From: Pseudodesulfovibrio nedwellii
GTDB lineage: Bacteria > Desulfobacterota > Desulfovibrionia > Desulfovibrionales > Desulfovibrionaceae
Assembly (NCBI RefSeq): GCF_027923765.1
Contig: NZ_AP026709.1
Span: 367,501 to 431,500, forward strand
Direction: 5' to 3'
DNA: 64,000 nt
Part shown: positions 1 through 64,000 of the stretch, in pieces
Position numbering within the stretch: the stretch's first letter is position 1
Layout of the letters: each line of letters opens with the position of its first letter
Notes under the pieces: generated by a model
What the model was told of the DNA's origin: nothing
Database searches by the model: none
What the model saw: the letters and a program-made list of their open reading frames with translations, nothing else
Program-made: the position numbers and the translations under genes

Positions 1-175
<175 letters not shown>

Positions 176-243
176 CAACTTAATGGAATTCTCTCTTCCC
201 CTGTTTACTTATATATTTGAGTAGACATTACTCAACTCTTTTT

Positions 244-358
244 CTTGGTGCCCAAGGAGGAGGGGGTACACCCGGTCCCATTCCGAACCCGGTAGTTAAG
301 CCCTCCATCGCCGATGATACTGCATGGTAGCGTGTGGGAAAGTAGGTCGGTGCCAAGG
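244..358 (+). rRNA. rrf: 5S ribosomal RNA
   Basis: About 115 nt with the typical 5S core CCCATTCCGAACCCGG and GAAAGTAGGTCGGTGCC. The ends CTTGGTG and TGCCAAG pair as the terminal helix I. It lies about 70 nt after the 23S end, as expected for the last gene of an rRNA operon. Confidence 0.95.
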
Positions 359-368
359 ATCTTTTAAG

Positions 369-400
369 AAAAGCCCTGATTCATATGAATCAGGGCTTTT
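369..400 (+). terminator. rRNA operon intrinsic terminator
   Basis: A perfect 32-nt palindrome with arms AAAAGCCCTGATTCAT and its exact complement, ending in TTTT, begins 10 nt after 5S rRNA. This is the end of the rRNA operon. From here to about 550 I see no gene. Confidence 0.9.
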
Positions 401-552
401 CTGCGTTCTCAACTCAACATGCGAAAACCAAAGTTGACCATCCCGGCCAGATCAATCAAGACTTTATCATTGTTTCCGGCCACCAATTCCCAGCCCGCAC
501 TCAAATTGTTTCTCGAATGTGCACACCTGGTGGTTTCAGATAAAAACAATCA

Positions 553-581
553 TTGTCACTGACGTTTTTGTTTGGGATACT
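553..581 (+). promoter_or_regulatory. Candidate sigma-70 promoter of the TetR-type gene
   Basis: TTGTCA at 553-558 and GATACT at 576-581 are separated by 17 bases. A start of transcription near 588 would leave a leader of about 15 to 28 nt before the TetR-family gene. It is pattern evidence only. Confidence 0.5.
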
Positions 582-603
582 GCTGTGAGAAAATTATCGT
601 TGT

Positions 604-1251
604 ATGGGAGTTGATGTGGTTGATATAAAAGTTATCCCTAAAGTCATACCTATTCGAAATAAAGAGCTCACAAAGAAACGTTTGATAACGGCTGTCGGGA
701 AGGTTGTGTCAGAAGTTGGTTTTCAGCAATTGGGGGTCAATCTCGTAGCTCGTGAAGCTGGTGTTGATAAGAAATTAATTTATCGATATTTTTCAGGATT
801 ACGTGGTCTGATGGCTGCATACAGTGAGACTGTTGATTTTTGGCCGACAGCAGAAGAATTGTTGGGTGATAACAAGGCTCGCCTCAAAGAAATGTCGTCA
901 CATGAATTGATGTCTTTGTTCTTTAAGCGCTATTTGAAGGCTATTTTGCGACGCCCACACACACTTGAAATTTTGGCATGGGAGGCACTCGAGAGAAATG
1001 AGCTGACCAAAGTTTTGGAAGAGGTGCGTGTTAAGACTGCGCTGGAGTTTTTTGAAATGATGGAGCAGGAACCACCGCGGGATGTTGATCTGACCGCATT
1101 GGTGCTTGTTATGGCCGGTGCTGTGAATTTCCTTGCTGTTCGTTCACGGATTCATCAAAGTCTCGGTGGAGTAGATTTACAATCCGATGCAGGATGGAAG
1201 CGTATTGAAGAGACGATGGACCTTATTTTTGCAAGGACACTGGGAAAATAG
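604..1251 (+). CDS. TetR/AcrR-family transcriptional regulator
   Basis: A 215-residue protein of the usual TetR length. The N-terminal helix-turn-helix spans about residues 20-65 and includes GVNLVAREAGVDKKLIYRYF, the family's recognition-helix region. The C-terminal ligand and dimer domain is helical and not assignable to a ligand class. ATG 604 has no good ribosome site. GGAG at 607-610 followed by GTG at 616 (codon 5) fits better, so the true product may be four residues shorter. No obvious divergent target gene adjoins it, so its regulon is unknown. It converges with the MucR-like gene. Confidence 0.88.
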   Translation: MGVDVVDIKVIPKVIPIRNKELTKKRLITAVGKVVSEVGFQQLGVNLVAREAGVDKKLIYRYFSGLRGLMAAYSETVDFWPTAEELLGDNKARLKEMSSHELMSLFFKRYLKAILRRPHTLEILAWEALERNELTKVLEEVRVKTALEFFEMMEQEPPRDVDLTALVLVMAGAVNFLAVRSRIHQSLGGVDLQSDAGWKRIEETMDLIFARTLGK

Positions 1252-1252
1252 A

Positions 1253-1281
1253 AAAGCCCGTGAATTGATTTCTCGGGCTTT
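1253..1281. terminator. Terminator between convergent TetR and MucR-like genes
   Basis: The arms AAAGCCCG and CGGGCTTT enclose a 13-nt loop just after the TetR stop codon. The A- and T-rich flanks on both sides allow use from either strand, though the T-run for the minus strand is the better one. Confidence 0.7.
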
Positions 1282-1312
1282 AAATAATATGAAATTTGAA
1301 ATAACGTTTAAA

Positions 1313-1705
1313 TTATTTGTTTTTTCCTCGTTTAGTCCACAGTTTCATTTCTTTCATTTTTTTGCGACGTTCTCGTTGAAGAGATTTGCATACTAACGGT
1401 AATTTTTTCTTATACCCAAATTTTTCTCTGTATTCTTCAGGAGTCAGGTCGTGACTGGAAAGATGTTTTTTAGTAATTACTTTGAACGTTTTTCCGCAAA
1501 CACAGCAGAGGATGGATTTTTCCCTGATAGCTTTTTTGGGGTCAACTACTGCTGAGTCGGCTGTTGAAATATTTTCACCGTCTGCGATTGCCTTGATGCC
1601 CGCTGCAAGTTTTTGAACCATGGAAGTTATTTCATCTTCCGTCATTGTACGAACACCGGCTTGGGCTTTTACGATTTCCAGCGCCTCTTTTAGATAATCT
1701 TCCAT
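1313..1705 (-). CDS. MucR/Ros-family zinc-finger transcriptional regulator
   Basis: A 130-residue regulator with the Ros/MucR C2H2-type finger near residues 66-84 (CCVCGKTFK followed by KKHLSSH) and the family tail LTPEEYREKFGYK. The basic C-terminal end (RERRKKMKEMKLWTKRGKNK) suits DNA contact. Family members bind AT-rich DNA as global repressors of exopolysaccharide, motility and virulence genes. The start at 1705 (MEDYLKEALEIV) follows AAGGAGC with 5-nt spacing. A longer reading frame back to 1777 has no such site. It reads toward the TetR gene and is apparently monocistronic. Confidence 0.9.
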   Translation of the reverse strand: MEDYLKEALEIVKAQAGVRTMTEDEITSMVQKLAAGIKAIADGENISTADSAVVDPKKAIREKSILCCVCGKTFKVITKKHLSSHDLTPEEYREKFGYKKKLPLVCKSLQRERRKKMKEMKLWTKRGKNK

Positions 1706-1929
1706 GTGTAGCTCCTTGATATACATATAGAATATATTGTGTCGGGTATGTTGTAAAGGATGTAGTGAAATCCACATCTAAAAAATATTAACAGAGCAAT
1801 AATACAAGGTATAAAGTTTGGCTTGTCAAGAAGAATGGGTATATTACTATTGGCAAAAGACTCTATTAGCTCAGATATAATGAAGTTTTATCAAGATGTC
1901 ATAGTTTGCAAATTCGGAGAGACAACACC

Positions 1930-1958
1930 TTGATTCTGGTGTCCGGGTAACGTATGTT
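1930..1958 (+). promoter_or_regulatory. Candidate promoter with operator-like inverted repeat
   Basis: TTGATT (1930-1935), a 17-base spacer and TATGTT (1953-1958) precede the gene at 2011. The arms ACACC (1925-1929) and GGTGT (1938-1942) flank the -35 box, which is a typical place for a repressor site. The rest of the 1706-2010 gap holds AT-rich sequence with no further recognisable feature. Confidence 0.4.
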
Positions 1959-2010
1959 GTAATGTACAATTTAAGAGATTGGATAATAAAGCATCAATGG
2001 AGAAGGTCTT

Positions 2011-2463
2011 ATGGATTCTGAAGACAATAAAGTCCACAAGTTGGAAACGGTTCAAACTACTGACGATGCTGCTGAGGAAGCAGTTCAGTCTGATGAACCG
2101 ACTGCCAGTATGGTTGAGGCAAACAGAGATATGAGCAAAGTTGCGATTATTGTGTCGCTACTGGTTGGTGTCTTATTGATTATTTTTTTCTTTGGTATGA
2201 ACCGGAATATTGCTGGTTTAACCGATGAAGTGAAGAGTCTTGGTCTACTGCGCGATGATGTTTCCAGCCTTGATAACCGTATGGTTGATATGGAGAAGGG
2301 GATTCCTGTTCAAATTAAGAAGATGATTGCGCATGATATGGTTAATGAAATGGCCATGAAGGCCGCTTATCTTGGGAACACTATGGATGATGAATTGATG
2401 CGTAATAAGATGCAGGCTGTCTTGAATACGCTTAAGGAAGTACGAGCTGGTCTCGAAGAATAA
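2011..2463 (+). CDS. Hypothetical single-pass membrane protein
   Basis: I do not recognise a family. The 150-residue product has an acidic N-terminus (residues 1-40), one strongly hydrophobic segment at about 44-64 (VAIIVSLLVGVLLIIFFFG) and a C-terminal half with heptad-like spacing of Leu, Val and Met that suggests a coiled coil on the other side of the membrane. A ribosome site GGAGAAGG precedes the ATG. A strong terminator follows, so it is probably transcribed alone. No enzyme motif is visible. A structural or scaffold role is only a guess. Confidence 0.7.
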   Translation: MDSEDNKVHKLETVQTTDDAAEEAVQSDEPTASMVEANRDMSKVAIIVSLLVGVLLIIFFFGMNRNIAGLTDEVKSLGLLRDDVSSLDNRMVDMEKGIPVQIKKMIAHDMVNEMAMKAAYLGNTMDDELMRNKMQAVLNTLKEVRAGLEE

Positions 2464-2487
2464 TTCTTTTTGTTATAGATTATGTTG

Positions 2488-2518
2488 AGCGCACCGGGGT
2501 TCCCGGGGCGCTTTTTTT
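2488..2518 (+). terminator. Intrinsic terminator after the membrane protein gene
   Basis: AGCGC and CCGGG pair with CCCGG and GCGCT with one mismatch between the two helices, followed by a run of seven T. Confidence 0.85.
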
Positions 2519-2549
2519 GTCTCTATAGTTGATCTCCTTTTTGTTCGGA

Positions 2550-2609
2550 GTTGTTCATAGCTGTTTAAAATTTCCTTGACATGATGTTTTTTTTTGCATT
2601 ATGAACAAC
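2550..2609 (+). promoter_or_regulatory. Promoter of the MerR-like gene flanked by a perfect inverted repeat
   Basis: GTTGTTCATA at 2550-2559 is the exact reverse complement of TATGAACAAC at 2600-2609. Between them lies TTGACA (2576-2581), with a weak -10 (CATTAT 2597-2602 or the overlapping TTATGA) at its right edge. A further copy of TTGTTC is at 2541-2546. Outer arms GTTGATC (2528-2534) and GATCAAC (2622-2628) are centred on almost the same point. This looks like an autoregulatory operator that places two bound dimers across the promoter. That reading is inference. Confidence 0.5.
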
Positions 2610-2642
2610 ATGAAGAGCAGTGATCAACAAGGTGTTGGGCGT

Positions 2643-3530
2643 ATGAATAAGAAATTTATTAGTTTGCGAGAAGTTGGTCGGCAGTTAAACATACCGCCGT
2701 CAACTATCGTCTATTATAAAGATAAGTTTGAAAAATATATCCCATCAGAAGGCGGGGAAGGTCGTCGTCCCCGGTACCCCATTGAAGTCTTGGAAATCTT
2801 CAGGAGGATTCGCACAATGTTCAATGACAACTGGTCTACTGAACAAATTGAAAGAGAATTAGCTCTCAAATTCAGTGTGTTAATGAGTGATCAACAGTCT
2901 GATCAGTCATTTGATCAAGTAACGTCCTCGAAAGAGATTGTTGAGCTTGCTGGTGTACTGTCTCGTATGTCTGATGTGCTTGATAATCAGTCTCTTTTTC
3001 AGAGTGAGATACGGTCTCTTCGTGATGAAGTGGCTGCTTTGAGAGAAGGGCGGGGTGAGTGGGAGCGAGCGCAGCAGGTTGAGCTTGAATCTTTACGAAC
3101 GGAGCTTGTGTCTTTAAGGCGTCGTTTCTCGGGGCGTGGTGACGCCGGCGGGATTGATTTCCCTCCAGCCGACTTTCTTGCCAGTCCGCTCGTCATAGCA
3201 TCTGGTGGAGAGTTCTTAGGCGTGCAAGGGAAGGGTAAAAAAGCTTTTTCGTTGGAAGATTTTGTTCATTTGATTGAGCGTAAAGAATCGGATCACGTTG
3301 GGGTTGAAACTTCTTGGAGACAGCAGGATGCCCATTGGGTGCTTGTTGTTCGAACCGAAGATGCAGAGACAGGGCGTGAGCAGGCTGTCGTTTTAGTTGC
3401 CAAGAAAACCATAACGCCCAGTAAGAATACCGTTACTGAAATTATACGATTGAATATTGATGGGAATGATGCCCCTGATGCACTGTTGTTAACGCTTTTC
3501 AGGCAGTTAAGGATGGTGTTTAATGGCTAG
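2643..3530 (+). CDS. MerR-family helix-turn-helix regulator with coiled coil
   Basis: The N-terminal MerR winged helix is at about residues 5-75 (ISLREVGRQLNIPPSTIVYY, then RRPRYP and IEVLEIFRRI). A long heptad segment follows at about 115-165, then a C-terminal alpha/beta domain I cannot assign. No effector-binding Cys cluster is seen. An in-frame ATG at 2601 would lie inside the likely promoter, so I prefer ATG 2643, which follows AAGGTG with 8-nt spacing and gives 295 residues. The inverted repeat around its promoter suggests that it controls itself. Confidence 0.75.
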   Translation: MNKKFISLREVGRQLNIPPSTIVYYKDKFEKYIPSEGGEGRRPRYPIEVLEIFRRIRTMFNDNWSTEQIERELALKFSVLMSDQQSDQSFDQVTSSKEIVELAGVLSRMSDVLDNQSLFQSEIRSLRDEVAALREGRGEWERAQQVELESLRTELVSLRRRFSGRGDAGGIDFPPADFLASPLVIASGGEFLGVQGKGKKAFSLEDFVHLIERKESDHVGVETSWRQQDAHWVLVVRTEDAETGREQAVVLVAKKTITPSKNTVTEIIRLNIDGNDAPDALLLTLFRQLRMVFNG

Positions 3531-3566
3531 TTCCTAATTTTATTTAATGATATTCTAGAAAAACTC

Positions 3567-3595
3567 TTGATTCCTTTGGCCGTATTGCTTATATA
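3567..3595 (+). promoter_or_regulatory. Candidate sigma-70 promoter
   Basis: TTGATT (3567-3572), exactly 17 bases, then TATATA (3590-3595), about 60 nt upstream of the small gene at 3654. Confidence 0.5.
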
Positions 3596-3653
3596 GCTAC
3601 TGCTAAATAAACCATAGGTTGTATGTTTCGTCGGTTCATTTGGAGGAGATGGT

Positions 3654-4082
3654 ATGCCCCAGGTCGCAGCAAGAATTACACATGATCAGGAAAAATGGCT
3701 CAAGGACTACTTCAAGACCAAGAGTGCTGGTGCTGAATTCATCCTGCCGTGGGCTGTGGATGTATTTTTCAAATCCATCCGCAATGTCTCCAGTGATTTT
3801 TCGGTAGCCGAGCTGAAGACAATCTTGGAATCACATAAGGAAGTAAAACTCCTGCCAAATCAGTCGAAGCAGGCTTACCTTCTTCTTCGGGTTGAAGAGG
3901 CTTGTGATGAACACAATGTTCATATTCAGCATGGCGCGAGTAAGTCCAATCTTGAAGTCAAATTACGCAGATTGACGGATCTTCAGGCAACCGCCCTCAT
4001 GATTTGGGCAACGGCGTATTGGGTCAGTAAGGCCTGGAACGGCGTTTCTGTAGAGGACTACGTTAAGTTGTCTTGCGGCTAG
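3654..4082 (+). CDS. Hypothetical protein, 142 residues
   Basis: I do not recognise it. The product is soluble and mixed alpha/beta by appearance, with no signal peptide, membrane segment or metal-binding cluster. ATG 3654 follows GGAGGAG closely. It sits alone between its own promoter-like sequence and a short terminator, ahead of the thiamine gene. Residues 5-40 (ITHDQEKWLKDYF, then ILPWAVDVFFKSI) resemble the way small DNA-binding or antitoxin-like proteins begin, but this is too weak to name a function. Confidence 0.65.
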   Translation: MPQVAARITHDQEKWLKDYFKTKSAGAEFILPWAVDVFFKSIRNVSSDFSVAELKTILESHKEVKLLPNQSKQAYLLLRVEEACDEHNVHIQHGASKSNLEVKLRRLTDLQATALMIWATAYWVSKAWNGVSVEDYVKLSCG

Positions 4083-4086
4083 GATA

Positions 4087-4112
4087 GGGCCTTCGGGCCA
4101 CTTTGCTTTTTT
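4087..4112 (+). terminator. Short terminator-like hairpin with TTCG loop
   Basis: GGCC-TTCG-GGCC just after the stop at 4082, then TTTTTT at 4107-4112. The stem is short but is capped by the very stable TTCG tetraloop. Confidence 0.5.
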
Positions 4113-4126
4113 CTTGATGCGATTGT

Positions 4127-4165
4127 CCCGCTCAGGTGGTATTGCCTGCGGGTGATCGTTTTTTT
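4127..4165 (+). promoter_or_regulatory. Second hairpin plus T-run in the thiD leader
   Basis: CCCGC (4127-4131) pairs with GCGGG (4148-4152) and AGG (4134-4136) with CCT (4145-4147). Seven T follow at 4159-4165, directly ahead of the ribosome site TGGAGG at 4171. It could be a back-up terminator or an attenuator for the thiamine gene. I found no TPP riboswitch core (CTGAGA) here. Confidence 0.35.
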
Positions 4166-4182
4166 GTTTTTGGAGGTTTATT

Positions 4183-5562
4183 GTGGATCGACTCCCATGC
4201 ATCCTGACTATTGCCGGATCTGATTCCGGTGGTGGAGCTGGTATTCAAGCGGACCTCAAGGCTATAACCATGCTTGGAGGTTACGGGGCGAGCGTCATTA
4301 CTGCGTTAACAGCTCAGAACACCAAGGCTGTTACCGGTATTCATGCGCCTTCGGCCAAATTTGTCGGCCAACAGCTTTCGACAGTTCTTGAAGATATTAC
4401 GGTGGATGCCGCCAAAACAGGAATGTTGTTTTCTGCGCCTATAATCGAAGTGATTGCCTCCCGATTGGTTGATCGTAATTTCCCTTTGGTTGTTGATCCT
4501 GTTTGCGTGTCTACGTCGGGTGCGAAGCTTTTGAAGGATGAAGCCGTAGAGGCCATGGTCGAGTTGATGTTTCCTTTGGCAGACGTGTTGACGCCCAATC
4601 TGCCTGAGGCAGAGCTTTTTACCGGGATGTCCATTAAGAGTCGGGAAGATGTTTTTGCTGCTGCAAAGATTTTAATGGATATGGGGCCGAAGTCTTTGCT
4701 TATCAAAGGTGGGCATGCGGATTCTTTTGCTGTCACTGATTGGTTTTTCGCATCTGGCTTAGAGCCTATTCCTCTGATGCAGCATCGAGTTGATACCGAG
4801 TGTACACATGGAACCGGATGTACTTTGTCGGCAGCGATTGCGACTGGGCTTGGGCAGGGATTGGACCCTGTTGCCGCCATTGTCCGTGCTCAGGAATATT
4901 TGAATTTTGCCTTGCGTGCAGGATTTAGGGTCGGAGAAGGTGGCGGTCCGCCTAACCATGCGGCTCCCTGGTTGAAAGAGCGAGCACGGCAGGGCGTTAT
5001 GTCTCAAGTGGATGTTTTTGCGCGAAAACTGGCTGCGGCTGAAGGGGCGCAGAAGATGTTTTCGCGGAGGCGGGGCAACGTGGCCGTGGCTCTGCCGTTT
5101 GCGGATAACCGCGCTGAAGTGGCCGGTTTATCCGGTGGTTTCTTTTCGATGGCGAATGGAAGAATTGCTGTGGTTGGTTATCCTGAATTTGGGGCATCTT
5201 TTCGTACAGCATCTGCGCTTTTGGCCGCTCGTAGATTGCGTCCCGAATTAGGGGCTGCAGTTGTCTTGAGCGGGCAGCCAACCCTTGTGTCTGCCTTTGA
5301 GAAGGCCGGAGTGGAAATTGTATGGTTGGATCAAGGGCGTAAGCCCGATTATATAAAGGTTGAAGATGGAGGACTGGAAGAATGGGGGGCCTTTGAGATT
5401 CTTAAGGAGCATGCAGTTCCAGAGACTGTCGATGGCATGGGTGACCCCGGCGGCATAGGACGTGAGCCTGCGGTGTATGTCTGGGCTTCGGACATCGACG
5501 CGCTTGTGATTTTGTTGCGGAAAATTGCAGAATCCATATCGTCTTTTCCTGAAGATGAGTAG
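4183..5562 (+). CDS. thiD: Bifunctional HMP/HMP-P kinase fused to ThiN-like thiamine-phosphate synthase domain
   Basis: Residues 1 to about 268 form ThiD, which phosphorylates hydroxymethylpyrimidine and its monophosphate for thiamine synthesis: TIAGSDSGGGAGIQADLK near the N-terminus, the VDPVCVSTSG stretch, and the anion-hole motif GTGCTLSAA near 207. Residues of about 270-459 form a second domain resembling ThiN, the thiamine-phosphate synthase found fused to ThiD in archaea and some bacteria (GYPEFGASFRTAS, then GGIGREPAVYVWA near the end). The start is GTG 4183 with TGGAGG 6 nt upstream. At 459 residues it is much longer than single-domain ThiD (about 265). The fused domain could replace ThiE in this strain. 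Confidence 0.9.
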   Translation: MDRLPCILTIAGSDSGGGAGIQADLKAITMLGGYGASVITALTAQNTKAVTGIHAPSAKFVGQQLSTVLEDITVDAAKTGMLFSAPIIEVIASRLVDRNFPLVVDPVCVSTSGAKLLKDEAVEAMVELMFPLADVLTPNLPEAELFTGMSIKSREDVFAAAKILMDMGPKSLLIKGGHADSFAVTDWFFASGLEPIPLMQHRVDTECTHGTGCTLSAAIATGLGQGLDPVAAIVRAQEYLNFALRAGFRVGEGGGPPNHAAPWLKERARQGVMSQVDVFARKLAAAEGAQKMFSRRRGNVAVALPFADNRAEVAGLSGGFFSMANGRIAVVGYPEFGASFRTASALLAARRLRPELGAAVVLSGQPTLVSAFEKAGVEIVWLDQGRKPDYIKVEDGGLEEWGAFEILKEHAVPETVDGMGDPGGIGREPAVYVWASDIDALVILLRKIAESISSFPEDE

Positions 5563-5589
5563 ATTTTGGCATTTCTTCAGTCTGTAAGG

Positions 5590-5617
5590 TTGACATATCT
5601 CGAGGAGCTTGCTTAAT
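5590..5617 (+). promoter_or_regulatory. Promoter of tRNA-Leu
   Basis: A perfect TTGACA (5590-5595), 16 bases, then CTTAAT (5612-5617), ending 15 nt before the mature 5' end of the tRNA. Confidence 0.65.
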
Positions 5618-5632
5618 AAGCACGTTCTTTTC

Positions 5633-5718
5633 GCGGGCGTGGCGGAATTGGTAAACGCGCCAGATTTAGGATCTGGTACCTCTTCGGTTTGGGGGTTCGA
5701 GTCCCTCCGCCCGCACCA
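5633..5718 (+). tRNA. tRNA-Leu (anticodon UAG)
   Basis: The 86-nt gene includes an encoded CCA (5716-5718). The acceptor arms GCGGGCG (5633-5639) and CGCCCGC (5708-5714) pair fully. The anticodon stem CCAGA/TCTGG encloses the loop TTTAGGA with TAG at 5667-5669. The long variable arm and the D-loop GGTAAACG are those of class II leucine tRNA. The T-arm is GGGGGTTCGAGTCCC. It lies directly ahead of tig. I see no duplicated 3' end nearby that would mark an integrated element. Confidence 0.96.
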
Positions 5719-5767
5719 AAAAAGCCATATTACTTGTCTTGCAAGACGTTTCAGGAGGATACATTTC

Positions 5768-7249
5768 ATGGAATACAATGTCGAAGAACTCTCGCCGGTA
5801 AAACGGAAAATTTCGGTTGAAGTCCCCGCAGAAGAGGCTAACGCAGCTATTTCTACGGCAATTGCCCTGTATCGTATGCAGGCTGATGTTAAAGGATTTC
5901 GTAAAGGTAAGGTCCCGTCCACGATCGTCGAGTCCAAGTATCGTAAACAGATTTACGGTGAAGCCACTACTGATTTGATCAATTATCAGATCAATGAAAT
6001 TATGAGTGGTTTGTCCATTCAGCCTATGTCCCGTATCGATGTCGATGCCAAGGAATTGGCTCGTGACGAAGATTTTTCGTATTCTATTGAATTTGAGGTT
6101 GCTCCCAAGTTGGATCTGCCCAATTATAAAGGATTGAAGGTCGAGGAATTGGACGTTGTCGTTGGCGACGAAGAAGTTGCTGAAGTCGAATCCCGTATCC
6201 TGGCGAACAATGCTGAAGTGAAGGTCCTCGAGGATGTTCGCAATGCCAAGGATGGCGAAGTCGTTTCCGTGAGCTTTGGTGCGTATCAGGGCGACCAGAT
6301 CGTCGAAGGCATCCAGGCTGAAAATTTTGATTTGGTTCTGGGCGACAATCAGGCTCTGCCCGAGTTTGAAGACATGCTCAAAACTTTGACCACTGGTGAA
6401 TCCGGTGAGACCGATGTCACTTTTCCGGCCGACTTCATCAACGAGAACTTGGCTGGTCAGACCGTGACCATGAAGGCCAAGTTGCACGCTATCAAGGAAC
6501 GTATCACTCCCGAAATGAGTGACTCCGTTGCCCAGAAGGCCGGATTCAAGGATGTTGATACCATGCGTACCGGTATTCGTGAGTCTTACGCTTCCCAGCG
6601 CAAGCAGATGAACCAGTCCAAGGCACAGTCCGAATTGCTTGCCAACATCATTAGTGAGATCAAGGACTTCCCGTTGCCGCCGGCCATGGTTGAGGATCGT
6701 ATTGATCGTCTGATTCAGGATCTCGAATACAAATTGGATCGGCAGGGCAAAGGTTTCCAATCTTTGGGAAAAACTCCTGAAGAATTACGTGGTGATTTCC
6801 GCGAAGAAGCTGAATCCACTGTTCGTACTGAAATCTTCCTGCTGGCTGTTGCCAACGAAGAGTCTCTGGAAATTTCCCCCGAGGAGATCGAATCCACTCT
6901 GACCCAGTTGGCCATGCAGACTCGTCAGCCCCTGCATGATCTCAAAAAGTATTATGAGGATAACAACCTCATTGTGCCACTGAAGGATCGTTTGTTGTGC
7001 GATAAGGCTTCCGAGTTGATTTACGACGCAGCAGAAGTCAAAATGATCGCAGCACCGACCGAAGGGAAAAAAGCTCCTGCAAAGAAAGCCGCTTCGAAAG
7101 AGAGTGCTTCGATACAGTTTGAGAACAAGGCTGAAGCTGTTGAGTGGGCAGTTGCCAACCTCGGCCTCAAGGAGTCCACAGCCAAGGGATATTCTTTGGC
7201 TAAGCTTCAGGAACGCGCTGAGAAGTTCCAGGCTGAAAAGGACGCGTAG
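5768..7249 (+). CDS. tig: Trigger factor (ribosome-associated chaperone, PPIase)
   Basis: A 493-residue chaperone that binds the ribosome exit tunnel and guards nascent chains. The N-terminal domain has the ribosome-binding signature GFRKGKVP (about residues 43-50). An FKBP-like PPIase domain lies near 150-245 (GEVVSVSFGAY, then LPEFEDML), and the helical arms follow. Start ATG 5768 follows AGGAGG. A reading frame further upstream runs through the tRNA and is not real. The family norm is about 430-450 residues. Here a Lys/Ala-rich linker (from about 432) and some 50 further residues extend the C-terminus. It begins the tig-clpP-clpX-lon block. Confidence 0.97.
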   Translation: MEYNVEELSPVKRKISVEVPAEEANAAISTAIALYRMQADVKGFRKGKVPSTIVESKYRKQIYGEATTDLINYQINEIMSGLSIQPMSRIDVDAKELARDEDFSYSIEFEVAPKLDLPNYKGLKVEELDVVVGDEEVAEVESRILANNAEVKVLEDVRNAKDGEVVSVSFGAYQGDQIVEGIQAENFDLVLGDNQALPEFEDMLKTLTTGESGETDVTFPADFINENLAGQTVTMKAKLHAIKERITPEMSDSVAQKAGFKDVDTMRTGIRESYASQRKQMNQSKAQSELLANIISEIKDFPLPPAMVEDRIDRLIQDLEYKLDRQGKGFQSLGKTPEELRGDFREEAESTVRTEIFLLAVANEESLEISPEEIESTLTQLAMQTRQPLHDLKKYYEDNNLIVPLKDRLLCDKASELIYDAAEVKMIAAPTEGKKAPAKKAASKESASIQFENKAEAVEWAVANLGLKESTAKGYSLAKLQERAEKFQAEKDA

Positions 7250-7279
7250 AGAATTCGTTTCTCCGCATAGAATGAAATG

Positions 7280-7315
7280 CGGCGACCCGGATTTGTCCGG
7301 GTCGCCGTTTTTTTT
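7280..7315 (+). terminator. Strong intrinsic terminator of tig
   Basis: A perfect 12-bp stem CGGCGACCCGGA/TCCGGGTCGCCG with a TTTG loop and eight T. It separates tig from clpP, so clpPX needs its own promoter. Confidence 0.95.
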
Positions 7316-7326
7316 GGTGTTTGCCC

Positions 7327-7354
7327 TTGACCTTGGCGACGCAATACCTATTTG
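7327..7354 (+). promoter_or_regulatory. Candidate clpP promoter and structured leader
   Basis: TTGACC (7327-7332), 16 bases and TATTTG (7349-7354). The remaining leader up to 7530 holds two inverted repeats: TTTCCCC with GGGGAAA (about 7377-7400) and TGACC-N6-GGTCA (about 7437-7452). I see no clear sigma-32 promoter or CIRCE element. Confidence 0.35.
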
Positions 7355-7530
7355 GTCCAAGGCTTAAGGCAGAAGTTTCCCCTTGTCCTAACTGGGGAAA
7401 TATTTCATACTGAACTCACGCTAAAAAGGGCGGAAATGACCGTTGAAGGTCAGTCCGAGCGCAAATGAGATCCTCATATTTTCGCATTCGCCGTCCGATA
7501 ACCTGATAAGTTCCCGAGAAGGAGATGTTC

Positions 7531-8136
7531 ATGGTCGCCATTCCGATGGTCATTGAAACGACTGGTCGTACCGAACGCGCGTACGATATTTATTCCCGAC
7601 TGCTCAAAGACCGGATCATTCTGCTTGGCAGCGCTATTGACGATAATGTGGCAAGCCTTATTTGCGCACAGCTTCTTTTCCTGGAGTCCGAAGACCCGGA
7701 AAAGGAGATTTACATGTATATTAATTCGCCGGGCGGAGCTGTTTCCGCTGGCATGGCCATTTATGATACCATGCAGTATATCTCTGCCCCCGTGGCCACA
7801 TTGTGCCTCGGACAGGCTGCCAGCATGGGAGCTTTGTTGCTTTGTGCCGGTGAGAATGGCATGCGTTACGCATTGCCTCACAGCCGTATCATGATTCACC
7901 AGCCGCTTGGTGGCGCGCAGGGACAGGCCTCCGACATCCATATTCATGCCCAGGAAATTTTGCGCTTGAGAGATGAACTCAATGGCATCCTGGTCGAACA
8001 CACTGGTCAGAAGCTCGATAAAATCCAAAAGGATACCGAGCGTGACTATTTCATGTCTTCTGAGGAAGCCTGCAAGTATGGCCTGATTGACAAGGTTATG
8101 AGGTCCAGAGAAGACGTGGGCGAAAGCAAGGGTTAA
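7531..8136 (+). CDS. clpP: ATP-dependent Clp protease proteolytic subunit
   Basis: The serine peptidase forms a double heptameric barrel and degrades proteins unfolded by ClpX or ClpA. With ATG 7531 as start, the triad falls at Ser98 (GQAASMGA), His123 ([11 protein letters not shown]) and Asp172 (DTERDYFM), the classical numbering. AAGGAG (7519-7524) is 6 nt from this ATG but abuts the in-frame ATG at 7525, so 7531 is preferred. The product has 201 residues, the usual length. It lies 5 nt ahead of clpX. The ClpA found at 36905 is the other likely partner. Confidence 0.97.
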
Positions 8137-8141
8137 AGACC

Positions 8142-9395
8142 ATGAGTGAAAAGAAATCTAATCCATCAGATTTGAGCTGCTCCTTTTGCAGTAAAACACA
8201 GGTGGAGGTCCAGCGGCTTATCGCCGGACCTGACGTGTATATTTGTGACGAATGCGTTGCCTTGTGCAATGACATTATGGCTCAGGAAACCATTAGCGAA
8301 GAATTCGAAGATGGTCGCTTGCTGCCTCCTCAGGAGATTAAAGAGCTGCTTGACCAGTATGTCATTGGTCAGGATCAGGCTAAGAAGATTTTGTCTGTGG
8401 CCGTGCACAATCATTACAAGCGTGTTTTTTATGCCGCGGCCAATTCTGGCCCGGATGAGATCGAAATCGACAAGTCCAACATTCTGCTTATCGGTCCTAC
8501 CGGTTCAGGTAAGACTTTGTTGGCGCAGACTTTGGCCCGCGTGCTGAAGGTTCCGTTTGCCATAGCCGATGCGACCACGTTGACCGAAGCTGGTTATGTG
8601 GGCGAGGACGTGGAAAATATTCTTGTGCAGCTGTTGCAGAATGCCGATTATGATATTGATTCCGCTTCTCGCGGTATCATTTATATCGATGAAATCGACA
8701 AGGTAGCCCGGAAGGGCGACTCTCCGTCCATTACGCGTGACGTGTCGGGTGAGGGTGTGCAGCAGGCGTTGCTTAAGATTATCGAAGGCACAGAGGCCAA
8801 CATTCCGCCCAAGGGCGGACGCAAGCACCCGCAGCAGGAATTCATCCGTATGGATACCTCGAATATTCTGTTTATTTTGGGTGGTGCATTTATCGGGTTG
8901 GACAAGATCGTTCAGCAGCGAAATACCGGTTCCGGTTTAGGGTTTGGAGCAAAGGTCGAGGCCAAGAAGGAAATGGATCTTGGCGAACTGTTTGCTTTGT
9001 CAGAGCCTATGGATCTTATCAAGTTTGGTCTTATTCCCGAGTTTGTGGGCCGTATCCCGGTGCAGACTGCATTGCAGGAACTGACTGAAGAAGATTTGGT
9101 TCGTATCCTTCAGGAGCCGAAGAATGCGTTGATCAAGCAATATCATAAGCTTTTCGAGCTGGATAAGGTTGAGTTGACGTTTACTGAGAACGCATTGTTG
9201 GCCGTTGCTAAGCAGGCCAGTGAGCGTAAGACCGGTGCACGTGGTTTGCGTAACGTCCTTGAAAAGACCATGCTCGACATCATGTACAAATTGCCTGCCA
9301 TGCCTGATGTGCGCGAATGCGTCATCAACAAGGCTGTGGTCGAAAGCGACATGGAGCCACTTTTGTTGTATCATCAGGAAGTTAAATCAGCATAG
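8142..9395 (+). CDS. clpX: ATP-dependent Clp protease ATP-binding subunit ClpX
   Basis: A 417-residue AAA+ unfoldase that feeds substrates to ClpP. The N-terminal zinc-binding domain has Cys13, Cys16, Cys35 and Cys38. Walker A GPTGSGKT is at 118-125 and Walker B IIYIDEID at 179-186. The IGF-like ClpP-docking loop appears as LGFGAK near 268. Sequence and length are fully typical. It is in an operon with clpP, with a 5-nt gap. Confidence 0.97.
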
Positions 9396-9449
9396 ATTGG
9401 ACACGGGCGTTGACAATTAGCCTGTGGATATTACTTCCTATTTATCGAC

Positions 9450-9480
9450 GGCAAACACTCCCCAAAGAGGGAGTGCTGCC
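9450..9480 (+). promoter_or_regulatory. Inverted repeat in the lon leader (CIRCE-like but imperfect)
   Basis: GGCA and CACTCCC on the left pair with GGGAGTG and TGCC on the right, 25 nt before the lon start. CACTC and GAGTGCT resemble the halves of the HrcA operator CIRCE. However, the inner spacing is 10 rather than 9 and the left arm lacks the usual TTAG. A TTGACA at 9410-9415 upstream has no convincing -10. There is no T-run, so it is not a terminator. Confidence 0.35.
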
Positions 9481-9505
9481 ATATATATAACCATCGGAGG
9501 AATCA

Positions 9506-11968
9506 ATGCCGACCTTTGGATTTGACGGCAAGAAATCCCCTGAAACCCAGACCCTTCCCATGATGTCTCTTCGGGAAGTGGTTATGTTTCCGAAGTCTAT
9601 CGTCCCGTTGTTTGTCGGGCGTGAGGCATCAATAAAAGCCATTGAGGCCGCTGTCGCGGACTATGGTAAACAGATATTCTTGGTTACCCAGAAAACCCCG
9701 GAAACGGAGCATCCCGAAGCCGACGATTTGTATCGTGTGGGGACGGTCAGCAAAATATTGCAGATGCTTCGGTTGCCCGACGGCACTATCAAGGTGTTGT
9801 TTGAGGGTGTGTCCCGTGCTTCCTGGGATCCTGAAAATGATATGATTCCCTACGGAGAGGAAGAAGGGGACTTTCCCAAGGCGCATTTTGCTGTTTTGGA
9901 TGAGTCCAAGGAAGCCACTTCGGAGGCAAAGGCCTTGATTCGTGCTGTGCATGAGTCTTTGGATGATTTCGGCAAAGTTAATAAAAAGGTGGCTCCCGAG
10001 GCCATTTTGGCGATGTCTACCATCAAGGACCCCGGTCCGTTGGCTGACCAAATCATGCCGCATCTCAAAATTGAGTTTTCCCGCAAGCAGGAAATTCTTG
10101 AGGAGCTTGATCCGTCCAGACGGCTTGAGCGTGTCTATGAATTGTTGCTCGGTGAAATCGAGATTGTTTCCATTGAGAAGCGCGTCAAAGGGCGCGTGAA
10201 AGATCAGATGGAAAAGAATCAGCGCGAGTACTATCTCAACGAACAGGTCAAAGCCATCAACAAGGAAATGGGGCGTGAAGACGACCCACAGGCCGAGGCT
10301 CTGGAGATGGTGGAACAGCTTGAAGCCAAGCCTATGTCCGAAGAGAATCGCGAGCGCGTTCGTAAGGAAATAAAGAAGATGCGTACCATGCAGCCTTCCA
10401 GTGCGGAATACACTGTGGTGCGCAATTATATCGACTGGGTGCTTGATCTGCCGTGGGACGACATTAAGGACGATAAGGACGTGGACATTGTTCAGGCCCG
10501 TACCATCCTTGATGAGGACCATTTCGGTTTACAAAAGCCCAAGCAACGTATCCTTGAATATTTGGCCGTCCAGACGTTGGTTGAGACCATGAAAGGTCCA
10601 ATCCTCTGTTTTGTAGGTCCTCCCGGCGTAGGTAAGACTTCCATTGCCAAGTCTATTGCCCGTTCCATGGACCGTGAATTTTTGCGGCTCTCTTTGGGTG
10701 GTGTACGTGACGAGGCCGAGATTCGTGGTCACCGTCGTACCTATGTCGGTGCCATGCCTGGTAAGATCATTCAGTCTTTGAAGCGGGTGAAATTTAATAA
10801 CCCCGTTATCTGTCTGGATGAGGTGGACAAAATGTCTGCCGATTTCCGAGGCGATCCGTCCGCAGCATTGCTGGAAGTTCTCGATCCGGAACAGAATTAC
10901 GCATTCAACGATCATTATCTGGATTTGGATTACGATCTGTCCAAGGTGTTCTTCATCACCACGGCCAACAGCCTGGAAGGTATTCCGTTGCCATTGCAGG
11001 ATCGTATGGAGATTATCCGGTTGCCCGGTTATCTTGAAAACGAGAAGGTGGAGATTGCCAAGGGATTTCTGATGCCCAAACAGCTTGAACAGCACGGCCT
11101 CAAGCCGGAAAATCTCAAGCTGTCCGAAAACGCTATTCTTGATGTGGTCAGGTACTACACTAAGGAAGCGGGTGTTCGTAATCTGGAACGAGAACTCGCT
11201 TCCATTTGTCGCAAATCAGCTATGAAGATAGTTGAAGAGAAGAACCGTGAAAAGGTTATCTCAATTACCCGGCAAGGCTTGCAAAAGATGCTTGGCGTGA
11301 CCAAATTCAGCTATGGCGAACGTGAGGAAGCCTCGCAGGTTGGTGTGTGTAACGGTTTGGCCTGGACTCAGCTTGGCGGTGAAATGCTGCTGGTTGAAGT
11401 CGTGCTTATGCCTGGTAAGGGCAAGGTGGAGATCACCGGTAAGCTCGGCGATGTCATGCAGGAATCTGCCCGTGCCGCTGTTTCCTATATTCGTTCACGG
11501 TCCGACTTGCTCGGCCTTAAGCCGAATTTTTACAAGCAGGTGGATATTCATATTCATGTGCCTGACGGAGCTACGCCCAAGGACGGCCCGAGTGCTGGTG
11601 TCACTATGACTACCGCGCTTATTTCCTCGTTGTTGAATATTCCGGTTCGCCACGATCTGGCTATGACCGGAGAGATTACCCTGCGTGGACGGGTTTTGCC
11701 CATTGGCGGTCTGCGTGAAAAGTTGTTGGCAGCACACCGAGGTCTTATCAAAACCGTGCTTATTCCGTTTGAGAATGAGAAAAATCTCAAGGATGTCCCG
11801 AAGGATATTCTTAAGGATCTTGAGATTATACCGGTCAAGACTATGGATGAAGTCATCGACAATGCTTTGCAAGCAGGTTCCGAGACTGTTTGGCACAAGA
11901 AACATGGTGAAGCACCGGTTGCTGCCGAATTGCTCAAGGACGAGTTGCAAAGACCTGCTCGTCAGTAA
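9506..11968 (+). CDS. lon: ATP-dependent protease Lon
   Basis: An 820-residue hexameric protease for damaged and regulatory proteins. The N-terminal LON substrate domain is at about 10-205 ([12 protein letters not shown]). The AAA+ domain has Walker A GPPGVGKT at 371-378 and Walker B ICLDEVDK. The C-terminal peptidase domain has the Ser-Lys dyad Ser696 ([10 protein letters not shown]) and Lys739 (GGLREK), 43 residues apart as in E. coli. ATG 9506 follows CGGAGGA. It lies 110 nt downstream of clpX with its own structured leader, so it may be controlled separately. Confidence 0.97.
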
Positions 11969-11987
11969 GACGATAAAATGAATAATG

Positions 11988-12022
11988 AAAAGGCCGAGCG
12001 GTTTACCGTTCGGCCTTTTTTT
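11988..12022. terminator. Terminator between convergent lon and the 12043 gene
   Basis: GGCCGAGCGG pairs with CCGTTCGGCC (one G-T pair), with A-rich and T-rich flanks (seven T downstream). It probably serves both strands. Confidence 0.85.
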
Positions 12023-12042
12023 ATGATTTACGTCTGCGGTGG

Positions 12043-12594
12043 TTATTGGGCTGAAGTAGAAAGGAGTCCGGCTGTTTTATCGAACTGTGTACCCAGTTGT
12101 GCAAAAAAGGCGTTTTGTTGAAGCATTTGCATGCCGGGATTCATACTCTTTTCAGTCTTTTCCGTTATGGCATGATTTGCTTCTTTAGGATCTATTCCTG
12201 TTGTTTGCCGGTTCTTGGCTTCTTCCTTTTCATCATCGTCTTTTTTACCGGGCATTTTGTTCGTTGCATCCGCAATGCTTGAACTCATTTTAACACCGGT
12301 TATATCTGCAATCTCTTTTTCGATTTCTTTAATGCGGGCTTTCTGTTCTTCCGTTGGTTGACCATCCCCCATGGTCAGGAGTTGGGCGAGCATGTTCTTG
12401 AGAAACAAGACCCTATTATTTTCTTCAGGTGTCAGTTCTTTTTGGAAAGAAAAAGATGAAGATTCCAGACGTTTTTCTTCTTCTGTCTTTTCGGGCTCAA
12501 GCGCCATGCCTTCGGACGAGATCGTCCGTACCAACGATCGTGCGTTTCGCGCTGCGGTTGGGAAAAGAGTGTCTGGTGTGGTCGATATGTTCAT
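12043..12594 (-). CDS. Hypothetical helical protein
   Basis: I do not recognise a function. The 183-residue product is rich in Glu, Lys and Gln, with a likely coiled coil at about 55-95 (LTPEENNRVLFLKN, then EEQKARIKEIEKEI) and a low-complexity charged stretch near 115-130 (GKKDDDEKEEAKNR). The LTPEE segment loosely recalls the SprA-related putative metalloprotease family, but the HExxH-like motif of that family is absent. The start at 12594 (MNISTTPD) is chosen by the break in composition before it. Its ribosome site is weak. No signal peptide is seen. Confidence 0.6.
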   Translation of the reverse strand: MNISTTPDTLFPTAARNARSLVRTISSEGMALEPEKTEEEKRLESSSFSFQKELTPEENNRVLFLKNMLAQLLTMGDGQPTEEQKARIKEIEKEIADITGVKMSSSIADATNKMPGKKDDDEKEEAKNRQTTGIDPKEANHAITEKTEKSMNPGMQMLQQNAFFAQLGTQFDKTAGLLSTSAQ

Positions 12595-12780
12595 TGTTTT
12601 GTCCAGTGGGTAAACTTTTCCACCGTATTTTAAAATGCAAATATTGGGCCTTGGAAAAGTTTTCCATATGAAGAGAAAAATGTTGTGTGTCAGTCTTTTT
12701 TGAGCTGACAATTAGGCATCGTGTCGTGTGGGGTGCCTTTGAGCTTTTTTCGTGTATGGTGGCTGAAATTGGAGGAATGT

Positions 12781-13767
12781 ATGGCTGAACTGACAAAGAA
12801 AGATCGGGCCATGGGCAGCATTGTCGGTATGTTTGTTGGTGATGCGCTTGGGTTGGGGCCGCATTGGTATTACGATTTGAATGAATTACGTAAGGATTAC
12901 GGTGAATGGATTTCTGATTATATGCAGCCAAAAACGGGTCGGTATCACGACGGATGTAGGGCTGGCGATGTGTCGCAAACAGGGCAGGTTTCCCTCTTGT
13001 TGCTGCAATCGTTGGCTGTGAAGGGCAAGTATGAGGAATTAGACTTCACTGAGAAACTCGATGGCTTTCTTGGTACGCTTGATGGGACTCCGAATGGAGG
13101 TCGATATACGGATATTGCCATGCGAGAGGTCTGGGAGGCGCGTAAGGTCGGATTAGCGTGGGATGAGGCTGCGGGACTGTCTGATTCGGGTGAGGCTGCC
13201 ATTCGAGGTGTCATGCTTGCCGCACGCTATGCGAATAAACCGCGAGATTTGGCTGCACATGTCATGGGCAATGTTCATCTGACGCATGCAGAGCCGTTTA
13301 TTCAGGCGCAATCTCTTGCTTTTGTTCTTGCTGTTTGTCGTCTTGTTCGGGGCAAGAGTCTGGAGAGTTCTGGTAAATCCTTGATGGGGTGGGCGCAGCA
13401 TGAAGTCGATAGAGCTTTGATAGATGTGTTTTTACAACCTGGATTCGTGCATGGTGTGGCTACTAATCCGGAAGTAGTTATTGAGCCGCCGCATGCCATT
13501 GCTCAAGTGTATGGCTTGGCCTGTCAGCTTGGGTTCATGGTCCCGGCGGCCTATTGGTTGGCCTGTCGATTTTATGGTGACTTTGAAACGGCTGTACTTA
13601 CAGCTATTAACGGCGGTGGTAATAATATGGCACGTGCCTGTATGACAGGAGCTCTTTCTGGAGCCATGGTCGGAATCCAGGGAATTCCTCAGCGATTTAT
13701 CGATGGCTTGCAGGATAAAAAAGAAATTCTTGAAAATGCAGAAAAGGTCGCTTCATCTTTGGAGTAA
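12781..13767 (+). CDS. ADP-ribosylglycohydrolase-family protein with altered metal site
   Basis: A 328-residue all-helical protein with the family opening GSIVGMFVGDALG (about 12-24) and the closing TAINGGGNNMARACMTGALSGA (about 274-295). Family enzymes remove ADP-ribose from protein or DNA, or cleave related compounds, using two Mg ions held by Asp residues in a T-D-D-T motif and a D-x-D-T motif. Here the corresponding stretches read GDVSQTGQ (62-69) and GGGNNMA (278-284), so most ligand Asp residues are missing. It may have another substrate or be inactive. ATG 12781 follows GGAGG. A longer frame from 12721 lacks support. Confidence 0.8.
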   Translation: MAELTKKDRAMGSIVGMFVGDALGLGPHWYYDLNELRKDYGEWISDYMQPKTGRYHDGCRAGDVSQTGQVSLLLLQSLAVKGKYEELDFTEKLDGFLGTLDGTPNGGRYTDIAMREVWEARKVGLAWDEAAGLSDSGEAAIRGVMLAARYANKPRDLAAHVMGNVHLTHAEPFIQAQSLAFVLAVCRLVRGKSLESSGKSLMGWAQHEVDRALIDVFLQPGFVHGVATNPEVVIEPPHAIAQVYGLACQLGFMVPAAYWLACRFYGDFETAVLTAINGGGNNMARACMTGALSGAMVGIQGIPQRFIDGLQDKKEILENAEKVASSLE

Positions 13768-13787
13768 GTTGTTGAAGCAAATAAATG

Positions 13788-13815
13788 AAAAGCCCTCTGC
13801 ATGCAGAGGGCTTTT
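13788..13815. terminator. Bidirectional terminator between convergent genes
   Basis: A perfect palindrome AAAAGCCCTCTGCA with its complement, ending in TTTT. It serves the gene ending at 13767 and the M23 peptidase gene ending at 13824 on the other strand. Confidence 0.9.
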
Positions 13816-13823
13816 CTTATGGG

Positions 13824-15176
13824 CTATTCTGTTTTGGACAATATGTTGTTTCGGATCCAGCTCTTGTCCCACCATTCAAATGGCTGGGTTGGAATACCCG
13901 CTACGGTGATACCGTAATGCAGGTGGTCGCCTCCGGCTAGACCGGTGGTTCCCGTGTGGCCGATGATCTGTCCTCTGGTCACGGAGTCACCATTTGCCAC
14001 GGCAGTGGAACTGAGGTGGGCATAAAGTGATTGCAGTCCGAGGCCATGGTCAATGACGACCACATTACCATAGATACCCAGAAAGTCGGCGTAAACGATG
14101 GTGCCGTCGTTGCCAGCCGGGACCGGAGCTTGTTTGATACTGGCAAGGTCCAGACCTAGGTGGGTCTGAAAGTCGACTTTTTTGCCTTTGTACATGTAGT
14201 CGCGTGCATCGGCGAAGGTTGCGCGGTTGGCCGCATTGGGCAGCCGTTTGAATGGGCCGGACCAAAGCATGGTCGGACTTGTGTTGCGGCTGAGTTCTAC
14301 CAGTTTAGCACGGTTCTGTTTGCGCAGGGTGTTGTTGATATAGAGATATTGATCAATCAAGGTGCCTTCGTTGGGCACCAGTCCTTGGAATTCAGGGATG
14401 GTCCGTTCCATGAAATTGTCTGAAAGCCTGATCTTGTCACGCCGGAACTGACGGGCGTTGGTGTGATAATTAAAAGATCGTTTGGCGCTGTTGCCAGCTT
14501 TGTCCGAAGCGACAATGAACGGGTTGAATTTGTTTGGTGGGGTGTCCCACGGCTGCGCGAATAGGCAATAATACTGGAATTTCCCGTTGCCGCCGGGCTG
14601 AAGATATGCAGGGAAGAACCGTTCCCCCACCTGTATACCTGTGTTTTTAACCTTTTCGGAGAGCGCAAAAACCATGAGGCCACAACCGCCCTGATTCAAG
14701 TTGTTGGTGTGGGATTGGACAAAAATGCGGGGTGGGGTCAAGTCGAGCGAGTAGGTCTTTGATACGCTGACAACACCTGCATCGCCAAAAGGATACAAGG
14801 ATGCATCGCGAGCAGTGACTTCAATGGTGAATTCGCCTTCTTTGATGATTCCTTTGTCCAGTGTCAACACTTCTTCAGCCAGCATGATGCCGCCGGGGTA
14901 GGCCTTCGTAACCAGTGGAATACGTTTGTCGCTTTGAATAACGATGACATCAAGGGATTTCAGGCCGCTGCCGGGGTCTTCCGCTTTGATGGTTATCGTA
15001 CTTTGTTTGCCCAAGTCGGCTGTGTCCGGCGAAATGGAGAGAGTCGGTACGGTCGTATCCCTGAAGAGCATGAAGAGTCCTGCGCCTAGAGTGCAGAGGA
15101 GTATGATGGTCAAGAGCGCTAGAGGTAGCCCTTTTCCGCTTTTCTTTTTTTGAGTCAGAATGGTTTCTTTGCTCAT
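13824..15176 (-). CDS. Membrane-anchored M23-family (LytM) metallopeptidase
   Basis: A 450-residue protein with an N-terminal membrane anchor at about 16-38 (LPLALLTIILLCTLGAGLF), beta-rich Ig-like regions (about 45-145) and a C-terminal LytM domain (about 330-440). The zinc ligands are all present: HxxxD in HLGLDLA and HxH in GDHLHYG, plus the upstream His of LYAHLSS. It should cut peptidoglycan cross-bridges or activate amidases in the periplasm. The start at 15176 (MSKETILTQKKK) has GGAAGG just upstream. The frame back to 15236 is less likely. It is alone on its strand, ahead of no obvious partner. Confidence 0.9.
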   Translation of the reverse strand: MSKETILTQKKKSGKGLPLALLTIILLCTLGAGLFMLFRDTTVPTLSISPDTADLGKQSTITIKAEDPGSGLKSLDVIVIQSDKRIPLVTKAYPGGIMLAEEVLTLDKGIIKEGEFTIEVTARDASLYPFGDAGVVSVSKTYSLDLTPPRIFVQSHTNNLNQGGCGLMVFALSEKVKNTGIQVGERFFPAYLQPGGNGKFQYYCLFAQPWDTPPNKFNPFIVASDKAGNSAKRSFNYHTNARQFRRDKIRLSDNFMERTIPEFQGLVPNEGTLIDQYLYINNTLRKQNRAKLVELSRNTSPTMLWSGPFKRLPNAANRATFADARDYMYKGKKVDFQTHLGLDLASIKQAPVPAGNDGTIVYADFLGIYGNVVVIDHGLGLQSLYAHLSSTAVANGDSVTRGQIIGHTGTTGLAGGDHLHYGITVAGIPTQPFEWWDKSWIRNNILSKTE

Positions 15177-15286
15177 GTTCCTTCCTATATGTAATAAATC
15201 TAGACTATTTCTATAATACTCAAAGAGCAGACACAAGGGGAGGTGGATGGAAAAATGAAAATTGTTTTCAATTGGTCGTTTTTAAT

Positions 15287-15315
15287 GAAAAAGCCGCATC
15301 ACTACAGATGCGGCT
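15287..15315 (-). terminator. Terminator of the CBS-domain gene
   Basis: Read on the minus strand, AGCCGCATC-TGTAGT-GATGCGGCT is followed by TTTTT. Confidence 0.85.
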
Positions 15316-15339
15316 CATGAGCGTGAGGCTCAAATTTGG

Positions 15340-15771
15340 TTAATCTTCGTCTTCCAGGCTGTCCATGAGTTGAATGGTCAGACGTAGAAAATCCGCTTCA
15401 GTAAGAATGCCGACCAGTTCGCCGTTCTTGACAACAGGTAGACAGCCATACTTGTGGTTGAGCAGTATTTGAGCTGCTTCCTTGAGGGACGTGTCGAGTC
15501 CAATCGTGGTGATGTCGGTCCGCATTATTTCATGCAACGGTATGCCTGAATCAATTTCCCTTTGAGTCTCGGGATCAAGTTCTGCAAGATGGGAAATGGT
15601 GGCGGACAGGATGTCACGGTGAGTAATCAGTCCCGTGAAGCCATTATCAACGGTGACGATGGGGATGTGCCTGATGCGCTGGAGGTTCATCAGTTCGCGG
15701 GCATTGTGTAGGGAGTCTCTTTCTTTCAAGGAAAAGACCGGTGATGTCATAAGGTCATTGACCTTCAGCAT
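15340..15771 (-). CDS. CBS-domain pair protein
   Basis: A 143-residue protein made almost only of two CBS repeats (about 1-60 and 78-132). Typical phrases are VNDLMTSPVFSL, RIRHIPIVT, GLITHRDIL, then IMRTDITTI, YGCLPVVK and VGILTEADFL. Tandem CBS domains bind adenine nucleotides and usually regulate a partner. The partner is not evident here. The start at 15771 follows GAGGAGG. An upstream extension to 15879 is not supported. It is divergent from pcm. Confidence 0.9.
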   Translation of the reverse strand: MLKVNDLMTSPVFSLKERDSLHNARELMNLQRIRHIPIVTVDNGFTGLITHRDILSATISHLAELDPETQREIDSGIPLHEIMRTDITTIGLDTSLKEAAQILLNHKYGCLPVVKNGELVGILTEADFLRLTIQLMDSLEDED

Positions 15772-15942
15772 GTATTCCTCCTCTGTTGTATATACTTTCA
15801 GCGAAAGCGGAAAACCTGTCAAGGTACATAGAGCTGAATTATGCCTGTTTTTTGCGGCTTTTGTTGACTTGAGAGTCAAAATCTGTTCAGCATCCCGCAG
15901 GTGTTTTCACTGATGGAGCACTGTTGATTTTAGGAGATTTTG

Positions 15943-16584
15943 GTGGTTGATCCGGTACGGCTCAGAGAGCGCATGGTGCGCGAACAAATTCAGGCTCGCG
16001 GCGTGACAGATTCACGTGTGCTGGAGGCCATGTCAACGCTTCCCCGACATCTTTTTGTGGAGGAAGCTTTGGCAAACAAGGCGTATTCCGACAGCCCTTT
16101 GCCTATAGGTGAAGGGCAGACAATTTCTCAGCCATATATTGTTGCTTTGATGTCAGAACTCCTTGAGGTCGAGCCGGGTATGAAAGTACTCGAAATTGGC
16201 ACTGGGTCTGGGTATCAGGCCGCTGTCCTTGGGCGGATGGGCGTCGAAGTTTATACGGTGGAGCGCATTAAAAAATTATTTCATGCTGCACGCAAGCGGT
16301 TTATGGATATGCGTATGTTTTCCGTGAAGCTCAAGCTTGACGATGGGACCATGGGGTGGCCGGATGAAGCCCCTTATGATCGAATTATTGTCACTGCTGG
16401 CGGACCTGAAGTCCCTGAACCGTTGGTTGATCAATTGGCTGAACCGGGGCGAATGCTTATTCCTGTAGGTGAGTCCAGACGTAACCAGACACTTGTTCTT
16501 ATCGAGAAGCGTGATGGTGAAGTGATCCGTAAGGACATGGGAAGCGTCGCCTTTGTTGATCTGGTGGGAAGTCACGGCTGGTAG
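15943..16584 (+). CDS. pcm: Protein-L-isoaspartate O-methyltransferase
   Basis: It repairs isoaspartyl residues in aged proteins using S-adenosylmethionine. The 213-residue product has the SAM motif [16 protein letters not shown] (about 80-95), preceded by the family block [15 protein letters not shown] (about 52-66), and [15 protein letters not shown] later. GTG 15943 is preferred over the in-frame TTG 15940 because AGGAGA (15932-15937) is 5 nt from it. It leads a run of co-directional genes and lies 12 nt before the DUF368 gene. Confidence 0.94.
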
Positions 16585-16596
16585 CCGGAGGTCTGT

Positions 16597-17565
16597 GTGT
16601 CCAAAAGTTCCATACCCATTAAAGACGCTTTTATGACGAGTCCGGGACCACGGACTCTCAAGGCCGGAGCCTTGCTTTGGCTTAAGGGTGTGTGCATGGG
16701 CGGTGCGGACATTATTCCCGGCGTTTCTGGTGGGACAATTGCTTTTATCACCGGGATTTATGAGCAATTGGTTGACGCTATCCGTTCTTTTAACGTCGAT
16801 TTCGTGCGTCGTCTTTTCTCCCTTGATATTTCCGGAGCTGTGAGTGTAGCCCATATCCGTTTCATTGTTTGCCTGCTGTTTGGCATCATGACGGCCATGA
16901 TTACAATGGCCGGTTTCATGAATACGATGCTCCATACACACCCTGTCGAAACATGGTCGTTGTTTTTTGGGCTGATTACGGCATCAATTTTTGTGGTGGG
17001 TAGGCAGGTTGAACCGTTGAATGCGGTGAATTTTGGTTTTATTTTTCTCGGTGCAGTTGGAAGTTATCTTTTGGTCGGCATGATTCCTGTTTCGACTCCA
17101 GAGACGTTGCCTTTTATCTTTTTGTGTGGGGCAATAGCCATTTGTGCAATGATTTTGCCGGGTATCAGTGGGGCATTCCTTCTCCTGATGTTGGGTAAAT
17201 ATGAATATGTCACACGGACTCTCAAGAATCCGTTTGTCTGGGATAATTTTGTGATTATGGCTGTGTTTGCAGCTGGTGCGGGAGTTGGAATTATCTTTTT
17301 TTCCCGTGTGTTGCATTACTTGCTGAGCAGATGGCATGCGGCCACAGTGAGTGTGTTGACAGGATTTATGATTGGGGCTTTGCGCAAAGTGTGGCCCTGG
17401 AAAGAGGTCTTGGAAACTTCTGTGATTCGTGGGAAGGTGCATGTCCTGCGAGAGCAGAATATGTTACCGGATGTTTTGAATGGTGAAGTGTTTTTTGCCA
17501 TTGGATTGGTTGTGATCGGTATTATTATTGTTCTTGCCCTTGAACGGTTTTCGCGAGAGCGTTGA
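16597..17565 (+). CDS. DUF368-family membrane protein
   Basis: A 322-residue integral membrane protein with about eight hydrophobic segments. The signature GADIIPGVSGGTIAFITGIYEQL (about 29-51) and its inverted-topology echo CAMILPGISGAFLLLMLGKYE (about 187-207) are diagnostic of the DUF368 family. Recent work links this family to undecaprenyl-phosphate recycling (the PopT group). That role is taken from family knowledge, not visible here. GTG 16597 follows CCGGAGG. It is probably cotranscribed with pcm. Confidence 0.88.
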   Translation: MSKSSIPIKDAFMTSPGPRTLKAGALLWLKGVCMGGADIIPGVSGGTIAFITGIYEQLVDAIRSFNVDFVRRLFSLDISGAVSVAHIRFIVCLLFGIMTAMITMAGFMNTMLHTHPVETWSLFFGLITASIFVVGRQVEPLNAVNFGFIFLGAVGSYLLVGMIPVSTPETLPFIFLCGAIAICAMILPGISGAFLLLMLGKYEYVTRTLKNPFVWDNFVIMAVFAAGAGVGIIFFSRVLHYLLSRWHAATVSVLTGFMIGALRKVWPWKEVLETSVIRGKVHVLREQNMLPDVLNGEVFFAIGLVVIGIIIVLALERFSRER

Positions 17566-17622
17566 TAGAGTGTTGATTCTTCCCGCATGGCGAAGACAAA
17601 ATACAATAAAGAGAGAATGGAT

Positions 17623-18504
17623 ATGAGCGAGTGCAGCTCCGGCTCCTGCAGTGGAGCCAACAAGGCAAATGCCAAGTTGAAAATCCAGGATGCGATGATT
17701 GAAACCACCCTGGAGAAGATCAAGTACAAATTGTTTATCATGAGCGGTAAAGGCGGAGTGGGCAAAAGCTCAGTTTCCGTTAATGTCGCAGCAGCCTTGG
17801 CTGCTCGTGGATTTAAGGTTGGGCTTCTGGATGTTGATATTCACGGTCCGAGCGTGCCGACTCTGCTCGGTATTTCCGGGACTTTGGATATTGACCGGGG
17901 ATCATTGATGATTCCCAAAGAGTACAACGAAAATCTGCATGTCATGTCCATGGAGTCGTTGCTTAAAGATCCTGATCAAGCAGTGCTGTGGCGCGGCCCC
18001 ATGAAAACTTCCGCTATCCGTCAGTTTGTATCTGACGTACAGTGGGGCGAATTGGACTTTTTGGTCGTTGACTCCCCTCCGGGGACTGGCGACGAACCTA
18101 TGACCGTGCTCAAGACTGTGCCGGATGCTTTGTGTGTGGTTGTAACCACTCCGCAGGAAGTTTCGTTGTCTGATGTGCGCAAGTCGATTAATTTTCTGCA
18201 ATACGCTCAGGCTAACGTGCTTGGTGTTGTGGAAAATATGAGTGGTCTTATTTGTCCGCATTGTCATGAAGCTATTGATCTGTTTAAGAAAGGCGGCGGC
18301 AAGGATTTGGCTGAGAAATACGGACTTGAGTTTCTTGGTGCTATTCCACTTGATCCGGCAACCGTTGTTGCTGGTGATCTAGGTACCCCCGTTGTACTTT
18401 TGGAAGAGGATTCTCAATCGAAAAAGGCTCTTATTGAACTGGCCGACACAATAGCCGAAGCCGCACAGAAGAGTTTTGAGGCGGCATCGACAACCCACGC
18501 CTGA
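17623..18504 (+). CDS. Mrp/NBP35-family iron-sulfur cluster carrier ATPase
   Basis: A P-loop scaffold protein that carries or transfers Fe-S clusters. The deviant Walker A MSGKGGVGKSS is at about 39-49, and VDSPPGTGDEP and NMSGLICPHC follow, the latter giving the CxxC that holds the cluster. A short Cys-containing N-terminus (MSECSSGSC) precedes the ATPase domain. I choose ATG 17623 because AAAGAGAGA lies about 7 nt upstream. In-frame ATGs at 17587 and 17617 have poorer sites. The product has 293 residues. pgsA follows after 8 nt. Confidence 0.92.
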   Translation: MSECSSGSCSGANKANAKLKIQDAMIETTLEKIKYKLFIMSGKGGVGKSSVSVNVAAALAARGFKVGLLDVDIHGPSVPTLLGISGTLDIDRGSLMIPKEYNENLHVMSMESLLKDPDQAVLWRGPMKTSAIRQFVSDVQWGELDFLVVDSPPGTGDEPMTVLKTVPDALCVVVTTPQEVSLSDVRKSINFLQYAQANVLGVVENMSGLICPHCHEAIDLFKKGGGKDLAEKYGLEFLGAIPLDPATVVAGDLGTPVVLLEEDSQSKKALIELADTIAEAAQKSFEAASTTHA

Positions 18505-18512
18505 GGCGAATT

Positions 18513-19094
18513 ATGAATAAGGACATCTTTAATCTGCCCAATTGTTTGACCATGGCCCGCATTCTTGCGGCCCCAGTTGTTGTATTTCTTCTCTATCTGG
18601 AGATGTGGTACCAATTTCGCTTGGGGTCTTATTTTGCTTTCGGACTTTATTTCGTTGCCTGTATGACGGATTATTTCGATGGAAAGATAGCGCGAGAGCA
18701 GAATACCATAACCAATCTGGGCAAGTTCCTTGACCCGTTGGCCGACAAACTGCTCATCGGGTCATTGTTGATCATGCTGGTCAAGCTCGGTGACGGGTGG
18801 GGTGTCCCTGCATGGGTGGTTATTATCATTATCTGTCGCGAATTGGCTGTGACAGGAATGCGTGCAATTGCTGCTGAAATGGGTGAGGTCGTAGCTGCAG
18901 ATAGATTGGGCAAGGCCAAAACTTTGACTCAAGCTCTGGCTGTCGGTTTTCTCATCTTCCACTATCCGCTTTTTGGATGGGACCCTCGTCCTTTGGGGCA
19001 GGGGTTGCTGTATGTTGCTTTGGCACTCACAGTGATTTCAGGCGGTAACTATCTGTACAACTTTTATAAGAAGTGGATTAACGTCGCAGAATAG
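18513..19094 (+). CDS. pgsA: CDP-diacylglycerol-glycerol-3-phosphate 3-phosphatidyltransferase
   Basis: An inner-membrane enzyme that makes phosphatidylglycerol phosphate, the committed step to phosphatidylglycerol and cardiolipin. The 193-residue product has the CDP-alcohol phosphotransferase signature D-G-x2-A-R-x8-G-x3-D-x3-D, seen as DYFDGKIAR, then GKFLDPLADK (about 48-76), and several membrane segments. The start NLPNCLTMARI is typical. A terminator follows. The cardiolipin synthase at 46524 would use its downstream product. Confidence 0.95.
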   Translation: MNKDIFNLPNCLTMARILAAPVVVFLLYLEMWYQFRLGSYFAFGLYFVACMTDYFDGKIAREQNTITNLGKFLDPLADKLLIGSLLIMLVKLGDGWGVPAWVVIIIICRELAVTGMRAIAAEMGEVVAADRLGKAKTLTQALAVGFLIFHYPLFGWDPRPLGQGLLYVALALTVISGGNYLYNFYKKWINVAE

Positions 19095-19112
19095 AAGTTC
19101 TCAAGATATTGT

Positions 19113-19150
19113 AAACCGGGTAGAAAGTATGCTTTCTGCCCGGTTTTTTT
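19113..19150 (+). terminator. Terminator of the pcm-pgsA run
   Basis: CCGGGTAGAAAG pairs with CTTTCTGCCCGG (one G-T pair) around TATG, followed by seven T. From here to 19381 there is no clear gene. A 22-codon frame starting at 19294 after AGGTGGGG is too short to call. Confidence 0.9.
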
Positions 19151-19381
19151 CGTTGTTTTTTTGTGTTTTAAGTGAATACCGTGAAACAAGCGGTCTAGAA
19201 AAAATTGAGAGTTTTTCTTGTAGAGCCTGTCGCTCTTGCCACTAAGCATTTATTATTGTTAGATAAAATCTATGGTGACAGGTGGGGTGATACATGGTAA
19301 ATTTAACAAATACGTATCTGTACAATTTCTTTGAAAAAAGGTTATTAAGCCAAGAGATATAAACACTACCGCGAGATTTTT

Positions 19382-19660
19382 ATGACTGACTCCAGTTCTG
19401 TGAAACATCTTGTTCGCATAACGAACTGCCTTCAAACCATTTTGGATCTGGAGCCCCAGCTTGAGAAGTTGGAGCATGGCCATTCTCTTTTGGATGAGTT
19501 TGCCGTGCTCAAGTCTTTTCTGGAGAAAATAGACAGAGTCGAATTGAGCGAGTCAGATGTGGAGCGGATTGAAATTGCCACAGCCAATTTCCTGAGGGAA
19601 CTTGAAGGACCTTTGGCGCGGAAAAAGGCTCGGAAAAAAGAGAAGCGAAGGCTTCAGTAA
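19382..19660 (+). CDS. Hypothetical small helical protein
   Basis: A 92-residue product, apparently all helix, ending in a strongly basic tail (ARKKARKKEKRRLQ). I do not recognise a family. The start codon ATG 19382 has only a weak ribosome site. It is 5 nt ahead of ftsB and probably cotranscribed with it, which hints at a role close to cell division or the envelope. That is inference only. Confidence 0.65.
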   Translation: MTDSSSVKHLVRITNCLQTILDLEPQLEKLEHGHSLLDEFAVLKSFLEKIDRVELSESDVERIEIATANFLRELEGPLARKKARKKEKRRLQ

Positions 19661-19665
19661 ACTGT

Positions 19666-19989
19666 ATGCGTGGTCGAATTGTACTTGTTACTTTGCTCCT
19701 GATAATCAATCTTTTTTTATTGGGGAGATTGATATGGAGCGATCAGGGGATTTTTGCGTACCTGGAGCTTAAGGGCCGCTATGATTCTTTGCAGCAGAAG
19801 CTTGATGACGTTGACGGTAAGAGCCTTGATTTGAGCCAAGAGATTCGTAAGCTCAAGTCGGACAAGGGATACCAAGAAAAAGTCGTTCGTGAGCGGATGA
19901 ATTTTGTGAAAAAGGACGAACTGTTATATATTTTCCCGGATGAGAAAGGCAAACCCGGCGGAGAAGGAACAGATGAGCGAGAAAATTGA
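19666..19989 (+). CDS. ftsB: FtsB/DivIC-family septum formation initiator
   Basis: A 107-residue bitopic membrane protein. A short cytoplasmic MRGR is followed by one membrane span at about 5-22 (IVLVTLLLIINLFLLGRLIW) and a periplasmic coiled coil (LKGRYDSLQQKLDDVDGK onward). The family ending RERMNFVKKDELLYIFP is clear. FtsB joins FtsL and FtsQ in the divisome. The 3' end overlaps the start of the TPR gene by 17 nt, so the two are translationally coupled. Confidence 0.88.
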   Translation: MRGRIVLVTLLLIINLFLLGRLIWSDQGIFAYLELKGRYDSLQQKLDDVDGKSLDLSQEIRKLKSDKGYQEKVVRERMNFVKKDELLYIFPDEKGKPGGEGTDEREN

Positions 19990-20770
19990 GTGGTATCAAG
20001 AAGTTCTTTCGTTGGAACCCGGTTCAAGGGTGTTTTTCCCCTTGGCGAAACTTTTCGTTGAAAACGGGATGCCCGAGGATGCTGTTAAAACCCTGCGCCA
20101 AGGGTTGGACAAGCATCCTGATTATCTTGAAGCACGGATGCTTCTGGTTGAACTTTTGACTGAGTTGGAGCGTGAGGCTGAGGTCCATGACCAGTTGCAG
20201 CGAGTTATCAACCCTCTCAGGGATTATCCAGCCTTCTGGCGAGGTTGGGCACGGAGCCTGCCTGCGGAACAGCGCGATTTATCGGTGTTTCTTATGTTGG
20301 TTGCATCCAACATCTCTGGTGATACCATCAAATGGACTGATGTCGTGTTTGAAGGTATCGGTACTTTGGCCGAGAGATTGGTGGGTGCGCCATTGCCCCC
20401 GCCGTGTGATTCTCCATCTCCTGTCATGCCTGTGATTGAGAGCGGGGAAGAGTCTGCTTTTGGTGAGCCTGAGCCAGAGTTTAGGCCTGGCGCAGGGGCT
20501 TTTCGGACGAAAACCATGGCTGATCTTCTCGCATCTCAAGGAGACGTGTCCGGCGCACTTGAAATCTATCGCGAATTGTTGCAATCAACCATGTCCGACG
20601 AGCGACGTACCGAACTCAAGGAACGGATCGTGCATTTGGAGAACGGGGCGGAGAATAATGCCGCTCCCGAGGCGGAACAGACTGACGCTTTTAGCGTCCA
20701 TGCAAAGAATCGCCTGATCAGCACTCTGGAAACACTGGCCTCTCGTTTTGAAGCCAGAGTACAGGGTTAA
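19973..20770 (+). CDS. Tetratricopeptide-repeat protein
   Basis: A 265-residue protein with TPR-like helical repeats at about 8-75 (LSLEPGSRVFFPLAKLF, then AVKTLRQGLDKHPDYLEARM) and another near 180-205 (LASQGDVSGALEIYRELL). The middle is Pro/Glu-rich and probably disordered. The start at 19973 follows GGAGAAGG inside the end of ftsB. No enzyme motif is seen. It may act as a scaffold. It lies ahead of a lipoprotein gene. Confidence 0.8.
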   Translation: MSEKIEWYQEVLSLEPGSRVFFPLAKLFVENGMPEDAVKTLRQGLDKHPDYLEARMLLVELLTELEREAEVHDQLQRVINPLRDYPAFWRGWARSLPAEQRDLSVFLMLVASNISGDTIKWTDVVFEGIGTLAERLVGAPLPPPCDSPSPVMPVIESGEESAFGEPEPEFRPGAGAFRTKTMADLLASQGDVSGALEIYRELLQSTMSDERRTELKERIVHLENGAENNAAPEAEQTDAFSVHAKNRLISTLETLASRFEARVQG

Positions 20771-20840
20771 CCGAAGCTGAACGGAACATGGTTCATGCCG
20801 CAACAGCGGCTTGAGTCGTCCATTCACGAAAAGTGGACAT

Positions 20841-21629
20841 ATGAAATATTTATTTTTGAGCCTGATTGCCGCACTCATGGTGCTCGGCGGATGCAGCATG
20901 TGGGATTCCACTGCGAAGTATACTAAAGATTCATGGGAAACCACCCGGGATTTTGTAGATCCGCCACCGGAAATCGACACAGATAGTTACCAGTTCTCCA
21001 ATCCGAATCAGGAGAAACTGGCAAAACTCATTTCTCCAGTTGATGGTCCTTTGACGTCGTTGATCCGTTATGTGGATAATACAGACACGTTACCGGGTAT
21101 CGATTGGCTTGATTTGTTGCGGGCTCGTTTCCCGTGGGTTAACAGAGTGATTGTCACCGACGAAGAGGGTACAATCATGTTAATGCAGCCGGAATTGCCC
21201 GTGAAGAAGATCACCAAACCGTTGGTTTTTGAAGGGGTGTGGCGCAAGATCAAACTGTTGACTGTCGTTGATTATTCAGATCTTGGAGCTGAGTTGTACA
21301 TTGGGCGTCCTTATTTCGAGGACGTGACTTTTAGAGGGCTTATTGGCGTTGGATTCGATCCCAGAAGTTTGTTACGTCTGAGTCCTGACCCCAAAGAGTT
21401 GATTATTATACATCCCGGCAAGGGCATTTGGTCCCTTGGTGCTGATGTGGATGAAGAAGCCATATTGGCTGTGGAATGGGAAGAGATTCTCAAGAATAAA
21501 GTTGAAGGGCAGATCAAGGTTGGCAACAGGTATTACACTTGGCTGACCAGATACGTGGGTGAAGATCAGTATGTGTATGCCACCCAAAGTGCCGACCCCA
21601 ATGCGGAAGGTTCCTGGTGGCTATTTTAG
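20841..21629 (+). CDS. Hypothetical lipoprotein with degenerate sensor-like fold
   Basis: A 262-residue protein with a lipoprotein signal (residues 1-17) and lipobox LGGC giving Cys18. The mature part contains a Cache/PAS-like pattern: [18 protein letters not shown] (about 100-117) and later [13 protein letters not shown]. The exact family is not recognised. The start at 20841 gives a proper signal peptide. The frame from TTG 20811 would bury it. It lies between the TPR gene and fbp in the same direction. Confidence 0.75.
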
Positions 21630-21658
21630 ATAGTCGTCGGGTAGAAAGGATAGAGAGA

Positions 21659-22690
21659 ATGCCACAGCAGGTTACTGTTACCGAACATATTCTCCTGCAT
21701 CAGAAAATGGTGCCGGGAGCTACAGGCCAGTTTACTCGCCTGTTCAATGAACTTGTCTTGTCAGCCAAGATCATCTCAAGAGCCGTGAACAAGGCCGGAT
21801 TGGTCGATGTCCTCGGCTTCACCGGGGCCGTGAATGTTCAGGGTGAAGAGGTTAAGAAGCTCGACGAGTACGCCAATAGAATCCTTATTCATCGACTGGC
21901 CCGTTCTGGCGTATTGTGTGCCATGGCCTCCGAAGAAAATGCAGATATAATTGAAGTACCGGAATCATTGCCTCGGGGTGATTATATTATCATTTTTGAC
22001 CCCTTGGATGGATCGTCCAATATTGATGTTAACGTCAACATTGGCACCATCTTTTCGATTTTTAAACGGAAAAGTAGCCCTGACGCAACCCTTATGTCTG
22101 AGGATGTTTTGCAAAAGGGGAGTGAACAGGTTGCAGCCGGGTACATTTTGTATGGTTCATCGACCATGCTGGTGTTTACCTGCGGCGATGGTGTGCATGG
22201 ATTTACCCTCGATCCCAGTGTTGGTGAATTCATTTTATCGCATCCGAATATTCGTATTCCTGAGCAGGGTAAGATCTATTCAGTCAACGAGGGGTATGAA
22301 CGCTATTGGGATCGTGCGACCAAAAAGGCATTGGCTTATTTCAAGTCACCCAAGAATGCGCTTCGAAAACCGTACAGCGGTCGATACATCGGTTCTCTGG
22401 TGGCGGATTTTCATCGAAATCTACTCTACGGTGGTATCTTCATGTATCCCGCAGATTTGCGTGATCCGAAGAAACCCACGGGCAAGCTGCGGCTCACCTG
22501 TGAATGTAATCCTATGTCTTTTCTCGTTGAACAGGCTGGCGGTATGTCCATTGACGGTGTGAACCGTATTATGGACATTGATCCAGAACACTTGCATCAG
22601 CGTGTTCCTTTTTTCTGTGGCTCTCGCAATGACGTCCAGATTGTTCAGGATATCTTTGTTTCCGAAGCCCAGAGGAAAAAAAATAAGTAA
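21659..22690 (+). CDS. fbp: Fructose-1,6-bisphosphatase class I
   Basis: A 343-residue gluconeogenic enzyme that hydrolyses fructose 1,6-bisphosphate. The metal site [20 protein letters not shown] is at about 116-135, with SEEN (about 93-96) and the sugar-phosphate loop [19 protein letters not shown] further on. ATG 21659 follows AAAGGATAGAGAG. An earlier GTG at 21617 overlaps the lipoprotein gene and would add an unlikely extension. The stop codon overlaps the tsaD start by one base. Confidence 0.95.
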
Positions 22691-23766
22691 TGTTGACCCT
22701 TGGTATTGAGACTTCCTGCGACGAAACTGCTGTTGCTCTTGTGGAGGATGGACGGTTGCTGGGTGAAAAACTTGCGACCCAGATTGACACGCATGCCTTG
22801 TTTGGCGGTGTCGTCCCTGAAATCGCTTCACGGGAACATCTGCGCGTTCTGCCGCGTCTTTTCCGTGAATTAATGGCGGAAATCGGAATCCGACCAGATG
22901 AGATCGATACCGTGGCCGTAGCTCGTGGGCCCGGATTGCTCGGCAGCCTGCTTGTTGGCGTGAGTTTTGCTAAAGCTCTTTGTCTATCTACTGGGGCATC
23001 GCTGATCGGGGTTAATCATCTTTGGGCTCATCTGTTGGCTCCTGGGTTGGATGGAGAAATAGAATTTCCGGCATTGGGCCTTCTTGTGTCCGGTGGACAT
23101 ACCCATACATATCGGATCAATTCGCCGGTCGAGTTCGAATTGCTCGGCAGGACATTGGATGATGCCGCAGGTGAGGCCTTTGACAAGGTCGCAAAACTTT
23201 TTAATTTTCCGTATCCTGGCGGTCGTTTTGTTGACGATTTGGGTCGTGAGGCAGAGCCGGATACCAAGCTGTTTCCACGGCCATACATTGAAAATGATTC
23301 GCTTGATTTCAGTTTCAGTGGTTTGAAAACGGCAGTCGCTAATTACGTAGCGATCAGGCCAGAACTCGTATTTGAGAAAATGGCTGACCCTGACGCCATC
23401 GCCGCATTGACCGGCGAACGGCGTGTAGATCTGGCACGAGTGTGCGCCTCATTCAATTGGAGTGTGGCTCAGACGCTTAAGATTAAGGTTGAGCGGGCGT
23501 TAAAACGTGTCGGACCGACAAAGAGTTTGATCGTAGCCGGTGGAGTTGCAGCCAATTCCGTGGTCCGTGAGACCATGAAGGGGGTTGCCGAGAATCATGG
23601 TTTGCGGTTGACCTTGCCGGATCTGGGCTTATGTACCGATAATGGTGCGATGATCGCTTTTGCCGGGTGGCAGCTTGCTAGGGTAGGGTATTCGCATTCT
23701 TTGGAGTTGGAGGCCATTCCCCGAGGCCATGTTGTCCCGCAGGATTGGATTATTTTCAAAGAATGA
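22690..23766 (+). CDS. tsaD: tRNA N6-adenosine threonylcarbamoyltransferase
   Basis: The enzyme transfers the threonylcarbamoyl group to A37 of tRNAs that read ANN codons. The 358-residue product begins with the ASKHA-type GIETSCDET (5-13) and carries the metal-binding His110 and His114 (NHLWAHLL), [12 protein letters not shown] at 39-50 and [13 protein letters not shown] near 280. TAATG overlaps with the fbp stop, so translation is coupled. No other t6A gene is in this window. Confidence 0.96.
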
Positions 23767-23800
23767 ACGGACAGATAGAGATATTTTTGCAGTGTCCTTC

Positions 23801-23830
23801 TTGACAGTAGTGTACATGGGGACCTATTTT
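23801..23830 (+). promoter_or_regulatory. Candidate promoter of trxA-trxB
   Basis: Perfect TTGACA (23801-23806), 18 bases, TATTTT (23825-23830), about 95 nt ahead of trxA. Confidence 0.55.
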
Positions 23831-23928
23831 AAATAAATTGTGAGAACAATTGCGATGAGCCATCGCAACCGGTATACCGGTGATAATTGTATATGACGGC
23901 CATAAGCCGAGAAAAAAAGGAGAATTCC

Positions 23929-24249
23929 ATGGCGAATCAGATTACCGACGGTAGTTTCGAACAGGATGTCTTGCAGAGTGATGTCCCTGTCCTTATTGAT
24001 TTTTGGGCTCCCTGGTGTGGCCCTTGTCGTGCAATGGGTCCCGTGATTGATGAATTGGCCGAGGAATTTGAAGGTCAGATTAAAATCGTCAAGATGAATG
24101 TGGACGAGAATTCCGCTACTCCCGGCAAATATGGCATTCGTGCTATTCCGACCTTGATTCTGTTCAAGGACGGCGAAGTTGTCGACCAGAGCACTGGTGC
24201 AGTCTCCAAGAGCAGCATCAAGGAAATGATTACCAAGAAGGCTCTGTAA
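23929..24249 (+). CDS. trxA: Thioredoxin
   Basis: A 106-residue thiol-disulfide reductase with the active site WCGPC (Cys30, Cys33), the cis-Pro loop [12 protein letters not shown] and FWAP before the active site. Start ATG 23929 follows AAAGGAG. An upstream in-frame ATG at 23887 would add an atypical tail. It is followed 3 nt later by its reductase trxB. Confidence 0.97.
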
Positions 24250-24252
24250 TAT

Positions 24253-25173
24253 ATGAAATCTTATGACGCCGTAGTCATAGGGGGCGGCCCGGCAGGAATG
24301 ACGGCTGCCCTTTATCTTTTGCGGGCTGGTGTAAAAGTCCTCATGATCGAAAAGTTGTCTCCTGGTGGACAGGTTTTGATGACTGCTGAGATTGAGAATT
24401 ATCCGGGGTTCCCCAAGGGGCTTCAGGGGTGGGAGTTGGCTGACAAGTTCGCTGCTCATCTGGATGAGTATGAACTCGATCGTATCAGTGACGAAGTTCG
24501 GAGTATTACCATAGGTAATTCCGTCCACACCATTTCTGTCGGCGATGAAGAGGTTCAGACAAAAACCATCATCCTGGCTACAGGGTCACGCTATCGTAAA
24601 TTGGGTGTTCCCGGTGAAGAACGATTGCTTGGTCGTGGCGTTTCCTATTGTGCCTTATGCGATGGTAATTTCTTCCGTGATCGCGATGTCGCTGTCGTAG
24701 GCGGTGGCAATTCAGCTTTGGAAGAAGCGTTGTATTTGGCTCGACTGGTGAATAAGGTTTATCTCATTCATCGTCGTGAAGATTTCCGTGGTTTGCAGTG
24801 CTATCAGGACAAGTGCTTTACGCATGAGAAGATTGAGATCATTCGCAATACCGTGATCGATGAAATTCAAGGTGCGGATGACCTTGAAACATTGGCTTTA
24901 AGGAACGTTTCCACAGACGAGACTTCTCAACTCAAGCTCGACGGTACGTTTATTTTCATCGGTTTTGAACCCATCATGGATTATGTTCCTGATGATGTCG
25001 CGAAAGAGTCCAATGGCGTTGTCACGGACGTTGAGATGCGGACCAATGTTCCTGGCGTTTTTGCCGCTGGAGATATTCGCGCCAAGATGTGCCGTCAGGT
25101 TGCTTCCGCTGTTGGCGATGGAGCCACCGCAGCTACCGCAGCATTTACTTATCTTGAGCAGTTGGGCGATTAG
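24253..25173 (+). CDS. trxB: Thioredoxin reductase
   Basis: A 306-residue flavoprotein that reduces thioredoxin with NAD(P)H. The FAD motif VVIGGGPAGMTAALYLLRAG opens the protein, the redox pair is Cys133/Cys136 in CALCDG (commonly CATCDG), and the nucleotide motif VVGGGNSALEEAL follows. It ends with the FAD-binding GVFAAGDIRAK. The NADPH-specifying HRRxxxR pattern appears as HRREDFRG. It is directly downstream of trxA. Confidence 0.96.
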   Translation: MKSYDAVVIGGGPAGMTAALYLLRAGVKVLMIEKLSPGGQVLMTAEIENYPGFPKGLQGWELADKFAAHLDEYELDRISDEVRSITIGNSVHTISVGDEEVQTKTIILATGSRYRKLGVPGEERLLGRGVSYCALCDGNFFRDRDVAVVGGGNSALEEALYLARLVNKVYLIHRREDFRGLQCYQDKCFTHEKIEIIRNTVIDEIQGADDLETLALRNVSTDETSQLKLDGTFIFIGFEPIMDYVPDDVAKESNGVVTDVEMRTNVPGVFAAGDIRAKMCRQVASAVGDGATAATAAFTYLEQLGD

Positions 25174-25181
25174 GAGTCCGT

Positions 25182-25910
25182 ATGCGTCGTTTATTGGTTC
25201 CTGTCGTTCTTGTCGTTTTCATGTCCCTGACAGGGTGTGTGTGGATCGACAGTTATTTCCTTCCTCCTCCCGAGGATACTGCCCAAGAATTGTATGAAGC
25301 GGGTGTGGAAGCCTTGAAAGAGAAAGATTATGGCGATGCTCAGGATTACTTCTCCAAGCTCAAGGACAGATTCCCTTTTAGTCCTTTTGCTTTGAAGGGT
25401 GAATTGGCTTTGGGCGATGCCTACTATCTTGATGAAGAGTATCTCTTGGCTTTGGAGTCATATAAGGAATTCGAAGCGTTGCATCCAAGCAATGATAATA
25501 TTCCCTATGTTTTGTACCAGATTGCCAATGCCAACATCAGTATGTTTAAATCCATTGATCGCCGTCAGGAGAATATCAAGGAATCATTGGAATATCTGTA
25601 TCGGTTGGCAGAGACATATCCCAAGTCTCAATACGCGGAGCAAGCCAAACACTTGATCGTCAAGAGTCGCAGGATTTTGGCGGAGCATGAAGTCTATATG
25701 GCCGATTTCTTTTGGCGGACGGAACAATATGGTCCGGCTTGGCATCGTTATCAATATGTGGTGGAGAATTTCTCTGATATCGCAGACTTGCGAGACTATG
25801 CCATTAAGCGCGCCGAGTACTCGTATTTTGAGTATCAAAAGACTCTGTCCGAGGAGGAACGCCAACGCATTCAGGGAAGCTGGCTGCGGTGGATCAAGAA
25901 GTGGCTGTAA
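25182..25910 (+). CDS. bamD: Outer-membrane assembly lipoprotein BamD (YfiO family)
   Basis: A 242-residue lipoprotein with lipobox SLTGC (Cys19), then five TPR-like helical repeats beginning ELYEAGVEALKEKDYGDAQDYF. It contains the family pattern of Phe-rich FPFSPFALKGELALGDAYY and YPKSQYAEQAK. BamD is the essential partner of BamA in folding outer-membrane barrels. It lies 8 nt after trxB, and its end lies close to the next gene. Confidence 0.92.
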   Translation: MRRLLVPVVLVVFMSLTGCVWIDSYFLPPPEDTAQELYEAGVEALKEKDYGDAQDYFSKLKDRFPFSPFALKGELALGDAYYLDEEYLLALESYKEFEALHPSNDNIPYVLYQIANANISMFKSIDRRQENIKESLEYLYRLAETYPKSQYAEQAKHLIVKSRRILAEHEVYMADFFWRTEQYGPAWHRYQYVVENFSDIADLRDYAIKRAEYSYFEYQKTLSEEERQRIQGSWLRWIKKWL

Positions 25911-25942
25911 TTCCTAAAGACGGTCGAGGGAGGCTTTTCCCT

Positions 25943-26818
25943 ATGCAGAAATCGGTGTTTGAATTCCCGCATCAAATCAACGAAGTCGTTGTGAGCGACA
26001 CCTTTTTTGCACGCGCTTATCAGGAAACTCCAGCTCGACATCGTGCCTTGATAAAGACCTGTATAGCCAGGTTGTATGATTGGTATGGCGGTGGCAAAGA
26101 ATGTGGCGGACGGATTGAAAGCACTTGGCGTGGTGGGTTTGATTCTATTCACGCTTTTCAGCCAGTGGAATTTTGTGTCGTTCTTTGTGATGCAACATTG
26201 GAATCTCCAGCGAGATTGCTTGCTGGATTAGTTCCTGCACTTGCTCGTGGTGTGCGTAATGTATTGGTGGTGCGGGTTGGCGACAGCCCATGGCCGTCTT
26301 CTTTACTCACAGCCCTTGAATTGGCAGGACAAGATTTAGCTGTTGATATGACGGCTGATCAAGCCTGCCAGCTTTTGACGGATTTGTCTTCCAGTACAGC
26401 TTCCGGCCTCGTGATTGATTTGGGAGTCGGAGCAGAAGAAGTTGATGCTAGATTAGCAAAGACAAGTGCCGTTGGAATCTATTCACCTGTTTTTGATGGT
26501 AAAATTTCTGTTTGGATGGATGATTCTCAGCCTGTGGACCTTGAAGCTCTTGCTTTTGCACAACCGGATGTTTCCTGTGCTGTCCATGGAACACATACTC
26601 TTTTCTCTTCAGATAAGTTTTCGTATGACGGAGACGATTTTCAAACATTTTTGGTTACAGCCGGGGATGCTGTCTTCGTTCCTTTATCTCGAGTGAACGA
26701 TGCGTTGACACAATCTCGAATTGTGCTCAGCCCCGGACACGAAGGCTGTTGGATTTGGCCTGATCTTCGTCCTGAACAATTTCATTTTCATCGGACTGCC
26801 TGGACCATTGGAGCCTGA
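25943..26818 (+). CDS. Unrecognised protein with dehydrogenase-like middle section
   Basis: I cannot name a family with confidence. The 291-residue product has a central stretch (about 95-140) [20 protein letters not shown] followed by [16 protein letters not shown]. In layout this recalls the nucleotide-binding half of histidinol dehydrogenase or acyl-CoA reductase proteins. The catalytic residues of those families are not visible, and an AVHGTHTLF segment follows. ATG 25943 has GGGAGG upstream. GTG 25889 inside bamD is an alternative. It is sandwiched between bamD and an EF-G gene with a 2-nt gap. Confidence 0.65.
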
Positions 26819-26820
26819 AC

Positions 26821-28872
26821 GTGAGCAAGAGCAACGCCCCCTCGGCGAAGGTGCTCGGCAACCTTCGCAATATTGGTATCATTGCGCATATTGATGCGGG
26901 AAAAACAACGCTGACAGAGCGAATTCTTTATTATTCAGGAAAGATACACCGTATTGGTGAAGTTCATGAAGGCACGGCGACCATGGACTACATGCCTGAA
27001 GAGCAGGAACGCGGTATTACCATCACTTCGGCGGTGACTTCCTGTCAATGGGATCCGTGCATGATCAATATCATTGATACACCAGGGCATGTGGATTTCA
27101 CCATTGAGGTGGAGCGCTCGTTGCGAGTTTTGGATGGTGCCGTTGGTGTTTTTTGTGGTGTGAGTGGTGTGGAGCCGCAGTCTGAAACGGTTTGGCGGCA
27201 GTCTGAATCCTATTCAGTCCCAAAACTTGCTTTTGTTAATAAAATGGACAGATTGGGTGCTGATTTTGATGCCGTGCTTGACTCCATGGTTCAGAAACTC
27301 GGAACAAATCCGTTGGCCATTCAATATCCTGATGGAGCCGGGCAGGATTTCACCGGTGTTTATGATCTGGTGAGCATGCAACGGCTTGAATTCGATCAAG
27401 ACACCAAGGGTGTAAATTTTTCTTCTCGAGATTTGACTGAAGACGAGGTGGATCGACTCTCTCCGTGGCGTGAAAAACTTATTGAGGTCGCTGCTGATGA
27501 AGACGAGGAAATTCTAGAGCTGTATCTGTCGGGTGAGGATGTCCCAGCTTCACAGATTCGTGCGGCTTTGAGAAAGGCGACGTTGGCTCGGAAGATCGTT
27601 CCGGTACTGGTTGGTTCGGCTTTGAAAAATATTGGCGTGCAACCGGTGTTGACCGCTGTATGTGACTATTTGCCCAGCCCGTTAGAAGTGCCGGTTGCCG
27701 AGGGAGTGAATCCAAAGGACAAGACCAAGCAGTCTTTTGAGGTTTCGCATAAGGAGCCGTTGTCTGCCCTTGTCTTTAAGGTTACTCTGGATTCTGGACG
27801 AAAACTTGCCATGATGCGTATGTATTCCGGTAAGATAAGCGCTGGTGATACCGTTTATAACGTGACACAGGATCAGCCTGAAAGGGTGGCCCGTCTGTTC
27901 CGGTTGCATGCTGGACGCAAGGAAAAGATTGAGAGTGCGTATGCCGGGGATATGGTGGCTGCCGCTGGGATGAAATTTGCGAGGACTGGCGACACGCTGG
28001 CAACCAAAGAAGCCCCTATTCTTTTGGAGCAGATTACTGATTACAAACCGGTTATCTCTTTGGCCATTGAGCCGCGCAATTCCGAAGAAGGGGATAAGCT
28101 CGATGAAGTTTTGGATAAATATTTGTTGGAAGACCCGACTCTTGAGTTGAAACGTGATGAAGATACGGGGCAGATTGTTTTGTCCGGTATGGGTGAACTT
28201 CATTTGGAAGTTATTCAGGAACGGCTGAAACGTGAGTATAAACTCGAACCCAGAGTCGGTAAGCCGCAGGTGGTTTATCAGGAAACTGTGACCGGCAAAG
28301 GTAAGGGGACTGGTGAATTCAACCGCGAATTAGGCGAGGTTGTTCATTATGGCGCGGTTGATTTAGCCGTGGAGCCCATGGGTCGGGATAAAGGTCAACA
28401 GATCTCTATGGAAGTCGACATCGCAGAATGGCCTGCTGCGTGGCTTGAGGCTGTGGAAGACGGTATCTCTGACAGTCTGCAAAGTGGTGTCATCCGTGGG
28501 TATCCGGTTCAGGATGTCCGGGTTAGAGTTTTTGGTATGAAGCGGCGGGATGGAGAATCCAGCCCCGTGGGTTACCGTATGGCTGCCGCTATGGCCCTCA
28601 AGGAGGCCCTTGAGCAGGCAACGCCGAGGTTGATGGAACCTATCATGTGGGTAGAGATCAGTGTGCCTGAAGATTTTGTTGGTGATGTGGTCGGTTTGCT
28701 CGGGTCCAAAGGTGCCAAGATCGAGAATATGATAGATCGAAATGGGCAAAAGGTAGTTCAGGGACTCGCGCCATTGGGCAAGCTGTTTGGATTTTCCACT
28801 GACCTTCGATCCGCCACGCAAGGCAGGGCAGGATTTGTTATGAAATTTTCACGTTTTGATGTGTTGGAGTAA
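26821..28872 (+). CDS. fusA: Elongation factor G, probably a second (EF-G2-type) copy
   Basis: A 683-residue translational GTPase. G1 is AHIDAGKTT (about 21-29), the switch I region is [10 protein letters not shown]-like, G3 is DTPGHVDF and G4 is NKMDR. Domains II to V follow in order, including the [17 protein letters not shown] and GMGELHLEV blocks of domain III. It is not beside rpsL, rpsG or tuf, so it is probably the paralogue, used for ribosome recycling or stress. That is inference. GTG 26821 follows GGAG. The gene is 2 nt after the unrecognised gene. Confidence 0.88.
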
Positions 28873-28875
28873 CTC

Positions 28876-29403
28876 TTGAGTGACCTGAGTCGTCATACCC
28901 CTCGCGATAAAAAAAGTAATAGAGACTGGTGGACTGGTAGCAAACGGTGGATACGGTATTGGTGTCTTCGTTTAATGCGTCAGAATTCGTCGCCGAAGAA
29001 TTTGGCTGCGGCCTGTGCTCTTGGGATGTTTATTGGTGCTATGCCTATCATCCCGTTTCAATCCGTGGTTGTCATTGCCTTGGCTTTTGCCATGCGAGTC
29101 AACAAGTTGGCTGCATGGCTCGCGACTTGTTATTCGAACGCTGCGACTATGGTACCTTTTTACTATTTCCTTTTTATTGTAGGGAGTACGGTAGCTCCGT
29201 TCGATAATATTGTTTTTGATCCTCAACATTTGGAAATGACCCAGTTGATTGCCGCCGGGTGGAAAGTCTTTGCCGTCATGTTTATAGGCGGATTGGCTTT
29301 TGGTATTCCGGCCACAATCGCTACATATTTTATTTCTTTGTTCGTCATCAGGCGGTATCGCGAACGTCGTGCCATTCGTATGTTGCGTAATAAGTCCGGT
29401 TGA
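28876..29403 (+). CDS. DUF2062-family membrane protein
   Basis: A 175-residue protein with a basic N-terminus and three to four hydrophobic segments. The block SPKNLAAACALGMFIGAMPIIPFQ (about 38-61) is typical of DUF2062. The function is not established. The start is TTG 28876 after GGAG. It follows the EF-G gene by 3 nt and ends in a strong terminator, so the bamD-to-28876 set is probably one transcript. Confidence 0.82.
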   Translation: MSDLSRHTPRDKKSNRDWWTGSKRWIRYWCLRLMRQNSSPKNLAAACALGMFIGAMPIIPFQSVVVIALAFAMRVNKLAAWLATCYSNAATMVPFYYFLFIVGSTVAPFDNIVFDPQHLEMTQLIAAGWKVFAVMFIGGLAFGIPATIATYFISLFVIRRYRERRAIRMLRNKSG

Positions 29404-29437
29404 TAATTTGAGTAACTTTTCATGATTCCATTTGTGA

Positions 29438-29471
29438 CGCCGCAAGCTTTTGCTTGCGGCGTTTTTTTTTA
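29438..29471 (+). terminator. Terminator of the bamD/EF-G run
   Basis: The perfect stem CGCCGCAAGC/GCTTGCGGCG with a TTTT loop is followed by about ten T. Confidence 0.95.
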
Positions 29472-29573
29472 CAGGTGTTTGCTTTTAGGCTTGATTAATT
29501 GTACTCATCATATGGTAATTCATGTTGTTTTCATGCATTCCGTTTGATTCAATTCGTAAAGGGAGTTTGACCG

Positions 29574-31646
29574 ATGTTTATCGGACCCGTGGGGATGATA
29601 ATTTGTGGTGTTGCCTTATGTGGCATATTCGCGGCCGCAACAGCTATCGGTGGATGGTTGGCATATGGTATCGGTGTCCTTTGCGTTTTGGCTATTACCA
29701 GTCTTGTAGGATTTATGCATTCCAAGTATCGGAAACGGATGAAGGGAGTCCTTGAAGAAATTGTGAACTGTCGTCTTCTTGACGCTGATATTGCAGGAGA
29801 ATTTGGTGGGGCTTTGGGGCAGTGCGCGGAGGCCATGTGTGCTGTTCAAAAGCAGGCTGATTTTTTTGAAGGAGCTTTCCATGAGCTCGGAAGTCCGGCT
29901 CTTGTGTGTGATTCTGATGGCAGAATTATCCTTGCTTCTCAGGCTATGTTGGAGATGGTCAGAAAAAGAGCTGAACAGGTGGTCGGCAAGACTGTCAGTC
30001 AGGCGCTGTACAGTCAAAATGGTGTTTCTTTGACCGAGAAGGCGCTTAAGCTTGGTAAACCGCGAGTGGATAGCGTTGATTTGGTTTTGTGGGATAAAAG
30101 AGAAATTTCGGTTCAGCTTTTCATTAGTTTTATTCATGATCGAGAGGGAGTCATTGTCGGTGCGGCTACATCGTTTATTGATATGACCGAGCAGGTGGAA
30201 AATCATCGAAAGATTCAGCAGCAACAGAAGCGTATGACTCAGGCGGGCGAACGGATCAGCAGTTTAGCTGAACATGTGGCGTCTGCTACGGAGTTATTGT
30301 CCGCTTCCGCTGACGATCAGGCGCAAGGGGCGCAGAAGCAACGCAAGCAAACTTCTGCCGTGGCCCTGTCCATGGAGAATATGACCGAAACCGTGATTGA
30401 AGTCGCGAGGAATGCCACTGCGACTAGAGGGGCCGCAGATGAAGCTAATACATCCGCGACTGAGGGTGTTGCCATGGTGGACAAAGCTGTGGTGGCTATT
30501 AATCAAGTGTCAAATGAGGCTGTTGAGCTTGAGCAGGAAGTCGGCAAGTTGAATATGCAGGCCGGTGAAATTGGACAAATTATCAGTGTTATTAATGATA
30601 TTGCAGATCAAACGAATTTACTTGCTTTGAACGCGGCTATTGAGGCTGCTCGAGCAGGAGAGGCGGGACGAGGATTTGCTGTAGTGGCAGATGAAGTTCG
30701 CAAGTTGGCAGAAAAGACCATGGATGCAACTCGTGAAGTGGAATCAGCCATTGGAATGATTCAGACTCGGTCTCAAAAAGCAACGACATCCATGCGCGCA
30801 ACGGCAAAACAGGTGGCCGAAAGTACGGATCTTTCCAACAAGGCTGGTGAGACGTTGCAGCAGATCATGGTGAGTATTCAAGATATGGTTGAGCGTGTAG
30901 CTGAAATTGCCACGGCAGCCGAACAACAGTCCGCAGCGGCTGAAGAAGTTATGCACAGTGTCGAGGAAATTGCGGTTATCGCTGAGGATGCAGATGAAGC
31001 AGCGGGGCAGGCGGCCAATGCAACTCGGGATATGGCAGAATTGGCTCGCGATCTCTTGAGCGTATCGCAGGAATTTAGAGATGGTGATGGTGATATGGCT
31101 TTGCGAGAGTCTGAAAGCGAGATGAAGGGAGTTCTTCCCCTGATAGCCCAAAAGTATGTCTTGCGAGAATATGGTGAGTCGTTGCATGCCGGTATGCTGA
31201 AATCAATGGGCAATCCTGTGTTTTTATCTACGGAAAGTTATCCAGATCAGGTTCTTATGCAAATGGCAGAATTCGTTTCGAAGTCCGTTGGGGTTAAGTC
31301 TCGTGATTTCTTCCTTGGCCTTGGTAAGTTTTCTGTTGAGCAGTTTAATAAAATGTACCCGGGGCATTTTCGTGATGAGTCGTTGAAAGATTTTTATTTA
31401 CGTATGAATGATGTTCATTCGCAGTTGACCAAGACTCAGCCAGGGATTAAACCTCCCAAATTCACCTATGAGGACAAGGGCGACATATTGTTTATGAATT
31501 ATCGTTCTGGTCGTGGGCTGTTTCATTATTTTGAAGGGATACTTCTTGGTTCGGCGCAATTTAAAGGCGAGAAAGTGAATGTCGTTATAAAGCCTTTTGA
31601 CGAGGAAACGGCTCGGGCAGAAATATCATTTCTTGGCAAAGTGTGA
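29574..31646 (+). CDS. Chemoreceptor with PAS domain and C-terminal H-NOX heme domain
   Basis: A 690-residue methyl-accepting protein. Two adjacent membrane helices (about 3-45) with almost no periplasmic loop are followed by a PAS domain at about 95-205 ([16 protein letters not shown]). The cytoplasmic signalling hairpin follows ([18 protein letters not shown] near 345), and then a C-terminal H-NOX (HNOB) domain at 517-690. H-NOX marks are the MKG opening, the proximal heme ligand His615 ([10 protein letters not shown]) and the YxSxR motif Tyr643-Ser645-Arg647. Tyr652 aligns with the Tyr140 that holds O2 in the Thermoanaerobacter H-NOX. The domain should bind heme and sense O2 or NO. It lies 138 nt before cheA. 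Confidence 0.93.
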
Positions 31647-31784
31647 TCAAGAATGTCTTTTTGAAAAGATTATAATGGGCTATTCGGTTTTTCGTGAGTG
31701 ATATAGAGTAAGAAAATAGAAGTTACGGACTTCGAATTTGATAGTGAATTTTCATATATCGACGTGATTTCAGGAGAGTGCCGG

Positions 31785-33977
31785 ATGTCAGATGATCTGA
31801 ACAGGCAGATATTCAAAGAGGAAGCATACGACCTTTTGCGTGAGTTGGAAGGTGCATTGCTGGAGCTCGAAGAGACTCCAGATGATATGGATCTGGTGAA
31901 CCAGATTTTCCGTGCCTTGCATACGATTAAAGGCTCTGGATCCATGTTTGGATTCGATGATATCGCCGGATTTACGCATGAGGTTGAGACGATTTTTGAT
32001 ATGGTCAGAAATGGCGACATTGAAGCGACGTCTGTTTTGTGTGGATTGTCTCTTCAATCCCGGGATCACATCAGGAGCATGCTTGATGCTGACGACGAAG
32101 GGCCTGTGGATACGGAAAATATGGAAGCAATCCTTCAGGGGTTGAAAGATTTCGTCGCGAGTTCGAGTGATGAAGCTGTTGAAGAAAGCGAAGAAGCCGA
32201 GTCGGTTCCTGAGGAACCAGAGACCGATGAGTCAGAGGATGAGTCTCATAGTCTGAAAAAATTTACAATTCTTCTGAAGCCTGATGGTGAAGGCGAAGTA
32301 GACGTCGAGTCTGTCGAGACTTTTTTTGAGGAATTGGACCGTTTGGGCGAATTGTCCGTCAAGTCCAAGCATGTTGATACCGGTGCAGGATGGGAACTCC
32401 TCTTGGCAACCGAAGTTGACAAGGACAATGTGGAAGATGTCTTTTTCTTTCTGAATGCCAATGTGTCGGTTGAGGTGAGCGAATCCGGCTCCATTCTTTC
32501 TGAAGAGAAGGAGCCCGAAATAGTTGTCTCACCTCCAGTACCGCCAGCATCCTCACTGGCTTCAAATACGGTTTCTTTTACGGGTGATGACTCTGAACCC
32601 GATGCTGTTCCCAAAATCGGTGAAATTCTCGTGGAGAACGGCGATCTGAGTCAAGAAGATATTCATGCCGCTTTGGAGAAACAGAAGACTAAGAATGACA
32701 GGCCTTTGGGGCAGATTCTTGCTGAGGAAGGTAAGGTCTCCAAGGCAGCAGTCAACAAGGCAATCAAGCGTCAGGGAGAAGTCAAGGAGCGGGAAGTCCA
32801 TAAGAAGCGGCAAGAGGCGATGTCTAGTATTCGTGTGGCTGCTGACAAATTGGATTACCTCGTGGACCTTGTGGGTGAATTGGTCATTGTTCAGGCGCAG
32901 ATATCTCAGGTTATCAGTGAGCGGAGTGATCCTACTCTGACGCTGCTGGCCGAGGAATTAGAGCGATTGAGTGATGAATTACGGGATTCCACTCTTGGAA
33001 TCCGCATGCTTCCTATCGGAACATCATTCAGTAAGTTCAGGCGGTTGGTGCGCGATTTATCTGCTGATCTCGGCAAACAGATAGGCTTGTCCACCAGTGG
33101 AGCCGAGACTGAGTTGGATAAGACGGTCATTGAGCGTTTGGGTGATCCTTTGGTCCATCTGCTCCGAAATAGCATTGATCATGGCATCGAGTTACCTGAC
33201 GTTCGAGAAGCTCAGGGCAAACCGCCTCAGGGTACGATCACGCTTGCTGCTGAGCATTCCGGTGGAGAAGTGCTCATTCGTATTACTGACGACGGTAAGG
33301 GAATGAGCAGCGATATGATCCGCAAGAAAGGGATTGAGCGCGGGCTGATTTCCAAGGATGCGGAGTTGACCGAAAAAGAATTGCTCAAGCTCATTTTTGA
33401 ACCCGGTTTTTCGACGGCTCAGGAAGTGACCAACGTTTCTGGTCGTGGTGTGGGGATGGATGTGGTGAAGCGGGCTATTGATTCTTTGCGTGGGACCATT
33501 GATATCGATTCAAAACCCGGCATTGGTACCTCTCTCATCATTAGATTACCGTTGACTTTGGCAATCATCGATGGCTTACAGGTTCAGGTAGAAAATGAAT
33601 TTTATGTCATTCCGCTGTCTCTCGTGGAAGAATGTGTTGAATTGACGCGGGCTCAGGTGGAAGAAAGCGATTCTGGACAGCGTATATTGCACCTTAGGGG
33701 TGAAATCGTTCCCTATATTCATATCCGCGATTGGTTTGATGTCGAAGGCGACAACCCTCCTATTGAGCAAATTGTCATTACTGGTGTAGAGGGAAGTCGT
33801 GTTGGTATTGTCGTAGACACTGTCATAGGTGAACATCAGACTGTTATTAAAAGCCTTGGTCGTGTATACAAAGACGTAGAAGGTATTTCTGGCGCAACAA
33901 TCAAAGGAGATGGCTCCATTGCACTGATATTGGATGTTCCTGGCTTGGTCCGACGTGTTGTTGCCGAGTCCAAGTAG
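31785..33977 (+). CDS. cheA: Chemotaxis histidine kinase CheA with MshEN-like insert
   Basis: A 730-residue kinase. P1 phosphotransfer domain, His46 in HTIKGSGSMFG, occupies about 1-110. An alpha/beta domain at about 155-235 (LKKFTILLKPDGEGEV) replaces classical P2. Residues 277-331 hold two MshEN-type repeats (KIGEILVENGDL and RPLGQILAEEGK, each ending in a Gln 24 residues on). P3 follows (ADKLDYLVDLVGEL), then the HATPase (NSIDHGIE, DDGKGM, GRGVGMDVV) and the CheW-like P5 domain (GDGSIALILD). There is no receiver domain. ATG 31785 follows AGGAGA. Confidence 0.95.
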   Translation: MSDDLNRQIFKEEAYDLLRELEGALLELEETPDDMDLVNQIFRALHTIKGSGSMFGFDDIAGFTHEVETIFDMVRNGDIEATSVLCGLSLQSRDHIRSMLDADDEGPVDTENMEAILQGLKDFVASSSDEAVEESEEAESVPEEPETDESEDESHSLKKFTILLKPDGEGEVDVESVETFFEELDRLGELSVKSKHVDTGAGWELLLATEVDKDNVEDVFFFLNANVSVEVSESGSILSEEKEPEIVVSPPVPPASSLASNTVSFTGDDSEPDAVPKIGEILVENGDLSQEDIHAALEKQKTKNDRPLGQILAEEGKVSKAAVNKAIKRQGEVKEREVHKKRQEAMSSIRVAADKLDYLVDLVGELVIVQAQISQVISERSDPTLTLLAEELERLSDELRDSTLGIRMLPIGTSFSKFRRLVRDLSADLGKQIGLSTSGAETELDKTVIERLGDPLVHLLRNSIDHGIELPDVREAQGKPPQGTITLAAEHSGGEVLIRITDDGKGMSSDMIRKKGIERGLISKDAELTEKELLKLIFEPGFSTAQEVTNVSGRGVGMDVVKRAIDSLRGTIDIDSKPGIGTSLIIRLPLTLAIIDGLQVQVENEFYVIPLSLVEECVELTRAQVEESDSGQRILHLRGEIVPYIHIRDWFDVEGDNPPIEQIVITGVEGSRVGIVVDTVIGEHQTVIKSLGRVYKDVEGISGATIKGDGSIALILDVPGLVRRVVAESK

Positions 33978-34005
33978 GTTGTTTGAGTTTTTATGAGGGT
34001 AGAAA

Positions 34006-35070
34006 ATGCGTAAGATTCGTGTGTTGATTGTCGATGACTCTGCTGTTGTCAGGCAAACCTTGGAAGATATTCTTTCTTCTGATCCGCAGATTGAAATCAT
34101 GGGAACGGCTATCGATCCCTATGTTGCCGCTGAGCGGATGAAAAAAGAAATTCCTGACGTGATTACTCTCGATATTGAGATGCCGCGGATGGATGGTCTG
34201 ACTTTCTTGAAAAAGCTCATGAAGCAGCACCCGGTCCCAGTGGTGATTTGCTCTTCAGTTGCGGATAAGGGGACTGATAATGCGCTTAAGGCACTTGAAT
34301 ACGGTGCCGTTGAAATTATCACCAAGCCCAAAGTCGGCACTAAGAAGTTTTTGGAAGAGTCGAGTATTCGTCTTATCGACAAAGTCAAGGCAGCAGCCAT
34401 GGCTCGGCCAAAGGCGATCAAGAAAGCTCCGGCCATCAGAGTGAGTCCGAAGCTTTCAGCTGATGCCGTTATTCCCAAGGGGACAGTGAAAAATCTGTCC
34501 GCAACGGAAAAGATATGTTTGGTTGGAGCTTCAACCGGTGGGACGGAAGCCCTCAAGGTCTTTTTGGAGGCTCAACCCGTCGATTGTCCTCCCATTGCCA
34601 TTGTGCAGCATATGCCCGAACATTTTACCAAGGCTTTTGCCAATCGATTGAATTCCATATGTCAGATCAACATCAAGGAAGCCGAGGACGGTGATCCTGT
34701 AGTACGTGGACAGGCTCTAATCGCTCCGGGTGACAAGCATATGCTGCTCAAGCGAAGCGGTAGCCGCTATTATGTTGAAGTCAAGGATGGCCCTTTGGTT
34801 TCTCGGCATCGTCCCTCTGTTGATGTACTTTTTCGATCAGGTGCACGGTATGGCGGGAGCAACGTGGTTGCAGCCATCATGACCGGTATGGGTGACGATG
34901 GTGCAAAAGGAATGAAAGAATTGAGTGAGGCCGGGGCGTATACCATTGCCCAGGACGAAGCTAGTTGTGTGGTCTTTGGTATGCCGCAGGAGGCTATCAA
35001 ATTGGGAGGCGCACAAAAGGTGCTTTCACTGACTCGTATAGCAGGAGAGATCGTCCGTGCATGCGGCTAG
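34006..35070 (+). CDS. cheB: Chemotaxis response regulator protein-glutamate methylesterase
   Basis: A 354-residue CheB that demethylates and deamidates chemoreceptors when phosphorylated by CheA. Receiver domain: Asp10, Asp11 and phospho-acceptor Asp56 ([11 protein letters not shown]). Esterase domain: Ser176 (GASTGG), His202 (QHMPEHF) and Asp297 (MGDDGAKGM). It is 28 nt after cheA. No cheR, cheW or cheY lies in this window, so those parts must be encoded elsewhere. Confidence 0.96.
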
Positions 35071-35097
35071 CGTTTATCTTCTTTAAGTGAGTATGAA

Positions 35098-35137
35098 ACG
35101 CCCTCGCAGAATTTTTTCTGTGGGGGTGTCAGTTTTT
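35098..35137. terminator. Hairpin between convergent cheB and DUF190 gene
   Basis: ACGCCCTCGCAGA pairs with TCTGTGGGGGTGT through several G-T pairs, followed by TTTTT on the plus strand. It overlaps the end of the minus-strand gene slightly. Confidence 0.65.
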
Positions 35138-35467
35138 GGAATGGCGGTAGGCAATGACATTCACGGGTTCACGTGTGACCATTCCTTCCCCCATCATGTC
35201 GTCAAGTTTTTCGAGTAGGAGATCCAAGCGATCAGGATGTTCCACAATTTCCACTACCACGGGTAAGTCTTCGGACAGGCGAAGAATTTTGGTGGTGTGA
35301 ATACGGCTGTTGGCTCCGAATCCGCTCATGCCACGAAAGACTGTGGCCCCGGCCAGACCAAGTCTTCTGGCTTCTTTGACGATGGCTTCAGCAAGAGGAG
35401 TCCCTTTGTGCTTGTCATCCTCACCGATGTAGATTCTAATTCGTTCAGCCTTTTCAAGCAGTTTCAT
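35129..35467 (-). CDS. DUF190-family protein
   Basis: A 112-residue ferredoxin-like-fold protein with the typical opening AERIRIYIGEDDKHKGTPLAEAIV and the GATVFRGMSGFGANSRIHTTK block. DUF190 genes often accompany crcB, as here (crcB begins upstream on the same strand with a 21-nt gap), and may regulate the fluoride channel. That link rests on gene neighbourhood. A ribosome site is present at the 5' side. Confidence 0.9.
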   Translation of the reverse strand: MKLLEKAERIRIYIGEDDKHKGTPLAEAIVKEARRLGLAGATVFRGMSGFGANSRIHTTKILRLSEDLPVVVEIVEHPDRLDLLLEKLDDMMGEGMVTREPVNVIAYRHSKN

Positions 35468-35488
35468 AGTGACCTCCAGAGTGAAGCG

Positions 35489-35866
35489 TTAGAGTAGGCG
35501 ACCAAGGGCTATGCCTGTAAGAACGAGTACGAGTCCTACGATGCTTTGACCAACCACGTTGAGCAGGGCAGTGAGCATTTGGCCGTATTTGACCAATTCA
35601 GCAGTCTCGAACATGTAGGTGGAAAAAGTGGTGAATGCCCCCATAAAGCCGGTCAGTACGAGAAGTCGGACTTCGCTTCCGGGGAGCATACGGTTCTCGA
35701 AAAATCCCCAGACCGCGCCGAATAAGAGACAGCCTAGTGCGTTGACGGCGAACGTCCCGAGTGGGAATGAACCGCCAGCCAGGCGTTGGGCTACGCCAGA
35801 CAGCCAGTAGCGGGACATGGTTCCGGCTGCTCCTCCGAGAGAAAGATAGAGTAATTTTGTAAACAT
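35489..35866 (-). CDS. crcB: Fluoride ion channel CrcB/Fluc
   Basis: A 125-residue, four-helix membrane protein that forms dual-topology dimers to export fluoride. Family signatures are GGAAGTMSRYWLS near the N-terminus, NALGCLLFGAVWG (about 39-51) and GFMGAFTTFSTYMFE (about 72-86). The start MFTKLLYL at 35866 is the normal one. The frame back to 35899 adds an odd tail. Only 46 nt separate it from the divergent CYTH gene, too little for a fluoride riboswitch, and none is seen. Confidence 0.94.
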   Translation of the reverse strand: MFTKLLYLSLGGAAGTMSRYWLSGVAQRLAGGSFPLGTFAVNALGCLLFGAVWGFFENRMLPGSEVRLLVLTGFMGAFTTFSTYMFETAELVKYGQMLTALLNVVGQSIVGLVLVLTGIALGRLL

Positions 35867-35912
35867 TCCGATATCCTTGTTGCTTGTATAGCAACTCAAT
35901 GGGAGAAAGCCA

Positions 35913-36509
35913 ATGGCACTTGAGTGCGAATTAAAATACCTTAGCGTGGATCTGGACGCAATACGTTGCAGACTGCAAGAAGCTGGCGGGACGCATTCAG
36001 GACGGTATTTTGAATCTAATCTGGTTTTTGATTATCCGGATAGGTCCTTGAAAGCGAAGTCCGTTTTGCTCAGACTTCGGGAAAAACAGGGAAAAGCTAT
36101 TTTGACCGTCAAGCGTCCGCCAGAGGAATATATTCCATCGGTTCTCAAGGTTTCCGACGAGATTGAAACTTCTGTCGGAGATTTGAATGTCATGAAGACA
36201 GCTTTGGAGACTCTTGGTTTCAAGGTGTTTTTTTCGTATGAAAAAGTTCGGGAAAAGTGGCATTTTATGGATTGTATAATTTGTCTTGATCAAATGCCTT
36301 TTGGATATTTTGTGGAAATTGAAGGAACCGACGTGTCTGTACCGGCCTGTGCTCAGGCAATTGGCTTGGGTGGGCATGTAACGACAACGGAGACGTATCA
36401 CGCATTGAATTTGTCTGATCGTCGGGACAGAGGACTTGCCCCGAATGAAAATTTTGTTTTTGAAGAGCCTTTTCGCACCCGATTGCTGGCTGAACTCGAC
36501 AAAGAATGA
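35913..36509 (+). CDS. CYTH-domain protein, class IV adenylate cyclase (CyaB-like)
   Basis: A 198-residue protein with the CYTH signature ExExK (ECELK, residues 4-8), followed by the tunnel strands VLLRLREKQGKAILTVKRP and FVEIEGTD. Family members act on triphosphates: adenylate cyclase, thiamine triphosphatase or tripolyphosphatase. The wording RYFESNLVFDYPDRSLK is close to the class IV cyclase (CyaB) subgroup, which is the usual annotation, though the activity cannot be read from sequence alone. It is divergent from crcB. Confidence 0.85.
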   Translation: MALECELKYLSVDLDAIRCRLQEAGGTHSGRYFESNLVFDYPDRSLKAKSVLLRLREKQGKAILTVKRPPEEYIPSVLKVSDEIETSVGDLNVMKTALETLGFKVFFSYEKVREKWHFMDCIICLDQMPFGYFVEIEGTDVSVPACAQAIGLGGHVTTTETYHALNLSDRRDRGLAPNENFVFEEPFRTRLLAELDKE

Positions 36510-36519
36510 GATTCCCCCC

Positions 36520-36548
36520 TCGACAGTCGGTGAAAAGGAATTTATATT
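36520..36548 (+). promoter_or_regulatory. Candidate promoter of clpS-clpA
   Basis: TCGACA (36520-36525), 17 bases and TATATT (36543-36548), about 40 nt ahead of clpS. Confidence 0.5.
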
Positions 36549-36587
36549 GCTAGTTAAGGAACAAAGAGTTTTTGGAGTCAATGACCT

Positions 36588-36902
36588 ATGAGCGACCCTT
36601 TTACCGGTGACCGTTTTGAAACTGAACTTCTTGACGAACATGAAGTCAGGGAGCCTCGGAAGTATAAGGTCCTGTTGCATAATGATGATTATACGACCAT
36701 GGACTTCGTGGTCGAGATTTTGGTTCGCGTATTTCGTCGAAACGAAGCGCAAGCCACGGCCATCATGCTTTCCGTCCACAATAAAGGGTACGGAGTTTGC
36801 GGCACTTACACTGCCGAAGTGGCCGAAACCAAGGTCGATTTGGTGCACAGGCTGGCGAAAAGCGCAGGTTTTCCGCTTAAGTGCAGTATGGAAGGTGAAT
36901 AG
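36588..36902 (+). CDS. clpS: ClpS adaptor, N-end rule recognition
   Basis: A 104-residue adaptor that binds proteins with bulky N-terminal residues and delivers them to ClpA. The core KYKVLLHNDDYTTMDFVVEIL contains the ligand-binding NDDYT loop. VHNKGYGVCGTYTAEVAETK completes the fold. It is 2 nt from clpA. With aat at 39285 the window carries the entire bacterial Leu/N-degron route except the peptidase ClpP, which is at 7531. Confidence 0.96.
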   Translation: MSDPFTGDRFETELLDEHEVREPRKYKVLLHNDDYTTMDFVVEILVRVFRRNEAQATAIMLSVHNKGYGVCGTYTAEVAETKVDLVHRLAKSAGFPLKCSMEGE

Positions 36903-36904
36903 AT

Positions 36905-39226
36905 ATGACGATGCTCAGCAAGGAACTTGAGAGTGCATTGACCTCAGCGGTCAACGAAGTGAAGCGTAGGAATCATGAATTCTTGACGTTGGAGCACCTG
37001 CTGTATGCCATTTCCATCGAGGATCAGGGTGAAGAAATCCTGGAAGCTTGCGGTGCTGAAATGGAACGCCTCAGGGATCAACTTGGTAGGTTTTTCTTGG
37101 AGAACATGGAAGCCCTGCCTGAAGGAACAGAATCTGAGGTCATTCAGACTTTGGGTGTACGCCGCGTCCTGCAAAGGGCTGTGTGGCAGAAAAAGGCATC
37201 GGGCAAAACCACTGTTGAAGTCGGGGATGTCCTTGCGGCCATGTTTGACGAAGAAGATTCATACGCCGTCTACTTCCTGCGTACCCATGATGTTTCCCGC
37301 CTTGATATTTTGGAAATCATATCTCACGGCATGTCCACGGGTGATGATTGGAATGATATGGGTGACGACTTGGGCGCTCAGTCTGATCCACTTGAAGCCC
37401 GGCCCGGTGAAAAGAAGAGTCCGCTCAAGGAATATACGGTGAATTTGACTGATCGGGCGGCCGAAGGTCTTATTGATCCTCTTATCGGTCGTGCCCCGGA
37501 ACTTGAACGTACAGTCCAAGTTTTGGCTCGTCGTCGTAAGAATAACCCTATCTTTGTGGGTGATCCCGGTGTCGGTAAGACTGCCATGGCCGAGGGCTTG
37601 GCCTTGATGATCGTTGAAGGCAAAGTTCCCAAGGAATTTCTGAATGCGGAAGTCTACAGTTTGGACATGGGGTCTCTGCTGGCAGGAACCAAGTACCGCG
37701 GTGATTTTGAAGCGCGGTTGAAGGGTGTACTGGCGGAACTCAAGCTCAACAAGGAAGCCGTTCTGTTCGTGGATGAGATTCATACCATTGTCGGCGCAGG
37801 GTCTGTCAGCGGCGGCAGCATGGACGCGTCCAATATTTTGAAGCCGCTTCTGCAATCTGGTGAAATCCGGTGTATCGGTTCCACAACGTTTGAGGAATAC
37901 AAGAATCATTTTGAAAAGGACCGCGCTTTGTCGCGTCGGTTCCAGAAGATCGAGATTGCCGAACCAACAGTGGAAGAGACCATCGCTATTCTTAAAGGGT
38001 TGAAGCCTCATTACGAGGAATTTCACGGGGTCAATTATACGCACTTTGCTTTGAAAACGGCAGCCGAATTGTCCGAGCGGCATATTACGGATCGTTTTTT
38101 GCCCGATAAGGCCATTGATGTAATGGATGAGGCTGGTGCGTTGTATAAGTTGTCTTCTCGCACTCGGAAGGGTGACCGTATAACAGTAGCGGATATTGAA
38201 AAGGTCGTGGCGCGTATGGCTCGGATTCCGGCTCGTCGTTTGACGGTGTCTGATCGTGCACGGCTTCAGAGTCTCGAAACTGATTTGAAGAGTGTGGTCT
38301 TTGGTCAGGACGAGGCTGTTTCAGCCTTGTCTCAGTCCATCAAGCGTTCCCGTGCGGGCATGCGACAGCCAGGCCGTCCTGTGGGTAGCTTTCTGCTGAC
38401 CGGTCCTACGGGTGTTGGCAAGACCGAACTGGCCCGTCAGTTGGCGGATGTACTCGGTATCAGTTTTCTGCGTTTTGATATGTCCGAATACATGGAAAAG
38501 CATGCTGTGGCTCGTCTCATCGGTGCGCCTCCAGGCTATGTTGGGTTTGATCAGGGTGGGCTGTTGACTGAAGGTGTGCGTAAAAAGCCGCATTGTGTCG
38601 TCTTGTTTGATGAAATTGAAAAGGCGCACCCGGATGTTTTTAATATTCTTCTTCAGGTGATGGATTATGCCACGCTGACAGATAACAATGGCCGCAAGGC
38701 AGATTTCCGGCATGTCATCCTGCTGATGACTTCCAATGCTGGTGCGCGGGAAATGGCTAAAGGGGCTATCGGTTTCAAGCGCAATGAAGGGGCCGACCGT
38801 CAGGGCGGTGCCATGAAGGCGTTGGAGAAGCTGTTCAGTCCTGAATTTCGTAATAGGTTGGATTCCATTGTCACGTTCAAGGCGCTTGAGTCGCCTGTTA
38901 TGGAACTTATCGTGGATAAGTTCATCAAAGAACTGAATGACCAGTTGCAGGACCGCCGTGTGTTTGTGACATTGACAGAGCCTGCTCGGGCACGGTTGGC
39001 TGAGCTTGGCCATGATGCATCCATGGGCGCACGGCCGATGGGGCGCGTCATTCAGACGGAAATTAAGGATGTCATTGCTGACGAATTGCTCTTTGGTGAT
39101 TTGATGAAAGGTGGAGTTGTCACTGTTGGGTTTGCTGGAAAGGGAAAGAAATCCAAAAAGATACCAGCTGTTGGCGCATCCGGAGAATTTACTTTTTCTT
39201 ATGAAGCTGTCGGCAAAAAACAATAA
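36905..39226 (+). CDS. clpA: ATP-dependent Clp protease ATP-binding subunit ClpA
   Basis: A 773-residue class 1 Clp AAA+ unfoldase. The N-terminal repeat domain (about 1-150, FLTLEHLLYAI) binds ClpS. D1 has Walker A GDPGVGKTA and VLFVDEIHT. D2 has Walker A GPTGVGKTE and VVLFDEIEKAHPDVFN. An IGF/L-type ClpP loop is visible as AIGFKRNEG near 620. There is no middle coiled coil, so it is ClpA rather than ClpB. ATG 36905 is 2 nt after clpS. Confidence 0.95.
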   Translation: MTMLSKELESALTSAVNEVKRRNHEFLTLEHLLYAISIEDQGEEILEACGAEMERLRDQLGRFFLENMEALPEGTESEVIQTLGVRRVLQRAVWQKKASGKTTVEVGDVLAAMFDEEDSYAVYFLRTHDVSRLDILEIISHGMSTGDDWNDMGDDLGAQSDPLEARPGEKKSPLKEYTVNLTDRAAEGLIDPLIGRAPELERTVQVLARRRKNNPIFVGDPGVGKTAMAEGLALMIVEGKVPKEFLNAEVYSLDMGSLLAGTKYRGDFEARLKGVLAELKLNKEAVLFVDEIHTIVGAGSVSGGSMDASNILKPLLQSGEIRCIGSTTFEEYKNHFEKDRALSRRFQKIEIAEPTVEETIAILKGLKPHYEEFHGVNYTHFALKTAAELSERHITDRFLPDKAIDVMDEAGALYKLSSRTRKGDRITVADIEKVVARMARIPARRLTVSDRARLQSLETDLKSVVFGQDEAVSALSQSIKRSRAGMRQPGRPVGSFLLTGPTGVGKTELARQLADVLGISFLRFDMSEYMEKHAVARLIGAPPGYVGFDQGGLLTEGVRKKPHCVVLFDEIEKAHPDVFNILLQVMDYATLTDNNGRKADFRHVILLMTSNAGAREMAKGAIGFKRNEGADRQGGAMKALEKLFSPEFRNRLDSIVTFKALESPVMELIVDKFIKELNDQLQDRRVFVTLTEPARARLAELGHDASMGARPMGRVIQTEIKDVIADELLFGDLMKGGVVTVGFAGKGKKSKKIPAVGASGEFTFSYEAVGKKQ

Positions 39227-39242
39227 TGAATTATATACATGA

Positions 39243-39272
39243 CAAAAGGGGCGGCTGAGGCTGCCCTTTTTT
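39243..39272 (+). terminator. Terminator-like hairpin between clpA and aat
   Basis: GGGCGGC pairs with GCTGCCC (one G-T pair) around a TGAG loop, with AAAAG and TTTTTT flanks. aat starts only 13 nt later, so read-through or an internal promoter is needed for aat. Confidence 0.75.
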
Positions 39273-39284
39273 GTTTGAGAGCCT

Positions 39285-39977
39285 ATGACCATTTATCGGC
39301 TTTTTGACGATCCCGTATTTCCCGACCCGGAAGAGGCGGACCCTGACGGCTTGCTTGCCGTTGGAGGTGATCTGAGTCCCCAGCGGTTACTGACTGCCTA
39401 TGCCAACGGTATTTTCCCGTGGTACGGGGATGATTCGCCTATCCTTTGGTGGTCAACCAATCCTCGTCTTGTGGTTTTTCCTGAAGAATTCCATATGCCG
39501 CGTAGTTTGCATCGTGTTCTCAACAAGGGAACGTTTACTTTCACAATGGATACTCGATTTAGTTCGGTGATTCGTCAGTGTGCGTGTTCTCCTCGTCCCG
39601 AGCAAGATGGCTCATGGATTGTGGATGACATGATAGAGGCGTACATCCAGTTGCATGAATTGGGATATGCGCACAGCGTGGAAGCATGGCAGGGCGATGA
39701 TCTGGTTGGTGGCCTATACGGCGTATCGCTTGGTTCTGTTTTTTATGGAGAGTCCATGTTCTACCATGTGTCAGACGCATCGAAAGCGGCGTTTGCCGTT
39801 TTGGTAGAGCAGCTCAGAAAATGGAATTTCAGTTTGATTGATTGTCAACAAACTACGCACCATTTACTTCGCTTTGGCGCACGCGAACTTCAGCGGTATC
39901 AATTCCTTCAGATGATCCGCGAAGGTATGGAAAGACCGTCTCGTGAGGGGCGGTGGAGATTTGATGACCCTGAGTAG
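39285..39977 (+). CDS. aat: Leucyl/phenylalanyl-tRNA-protein transferase
   Basis: A 230-residue enzyme that adds Leu or Phe to proteins with N-terminal Lys or Arg, creating the degrons read by ClpS. Typical blocks are FPDPEEADPDGLLAVGGDL, YANGIFPWY, PILWWSTNPRLVV and the catalytic-region VGGLYGVSLGSVFYGESMF. It follows clpA by 58 nt, with a terminator-like hairpin between. Confidence 0.95.
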   Translation: MTIYRLFDDPVFPDPEEADPDGLLAVGGDLSPQRLLTAYANGIFPWYGDDSPILWWSTNPRLVVFPEEFHMPRSLHRVLNKGTFTFTMDTRFSSVIRQCACSPRPEQDGSWIVDDMIEAYIQLHELGYAHSVEAWQGDDLVGGLYGVSLGSVFYGESMFYHVSDASKAAFAVLVEQLRKWNFSLIDCQQTTHHLLRFGARELQRYQFLQMIREGMERPSREGRWRFDDPE

Positions 39978-39982
39978 AGTTT

Positions 39983-40459
39983 TTATCCTTCCACAATGGG
40001 GGGGTGCTGGCTTAAATCGTAGAGTCCTTTGAGTGGAATCTCCAGTGGATAACTGGGGATTCTTTCAAATTCAATGAACCCTATATCCTTTCCGGCCTGT
40101 ACCTGTGAAAGGCCTTTTAGTCCGGCCGGAACAGGGAAGGTCAGCGGCGTGGAGTGGAGCGCTGTAAGTCTTGTGGAATACTGTTCTTTCAGGTAATTAA
40201 GTATAAGGTCGCGTTCACAGTCTGTGAAGGACTCCAAGATGACGGTTCGGCTGCTTGTCGGGTCAGTGCTGGATGGATCTATGGGAGCGCCGATGAGTGC
40301 GTCGAGGGCCGATTTCTTGATTTCTCCATCGTCCCAATTGGCGCGAAAAAGGTGGACTTCAACGTCCCGGCGGCCTTTAAAGCTCTTGATGACCATGGAC
40401 AGACAAAAGGCGCGATCTATGGGCAGAGGGGAAGATGAGGGTGTGATGGTGATATCCAT
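39983..40459 (-). CDS. Hypothetical protein
   Basis: A 158-residue soluble product I do not recognise. It looks alpha/beta and has no signal peptide or metal motif. The minus-strand start at 40459 follows AAGGAGACC, a good ribosome site. Its stop is 5 nt from the aat stop (convergent), and its start is 73 nt from the divergent uvrB start. Confidence 0.65.
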   Translation of the reverse strand: MDITITPSSSPLPIDRAFCLSMVIKSFKGRRDVEVHLFRANWDDGEIKKSALDALIGAPIDPSSTDPTSSRTVILESFTDCERDLILNYLKEQYSTRLTALHSTPLTFPVPAGLKGLSQVQAGKDIGFIEFERIPSYPLEIPLKGLYDLSQHPPIVEG

Positions 40460-40498
40460 GGCGGTCTCCTTGCTGGTTATTATTGATTCTTACGTGTT

Positions 40499-40527
40499 TT
40501 GACGGGCTATCTCAAGCCCTGGATTAT
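40499..40527 (+). promoter_or_regulatory. Candidate uvrB promoter with internal inverted repeat
   Basis: TTGACG (40499-40504), 17 bases, GATTAT (40522-40527). GGGCT-N6-AGCCC occupies the spacer (about 40504-40519), a typical repressor position. If this promoter is used, transcription would begin within a base or two of the uvrB ATG at 40533. No standard E. coli LexA box is seen. Confidence 0.45.
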
Positions 40528-40532
40528 CGAGA

Positions 40533-42536
40533 ATGCCTGATTTTAAACTTGTCAGTGAATATACCCTCAAAGGTGATCAGCCGGAAGCTGTCGCAGAACT
40601 GGTCAACGGTCTGCAAAGTGGCGTGCGAGATCAAGTTTTGCTTGGTGCCACCGGCACAGGCAAGACCTTTGCCATGGCAAATGTGGTGGCGACGCTTAAC
40701 CGTTCTGCGTTAATTCTGGCTCCAAACAAGACTTTGGCTGCACAGCTCTACACGGAGTTTCGTGGTTTGTTTCCTGACAATGCCGTCGAATATTTCGTCA
40801 GTTATTACGACTATTATCAGCCGGAAGCTTACCTGCCGCACTCGGATGTATACATTGAGAAGGATTCATCCATCAATGACAACATCGATAAATTGCGTCA
40901 TGCAGCCACTCATGCTCTGTTAACGCGTAAAGATGTGCTTATCGTTGCGTCGGTTTCCTGTATTTATGGTCTTGGTTCACCTGATTTCTATGCCAAGATG
41001 GTTATTCCCGTGGAAGAAGGACAGACCATGGCTATGGAGTCGCTCCTTGGACGCTTGGTTGAGATTCACTATGAGCGTAATGATTACGATTTCCATCGTG
41101 GTACATTCCGTGTCCGTGGAGATGTGGTGGAAATTATCCCCGCATACAGTCGGGAAAAGGCGTTGCGTATAGAGTTCTTTGGTGATGAAATTGATTCTAT
41201 TTCCGAAACGGATCCGCTGACGGGTGAGGTTAAGGATCGTCTGAGAAAGACGGTTATTTATCCGGGCAGTCATTTTGTTTCAGACCGGGACAATCTGGAT
41301 CGGGCTACACATGATATTCGGGAAGAACTTCGGCTTCGGTTGACTGATCTCAAGAAGCATAACAAGTTGGTCGAGGCGCAAAGACTTGAACAGCGTACCA
41401 TGTACGACCTCGAAACAATTGAGGAACTCGGATATTGTAACGGTATAGAAAATTATTCCCTTCATTTGGATGGACGACATGAGGGGCAGCCGCCAGCCAC
41501 TTTGCTCGACTATTTCCCGGATGATTTCATTTTGTTTGTGGACGAATCCCATATTGCTTTGCCGCAGGTGGGCGGCATGTTTAAGGGTGACCGTTCGCGA
41601 AAGACTACATTGGTTGATTTTGGGTTCAGATTACCGTCCGCATTAGACAATCGTCCGCTTAATTATGAAGAATTTCAAGAGCGTATCAAACAGGCCGTGT
41701 ATGTCTCGGCCACGCCGGGACCATTGGAAATTGACTTGGCTCATGGTGTGGTGGTGGAACAGATTATTCGGCCTACAGGCCTTGTCGACCCAGAGATTGA
41801 AGTTCGAAAAACACACGGACAGATTGACGATTTGCTGTCAGAGTGTAAGAAAAGACAATCAAGGGACGAGCGGGTTCTGGTTACTACGCTGACCAAGCGC
41901 ATGGCCGAGGATCTGAACGATTATTTGAACCAGATGGGGGTCGAATCCAAGTACCTGCATTCGGATATTGATACCCTTGAACGGATGGCCATCATTCAGG
42001 CTCTTCGGGCCGGTGAATTTTCTGTTCTTGTGGGTATCAATTTGCTTCGAGAAGGATTGGATATCCCGGAAGTTTCCATGGTGGCGATTCTTGATGCTGA
42101 CAAGGAAGGTTTTTTACGTTCGGCACGTTCGCTCATTCAGATTTTTGGACGAGCTGCGAGAAATGTTGACGGCAGGGTTATTCTTTATGCGGATAAAATT
42201 ACGGATTCCATGGCCTCAGCTATGGATGAAACAGACCGAAGACGCCAGAAACAGCAGGAATACAACGAAGTACACGGTATTACGCCGACCACTATTCGCA
42301 AGAAGGTAGATAACCTGTTTGGTGAATTGAGCGGTGTGACCATGGGGCATACTTCGGTAGGGATGGCTGCCGAGGATTTGGCACAATATGGGGCAGATCC
42401 GAAAGCTTTGCAGAAGAGTATCAAGCGGTTGGAGCGTGAAATGCGCGAAGCTGCAAAAGAATTGGAATTTGAGCGGGCTGCGGAACTCAGGGACCGTGTT
42501 GCCATGCTTCGTGAGAGATTCCTTGAGTTGGGGTAA
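40533..42536 (+). CDS. uvrB: Excinuclease ABC subunit B
   Basis: A 667-residue DNA damage verification helicase of nucleotide excision repair. Walker A is GATGTGKT (about 38-45), the beta-hairpin is [12 protein letters not shown], the DEAD-like box is FVDESH, and motif VI is QIFGRAARN. The C-terminal UVR motif that contacts UvrA and UvrC is [21 protein letters not shown]. No clear Shine-Dalgarno sequence precedes the ATG. It is 3 nt ahead of the channel gene. Confidence 0.97.
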
Positions 42537-42539
42537 ACG

Positions 42540-43574
42540 ATGATTGAGAGAGTTCATCGGCGAATGCTTCGCCTGAGATCACGACTTGGCTCCTTCTGGA
42601 GTGTTGTTCTCGGCGTGGTGTATCTCTTCGTTATTTTCGTGGTGGGCATCTGTTTTTACATGATGTACGAGCACTGGGATTTTGTCAGTTCCTTTTACAT
42701 GATGGTCATTACGCTTTCCACCGTGGGATTCATGGAGGTTAATCAGCTTTCGGAAGAAGGTCGGCTGTTTACAGCCTTCCTGATCATGGCCGGTGTCGGT
42801 GGTTTTGTTTACATAGCAGGTGCCTTTGCACAAATTCTGATTGACGGTCGTTTGCAAATTCTGTGGGGTAAGCACAAGATGATGAAAGAAATAAGTAAGT
42901 TGAGAAATCATTTTATCGTTTGCGGTCATGGTCGCATCGGCAGCATTGTTGTTCAGGAAATTGCGGCTGAAGGGCATGATATTGTGGTCATCGAGCAAAC
43001 CCCGGAGCTCATCGACAAGATGGAGCAGGACGGTATTCTCTGTATCGAAGGTGATGCAACCAGCGACGAGGTTCTTTTGAGTGCTGGGTTGCTCCATGCA
43101 AATTCACTTATCTCGGCACTTTCCAGCGAAGCGGCCAACGTCTATGTGACTTTGACGGGCCGTCAGTTGAATCCTGGGATCACCATTGTGGCCCGCGCTG
43201 GAGATAAAACCCATATTTCTCGTTTGGAATTGGCCGGAGCTGATAGAGTTGTGCTCCCGCATTTTATTGGTGGCCTGCGTATGGCGCAGAATGTTTTGCG
43301 ACCAACAGTGACTAACTTTATGGAGTTGGCCGTTCGAGGTGGTATTGATCTTCAAATGGAGGAACTTTTGGTTTCTCCTGAATCTGAACTGGTCAATCTG
43401 GATCTCATTGAGTCCAAGATTCGTCCTCGGTTTAATTTGATTGTCATTGCTATTAAAAGAGCTTCCGGTGATATGGTTTTTAATCCTGGCCCCAAGGAAG
43501 TGATCGACGCCAATGATACGCTTTTGGCTGTCGGTACAAAATTGAATCTCGAAGAAATTAAAGAAATCTTATAA
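42540..43574 (+). CDS. Two-TM potassium channel with RCK (TrkA-N/TrkA-C) domains
   Basis: A 344-residue protein like MthK. TM1 is at about 17-40, the pore loop at about 52-66 with filter region TLSTVGFME (K+ channels usually have TVGYG or TVGFG) and TM2 at about 76-100. The RCK domain has the nucleotide motif VCGHGRIGSIV (about 122-132), VIEGD-like ligand residues and a TrkA-C domain from about 255. It should gate K+ flow in response to ligand or redox state. It is adjacent to uvrB and ligA, probably without functional link. Confidence 0.9.
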   Translation: MIERVHRRMLRLRSRLGSFWSVVLGVVYLFVIFVVGICFYMMYEHWDFVSSFYMMVITLSTVGFMEVNQLSEEGRLFTAFLIMAGVGGFVYIAGAFAQILIDGRLQILWGKHKMMKEISKLRNHFIVCGHGRIGSIVVQEIAAEGHDIVVIEQTPELIDKMEQDGILCIEGDATSDEVLLSAGLLHANSLISALSSEAANVYVTLTGRQLNPGITIVARAGDKTHISRLELAGADRVVLPHFIGGLRMAQNVLRPTVTNFMELAVRGGIDLQMEELLVSPESELVNLDLIESKIRPRFNLIVIAIKRASGDMVFNPGPKEVIDANDTLLAVGTKLNLEEIKEIL

Positions 43575-43579
43575 TATAA

Positions 43580-45652
<2,073 letters not shown>

Positions 45653-45689
45653 ACAGCTATATATTTCAAATATAAGACAGGAGATGCAG

Positions 45690-46469
45690 ATGAGTACCAA
45701 TGTCGTCATACTGGGTGCAAAAGGGCGTATGGGCAATACTTTGGTGAATATGGCCCTAGCTGATAGCGAGTTGAATCTCGTTGGCGTCTGTGAGCGCGAA
45801 GGCAATACCGGTGGTATGGATTATGATGGCTGCCTGACATCTGATTGTCTTGAAGACCTGTTGCCCAAGGTTCCAGGTGCGGTGATCGTGGATTTTACGG
45901 CTCCGGCATCATCTGTCGCCATGGCGAAAATTGCTGCCAAACATGGAAGTCCTGCCGTTATCGGAACAACTGGTTTGGATAAGGACCAGCAGGAAGAATT
46001 GGCAGAATATGCCAAGGAAACGCCGATTTTTTGGGCACCGAACATGTCAGTGGGCGTGAATGTATTGCTCAAGGTTTTGCCTGAACTCGTCAAGGCTCTT
46101 GGGGAGGACTACGACATGGAGATGGTCGAGACTCATCATAAAATGAAAAAGGATTCCCCCAGTGGTACTGCGCTTAAGTTGGCCCAATGTTTGGCTGAGG
46201 CCCGTGGGTGGGAATATGATGACGTCAAGAAGCATTGTCGTGATGGTATCATCGGCGAGCGGCCTCAGAAGGAAATCGGTGTGCAGACTTTGCGCGGTGG
46301 GGACGTGGTTGGCGACCATACCATGTATTTCTTTGGCCCCGGTGAACGTATTGAAGTCACACACCGTGCTCATTCTCGTGAGACATTTGCCTCTGGCGCA
46401 TTGCGCGCGGCGAAATGGCTGTCCGGGCAGAAACCCGGCAAGCTTTACGCCATGGCTGACATTTTCTAG
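45690..46469 (+). CDS. dapB: 4-hydroxy-tetrahydrodipicolinate reductase
   Basis: A 259-residue NAD(P)H-dependent enzyme of the lysine/diaminopimelate pathway. The N-terminal Rossmann motif is [15 protein letters not shown], the loop VIGTTGLDK follows, and the substrate-binding block is [20 protein letters not shown] 45690 is chosen because AGGAG abuts ATG 45684 but lies 6 nt from 45690. dapA is not in the window. Confidence 0.96.
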
Positions 46470-46489
46470 AATTGATACTTGTTAAAATG

Positions 46490-46520
46490 AAGGGAGTCTT
46501 TTTCGGAAGACTCCCTTTTT
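46490..46520. terminator. Terminator between convergent dapB and cls
   Basis: AAGGGAGTCTT and AAGACTCCCTT pair around TTTCGG, with TTTTT after it and A-rich sequence before it. Confidence 0.9.
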
Positions 46521-46523
46521 ATA

Positions 46524-47969
46524 TTAAAGAACAGGGGAAAGCAGTCGGGCGAATTTGATGAGTGTTTTTTGGATGATGTTTTTTGCATCGATTTCGTTGG
46601 GACCGGTTTCCACACATCGAGTAAAGTCACTGAGGAACATGGTTTCAATTTTTTTGCAGAATGATTCGTCTTCGACGAGCATGGTTATTTCAAAATTGAG
46701 GCGGAAGGACCTATTGTCCAGATTGGCTGTACCGACTCCGGCCAATATGTCGTCGACGAGAAAGACCTTTTGGTGGAGAAATCCCTTGGTGTAGCGGAAG
46801 ACGCGGATGCCGGGAAGGTCGAGTTCCTTGAGACAGGCGAATCCAGCCAGATAGACGAGCTTGTGGTCTGCCTTTTCAGGTAACATGATGCGGACATCCA
46901 CACCGCGCAAGGCTGCCAGTTGTAGGGCCTTCATGACCGCGCTGTCCGGTACGAAATAGGGGCTTGCTGTCCAGAAGCGGTGTTGTGCAGCTTCGATGGC
47001 TCGGATGAACATGAGTGAGCATGATTCCAGCGCGTCTTCCGGTCCTGTGCCGAGGGCCAAAACTTCGGCGGTTCCCGTTGTGTGCGGCATGGTTAGGTCG
47101 AGGTCGAGTAATTGGCGTGTTGCCCAGTACCAATCCTTGGCAAAGGAGACCTGCACTCCGAGAACACCTGGTCCTGCAATGCTGATATGTGTGTCTCGCC
47201 ATCCATTGAATATTTTGGATATGCCAAGATACTCATCGCCGACATTGTGTCCGCCGACATAGGCTATTGCACCGTCAATAATGACAATTTTTCTGTGATT
47301 TCTAAAGTTGAGTTGAAATCGGTTGTGCCGTCCTTTGGTCGTGTGAAACGGACGTGCGTCAATCCCAGCCTCTCGCATATTTTCCCAATAGGCGGCAGGG
47401 GTGGAGTGGCAACCTACTTCGTCATAGAGAAAATATATGCGAATGCCGTTTTGAGCTTTGCGGATAAGGAGATCTTTCAGCCGGTTGCCCAGCATGTCGT
47501 CATGGACAATGAAGAATTGGATCAGTATGTAATCGGTTGCTTTTTCAATGTCTGCGAAGATGGCATCAAAGGTGGAGTTGCCGTCTGTATAGAGTTCGAT
47601 GGAGTTCCCGCCGAGATAAGGGATACCGGAGAGCGTTTCAAATACGGTCCTCGGTGCATGCGGCCGCTTTCGTTCGGCCAGATCACGAATGGTCGGGATG
47701 TCATGATTACTGCCGATAAGCCGGTGAAACTCTTCTTGTCCTGCACGGATGGCATCGACGTAGCCGTGGAATTTTGATCGTCCGAAAATCCAGTACAGTG
47801 GAAGAGCGAGAATGGGGAATGTTACCAGCGAAATGGCCCAGGCAACAGCCCCTTGCGGTGTGCGAGTGTCATGAATCGCGATAACCGCCGTAATAACAGC
47901 CGTGATTTCCATGGCTGTATAGAAAAGACTGAACAGCCAGAGAAGAAATGAGAGTTCCATTGATTCCAT
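46524..47969 (-). CDS. cls: Cardiolipin synthase (phospholipase D family)
   Basis: A 481-residue membrane enzyme that condenses two phosphatidylglycerols into cardiolipin. Two N-terminal hydrophobic spans (about 5-65) are followed by two HKD motifs: HRKIVIIDGAIAYVGGHN (about residue 220) and HQKVFLVDDILAGVGTAN (about residue 400). The start could be 47969 or the ATG at 47960. Neither has a strong ribosome site. It converges with dapB and is divergent from the MATE gene. Confidence 0.95.
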   Translation of the reverse strand: MESMELSFLLWLFSLFYTAMEITAVITAVIAIHDTRTPQGAVAWAISLVTFPILALPLYWIFGRSKFHGYVDAIRAGQEEFHRLIGSNHDIPTIRDLAERKRPHAPRTVFETLSGIPYLGGNSIELYTDGNSTFDAIFADIEKATDYILIQFFIVHDDMLGNRLKDLLIRKAQNGIRIYFLYDEVGCHSTPAAYWENMREAGIDARPFHTTKGRHNRFQLNFRNHRKIVIIDGAIAYVGGHNVGDEYLGISKIFNGWRDTHISIAGPGVLGVQVSFAKDWYWATRQLLDLDLTMPHTTGTAEVLALGTGPEDALESCSLMFIRAIEAAQHRFWTASPYFVPDSAVMKALQLAALRGVDVRIMLPEKADHKLVYLAGFACLKELDLPGIRVFRYTKGFLHQKVFLVDDILAGVGTANLDNRSFRLNFEITMLVEDESFCKKIETMFLSDFTRCVETGPNEIDAKNIIQKTLIKFARLLSPVL

Positions 47970-48066
47970 AAGAAGTTTAGTTAACAGAAAAATCGGGCAA
48001 AAGGAAAGCTTGTCCTTGTTATTTCATGTTACTGTGGGCAGGTTGATATATAAGGAGACTGCCACG

Positions 48067-49437
48067 ATGGTCAAAAGTGTTACGGAAAAATCAACAGACC
48101 ACCCCTTTGTGAACAAACCCAATCGAACGTTGATTCGATTAGCATTTCCTGTGCTGTTCTCTTTGGTCGCCGAACCGCTGACAGGGCTTGTCGATACTGC
48201 TTTTGTGGCACGTTTGGCCGGTTCCGAGCCTGTGGCTGCGCTTGGTGTTGGCACTGTGGCTTTTACCTCAATCTTTTGGGCATTTACTTTTCTCGGTGTC
48301 GGGACGCAGACAGAAGTGGCGCAGGCGGAAGGCCGGGGAGATCGGGAACGTGCTATCAAGGTAGTGTCGTTGGCCTGTATGTTGGCGGCGTGTATCGGAG
48401 TCGCCGTCATGCTTGGTTCCATGGGATTCCTTTCGCCTATTGCGTCGTTGTTCGGTGCCGAGGGATTGGTTAACGATTTGGCCTGCGAATACATGGTGTA
48501 TCGTTTGCTCGGAGCACCCGCAGTACTTGTTTCTTTGGCCTGTTTTGGTGGGTTGCGTGGCATACAGGATATGCGCACGCCGTTTTACGTGGCTGTGGGC
48601 ATTAATATTATTAATGTATTTCTTGATTGGATACTCATTTTCGGGTTCGGGGCTATTGCGCCTATGGGCGTGGCTGGTGCCGCGATTGCCAGCACTGTCA
48701 GTCAGTGGATTGGTGCGGTTTGGTGTATGTGGGCTATATGGAGAAGACTCGGCTTCACATGGCACATGCGCGGGGCTGGCATCACCAAACTCATGAAGGT
48801 GGGGGGTGACCTGTTTATTCGTACTGGTGCGGTTCTTGTCTTTTTAGCCTTGTGCACCCGTGTCGCTAACCGCTTTGGCCCAGATGAGGGTGCGGCCTAT
48901 CAGGCTATCCGACAGTTTTTTATTTTTTCGGCGTTGTTTCTGGATGCTTTTGCCATCACAGGTCAGAGTCTTGTTGGTTTTTTCCTTGGTGCATCGGATC
49001 AAGATCAAGCGCGTCGCGTCGCCCGTTCTGTGTGTTTGTGGAGTATGGGGACAGGACTTGGGATGTGTGCCCTTATGCTTATGGGAGAGCAGAGCGTTGC
49101 ATGGCTTCTTGTCCCACCCGCAGCGCATGGCGTTTTTGGACCTGCCTGGATTGTTGTGGCTTTGACCCAACCTGTCGGGTCGCTTTCATTTGCGACGGAT
49201 GGGATTCATTGGGGGACCGGTGACTTCAGGTATTTACGGAATGCAATGCTGATTGCTTCAGTCATCAGCGCACTTTGCATCCTTGTTGTTGACGCAATGC
49301 ATCCGTCTAATATTCTTGTTTTTATTTGGCTGACAACGGCGCTGTGGACAGTGATTCGGGCTGGTTTCGGAATGGTGCGTATTTGGCCGGGGGTTGGCCG
49401 TGCTCCTTTGATCAGAGAGCATAAAAAAAGACCTTAG
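48067..49437 (+). CDS. MATE-family efflux transporter
   Basis: A 456-residue, 12-TM antiporter of the MATE/DinF type (TLIRLAFPVLFSLVAEPLTG, then VDTAFVARLAG). These exchange Na+ or H+ for cationic compounds. ATG 48067 follows AAGGAGA. The frame back to 48010 is an extension without a site. The substrate cannot be inferred. Confidence 0.92.
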   Translation: MVKSVTEKSTDHPFVNKPNRTLIRLAFPVLFSLVAEPLTGLVDTAFVARLAGSEPVAALGVGTVAFTSIFWAFTFLGVGTQTEVAQAEGRGDRERAIKVVSLACMLAACIGVAVMLGSMGFLSPIASLFGAEGLVNDLACEYMVYRLLGAPAVLVSLACFGGLRGIQDMRTPFYVAVGINIINVFLDWILIFGFGAIAPMGVAGAAIASTVSQWIGAVWCMWAIWRRLGFTWHMRGAGITKLMKVGGDLFIRTGAVLVFLALCTRVANRFGPDEGAAYQAIRQFFIFSALFLDAFAITGQSLVGFFLGASDQDQARRVARSVCLWSMGTGLGMCALMLMGEQSVAWLLVPPAAHGVFGPAWIVVALTQPVGSLSFATDGIHWGTGDFRYLRNAMLIASVISALCILVVDAMHPSNILVFIWLTTALWTVIRAGFGMVRIWPGVGRAPLIREHKKRP

Positions 49438-49463
49438 GTTGAAATAGGAAAAGATCTTTTTTT
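49423..49463. terminator. Bidirectional terminator between MATE and Hpt genes
   Basis: AAAAAAAGACCTT and AAGATCTTTTTTT are complementary but for one mismatch, around a 15-nt loop. Either strand gets a T-run. Confidence 0.75.
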
Positions 49464-49479
49464 CTGCTGCGTTTGGAGC

Positions 49480-49824
49480 TTAATGTTCAGCCAGATAGTC
49501 AAACATGAAAGCATACGCGTTGCGCATTTCTTTTTCCAAAGAATCCAAATGCGTTAGGGCTGCTTTCATGTCTTTAGCCTTGGAGGCTTTTTCTAGGTTT
49601 AGACAACACTCCCGGACACGATCCACGCCAATGGTCGCAGCGCCTCCCTTGAGTGAGTGTGCCAAATGGCGCAATCGTTCAACATCTTGCGATTGCAGGG
49701 CGTCTTTGATTTCCTGAATACGTTTTGGCTCCTGAGATATGAATACGGTAAACATCCGCTTAAGGAACGGGCGTTTGCCTGACATTGATTCCAGAAACTT
49801 GCTATCTACTATTTCTTTATGCAC
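49480..49824 (-). CDS. Stand-alone Hpt (histidine phosphotransfer) protein
   Basis: A 114-residue four-helix protein with the phospho-acceptor motif LAHSLKGGAATIG (His near 56). Hpt proteins relay phosphate between hybrid kinases and receivers. No kinase or receiver is adjacent, so its partners must be elsewhere. It has its own promoter-like sequence upstream. Confidence 0.9.
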   Translation of the reverse strand: MHKEIVDSKFLESMSGKRPFLKRMFTVFISQEPKRIQEIKDALQSQDVERLRHLAHSLKGGAATIGVDRVRECCLNLEKASKAKDMKAALTHLDSLEKEMRNAYAFMFDYLAEH

Positions 49825-49876
49825 CGACGAATTCCTCTTTCTGCACCGCCACGGTGTCAGTGTTGCGAATTATCCT

Positions 49877-49905
49877 CTTATACGGTGCCATGCGATTTTC
49901 GGCAA
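49877..49905 (-). promoter_or_regulatory. Promoter of the Hpt gene
   Basis: On the minus strand TTGCCG (49905-49900), 17 bases, TATAAG (49882-49877), about 50 nt ahead of the start. The remaining gap to 50029 holds AT-rich sequence without a visible gene. Confidence 0.6.
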
Positions 49906-50029
49906 CATTTTTGAAGCCTGTGTTGACGCAAAAATGAAGAAATAGGAAATGGACCGTTTTCTTTTTTTCTGATTTCATTTGAACCGATTGTAATATCTTG
50001 AAAAATAGAGGCGGGTGCGACGAGATACA

Positions 50030-50064
50030 AAAAAAGGGTGAAAGCAATATACTTTCACCCTTTA
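50030..50064 (-). terminator. Terminator of paaK-ACT operon
   Basis: Minus-strand stem AAAGGGTGAAAG/CTTTCACCCTTT around a 7-nt loop, with a run of T on the minus strand (AAAAAA on plus). Confidence 0.9.
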
Positions 50065-50084
50065 TTCTTTTGAAGTTGTGAGAG

Positions 50085-50516
50085 CTACATGGCGTAGAGT
50101 TTGTCGCCGGGGATGATGGAAATATTGTTTTTCTGTAACAATTCAATGCCTTGGTCGGTGCGGTCAAAGCGGAAGATAAGCACAGCCGAGTCACCGCTTT
50201 GCTGTACGAAAGCGTACATGTATTCCACATTGATTCCAGCATTTTGAAGCATACTCAGAATAGCATGCAATCCGCCAGGATCGTCAGAAACCTTGACGGC
50301 CACGACCGAGGTGCGACCAACGGTGAAGCCCGCTTCCTTCAGTGTGTCCTTGGCTTTGGTAAAGTCGGATACAATCAGACGCAGGATGCCGAAATCCGAC
50401 GTGTCTGCCAGAGATAATGCACGAATGTTTACACCGGCCTCGGAGAGAAGACGGGTAACTTCGGCGAGACGTCCGGCACGATTTTCCAGAAATATGGAGA
50501 GTTGATCTACTTTCAT
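50085..50516 (-). CDS. Tandem ACT-domain protein
   Basis: A 143-residue protein of two ACT domains (about 3-68 and 70-138): [19 protein letters not shown] and [23 protein letters not shown] domains bind amino acids, often aromatic or branched. It follows paaK on the same strand by 26 nt. This pairing is common in anaerobes that use PaaK for aryl-CoA formation. It probably senses an amino acid linked to that path (inference). Confidence 0.9.
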
Positions 50517-50542
50517 AATGATCTCCTTGTGAATTGGAGGCG

Positions 50543-51847
50543 TTAGCCTTCTTTTCTCTTGTCAATGATGCGCTTGGCCTTACCCACGGAACGTTCAATT
50601 TCCTTGGGGCTGACCAATTTGACCTTGGCGGTGACGCCGAGGAATTCTTTAATGTTTTTCATTACCTTTGATTCGACGCGTTGTAAATTCTTAATCTCAT
50701 CGGAGAAAATGGACTCGTTGACTTCCACCTGAACTTCCAGAGTATCAAGGTTGCCCTTGCGGTCAACAATGAGCTGGTAGTGCGGTGTTAATCCTTCAGT
50801 TTCAATGAGAATGGATTCGATTTGAGACGGGAAGACATTGACGCCGCGGATGATGAGCATATCGTCGGAACGACCTGTTACACGCTTCATGCGGGCAGTG
50901 GTGCGACCACATTTGCAGGGGGTGGTGTTCAAAGTGGTCAGGTCGCGTGTCCGATAACGGATGAGCGGAATGCCTTCCTTGGTCAGTGTCGTGAAGACCA
51001 ACTCGCCTTCCTCACCGGGGGCTACAGGCTCGCCAGTTTCGGGGTTGATCGTTTCCGCAAGAAAGTGATCTTCCTGAATGTGCAGACCATCTTGAGCTTC
51101 AAGACATTCGATGGCAACACCCGGTCCCATAATTTCAGACAGGCCGTAGATGTCGATGGCTTTGATACCGAGTTTTTTCTCGATTTCGAGACGCATTTCG
51201 TTGGTCCATGGCTCAGCACCGAAAATACCGATGCGCAAGGGGAGTTTTTTGATATCGATGCCCATTTCTTCGCCTGTCTCAGCAAGGAACAGAGCATATG
51301 ACGGTGTGCAACAGATGACGTCCGGTGAGAAATCTTTGAGCAGCGTGACCTGTCTGCGTGTGGCACCGCCGGAAATGGGAACGACTGTTGCTCCCAAGGC
51401 TTCTGCGCCGTAGTGCGCACCAAGGCCGCCTGTGAACAAGCCGTAGCCATATGCGTTGTGTACGGTGTCGCTGGCCGACGCACCCGCTGCCATGAAGGAA
51501 CGGGCCATGAGTTCGCCCCAGTTCTTGATGTCACGCTTGGTGTAGCCGACTACAGTGGCGGTGCCGGTAGTGCCGGATGAAGAGTGGATGCGGACGATTT
51601 GGTCCTTGGGGACAGAGAAGAGGCCGAAGGGATATTGGTCGCGAAGATCCTGCTTGACGGTGAACGGGAGCAGGGTGAGGTCTTTCAGGCTTTTGATGTC
51701 CTGAGGCTTGACGCCTTTTTCATCGAATTTTTTCTTATAGAACGGGACATTGGCATATACTCGTTCACAGAGAGCCTGGAGCCTTCGGAGCTGGATTTTT
51801 TCCAGATCCTCCCTGGGCAGGGTTTCATTTTTTACATCGTAAATCAT
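50543..51847 (-). CDS. paaK: Phenylacetate-CoA ligase family enzyme
   Basis: A 434-residue member of the adenylate-forming superfamily that converts aryl acids such as phenylacetate or indoleacetate to CoA thioesters. The P-loop-like motif [16 protein letters not shown] is at about 90-105, GIFGAEPWT follows, and the C-terminal [15 protein letters not shown] is at about 326-340. The start at 51847 (MIYDVKNE) follows AAGGAGG. The extension to 51964 would run through a terminator-like hairpin. It is upstream of the ACT gene in one operon. The exact substrate is unknown. Confidence 0.9.
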
Positions 51848-51892
51848 CCCGAGAACCTCCTTGCGCGGCCTTGATCGGCCCATGTTGACAAA

Positions 51893-51925
51893 ATAAAAAA
51901 CCACGGTCCTTTCGGCCCGTGGTCT
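51893..51925 (-). promoter_or_regulatory. Terminator-like hairpin in the paaK leader
   Basis: On the minus strand ACCACGG pairs with CCGTGGT around a GCCGAAAGGA loop, followed at once by TTTTTT. It lies about 45 nt upstream of the paaK start codon and so could act as an attenuator for paaK. A possible competing hairpin AGCG/CGCT precedes it. Confidence 0.6.
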
Positions 51926-52171
51926 GTTTAGCGTTTTTACCGCTCCAAATACTCCACGAGCCACCTACTGGGGGCACATAAAGAAAAAAAAGGAGCGAAA
52001 TACGAGGAAATTTTTCATAAAGGCGAGATTGCCCCATGTTCCCGACCCCGTCAAGGTGTTTATCATTGGGTTGACGTAAGGAACGCGGTAAGACGGGGGA
52101 TGAGTCCTCCCATTGCGGACCGGGGCAAAGTGCATTACATGGCTATGAGTCGTCTAACGAACGAGGTTCAT

Positions 52172-52762
52172 ATGCAGTTCAGGGAATTGATGGTACAGAA
52201 CAGGACGCGGCGAAAATTCGACGAATCACGTCCTGTGGATATACAGATATTGGTCGATTTGGTTGAATTGACTCGATTCATCCCATCAGGCAAGAACATG
52301 CAGCCGTTGAAGTACATTGCTGTAGCAGATAAAGTACAGTGTGACGCCATTTTCCCGCTGCTGGGGTGGGCTGGCTATCTTAAGGACTGGAAAGGTCCGG
52401 CAGATGGTGAACGGCCAACTGGGTACATTGTTGTGATGCTCGATAGGAATCTGGCGGATACCCCTGGTTGCGATCATGGTATTGCCAGTCAGTCCATTAT
52501 GCTGGGAGCTGTGGAAAAGGGGCTTGGCGGGTGCATTATCGGGACGGTAAATAGAAAGAAACTGTCTCGGATGCTCGACCTGTCGGAAAATTTTGATATA
52601 CTTCTGGTGTTGGCGCTTGGTGTGCCAGCCCAGGATGTCGTGGTGGAATCGCTTCCATCCGACGGAAGTATACAGTATTGGAGTGGGAACGATGGCAAGC
52701 ATCATGTGCCCAAACGTGGGCTGGATGATTTGCTTGTTGGGTGTTACCCGGAAAAAAAATAA
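52172..52762 (+). CDS. Nitroreductase-family flavoprotein
   Basis: A 196-residue protein with the FMN-binding opening NRTRRKFDESRPV (about 9-21), FIPSGKNMQPLKYIAV and the GIASQSIMLGAVEKGLGGCII helix. The family uses NAD(P)H to reduce nitro groups, quinones or flavins. The start at 52172 follows ACGAGG. Upstream in-frame ATGs (52100, 52145) are less likely. rsfS follows 27 nt later. Confidence 0.88.
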   Translation: MQFRELMVQNRTRRKFDESRPVDIQILVDLVELTRFIPSGKNMQPLKYIAVADKVQCDAIFPLLGWAGYLKDWKGPADGERPTGYIVVMLDRNLADTPGCDHGIASQSIMLGAVEKGLGGCIIGTVNRKKLSRMLDLSENFDILLVLALGVPAQDVVVESLPSDGSIQYWSGNDGKHHVPKRGLDDLLVGCYPEKK

Positions 52763-52789
52763 TATGTATCGAAAGATACGAGGATCACA

Positions 52790-53158
52790 TTGTTGAACAA
52801 AGAAAAGAAGTTCCAGGAAATGGCGAGTGAAGACAAGGCCCGGATCGTCGCTGAATGGCTTGATGAAAAGCAGGGCGAGAATGTCGTTATCATGGATGTC
52901 TCAAAAATGAGTTCGGTCACTGATATGACCTTGGTTGTTTCTGCCCGTGGCGTGAAGCATGCCAAAGCTCTGGCAGAGTATATTCTGGATAAGGCTGCTG
53001 AGGACAATATCGAGTTTTTGAGCATGGAAGGACAGAAAACCGGTGAATGGGTTCTGGTTGATCTGAATGATGTGCTGGTTCATATCTTTCTTGAGGAACT
53101 CCGTGGGTTCTACAATATCGAAGGTATGTGGAACGGAGCCCCAAAAATTCAAATTTAG
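52790..53158 (+). CDS. rsfS: Ribosome silencing factor RsfS
   Basis: A 122-residue factor that binds ribosomal protein L14 to block subunit joining on starvation. Family blocks are VVIMDVSKMSSVTDMTLVVSA, KHAKALAEYI and DLNDVLVHIFLEELRGFYNIEGMW. The start is TTG 52790 (or TTG 52793) after GAGGA. It sits 18 nt before gpmI. Confidence 0.95.
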   Translation: MLNKEKKFQEMASEDKARIVAEWLDEKQGENVVIMDVSKMSSVTDMTLVVSARGVKHAKALAEYILDKAAEDNIEFLSMEGQKTGEWVLVDLNDVLVHIFLEELRGFYNIEGMWNGAPKIQI

Positions 53159-53176
53159 CCAATGCCTGGAGGCGTC

Positions 53177-54709
53177 ATGGCCGAACCGAAGAAAACACTT
53201 CTGTTGATTCTGGACGGATGGGGCATTGCTCCTGAAGGCGCAGAGAACTGCGTCCGTAACGCCGCAACGCCACATTTGGATACTCTTCTGGCCAAATATC
53301 CCAATACCCGGTTGACTTGTTCAGGCCGTGCCGTGGGGTTGCCTGATGGATTCATGGGCAACTCCGAAGTTGGTCATATGAACATTGGTGGTGGTCGTAT
53401 TATCTATCAGGATATGACCCGTATCGATTTGTCCATTGAGAACGGTAGCTTTTTCGACAATGCGACGCTCAAGGACCTGATGGCGAAAATTAAGGCCGGG
53501 ACCGGGCGACTTCATCTTATGGGGTTGGTTTCCGATGGGGGTGTTCATAGCCATCAGAATCATATTTACGCCGTGCTCAAGATGGCCAAAGAGCAAGGGG
53601 TGTCTGAGGTCTTTATTCACGCCTTCATGGATGGTCGCGATACTTCGCCCACCAGTGGGGTTGTTTTTGTGCGCCAGTTAATGGAGAAGATGGAAGATAT
53701 TGGTATCGGCCATGTGGCAACTGTTAGCGGGCGGTATTGGGCCATGGACCGTGATAAACGGTTTGAGCGTAATGAGTTTGCCTATAAGGCGTTGGTCTTA
53801 GGCGAAGGTGGTGCCATGGCTGATCCGCTTTCTGGTATTCAGGCATCGTATGATGCGGGTGAAACCGATGAGTTTATCAAGCCGAGCATTATTGATGGCG
53901 TGAATGGACAGATCGGTGATGGAGACGGCGTGTTTTTCTTCAATTTCCGTGCTGACCGTGCGCGGCAGATTAGTCGTGCGTTGTTTGACAAGGATTTTTC
54001 TGAGTTTCCGCGTGCCTCCGTTCCTGAGATGGCTGAATTTGCCACCATGACACAGTATGAATCTTCCTTCCCCATGCCCACGGCGTTCCCGCCTGAAAGT
54101 TATAGTGGAACTTTGGGAGAAGTTGCTTCTGGTAAGGGAATGAAGCAATTGCGTATTGCTGAGACAGAGAAGTACGCCCATGTAACCTATTTTCTTAATT
54201 GCGGCCGTGAAGATCCATTTCCGAACGAAGATCGTGTCATGATCCCTTCGCCGCGTGAGGTCGCTACATACGATCAGAAACCGCAGATGAGTGCTGATGA
54301 AGTCGCTGATACGCTCATAGGCAAGTTCTCTGATTATGATTTGTGTGTTTGTAATCTCGCTAATCTCGATATGGTGGGGCATACCGGAATTATTGACGCA
54401 GCCAAGCAGGCTTGCGTCACTGTCGATGCTTGTGTCGGACGGATTGTGGATACGGTTTTGGCAGCTGGTGGTCGTATTCTTTTGACTGCGGACCACGGTA
54501 ATGCCGAGAAATTAGTTGCTGATGACGGCAGTCCGCATACGGCGCATACAACCAACCCCGTTCCCCTTGTATATATTGAAAAAGGGTGCGAAGGTGCCGA
54601 ACTTGAAGAGGGTATTCTTGGCGATTTGGCACCCACCATTCTTGGATTGTGGGGCATTGAGCAGCCCGCTGAGATGACCGGAAAGAACCTGGTGAAAAAG
54701 AGAAAATAA
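53177..54709 (+). CDS. gpmI: 2,3-bisphosphoglycerate-independent phosphoglycerate mutase
   Basis: A 510-residue Mn-dependent glycolytic enzyme. The alkaline-phosphatase-like site begins LILDGWG (Asp13), the nucleophile is Ser63 in GNSEVGH, and HxFxDGRDTxP appears as HAFMDGRDTSP. TADHGNAEKL closes the metal site. ATG 53177 follows GGAGG at normal distance, unlike ATG 53162. The stop overlaps the start of the next gene by one base. Confidence 0.96.
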   Translation: MAEPKKTLLLILDGWGIAPEGAENCVRNAATPHLDTLLAKYPNTRLTCSGRAVGLPDGFMGNSEVGHMNIGGGRIIYQDMTRIDLSIENGSFFDNATLKDLMAKIKAGTGRLHLMGLVSDGGVHSHQNHIYAVLKMAKEQGVSEVFIHAFMDGRDTSPTSGVVFVRQLMEKMEDIGIGHVATVSGRYWAMDRDKRFERNEFAYKALVLGEGGAMADPLSGIQASYDAGETDEFIKPSIIDGVNGQIGDGDGVFFFNFRADRARQISRALFDKDFSEFPRASVPEMAEFATMTQYESSFPMPTAFPPESYSGTLGEVASGKGMKQLRIAETEKYAHVTYFLNCGREDPFPNEDRVMIPSPREVATYDQKPQMSADEVADTLIGKFSDYDLCVCNLANLDMVGHTGIIDAAKQACVTVDACVGRIVDTVLAAGGRILLTADHGNAEKLVADDGSPHTAHTTNPVPLVYIEKGCEGAELEEGILGDLAPTILGLWGIEQPAEMTGKNLVKKRK

Positions 54710-54951
54710 TGGCTGAATCAAAGAAACCACTGACCCCGGTCAAGCCTGCTGGTATGGAATTGATATTTCTGTATCCATGTCCACATTGCAGCCGAGAGGT
54801 CCCCCTTATTGCTCCGTCCCGTCCTGCCATGGCGCAGTGTGACGCGTGTCGGGAAAACTTCCCCATAGTCCCTGTGGATGATCGGACCATTCGGTACATG
54901 AAGCTTATTCTGGCGGGTGGCAAAGCCGGTATCGACCCGGATTTTTTGTAA
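54709..54951 (+). CDS. Small zinc-ribbon protein
   Basis: An 80-residue protein with paired Cys: CPHC (24-27) and CDAC (44-47), giving a probable zinc ribbon. I do not know its function. The one-base stop/start overlap with gpmI shows coupled translation. A strong terminator follows. It may be a lineage-specific accessory of rsfS-gpmI or of the ribosome, but there is no direct evidence. Confidence 0.75.
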   Translation: MAESKKPLTPVKPAGMELIFLYPCPHCSREVPLIAPSRPAMAQCDACRENFPIVPVDDRTIRYMKLILAGGKAGIDPDFL

Positions 54952-54966
54952 TAAACAAATTATTAT

Positions 54967-55008
54967 AAAAGCCGGTCAAAACGATTTCGTTTTGACCGGC
55001 TTTTTTTG
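54967..55008 (+). terminator. Terminator after gpmI operon
   Basis: The perfect stem AAAAGCCGGTCAAAACGA and its complement with a TT loop, then seven T. Confidence 0.95.
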
Positions 55009-55100
55009 TCTTGATATTATCTAGAGAAAGTCTAAAGATATCTTTTATCTGTTGTAATTATTGCGTTTTTTGAAAAGTGTAATGATTGCAGTGAACTACT

Positions 55101-55116
55101 AATTGGCTCGCCAATT
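55101..55116 (+). promoter_or_regulatory. Near-palindrome upstream of the second chemoreceptor
   Basis: AATTGGC-TC-GCCAATT, arms of seven bases with a two-base centre, lies 50 nt before the start codon at 55167. It looks like a repressor or activator site. No adjacent regulator is seen. Confidence 0.4.
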
Positions 55117-55166
55117 GCTTTAAGCATATCACTGTTTTTTAAGTCAAAATAGAGGACTGAAGGATT

Positions 55167-56891
55167 ATGATGATGCGGAAAAGTGGCAAAGTAGCGGTAA
55201 TTGCAGCAGTCTTTCTTGTTTCTGGAATTCTTTCTGTAGGTGAAGCTTTGGCTGTGGAGAGTCTTGCAAAGGTAACAATTTTGTCAGCTGAAGTTGTCAG
55301 ACTGCACTGGCTTTTGGGAGTCGGTGGAATTTTGAGTGTGTGTACCTGTATTGTGTGTGTGCTTTTTTACAGAAGAATTGTGAGTAATAAATACAGTGCA
55401 TTGTTGAATTGTTTAGAATTGGTTGTGCAAGGGAAGTGGCATTCAAATCTACAGGTTCATAAGAATGACGTTTTTGGTAGTTTGTATAGAGATATAAACC
55501 AAATTGTTAAGTACATTGGTGGCTTAGAAAAGGGGATTTTTGATACGCAGAATGCGCTTCAAGTGGCCGAGGGAAAGACTGATAAAGCCATTGAAAATTC
55601 TATTATGGCAAGGAAGCACGGGGAAAATGCTCGATGTCAGGGGCTTTTGTCAGCAGCCGAAACAATGGAATTGTCGTTACAGAGTATTCGGGATCAATCC
55701 AATCAGTTGGATAATGCAATTTCTAGAGCGAGTGACGGGGCCATCAGGCAGCAGCACATCGTATCAAGCGCTGTTTCGGCGACAGAGCAGATGAATAGTG
55801 CCGTGGCAGAAACGGCCGAGAATGCCGCAGCGGCGGCCTCTGGTGCGGAGTTGGTTATGGAACGAGCCTCATCAGGGGCTTCTGTTGTCACACGGACTCG
55901 TGATGCCATCGGGTCTGTTTCGAAGAATTCTCAGGCTTTGGTCGAGAGCGTGGCAGGTCTTGGCGCTCAGGCTCACGGTGTAGGGACTATTATGGGTGTT
56001 ATTTCTGATATTGCTGATCAGACAAATCTGTTGGCGTTAAACGCAGCAATTGAAGCAGCTCGAGCAGGAGATGCCGGACGTGGCTTTGCAGTCGTGGCCG
56101 ATGAAGTCCGTAAACTTGCGGAGAAGACCATGGAGGCTACCCGTAATGTCGGCTTGGCTATCGAAGGTATTCAGGAGCAGGTATCAGAGACTATTGAAGG
56201 CGTGCAGGGAATGGCTGGACTTGCTGATGATGCTGCCGGCTTGGCTGATGAATCTGGCGCTGCTTTGGAGGAAATTGTGACATATTCAGGAGTGAGTGCT
56301 GGACAGATCAGTGCCATTGCCGCAGCAGCGCATCAGCAGTCTATTTCTTGTGAAGAGGTCAATCGTACTATCTTTGAGATTCATGGAATTTCTACAGAGA
56401 CTGGGCAGGGCATGGTTGATGCAGCTGATACCGTTGCCCTTTTGACTGAGCGAGTAGAGGATTTGGCGACTATGACGGGAGTTTTTCGTTTGGTTGGGCA
56501 TGGCCGTGTACAGGCTGTCATTGAAGACTTGTCAAAGGCCACAGATGTGCAATCCTGTGAACGTTTACGGCAGGAAGATGCCATCCGGAGGACGTTACAT
56601 GCAAATGAATTTCTTGAATTAATGTATGTTACTGATTCAAGAGGCATGCAGGTTGTTAGCAATATGGGTGGATTTGTTTCGAATTATTCAGAAGATGCTT
56701 CAGCATTCGGTGCGGATTGGGGATCTCGTCCATGGTTCATGGAAGCCATGGCGACCAGCACCTTTTTCGTCTCTGATGTGTATACTTCGTCGGCGTCAGG
56801 TGAGAGTTGCATCACTGTATCCAGTCCATTTTTTAATATAGGAGGGCGGGTACTTGGAGTTATCGCCGTAGACGTCCGTGTTGCTGTTTAG
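55167..56891 (+). CDS. Chemoreceptor with C-terminal Cache/PDC-like domain
   Basis: A 574-residue methyl-accepting protein. An N-terminal signal or TM segment (about 8-29) and a second span (about 47-67) flank only about 18 residues outside. A HAMP-like region and the signalling hairpin ([18 protein letters not shown] near 292) follow. After it, about residues 465-574 form a PDC-type sensor: [20 protein letters not shown], then [20 protein letters not shown] and [13 protein letters not shown]. In most receptors this domain is periplasmic and N-terminal. Here it should lie in the cytoplasm. The stop overlaps the convergent EamA gene by four bases. Confidence 0.9.
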
Positions 56892-57799
56892 GCGTTTTCA
56901 TTCTGAGTATTCTTTTTGTATTGCATGAGGATGTTGCCAGCGACGATAAAGCCGAGTCCGGCGATTGTTGCGGGCAGGATTTCTTCGCCCACCAGAAAGT
57001 GGATGAAGATAAGCGAGAGGAATGGGGAGAGAAATATGAGGTTTGCAATACGGGCGGTGCCTTCACCATCAGGTGTCGCTGCGTATTTCATGGCCGTGAG
57101 CCAAAGGGCGAAGGTGATGCCCATTTCGAAGAATCCGACATAAGCTGCGGATAGTGCTGATGTCATGTCCAAAGTCGGCAACTCTGAGAAAACAAGTGTT
57201 GCTATAATGATGAGCGGGAAACCACAGAGAAAACCGAGGAGTAATCCAGCTATAGGATCAGCTTTGCTCCGGGTGTTGAATATCCAGTAAAGTGCCCATA
57301 TGACAGTGCTTGCCAGAGCAAGTCCGACACCTGTGAGGTTGGAGAATTCAAGAGAGAACGGGTTGCCATGAGTGGAGATGACCACCACGCCGAAATAGCT
57401 CAGAAAAATAGCGGCCATATCTTTGCCTGACATTTTCTGACCTAGCAAAGGGATGGAGAGCAATGATAGAGTGATGGCCCAAGTATAATTGATGGGTTGT
57501 GCCTCTTGCGCCGGAAGTAGGTCGTATGCCTTGAACAGGATGACGTAGTAAAGGAATGGATTTAGTACGCCAAGCAGGGCTGAACGAATCATTTCGCGGC
57601 GTGGCATTCGTGTCAGTTCATGGAGTTTGCCCTGAAACACCATGATTCCGGTGAGTGCGACAATGGAGGTGGCACAGGCCATGAGTAGAAGTTGGAGCGG
57701 GTCCAGTCTGGTCAGAGCGATTTTGAAGGCAGAGGCCACGGTGGACCAGATGCCCACCGTGACCAATCCGAATATCAGTGCTTTTTTTCTGTTGTTCAC
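56888..57799 (-). CDS. EamA-family (DMT) transporter
   Basis: A 303-residue membrane protein with ten hydrophobic segments in two five-helix EamA halves ([10 protein letters not shown] region and [20 protein letters not shown] near 235). DMT exporters move metabolites or amino acids. The substrate is unknown. It follows the LOG-family gene on the same strand by 8 nt. Its stop overlaps that of the chemoreceptor. Confidence 0.9.
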
Positions 57800-57807
57800 G
57801 AGCGTGT

Positions 57808-58467
57808 TTAGATAATGACGTGTTTTTTGATGTGGTTAACCACTTCTTCTACGTCATCAGTCACGATGAACAGGTCGAGGTCGTCTTCATGGCAGAATTC
57901 GTTGGTGACAAGCTGTGTCTTGAACCAATCCACTAGACCTCCCCAGAATTCTGTGCCGAATAAGACAATGGGAAAAGGCTTGATGCGGTGGGTCTGGATT
58001 AGTACCAGAGCTTCCGAAAGTTCATCCAGAGTGCCATAGCCGCCGGGTAGGGCCACGTAGGCCAGAGCGTATTTGATGAACATGAGCTTACGGATGAAGA
58101 AGTAGCGAAATTCACTTTTTATGTTCATGTACGGGTTGTTGTGTTGTTCCATGGGCAGATGGATATGTAGGCCGATGGATTCGCCACCGTTTTCAAATGC
58201 GCCTTTGTTTCCGGCTTCCATGAGACCGGGACCGCCGCCGGTAATAATTGAGTAGCCTGCTTCAGACAAGGCCTTGGAAAGTTCTACGGTCTTTTCGTAA
58301 AGCGGTTCTTCCGGCTTGACGCGAGCCGAACCGAACATGGATACGGCAGGTCCGATTTCAGACAGATTTTCAAAGCCGTCCACTATTTCTGACATGATTT
58401 TGAAAAGCCGCCAGGATTCCTGGATTGAAAGGTCATCAATGAGATATTGTTTGGAGCGATGGATCAT
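57808..58467 (-). CDS. LOG-family (lysine decarboxylase-like) protein
   Basis: A 219-residue protein with GGGPGLMEAGNKGAFENGGESIG (about 75-97) and PGGYGTLDELSE (about 139-150), the two nucleotide-binding motifs of LOG/TIGR00730 proteins. Such proteins act as phosphoribohydrolases on nucleoside 5'-monophosphates. The start at 58467 follows AAGGAG. The frame back to 58542 is not supported. It is upstream of the EamA gene. Confidence 0.9.
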   Translation of the reverse strand: MIHRSKQYLIDDLSIQESWRLFKIMSEIVDGFENLSEIGPAVSMFGSARVKPEEPLYEKTVELSKALSEAGYSIITGGGPGLMEAGNKGAFENGGESIGLHIHLPMEQHNNPYMNIKSEFRYFFIRKLMFIKYALAYVALPGGYGTLDELSEALVLIQTHRIKPFPIVLFGTEFWGGLVDWFKTQLVTNEFCHEDDLDLFIVTDDVEEVVNHIKKHVII

Positions 58468-58637
58468 GAATTCTCCTTGGATTTCGTATGGAATTGTTGC
58501 CTGAACCAAGTTTATGGGGCATGTAATCAAGACAGCGGACACTGAGTCTCGCTTGTAGACACATTACACAGATTCTTCCCCTTTCGAAAGTGGATTTTGT
58601 CGTTTTTCACAGGGGGATGGCATGATGAGGAACATCG

Positions 58638-60245
58638 ATGAAAATTACATTCATGGGCGCAGCCCGTACCGTCAGTGGCTCCTGTTATATTCTCGAATGT
58701 GGCAACAAGCGGTTTGCCGTTGATTGTGGCCTTCATCAGGGTAATAAGGAAATCGAGAAGCGGAACTGGAATTTTGATCAGTATGACGCTAAAGAGCTTG
58801 ATTTCATATTGATTACCCATGCTCATATTGACCATACCGGCTTGTTACCGGCTCTGGTTTCCAAAGGTTTTAAAAGCCCCATCTATTGCACCGCTCCGAC
58901 ACGAGATCTGTTGGAGATCATGTTGCTTGACAGCGCACATATTCAGGAAATGGAAGCGGAGTGGGCCAATCGCAAGCGATTACGGACTGGTGGACAGCCC
59001 GTGCGGCCTTTGTATTCCATTGTCGATGCTGAAAATACCATCCCGTTATTTGCAACAGTTGATTATTCCCAGACGTTTGAGCCAGCTCCAGGTATCAAAG
59101 TAACCTATATGAATGCAGGACATATCCTTGGTTCTGCTTTTATCGAAATAGAATATGAGCAGGACGGCAAAAAAACCAAGGCGGTTTTTTCTGGTGACTT
59201 GGGGCGACCTGAGCAACTTATCGTCGAGGACCCCAGTGGTGTGGATTGTGCGGATTATCTGTTTCTTGAATCAACGTATGGCAATCGTAATCACAAAGAT
59301 GAGGCGGGGAGTCTGGAGGAATTGGCTGAAGCCATTGCCTACAGTTATAAAAATGGTGAGAAAGTCGTTATTCCGGCGTTTGCCGTGGAGCGGTCACAGC
59401 AGATTATATACAGTCTTTTTCTGTTGAAGAAACAGGGAAAGTTGCCGGACGATATGCCTGTATATCTGGATAGCCCGTTGGCTATTCGCGCTACGGAGAT
59501 CTTTCGCAAGCATCCTGAATTTTTTGATAAAGAAACGCAGGAACTTCTTGAAAATGGTGAGAACCCACTCGATTTGCCGAACTTGAAGTTTACTGAGAGT
59601 CGTGAACAGTCTCAGGCCATCAACGAGACTCGTGGTCCGGCTGTTATTATTTCAGCCAGTGGAATGGCCAATGCCGGACGCATTAAGCATCATTTGCGGC
59701 ATAATTTGTGGCGTCCCGGTGCAAGCGTTATTTTTGTGGGATGGCAGGGCGTTGGTACTCCTGGACGGAAAATTGTGGGTGGCGCCAAGAAAATCCGTAT
59801 TTTTGGTGAAGAAGTGGCTATCAATGCCAAGGTGTTTACCATTAATGGATTTTCCGGGCATGCCGGACAGGATGAACTCATGGACTGGCTCGGCACTATG
59901 AAGGGTAAGTCGGTGAAGGTTATTCTGGTACACGGCGAAGCTGAAGTGCAGAAAGAATTTGGTGCATTGATTACTGAAAAATTTGGTTTTGAAGTGCATA
60001 TCCCTGAATATATGGAAGAACTCGAATTGGAACCCGGTGTGGAGTTGCAGCCCGTGGTGGATATGGATATTGCCAGACCCCGCGTGGATTGGAATTTTCT
60101 CCTTGCCGATTCCGAAAAGCTGTATGCGGAACTTCGGGAGCGCGTGAAGAATGTGGAAGATCGGCCATGGGTCGATCAGTCGGAGTTGCGCGACAGGCTG
60201 CTTGATATTAATCGCAACATTGTTGCACTGGTCTCGGAAATGTAA
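58638..60245 (+). CDS. MBL-fold beta-CASP nuclease (CPSF/RNase J-like)
   Basis: A 535-residue metallo-beta-lactamase protein. The zinc motif HAHIDHTG is at about 58-65, and GHILGSAF and the D of GDLGRP follow. The beta-CASP insert contains SASGMANAGRIKHHL, the RMMBL tail FTINGFSGHAGQDEL. These proteins are RNA endo/exonucleases of the eukaryotic CPSF-73-like class in bacteria. It is 2 nt ahead of rsmD, so it may act with rRNA processing. That link is from position only. Confidence 0.92.
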   Translation: MKITFMGAARTVSGSCYILECGNKRFAVDCGLHQGNKEIEKRNWNFDQYDAKELDFILITHAHIDHTGLLPALVSKGFKSPIYCTAPTRDLLEIMLLDSAHIQEMEAEWANRKRLRTGGQPVRPLYSIVDAENTIPLFATVDYSQTFEPAPGIKVTYMNAGHILGSAFIEIEYEQDGKKTKAVFSGDLGRPEQLIVEDPSGVDCADYLFLESTYGNRNHKDEAGSLEELAEAIAYSYKNGEKVVIPAFAVERSQQIIYSLFLLKKQGKLPDDMPVYLDSPLAIRATEIFRKHPEFFDKETQELLENGENPLDLPNLKFTESREQSQAINETRGPAVIISASGMANAGRIKHHLRHNLWRPGASVIFVGWQGVGTPGRKIVGGAKKIRIFGEEVAINAKVFTINGFSGHAGQDELMDWLGTMKGKSVKVILVHGEAEVQKEFGALITEKFGFEVHIPEYMEELELEPGVELQPVVDMDIARPRVDWNFLLADSEKLYAELRERVKNVEDRPWVDQSELRDRLLDINRNIVALVSEM

Positions 60246-60247
60246 TC

Positions 60248-60808
60248 ATGCGAATAGTTGGTGGAAAATACAAAGGACGTAGGCTCAAAACCTGCGAGGG
60301 GCCGGGGTATAGACCGGCCACAATGAAAGTTCGTGAATCCATTTTTTCCATGCTGATGGCGCGGGGAGTGGGTTTTTCGGACGTGCGTGTCATCGACATG
60401 TTTGCCGGTTCAGGAAGCTTGGGAATGGAATGCCTGAGTCGTGGCGTGACAACTGCCTGGTTTATAGAGAAAAGTTCAAAGGCCGCAGGGTTGATACGAA
60501 AAAATTTGTCTGACCTTGGCGTGGAGAAAAAATGCGTCAAGGTGGTCAGCAAGGACCTTTTTGGTGTATTGTCCAAGAAACCTGATACGCCTTTTGATCT
60601 GGTTTTCATTGACCCGCCCTATGGAAAGGACTTATTGGTCCCGGCTTTGGAGAAGGCGTTGAAAAAAGGGTGGATTGCACCCGGCGCATTAGTCCTGGCC
60701 GAAGTGGAGACAGCTATTAGTGCTCCACTCGAAGGACCTATTGCGGAAATGGAATTGTTAACTGACCGTGAATACGGTCAAACCAGGATACTTTTATGGC
60801 GGAATTAA
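60248..60808 (+). CDS. rsmD: 16S rRNA (guanine(966)-N(2))-methyltransferase
   Basis: A 186-residue SAM enzyme. The opening MRIVGGKYKGRRLKTCEGPG and RPATMKVRESIFSML are diagnostic. Motif I is DMFAGSGSLGMECLSRG and the catalytic motif is FIDPPYG. The last 13 bases overlap the coaD start, so translation is coupled. Confidence 0.95.
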   Translation: MRIVGGKYKGRRLKTCEGPGYRPATMKVRESIFSMLMARGVGFSDVRVIDMFAGSGSLGMECLSRGVTTAWFIEKSSKAAGLIRKNLSDLGVEKKCVKVVSKDLFGVLSKKPDTPFDLVFIDPPYGKDLLVPALEKALKKGWIAPGALVLAEVETAISAPLEGPIAEMELLTDREYGQTRILLWRN

Positions 60809-61326
60809 ACCATCGCACGGCTGTTTACCCCGGAACTTTTGACCCTTTGACCATGGGCCATGTCAGTTTGACTCGGCGTGGTCTTCAGGTTTTTGATACC
60901 GTGATTCTTGCCGTGGCTGAAAGCACGCCGAAGAAGACGCTGTTTTCCATCGGGGAACGGGTTGAATTGGCAAAAGAAGTTTTTCGCGATGAGCCGAATG
61001 TTATTGTCGAGCCGTTTGATTGTTTGTTGATTGATTATGTGGAGAGCAAGGGAGCTGGAACCATTATGCGCGGCCTGCGTGCGGTTTCCGATTTCGAGTA
61101 TGAATTTCAGATGGCACTCATGAATCGCAAATTGGAGCGTGAAATTGAGACAGTCTTTATGATGACTGATTTTAAATGGATGTATTTGAGTTCCACCATT
61201 GTGAAAGAAGTTGCCCATTACGGCGGTGATGTTTGCGGATTGGTCCCCGGTCCTGTGGTCAAGGCCTTGAATATTAAATATGGCTTCACATACGGGTGCG
61301 GCGGCAAAAAGAAGAAAGGGAAATGA
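60796..61326 (+). CDS. coaD: Phosphopantetheine adenylyltransferase
   Basis: A 176-residue coenzyme A synthesis enzyme with the nucleotidyltransferase motif YPGTFDPLTMGH (about 10-21) and the RGLRAVSDFEYEFQMA block. The ISSTxVR-like ending appears as LSSTIVKEVA. It follows rsmD, a frequent neighbour pair, and overlaps miaA by four bases. The C-terminal end is basic (CGGKKKKGK). Confidence 0.95.
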   Translation: MAELNHRTAVYPGTFDPLTMGHVSLTRRGLQVFDTVILAVAESTPKKTLFSIGERVELAKEVFRDEPNVIVEPFDCLLIDYVESKGAGTIMRGLRAVSDFEYEFQMALMNRKLEREIETVFMMTDFKWMYLSSTIVKEVAHYGGDVCGLVPGPVVKALNIKYGFTYGCGGKKKKGK

Positions 61327-62252
61327 GTAAAAAGCCTCCCATAGTTTGCCTTCTTGGTCCCACGGGAACCGGAAAGACCGCTGCAGCTATTGCTATTGCC
61401 AAGTGCATGGACGCCAGTGTTATCAATTTTGATTCTCGACAGGTGTATCGCGATTTTCCGCTTATAACGGCGCAACCCGATGTCGAGGAACAGGCTGCTT
61501 GCCCTCATTTGTTGTATGGATTTTTGGGGACTGAAGAGAAGATGACGGCTGCCCGATTTGTGGCGCTGGCTGTTGAGAAGATCGAAGAGGTACGTTCACA
61601 AGGCCGTTTGCCCATATTGGTGGGCGGGACCGGGATGTATCTTCGGTCTTTGCTTTCCGGGATTGCACCCATTCCTGAAATACCGGCTGAGATTCGGCAG
61701 CAGGTTCTTGATCGAGTCAAAGCCGAGGGCCCGCAGATTTTACACACAGAGTTGACAAAGAACGATCCTGACTATGCTGCCAAGATTCACCCCAATGATA
61801 CGCAGCGTAACGCTCGTGCCGCAGAAGTTTTTCTGGCGACGGGGAAAAACATGACATGGTGGCACACTGAAAGTGAACATGCCCCGGCACCGTATGAAGC
61901 TCTTAAAATCGGCATGAAGATTGATTTGAATGAACTCACACCGCATTTGGCCAAGCGGATCGGTGGGATGTTGGAGCAGGGAGCGGTGGATGAAGCCACG
62001 CGGGCGTATGCGAAGTGTTCAGATGGCAAAGCGCCAGGATGGACCGGCATAGGATGTTCGGAACTGTTGGCTTTTCTGCGGGACGAAATCCCGCTGAGTG
62101 ATGTTCGAAATATGTGGATCAAAAACACGCGGGCCTATGCTAAACGGCAGATTACATGGTTCAAAAAAGAATCCGATATTCATTGGTTTGCACCGGGAGC
62201 AAATAATGACATCGCCAACCATGTGGAGCAATGGCTGGCTGAATTCAATTGA
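61323..62252 (+). CDS. miaA: tRNA dimethylallyltransferase
   Basis: A 309-residue enzyme that isoprenylates A37 of UNN-decoding tRNAs. The P-loop GPTGTGKT is at 12-19, SRQVYRDF follows, and GGTGMYLRSLLSG is further on. The conserved tRNA-binding end RAYAKRQITWF is near 278. ATG 61323 overlaps the coaD stop as ATGA. The stop TGA (62250-62252) directly abuts the sixA stop on the other strand. Confidence 0.95.
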   Translation: MSKKPPIVCLLGPTGTGKTAAAIAIAKCMDASVINFDSRQVYRDFPLITAQPDVEEQAACPHLLYGFLGTEEKMTAARFVALAVEKIEEVRSQGRLPILVGGTGMYLRSLLSGIAPIPEIPAEIRQQVLDRVKAEGPQILHTELTKNDPDYAAKIHPNDTQRNARAAEVFLATGKNMTWWHTESEHAPAPYEALKIGMKIDLNELTPHLAKRIGGMLEQGAVDEATRAYAKCSDGKAPGWTGIGCSELLAFLRDEIPLSDVRNMWIKNTRAYAKRQITWFKKESDIHWFAPGANNDIANHVEQWLAEFN

Positions 62253-62741
62253 TCAATTCAGTCCGATAACGGCTAGTTGTGTTGGCGTCAGATACCAGTT
62301 CAATGTGCCGTAGGTTTCTTTCATGTTCATCTGTAACTGCATGAGACCGCCGTTTTCGATAGCGATGTCCACTGGTGTTATTGTCGTCAGTATGTGGGAA
62401 GCAAGTGCTCCGAGTGAGGGAAGGTGTCCCACAATGAGGATTGACTCCAACCCGTTGTAATCCCTTATATAATCTAATGTTTTTTTTGCTGGTGTCATTG
62501 CCTTGACCACATCGGTCACCTGAATCCTAGAGGACGGATAGCCTGTTTGTTCAGCCATGATTTTGGCTGTTTCCAGAGAGCGGACTTTAGGGCTGGCGAC
62601 TACAAGCTCGAAACGTAGGCCCAGAATTTGTGCGGCGCGTGCCGATTTTTCAATTTGTTCTCGGCCTACCGGACTTAAAGGTTGGTGCGGGTCAAGCTCT
62701 TTGGATAGGCAGACGCCATGTTGCATTAAATGGATAAGCAT
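62253..62741 (-). CDS. sixA: SixA-family phosphohistidine phosphatase
   Basis: A 162-residue histidine-phosphatase-fold protein. SixA removes phosphate from Hpt-type His. The N-terminal motif reads LMQHGVC where most family members have RHG, so the Arg is Gln. QHG is also known in SixA-type proteins, so it may still be active. ASPKVRSLETAKIM and VGHLPSLGALAS supply the other phosphate-pocket residues. The start at 62741 follows GGAG. The lone Hpt protein at 49480 could be a substrate, though this is speculation. Confidence 0.85.
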   Translation of the reverse strand: MLIHLMQHGVCLSKELDPHQPLSPVGREQIEKSARAAQILGLRFELVVASPKVRSLETAKIMAEQTGYPSSRIQVTDVVKAMTPAKKTLDYIRDYNGLESILIVGHLPSLGALASHILTTITPVDIAIENGGLMQLQMNMKETYGTLNWYLTPTQLAVIGLN

Positions 62742-62897
62742 GCGTAACTCCACTGTTTGGTTGCCGTATTTTGGAAATGTATCACTCGCGTCAGGGCGCG
62801 GCAAGCTGCTTGCAGAAAAGCGGCAACCACGATACATCCGATGGAGTTTGATATCCCACACCGCATGCGGTTTTGAATACTTGAGGACACTATATAC

Positions 62898-63803
62898 ATG
62901 TCATTTCGTCTTGTTATTCCCATTTTGTTGTCATTGTTTATCTTTTCTCCTGTGGCGCAAGCCTTTCAAGGGCATGTGCAGTCTTTCGGAAAAGAGGGAG
63001 CTATTGCTTGGGGTAATGGCGAACTCTCTGTTGTTCAAGCTGTCGAAAAAAGTAATGATGAAGCGACGCCATATACGCCGCTGGCCGTGCGCAAGGCGGC
63101 TTCCAAGGCTCGTCGGCTTTTGCTTGATATGGTTTTAACCACACGAATCAGTGCCAAGCAGACGGTCGGCAGTGCTCTTGCTGATAATCGAGTGCTAGGC
63201 AGTCAGGTAAGGGGACTTGTTCACAATTCTCTTTTCCAAGGACCGTCCCATCTGGATGCCGAAGGAACCGTTCTGGTCTCCGAGCGTTTTAGAGGCAAGC
63301 TGGCTGAGTTGATTTTACCGACAACCATTCAGTTTCAAAGTGGCATCTCTCCGAAATTGTCTACATATATGGAACAGGATGTTACGGAGTTAGAAGCGGT
63401 TGGTTCTGCTGTAACAGGATATTCCGGTGTTATTATCGACGCTCGTGGCATGAAAGTTACGCCCGCACTGACTCCTGTTATTTACGGGAGCGAGGGGCTT
63501 GGTGCTTACGGTGCATTTCTGGTGAGCAGGGCCAATGCTGTGAATAAGGGCGTCGTAGCGTATGCGAATACATCCGATTTGGCAGTTCTTAAAGAGCGCG
63601 TGGGTAATAACCCTTTGCGGGTCAAAGCGGTCCGTGCGTACGGTTCTTGGCGGACCGATATAATTATTGAGACATCAATGGCCCGGTTAGTTCGTGCCAT
63701 TATGAAGTCCGGGAATATTGTTGCGAATTGTGCAGTTGTTATTGTCGTGGACGAAGCCGCGCCCGTTGAAACCCTTGAAACTGTTGAAACCGAAAGCGAA
63801 TAA
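62898..63803 (+). CDS. Exported hypothetical protein
   Basis: A 301-residue protein with a signal peptide (about 1-22, cleavage after AQA) and no lipobox. The mature part has repeated alpha/beta pattern and contains YSGVIIDARGMKVTPALTP (about 173-191) and YGAFLVSRANAVNKGVVAYA (about 203-222). This resembles LPP20-like or related envelope proteins annotated in this lineage, but I do not know a function. It lies 16 nt ahead of the partial exported gene. Confidence 0.75.
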   Translation: MSFRLVIPILLSLFIFSPVAQAFQGHVQSFGKEGAIAWGNGELSVVQAVEKSNDEATPYTPLAVRKAASKARRLLLDMVLTTRISAKQTVGSALADNRVLGSQVRGLVHNSLFQGPSHLDAEGTVLVSERFRGKLAELILPTTIQFQSGISPKLSTYMEQDVTELEAVGSAVTGYSGVIIDARGMKVTPALTPVIYGSEGLGAYGAFLVSRANAVNKGVVAYANTSDLAVLKERVGNNPLRVKAVRAYGSWRTDIIIETSMARLVRAIMKSGNIVANCAVVIVVDEAAPVETLETVETESE

Positions 63804-63818
63804 GCGCGAGTTGAGATA

Positions 63819-64000
63819 ATGCAGACTATTTTGAGAATTTGTTGTTTTTTGATGTGCCTCATGATTTTTCCTTCCATGGCAGGAGCAGGCACCGTGGATG
63901 TCTTTCGGCCTGTAGAAGAAAATGTGTCTCCCATGGAGATGCGCACCCGTGCCATGGCTGAAGGATTTGCCTTGGCTGTACTGGATGAGGCCCAAGTTAT
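63819..64000 (+). CDS. Exported protein, 5' part only
   Basis: The gene begins at ATG 63819 and runs off the window after 60 codons. The first 24 residues look like a signal peptide (ILRICCFLMCLMIFPSMAGAG), followed by VDVFRPVEENVSPMEMRTRA. The mature beginning loosely recalls DUF2066 proteins. It is likely cotranscribed with the exported protein upstream. Length and family cannot be settled here. Confidence 0.7.
   Translation, partial: MQTILRICCFLMCLMIFPSMAGAGTVDVFRPVEENVSPMEMRTRAMAEGFALAVLDEAQV

Follow-up and report, generated by a model that had tools for sequence, protein, structure and literature searches.

In the window, a stretch of 64,000 nucleotides from the genome of Pseudodesulfovibrio nedwellii, one gene encodes what is, judged from its sequence, a chemoreceptor (MCP) with a predicted cytoplasmic H-NOX domain of the distal-Tyr class at its C-terminal end. 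The C-terminal order is the rule among the H-NOX receptors of the order and is not peculiar to the protein of the window. We regard it as likely that the whole protein is a membrane-anchored chemoreceptor whose tail H-NOX senses O2, and also NO, and feeds CheA in the avoidance of air.

Layout of the receptor gene

The positions of the receptor gene, its parts and its neighbours are collected in Table 1. A preliminary description of this DNA had placed a complete H-NOX domain at the C-terminal end, behind a PAS domain and the MCP hairpin, and had suggested a search with the HNOB profile and a structure prediction as checks. Both were run. The tail matches HNOB (PF07700) with 108.5 bits against a curated cut-off of 25.5, and its predicted fold is a complete H-NOX fold; the best match, by sequence as well as by predicted fold, is the H-NOX of Thermoanaerobacter (Caldanaerobacter) tengcongensis (Tt; 1u55/1u4h). 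The hairpin was recovered by its profile (7.7e-47), as was the PAS domain, for which BvgS (6zj8, E 0.006) is the single, weak solved relative. The very short loop of the predicted transmembrane (TM) hairpin supports the cytoplasmic placement of the H-NOX that had been proposed. No hemerythrin domain (PF01814) was found in the receptor by profile scan.

One overlapping stretch resembling methylation sites was found by pattern scan, using what we take to be the consensus. A CheR-docking pentapeptide is absent from the C-terminal end, which reads ...FLGKV; only some MCPs carry such a Tar/Tsr-type pentapeptide, and it is not required for being an MCP. The full-length structure prediction, made from an alignment of 4-5 rows, is as a whole too poor for use and places a helix, at low confidence, up to residue 502.

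Table 1. Features of the receptor gene and its surroundings (positions in the window)
Feature	Position	Strand	Size or basis
EF-G-like gene, conserved upstream neighbour	26821..28872	+	
DUF2062 gene, conserved upstream neighbour	28876..29403	+	
Terminator-like hairpin, 12 pairs then T run, upstream of receptor	29436..29463	+	hairpin scan
MCP-H-NOX chemoreceptor gene	29574..31646	+	690 aa
Two predicted TM helices, residues ~1-19 and ~29-47, very short loop, then KYRKR	29574..29714	+	Kyte-Doolittle scan
PAS domain, residues 109-206	29898..30191	+	profile call
MCP signalling domain, residues 287-468, with the conserved tip of the hairpin at residue 358	30432..30977	+	profile call
Methylation-site-like stretch, residues 446-456	30909..30941	+	pattern scan
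Linker, residues 503-516, from end of last bundle helix to H-NOX	31080..31121	+	low-confidence full-length model and tip-to-H-NOX spacing
H-NOX domain, residues 517-690	31122..31643	+	profile, alignment, predicted fold
Ser587, position of Tt Asn74	31332..31334	+	alignment: Thr 86, Ser 11, Ala 1 (n=98)
His615, predicted proximal heme ligand	31416..31418	+	alignment: His in 97/98
YxSxR motif, 643-647 (Y643/S645/R647)	31500..31514	+	alignment: 97/98, one truncated
Tyr652, position of O2-stabilising Tt Tyr140	31527..31529	+	alignment: 95/98; 2 Phe, 1 truncated
cheA, likely start ATG 31785	31764..33977	+	
cheB	34006..35070	+	

Distribution and domain order

A profile search found HNOB in 98 of 297 genomes of the order and in 31 of the 35 genomes of the genus, the window's own included. 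The four without it are G007, G010, G008 (82% complete) and G014 (81% complete). The DNA around the matches was read in all 98 genomes of the order, and in 95 of them a single frame carries MCP sequence followed by the H-NOX. The window and 90 of the 97 other genomes show the MCP hairpin signature ahead of the H-NOX in frame, and no more than 16 residues follow the H-NOX match; one of these is G655, whose H-NOX runs off the contig. Four further genomes have MCP sequence ahead of the H-NOX in frame, namely G654 (hairpin partly N), G676 (50 N inside the MCP) and G090 and G530 (contig starting inside the MCP).

There are three exceptions. The H-NOX of G618 is stand-alone and lacks the distal Tyr. 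In G492 (L209 2398-3270, minus strand) the C-terminal part of an MCP and a Tyr-bearing H-NOX occupy adjacent frames 12 bases apart, either by gene fission or by an assembly frameshift. G080 (L078 6048-6826, minus strand) has a lone H-NOX frame that is truncated before the distal-Tyr part and shares 4 bases with a single-domain hemerythrin gene.

Among 395 sampled genomes of the phylum, six from outside the order have HNOB, always in stand-alone frames of 186-246 aa. The single N-terminal H-NOX receptor whose DNA was read is the clostridial L113 (Acetoanaerobium), which runs H-NOX, TM, TM, MCP and was the one H-NOX record found by tblastn among plasmid records. The contrast with N-terminal H-NOX receptors drawn in the preliminary description holds: the order of Tt and L113 is reversed here. 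In a tree of H-NOX domains the C-terminal and N-terminal Tyr domains fall together, opposite the stand-alone ones, with support of 87/71 on 40 of 108 rows, long branches and a midpoint root; because of this weak support, the branches and the root, a single origin of the Tyr H-NOX is not relied on here. Separately, a contig titled Planctomycetaceae (L034) encodes a receptor identical in 701 of 704 residues to that of G012, a member of the genus; this MAG contig looks mislabelled or contaminating. The closest named match to the window's receptor, from a Pseudodesulfovibrio MAG, has 99% protein identity.

The predicted heme pocket

The pocket was compared in an alignment of 98 C-terminal domains, the window's included, from 97 genomes, two of which lie outside the order sample. 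It agrees with the earlier assignment of His615, of YxSxR at 643-647, of Tyr652 to the position of Tt Tyr140, and of Ser (Ser587) to the position of Tt Asn74. The Tyr652 position holds Phe in G018 and G030 and is missing in the truncated G655; that of His615 holds Tyr in G030. The distribution of Thr and Ser at the Asn74 position (86 and 11 of 98) makes Ser587 a trait of the family. At the position of Tt Trp9 (Tt numbering), the receptor has Ala525 and none of the 98 domains has Trp, which is present in L113. The tail pocket, as far as an alignment can tell, thus keeps the putative O2-stabilising Tyr but has neither the Asn nor the Trp that the clostridial type shows, and its O2 affinity may be below that of Tt owing to the changes at these two positions.

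The distal Tyr is found in both N-terminal MCP-fused H-NOXs examined (Tt and L113) and in none of six aligned stand-alone H-NOXs, five from other families of the phylum and that of G618, which have Leu (3), Met (2) or Val (1) there; a seventh, L121, was left out. The only further separate H-NOX frame with the Tyr, that of G492, comes directly after an MCP frame. Two sequences depart from the pattern: G018 (L077) has Phe for Tyr652 and, by alignment, Ala at the Asn74 position, and G030 (L075) has Tyr in place of His615 and Phe in place of Tyr652. The Phe at 652 in both, with the Tyr at 615 in G030, suggests that the heme site is dispensable in some species.

The altered Asn74 and Trp9 positions, which could weaken O2 binding, might also be read in favour of a receptor that is mainly a sensor of NO: a Tyr-type H-NOX binds NO as well, and a sulfate reducer beside denitrifiers may avoid or track it. 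The Tt protein itself binds NO, CO and O2, and the available text of one paper treats its role as an O2 sensor as not demonstrated (PMC9814294). We nevertheless consider a principal role in NO sensing unlikely, because the distal Tyr is kept in 95 of the 98 domains and, in the accessible parts of two reviews, separates O2-binding from NO-selective H-NOXs (PMC8738867, PMC12329717), and because relatives carry an O2-binding hemerythrin in the same tail slot.

Other sensors at the MCP tail

Hemerythrin was searched for in 28 genomes. MCP-hemerythrin fusions occur in 10 of the 12 tested genomes of the H-NOX-less genus g41, the other 2 having no hemerythrin match, and MCPs with hemerythrin tails are present in both species without the H-NOX receptor (G007 and G010). 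When 30 hemerythrin loci were read by pattern, the MCP signature stood before the hemerythrin motif in 21 and was lacking in 6; the pattern left L235 and L236 unassigned and was ambiguous for L227. The window's own genome has four hemerythrin frames, 143-327 aa long. The two kinds of tail sensor do not exclude each other, for five genomes (G488, G394, G024, G012 and G031) have an H-NOX receptor and a hemerythrin receptor together.

In a second MCP of the window (55167-56891, plus strand) the hairpin is followed by a domain that resembles Cache/PDC (PF22673; 35.2 bits against a cut-off of 27). It is probably cytoplasmic there, which is odd for a Cache fold. L148, another MCP of the same genome, has a dCache domain in front and a PDC-like tail. 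Together with the H-NOX receptor, these two are the 3 of 23 MCP frames that extend more than 200 residues beyond the hairpin tip.

Gene neighbourhood and probable loss of the receptor

The order EF-G-like gene, DUF2062 gene, receptor, cheA, cheB is complete in 29 of the 31 H-NOX-bearing genomes of the genus (window included), and in the two remaining ones the neighbourhood is cut by contig ends. Outside the genus this arrangement does not hold throughout: in many members of the family the receptor lies apart from cheA or at a distance of a few kb. Three terminator-like sites were found in the region scanned against 4.2 expected by shuffling, and the one upstream of the receptor has much the longest stem. 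It would end the upstream genes, so that a transcript of receptor, cheA and cheB probably begins at the receptor. In the whole genome of the window there are 23 MCP frames and three CheR matches.

In G007 and G010 the neighbours and cheA-cheB are present, with no receptor between the DUF2062 gene and cheA; the profile search found no HNOB anywhere in their genomes. In a tree of EF-G, CheA and CheB (32 rows) both are nested among receptor-bearing species, and the outgroup, G040, is also without a receptor at that place. The receptor-less locus as the ancestral state is rejected because of this nesting, which argues for loss. Since cheA-cheB remain without the receptor in these two species, CheA is not dedicated to it and serves other receptors too.

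The CheA sequence contains, at residues 284-337, a predicted MshE-type c-di-GMP-binding motif (NCBIfam NF053729; 45.2 bits, cut-off 38), with two tandem units between the phosphotransfer and dimerisation parts. Among 14 CheA relatives scanned, chosen as four pattern-positive and ten pattern-negative, 8 score above the cut-off, 3 just below it (34.8-36.3) and 3, G007 and G010 among them, have no match at 1e-6. A chemotaxis kinase that responds to c-di-GMP would be worth a study of its own.

Module spacing and proposed signal coupling

The H-NOX begins 158-164 residues after the hairpin tip in all 95 rows measured (160 in 59 rows, 159 in 20), three of the 98 rows having been skipped for want of a readable tip. 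Rigid helical coupling was considered and set aside: most rows have a spacing of 159 or 160, yet differences of single residues occur, and these do not point to a helix that is rigid and continuous. The N-terminal half is more variable. A TM hairpin with PAS is shared by the window's receptor, L066 and L187; L037 has a large region between two TMs and a HAMP domain, L178 is of the same type by its HAMP, and L040 has no recognised domain there. Among five relatives scanned, MCP and H-NOX were present in all five and PAS was not recognised in L040, L037 and L178. MCP and H-NOX are thus the constant unit, and the N-terminal half is probably a separate, exchangeable input. L037 (5810-8500, minus strand) is a second H-NOX-tailed receptor of G031, with no cheA within the 10 kb read around it.

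The near-constant spacing after the last bundle helix could fit an H-NOX that binds gas and modifies adaptation, through the access of CheR/CheB to the methylation helices, or the placement of the receptor in the array, PAS being the real input. That reading is quite unlikely, as it gives the leading part to the domain that three of the five relatives lack in recognisable form. The loss of the His615 and Tyr652 equivalents in G030 and of the Tyr in G018 might speak for an H-NOX that has no functional heme site and is a vestige or a structural element; this is scarcely credible with His kept in 97, YxSxR in 97 and Tyr in 95 of the 98 domains and a fold predicted to be complete.

The cytoplasmic domain of an MCP is an antiparallel hairpin. 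Its C-terminal end therefore adjoins the start of the first helix and, in this receptor, PAS, which puts the tail H-NOX at the input end. The preliminary description had held that coupling must differ from that of N-terminal H-NOX receptors. This stands in part: the H-NOX is on the usual input side after all, and what sets the receptor apart from sGC and the Tt type is the junction with the effector, which is made at the N-terminus, that is, at the N-terminal lobe, of the H-NOX. According to structural work on H-NOX, the N-terminal lobe shifts relative to the C-terminal one upon activation; through the linker this could exert or relax a pull on the last methylation helix.

Our preferred reading is an O2-sensing receptor. 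It builds on what the sequences show of domains, residues, gene order and conservation and on the predicted fold; heme and O2 binding, the coupling path, adaptation and the sign of the response we infer as follows. The receptor would be anchored in the membrane, with the gas sensor on its cytoplasmic tail. Ferrous heme would be held by His615 and YxSxR, and O2 bound there would be hydrogen-bonded by Tyr652; NO and CO would also be ligands. Binding would shift the two H-NOX lobes, and the N-terminal lobe, which the linker of ~14 residues connects with the last MCP helix where this ends beside PAS and the start of the bundle, would pass the movement on as a change in bundle packing, and so to the activity of the CheA encoded just downstream. 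CheB and one of the three CheR proteins of the genome would adapt the receptor, and the likely output is that cells swim away from O2.

A wider proposal, which we put forward tentatively and as a single whole, is that the cytoplasmic MCP tail of Desulfovibrionaceae might take gas or redox sensors (H-NOX, hemerythrin, perhaps PDC/Cache) as interchangeable modules, that the H-NOX signal might leave through the N-terminal lobe into the last methylation helix, opposite to sGC and N-terminal H-NOX receptors, and that O2 might be bound in a pocket of Tyr with Thr/Ser rather than of Tyr-Asn-Trp.

Meaning and comparison with known systems

The receptor belongs to a known class of sensors, from which it departs in the order of its domains; this variant is well conserved and common in the family. 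The order reported for O2-type receptors in the available text of a review is reversed in the H-NOX bearers of one family and in those of a second family of the order. This reversal is kept at near-constant spacing, and kin carry the unrelated hemerythrin at the same place. In sulfate reducers the receptor is a candidate for the avoidance of air; cells to which air is harmful can probably use it to keep clear of air, and it is present in most of the genus. It also lends itself as a natural test case for the way in which a gas sensor controls a chemoreceptor from the tail, a question that the accessible literature leaves open for DcrH, and natural variants are at hand: two species without the receptor, one without the His and Tyr, and one without the Tyr alone.

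We found no printed description of a C-terminal H-NOX on an MCP in searches of open-licence literature, which most subscription journals fall outside. The 2003 survey that reportedly named the HNOB domain may already show the C-terminal architecture.

Distal-Tyr H-NOXs of obligate anaerobes are described, in the parts of two reviews available, as forming stable oxy complexes and being fused to MCPs, probably for O2 chemotaxis (PMC8738867, PMC12329717). The receptors of Tt and L113 resemble the window's in having such an H-NOX on an MCP, and L113 also shares the short TM hairpin without a periplasmic domain. They differ in having the H-NOX at the N-terminus and Asn in the pocket, with Trp too in L113, whereas the window's type has it at the C-terminus, with Ser/Thr and no Trp. 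By the accessible text, O2-type H-NOX chemoreceptors carry the effector C-terminally (PMC8196705); in the window's receptor the H-NOX, residues 517-690, comes last. The stand-alone H-NOXs of the phylum (L114, L115, L117, L118, L123 and L192) share HNOB, the proximal His and YxSxR with the receptor but lack both the MCP fusion and the distal Tyr.

Tail sensors of other kinds are known. TlpD has a CZB sensor after its MCP domain, as the available text describes it (PMC13001251), and this placement is what TlpD/McpA-type receptors have in common with ours; CZB, however, is zinc-binding, and TlpD is soluble. DcrH of D. vulgaris, a related sulfate reducer, is the nearest precedent in function; it has a C-terminal hemerythrin with an O2 Kd of 0.3 uM (PMC9388753), and in the passages available negative aerotaxis is proposed for it with the coupling unknown (PMC9388753, PMC13401364). 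DcrH binds O2 in a cytoplasmic domain at the C-terminal end of an MCP, as the window's receptor would; unlike the latter, it uses an unrelated diiron fold and has a periplasmic domain and HAMP in front, and the accessible part of its description mentions no PAS. In its presumed working the receptor is comparable to DcrH, with an H-NOX like that of Tt as the tail sensor, and by its order it does not belong to the N-terminal H-NOX receptor type.
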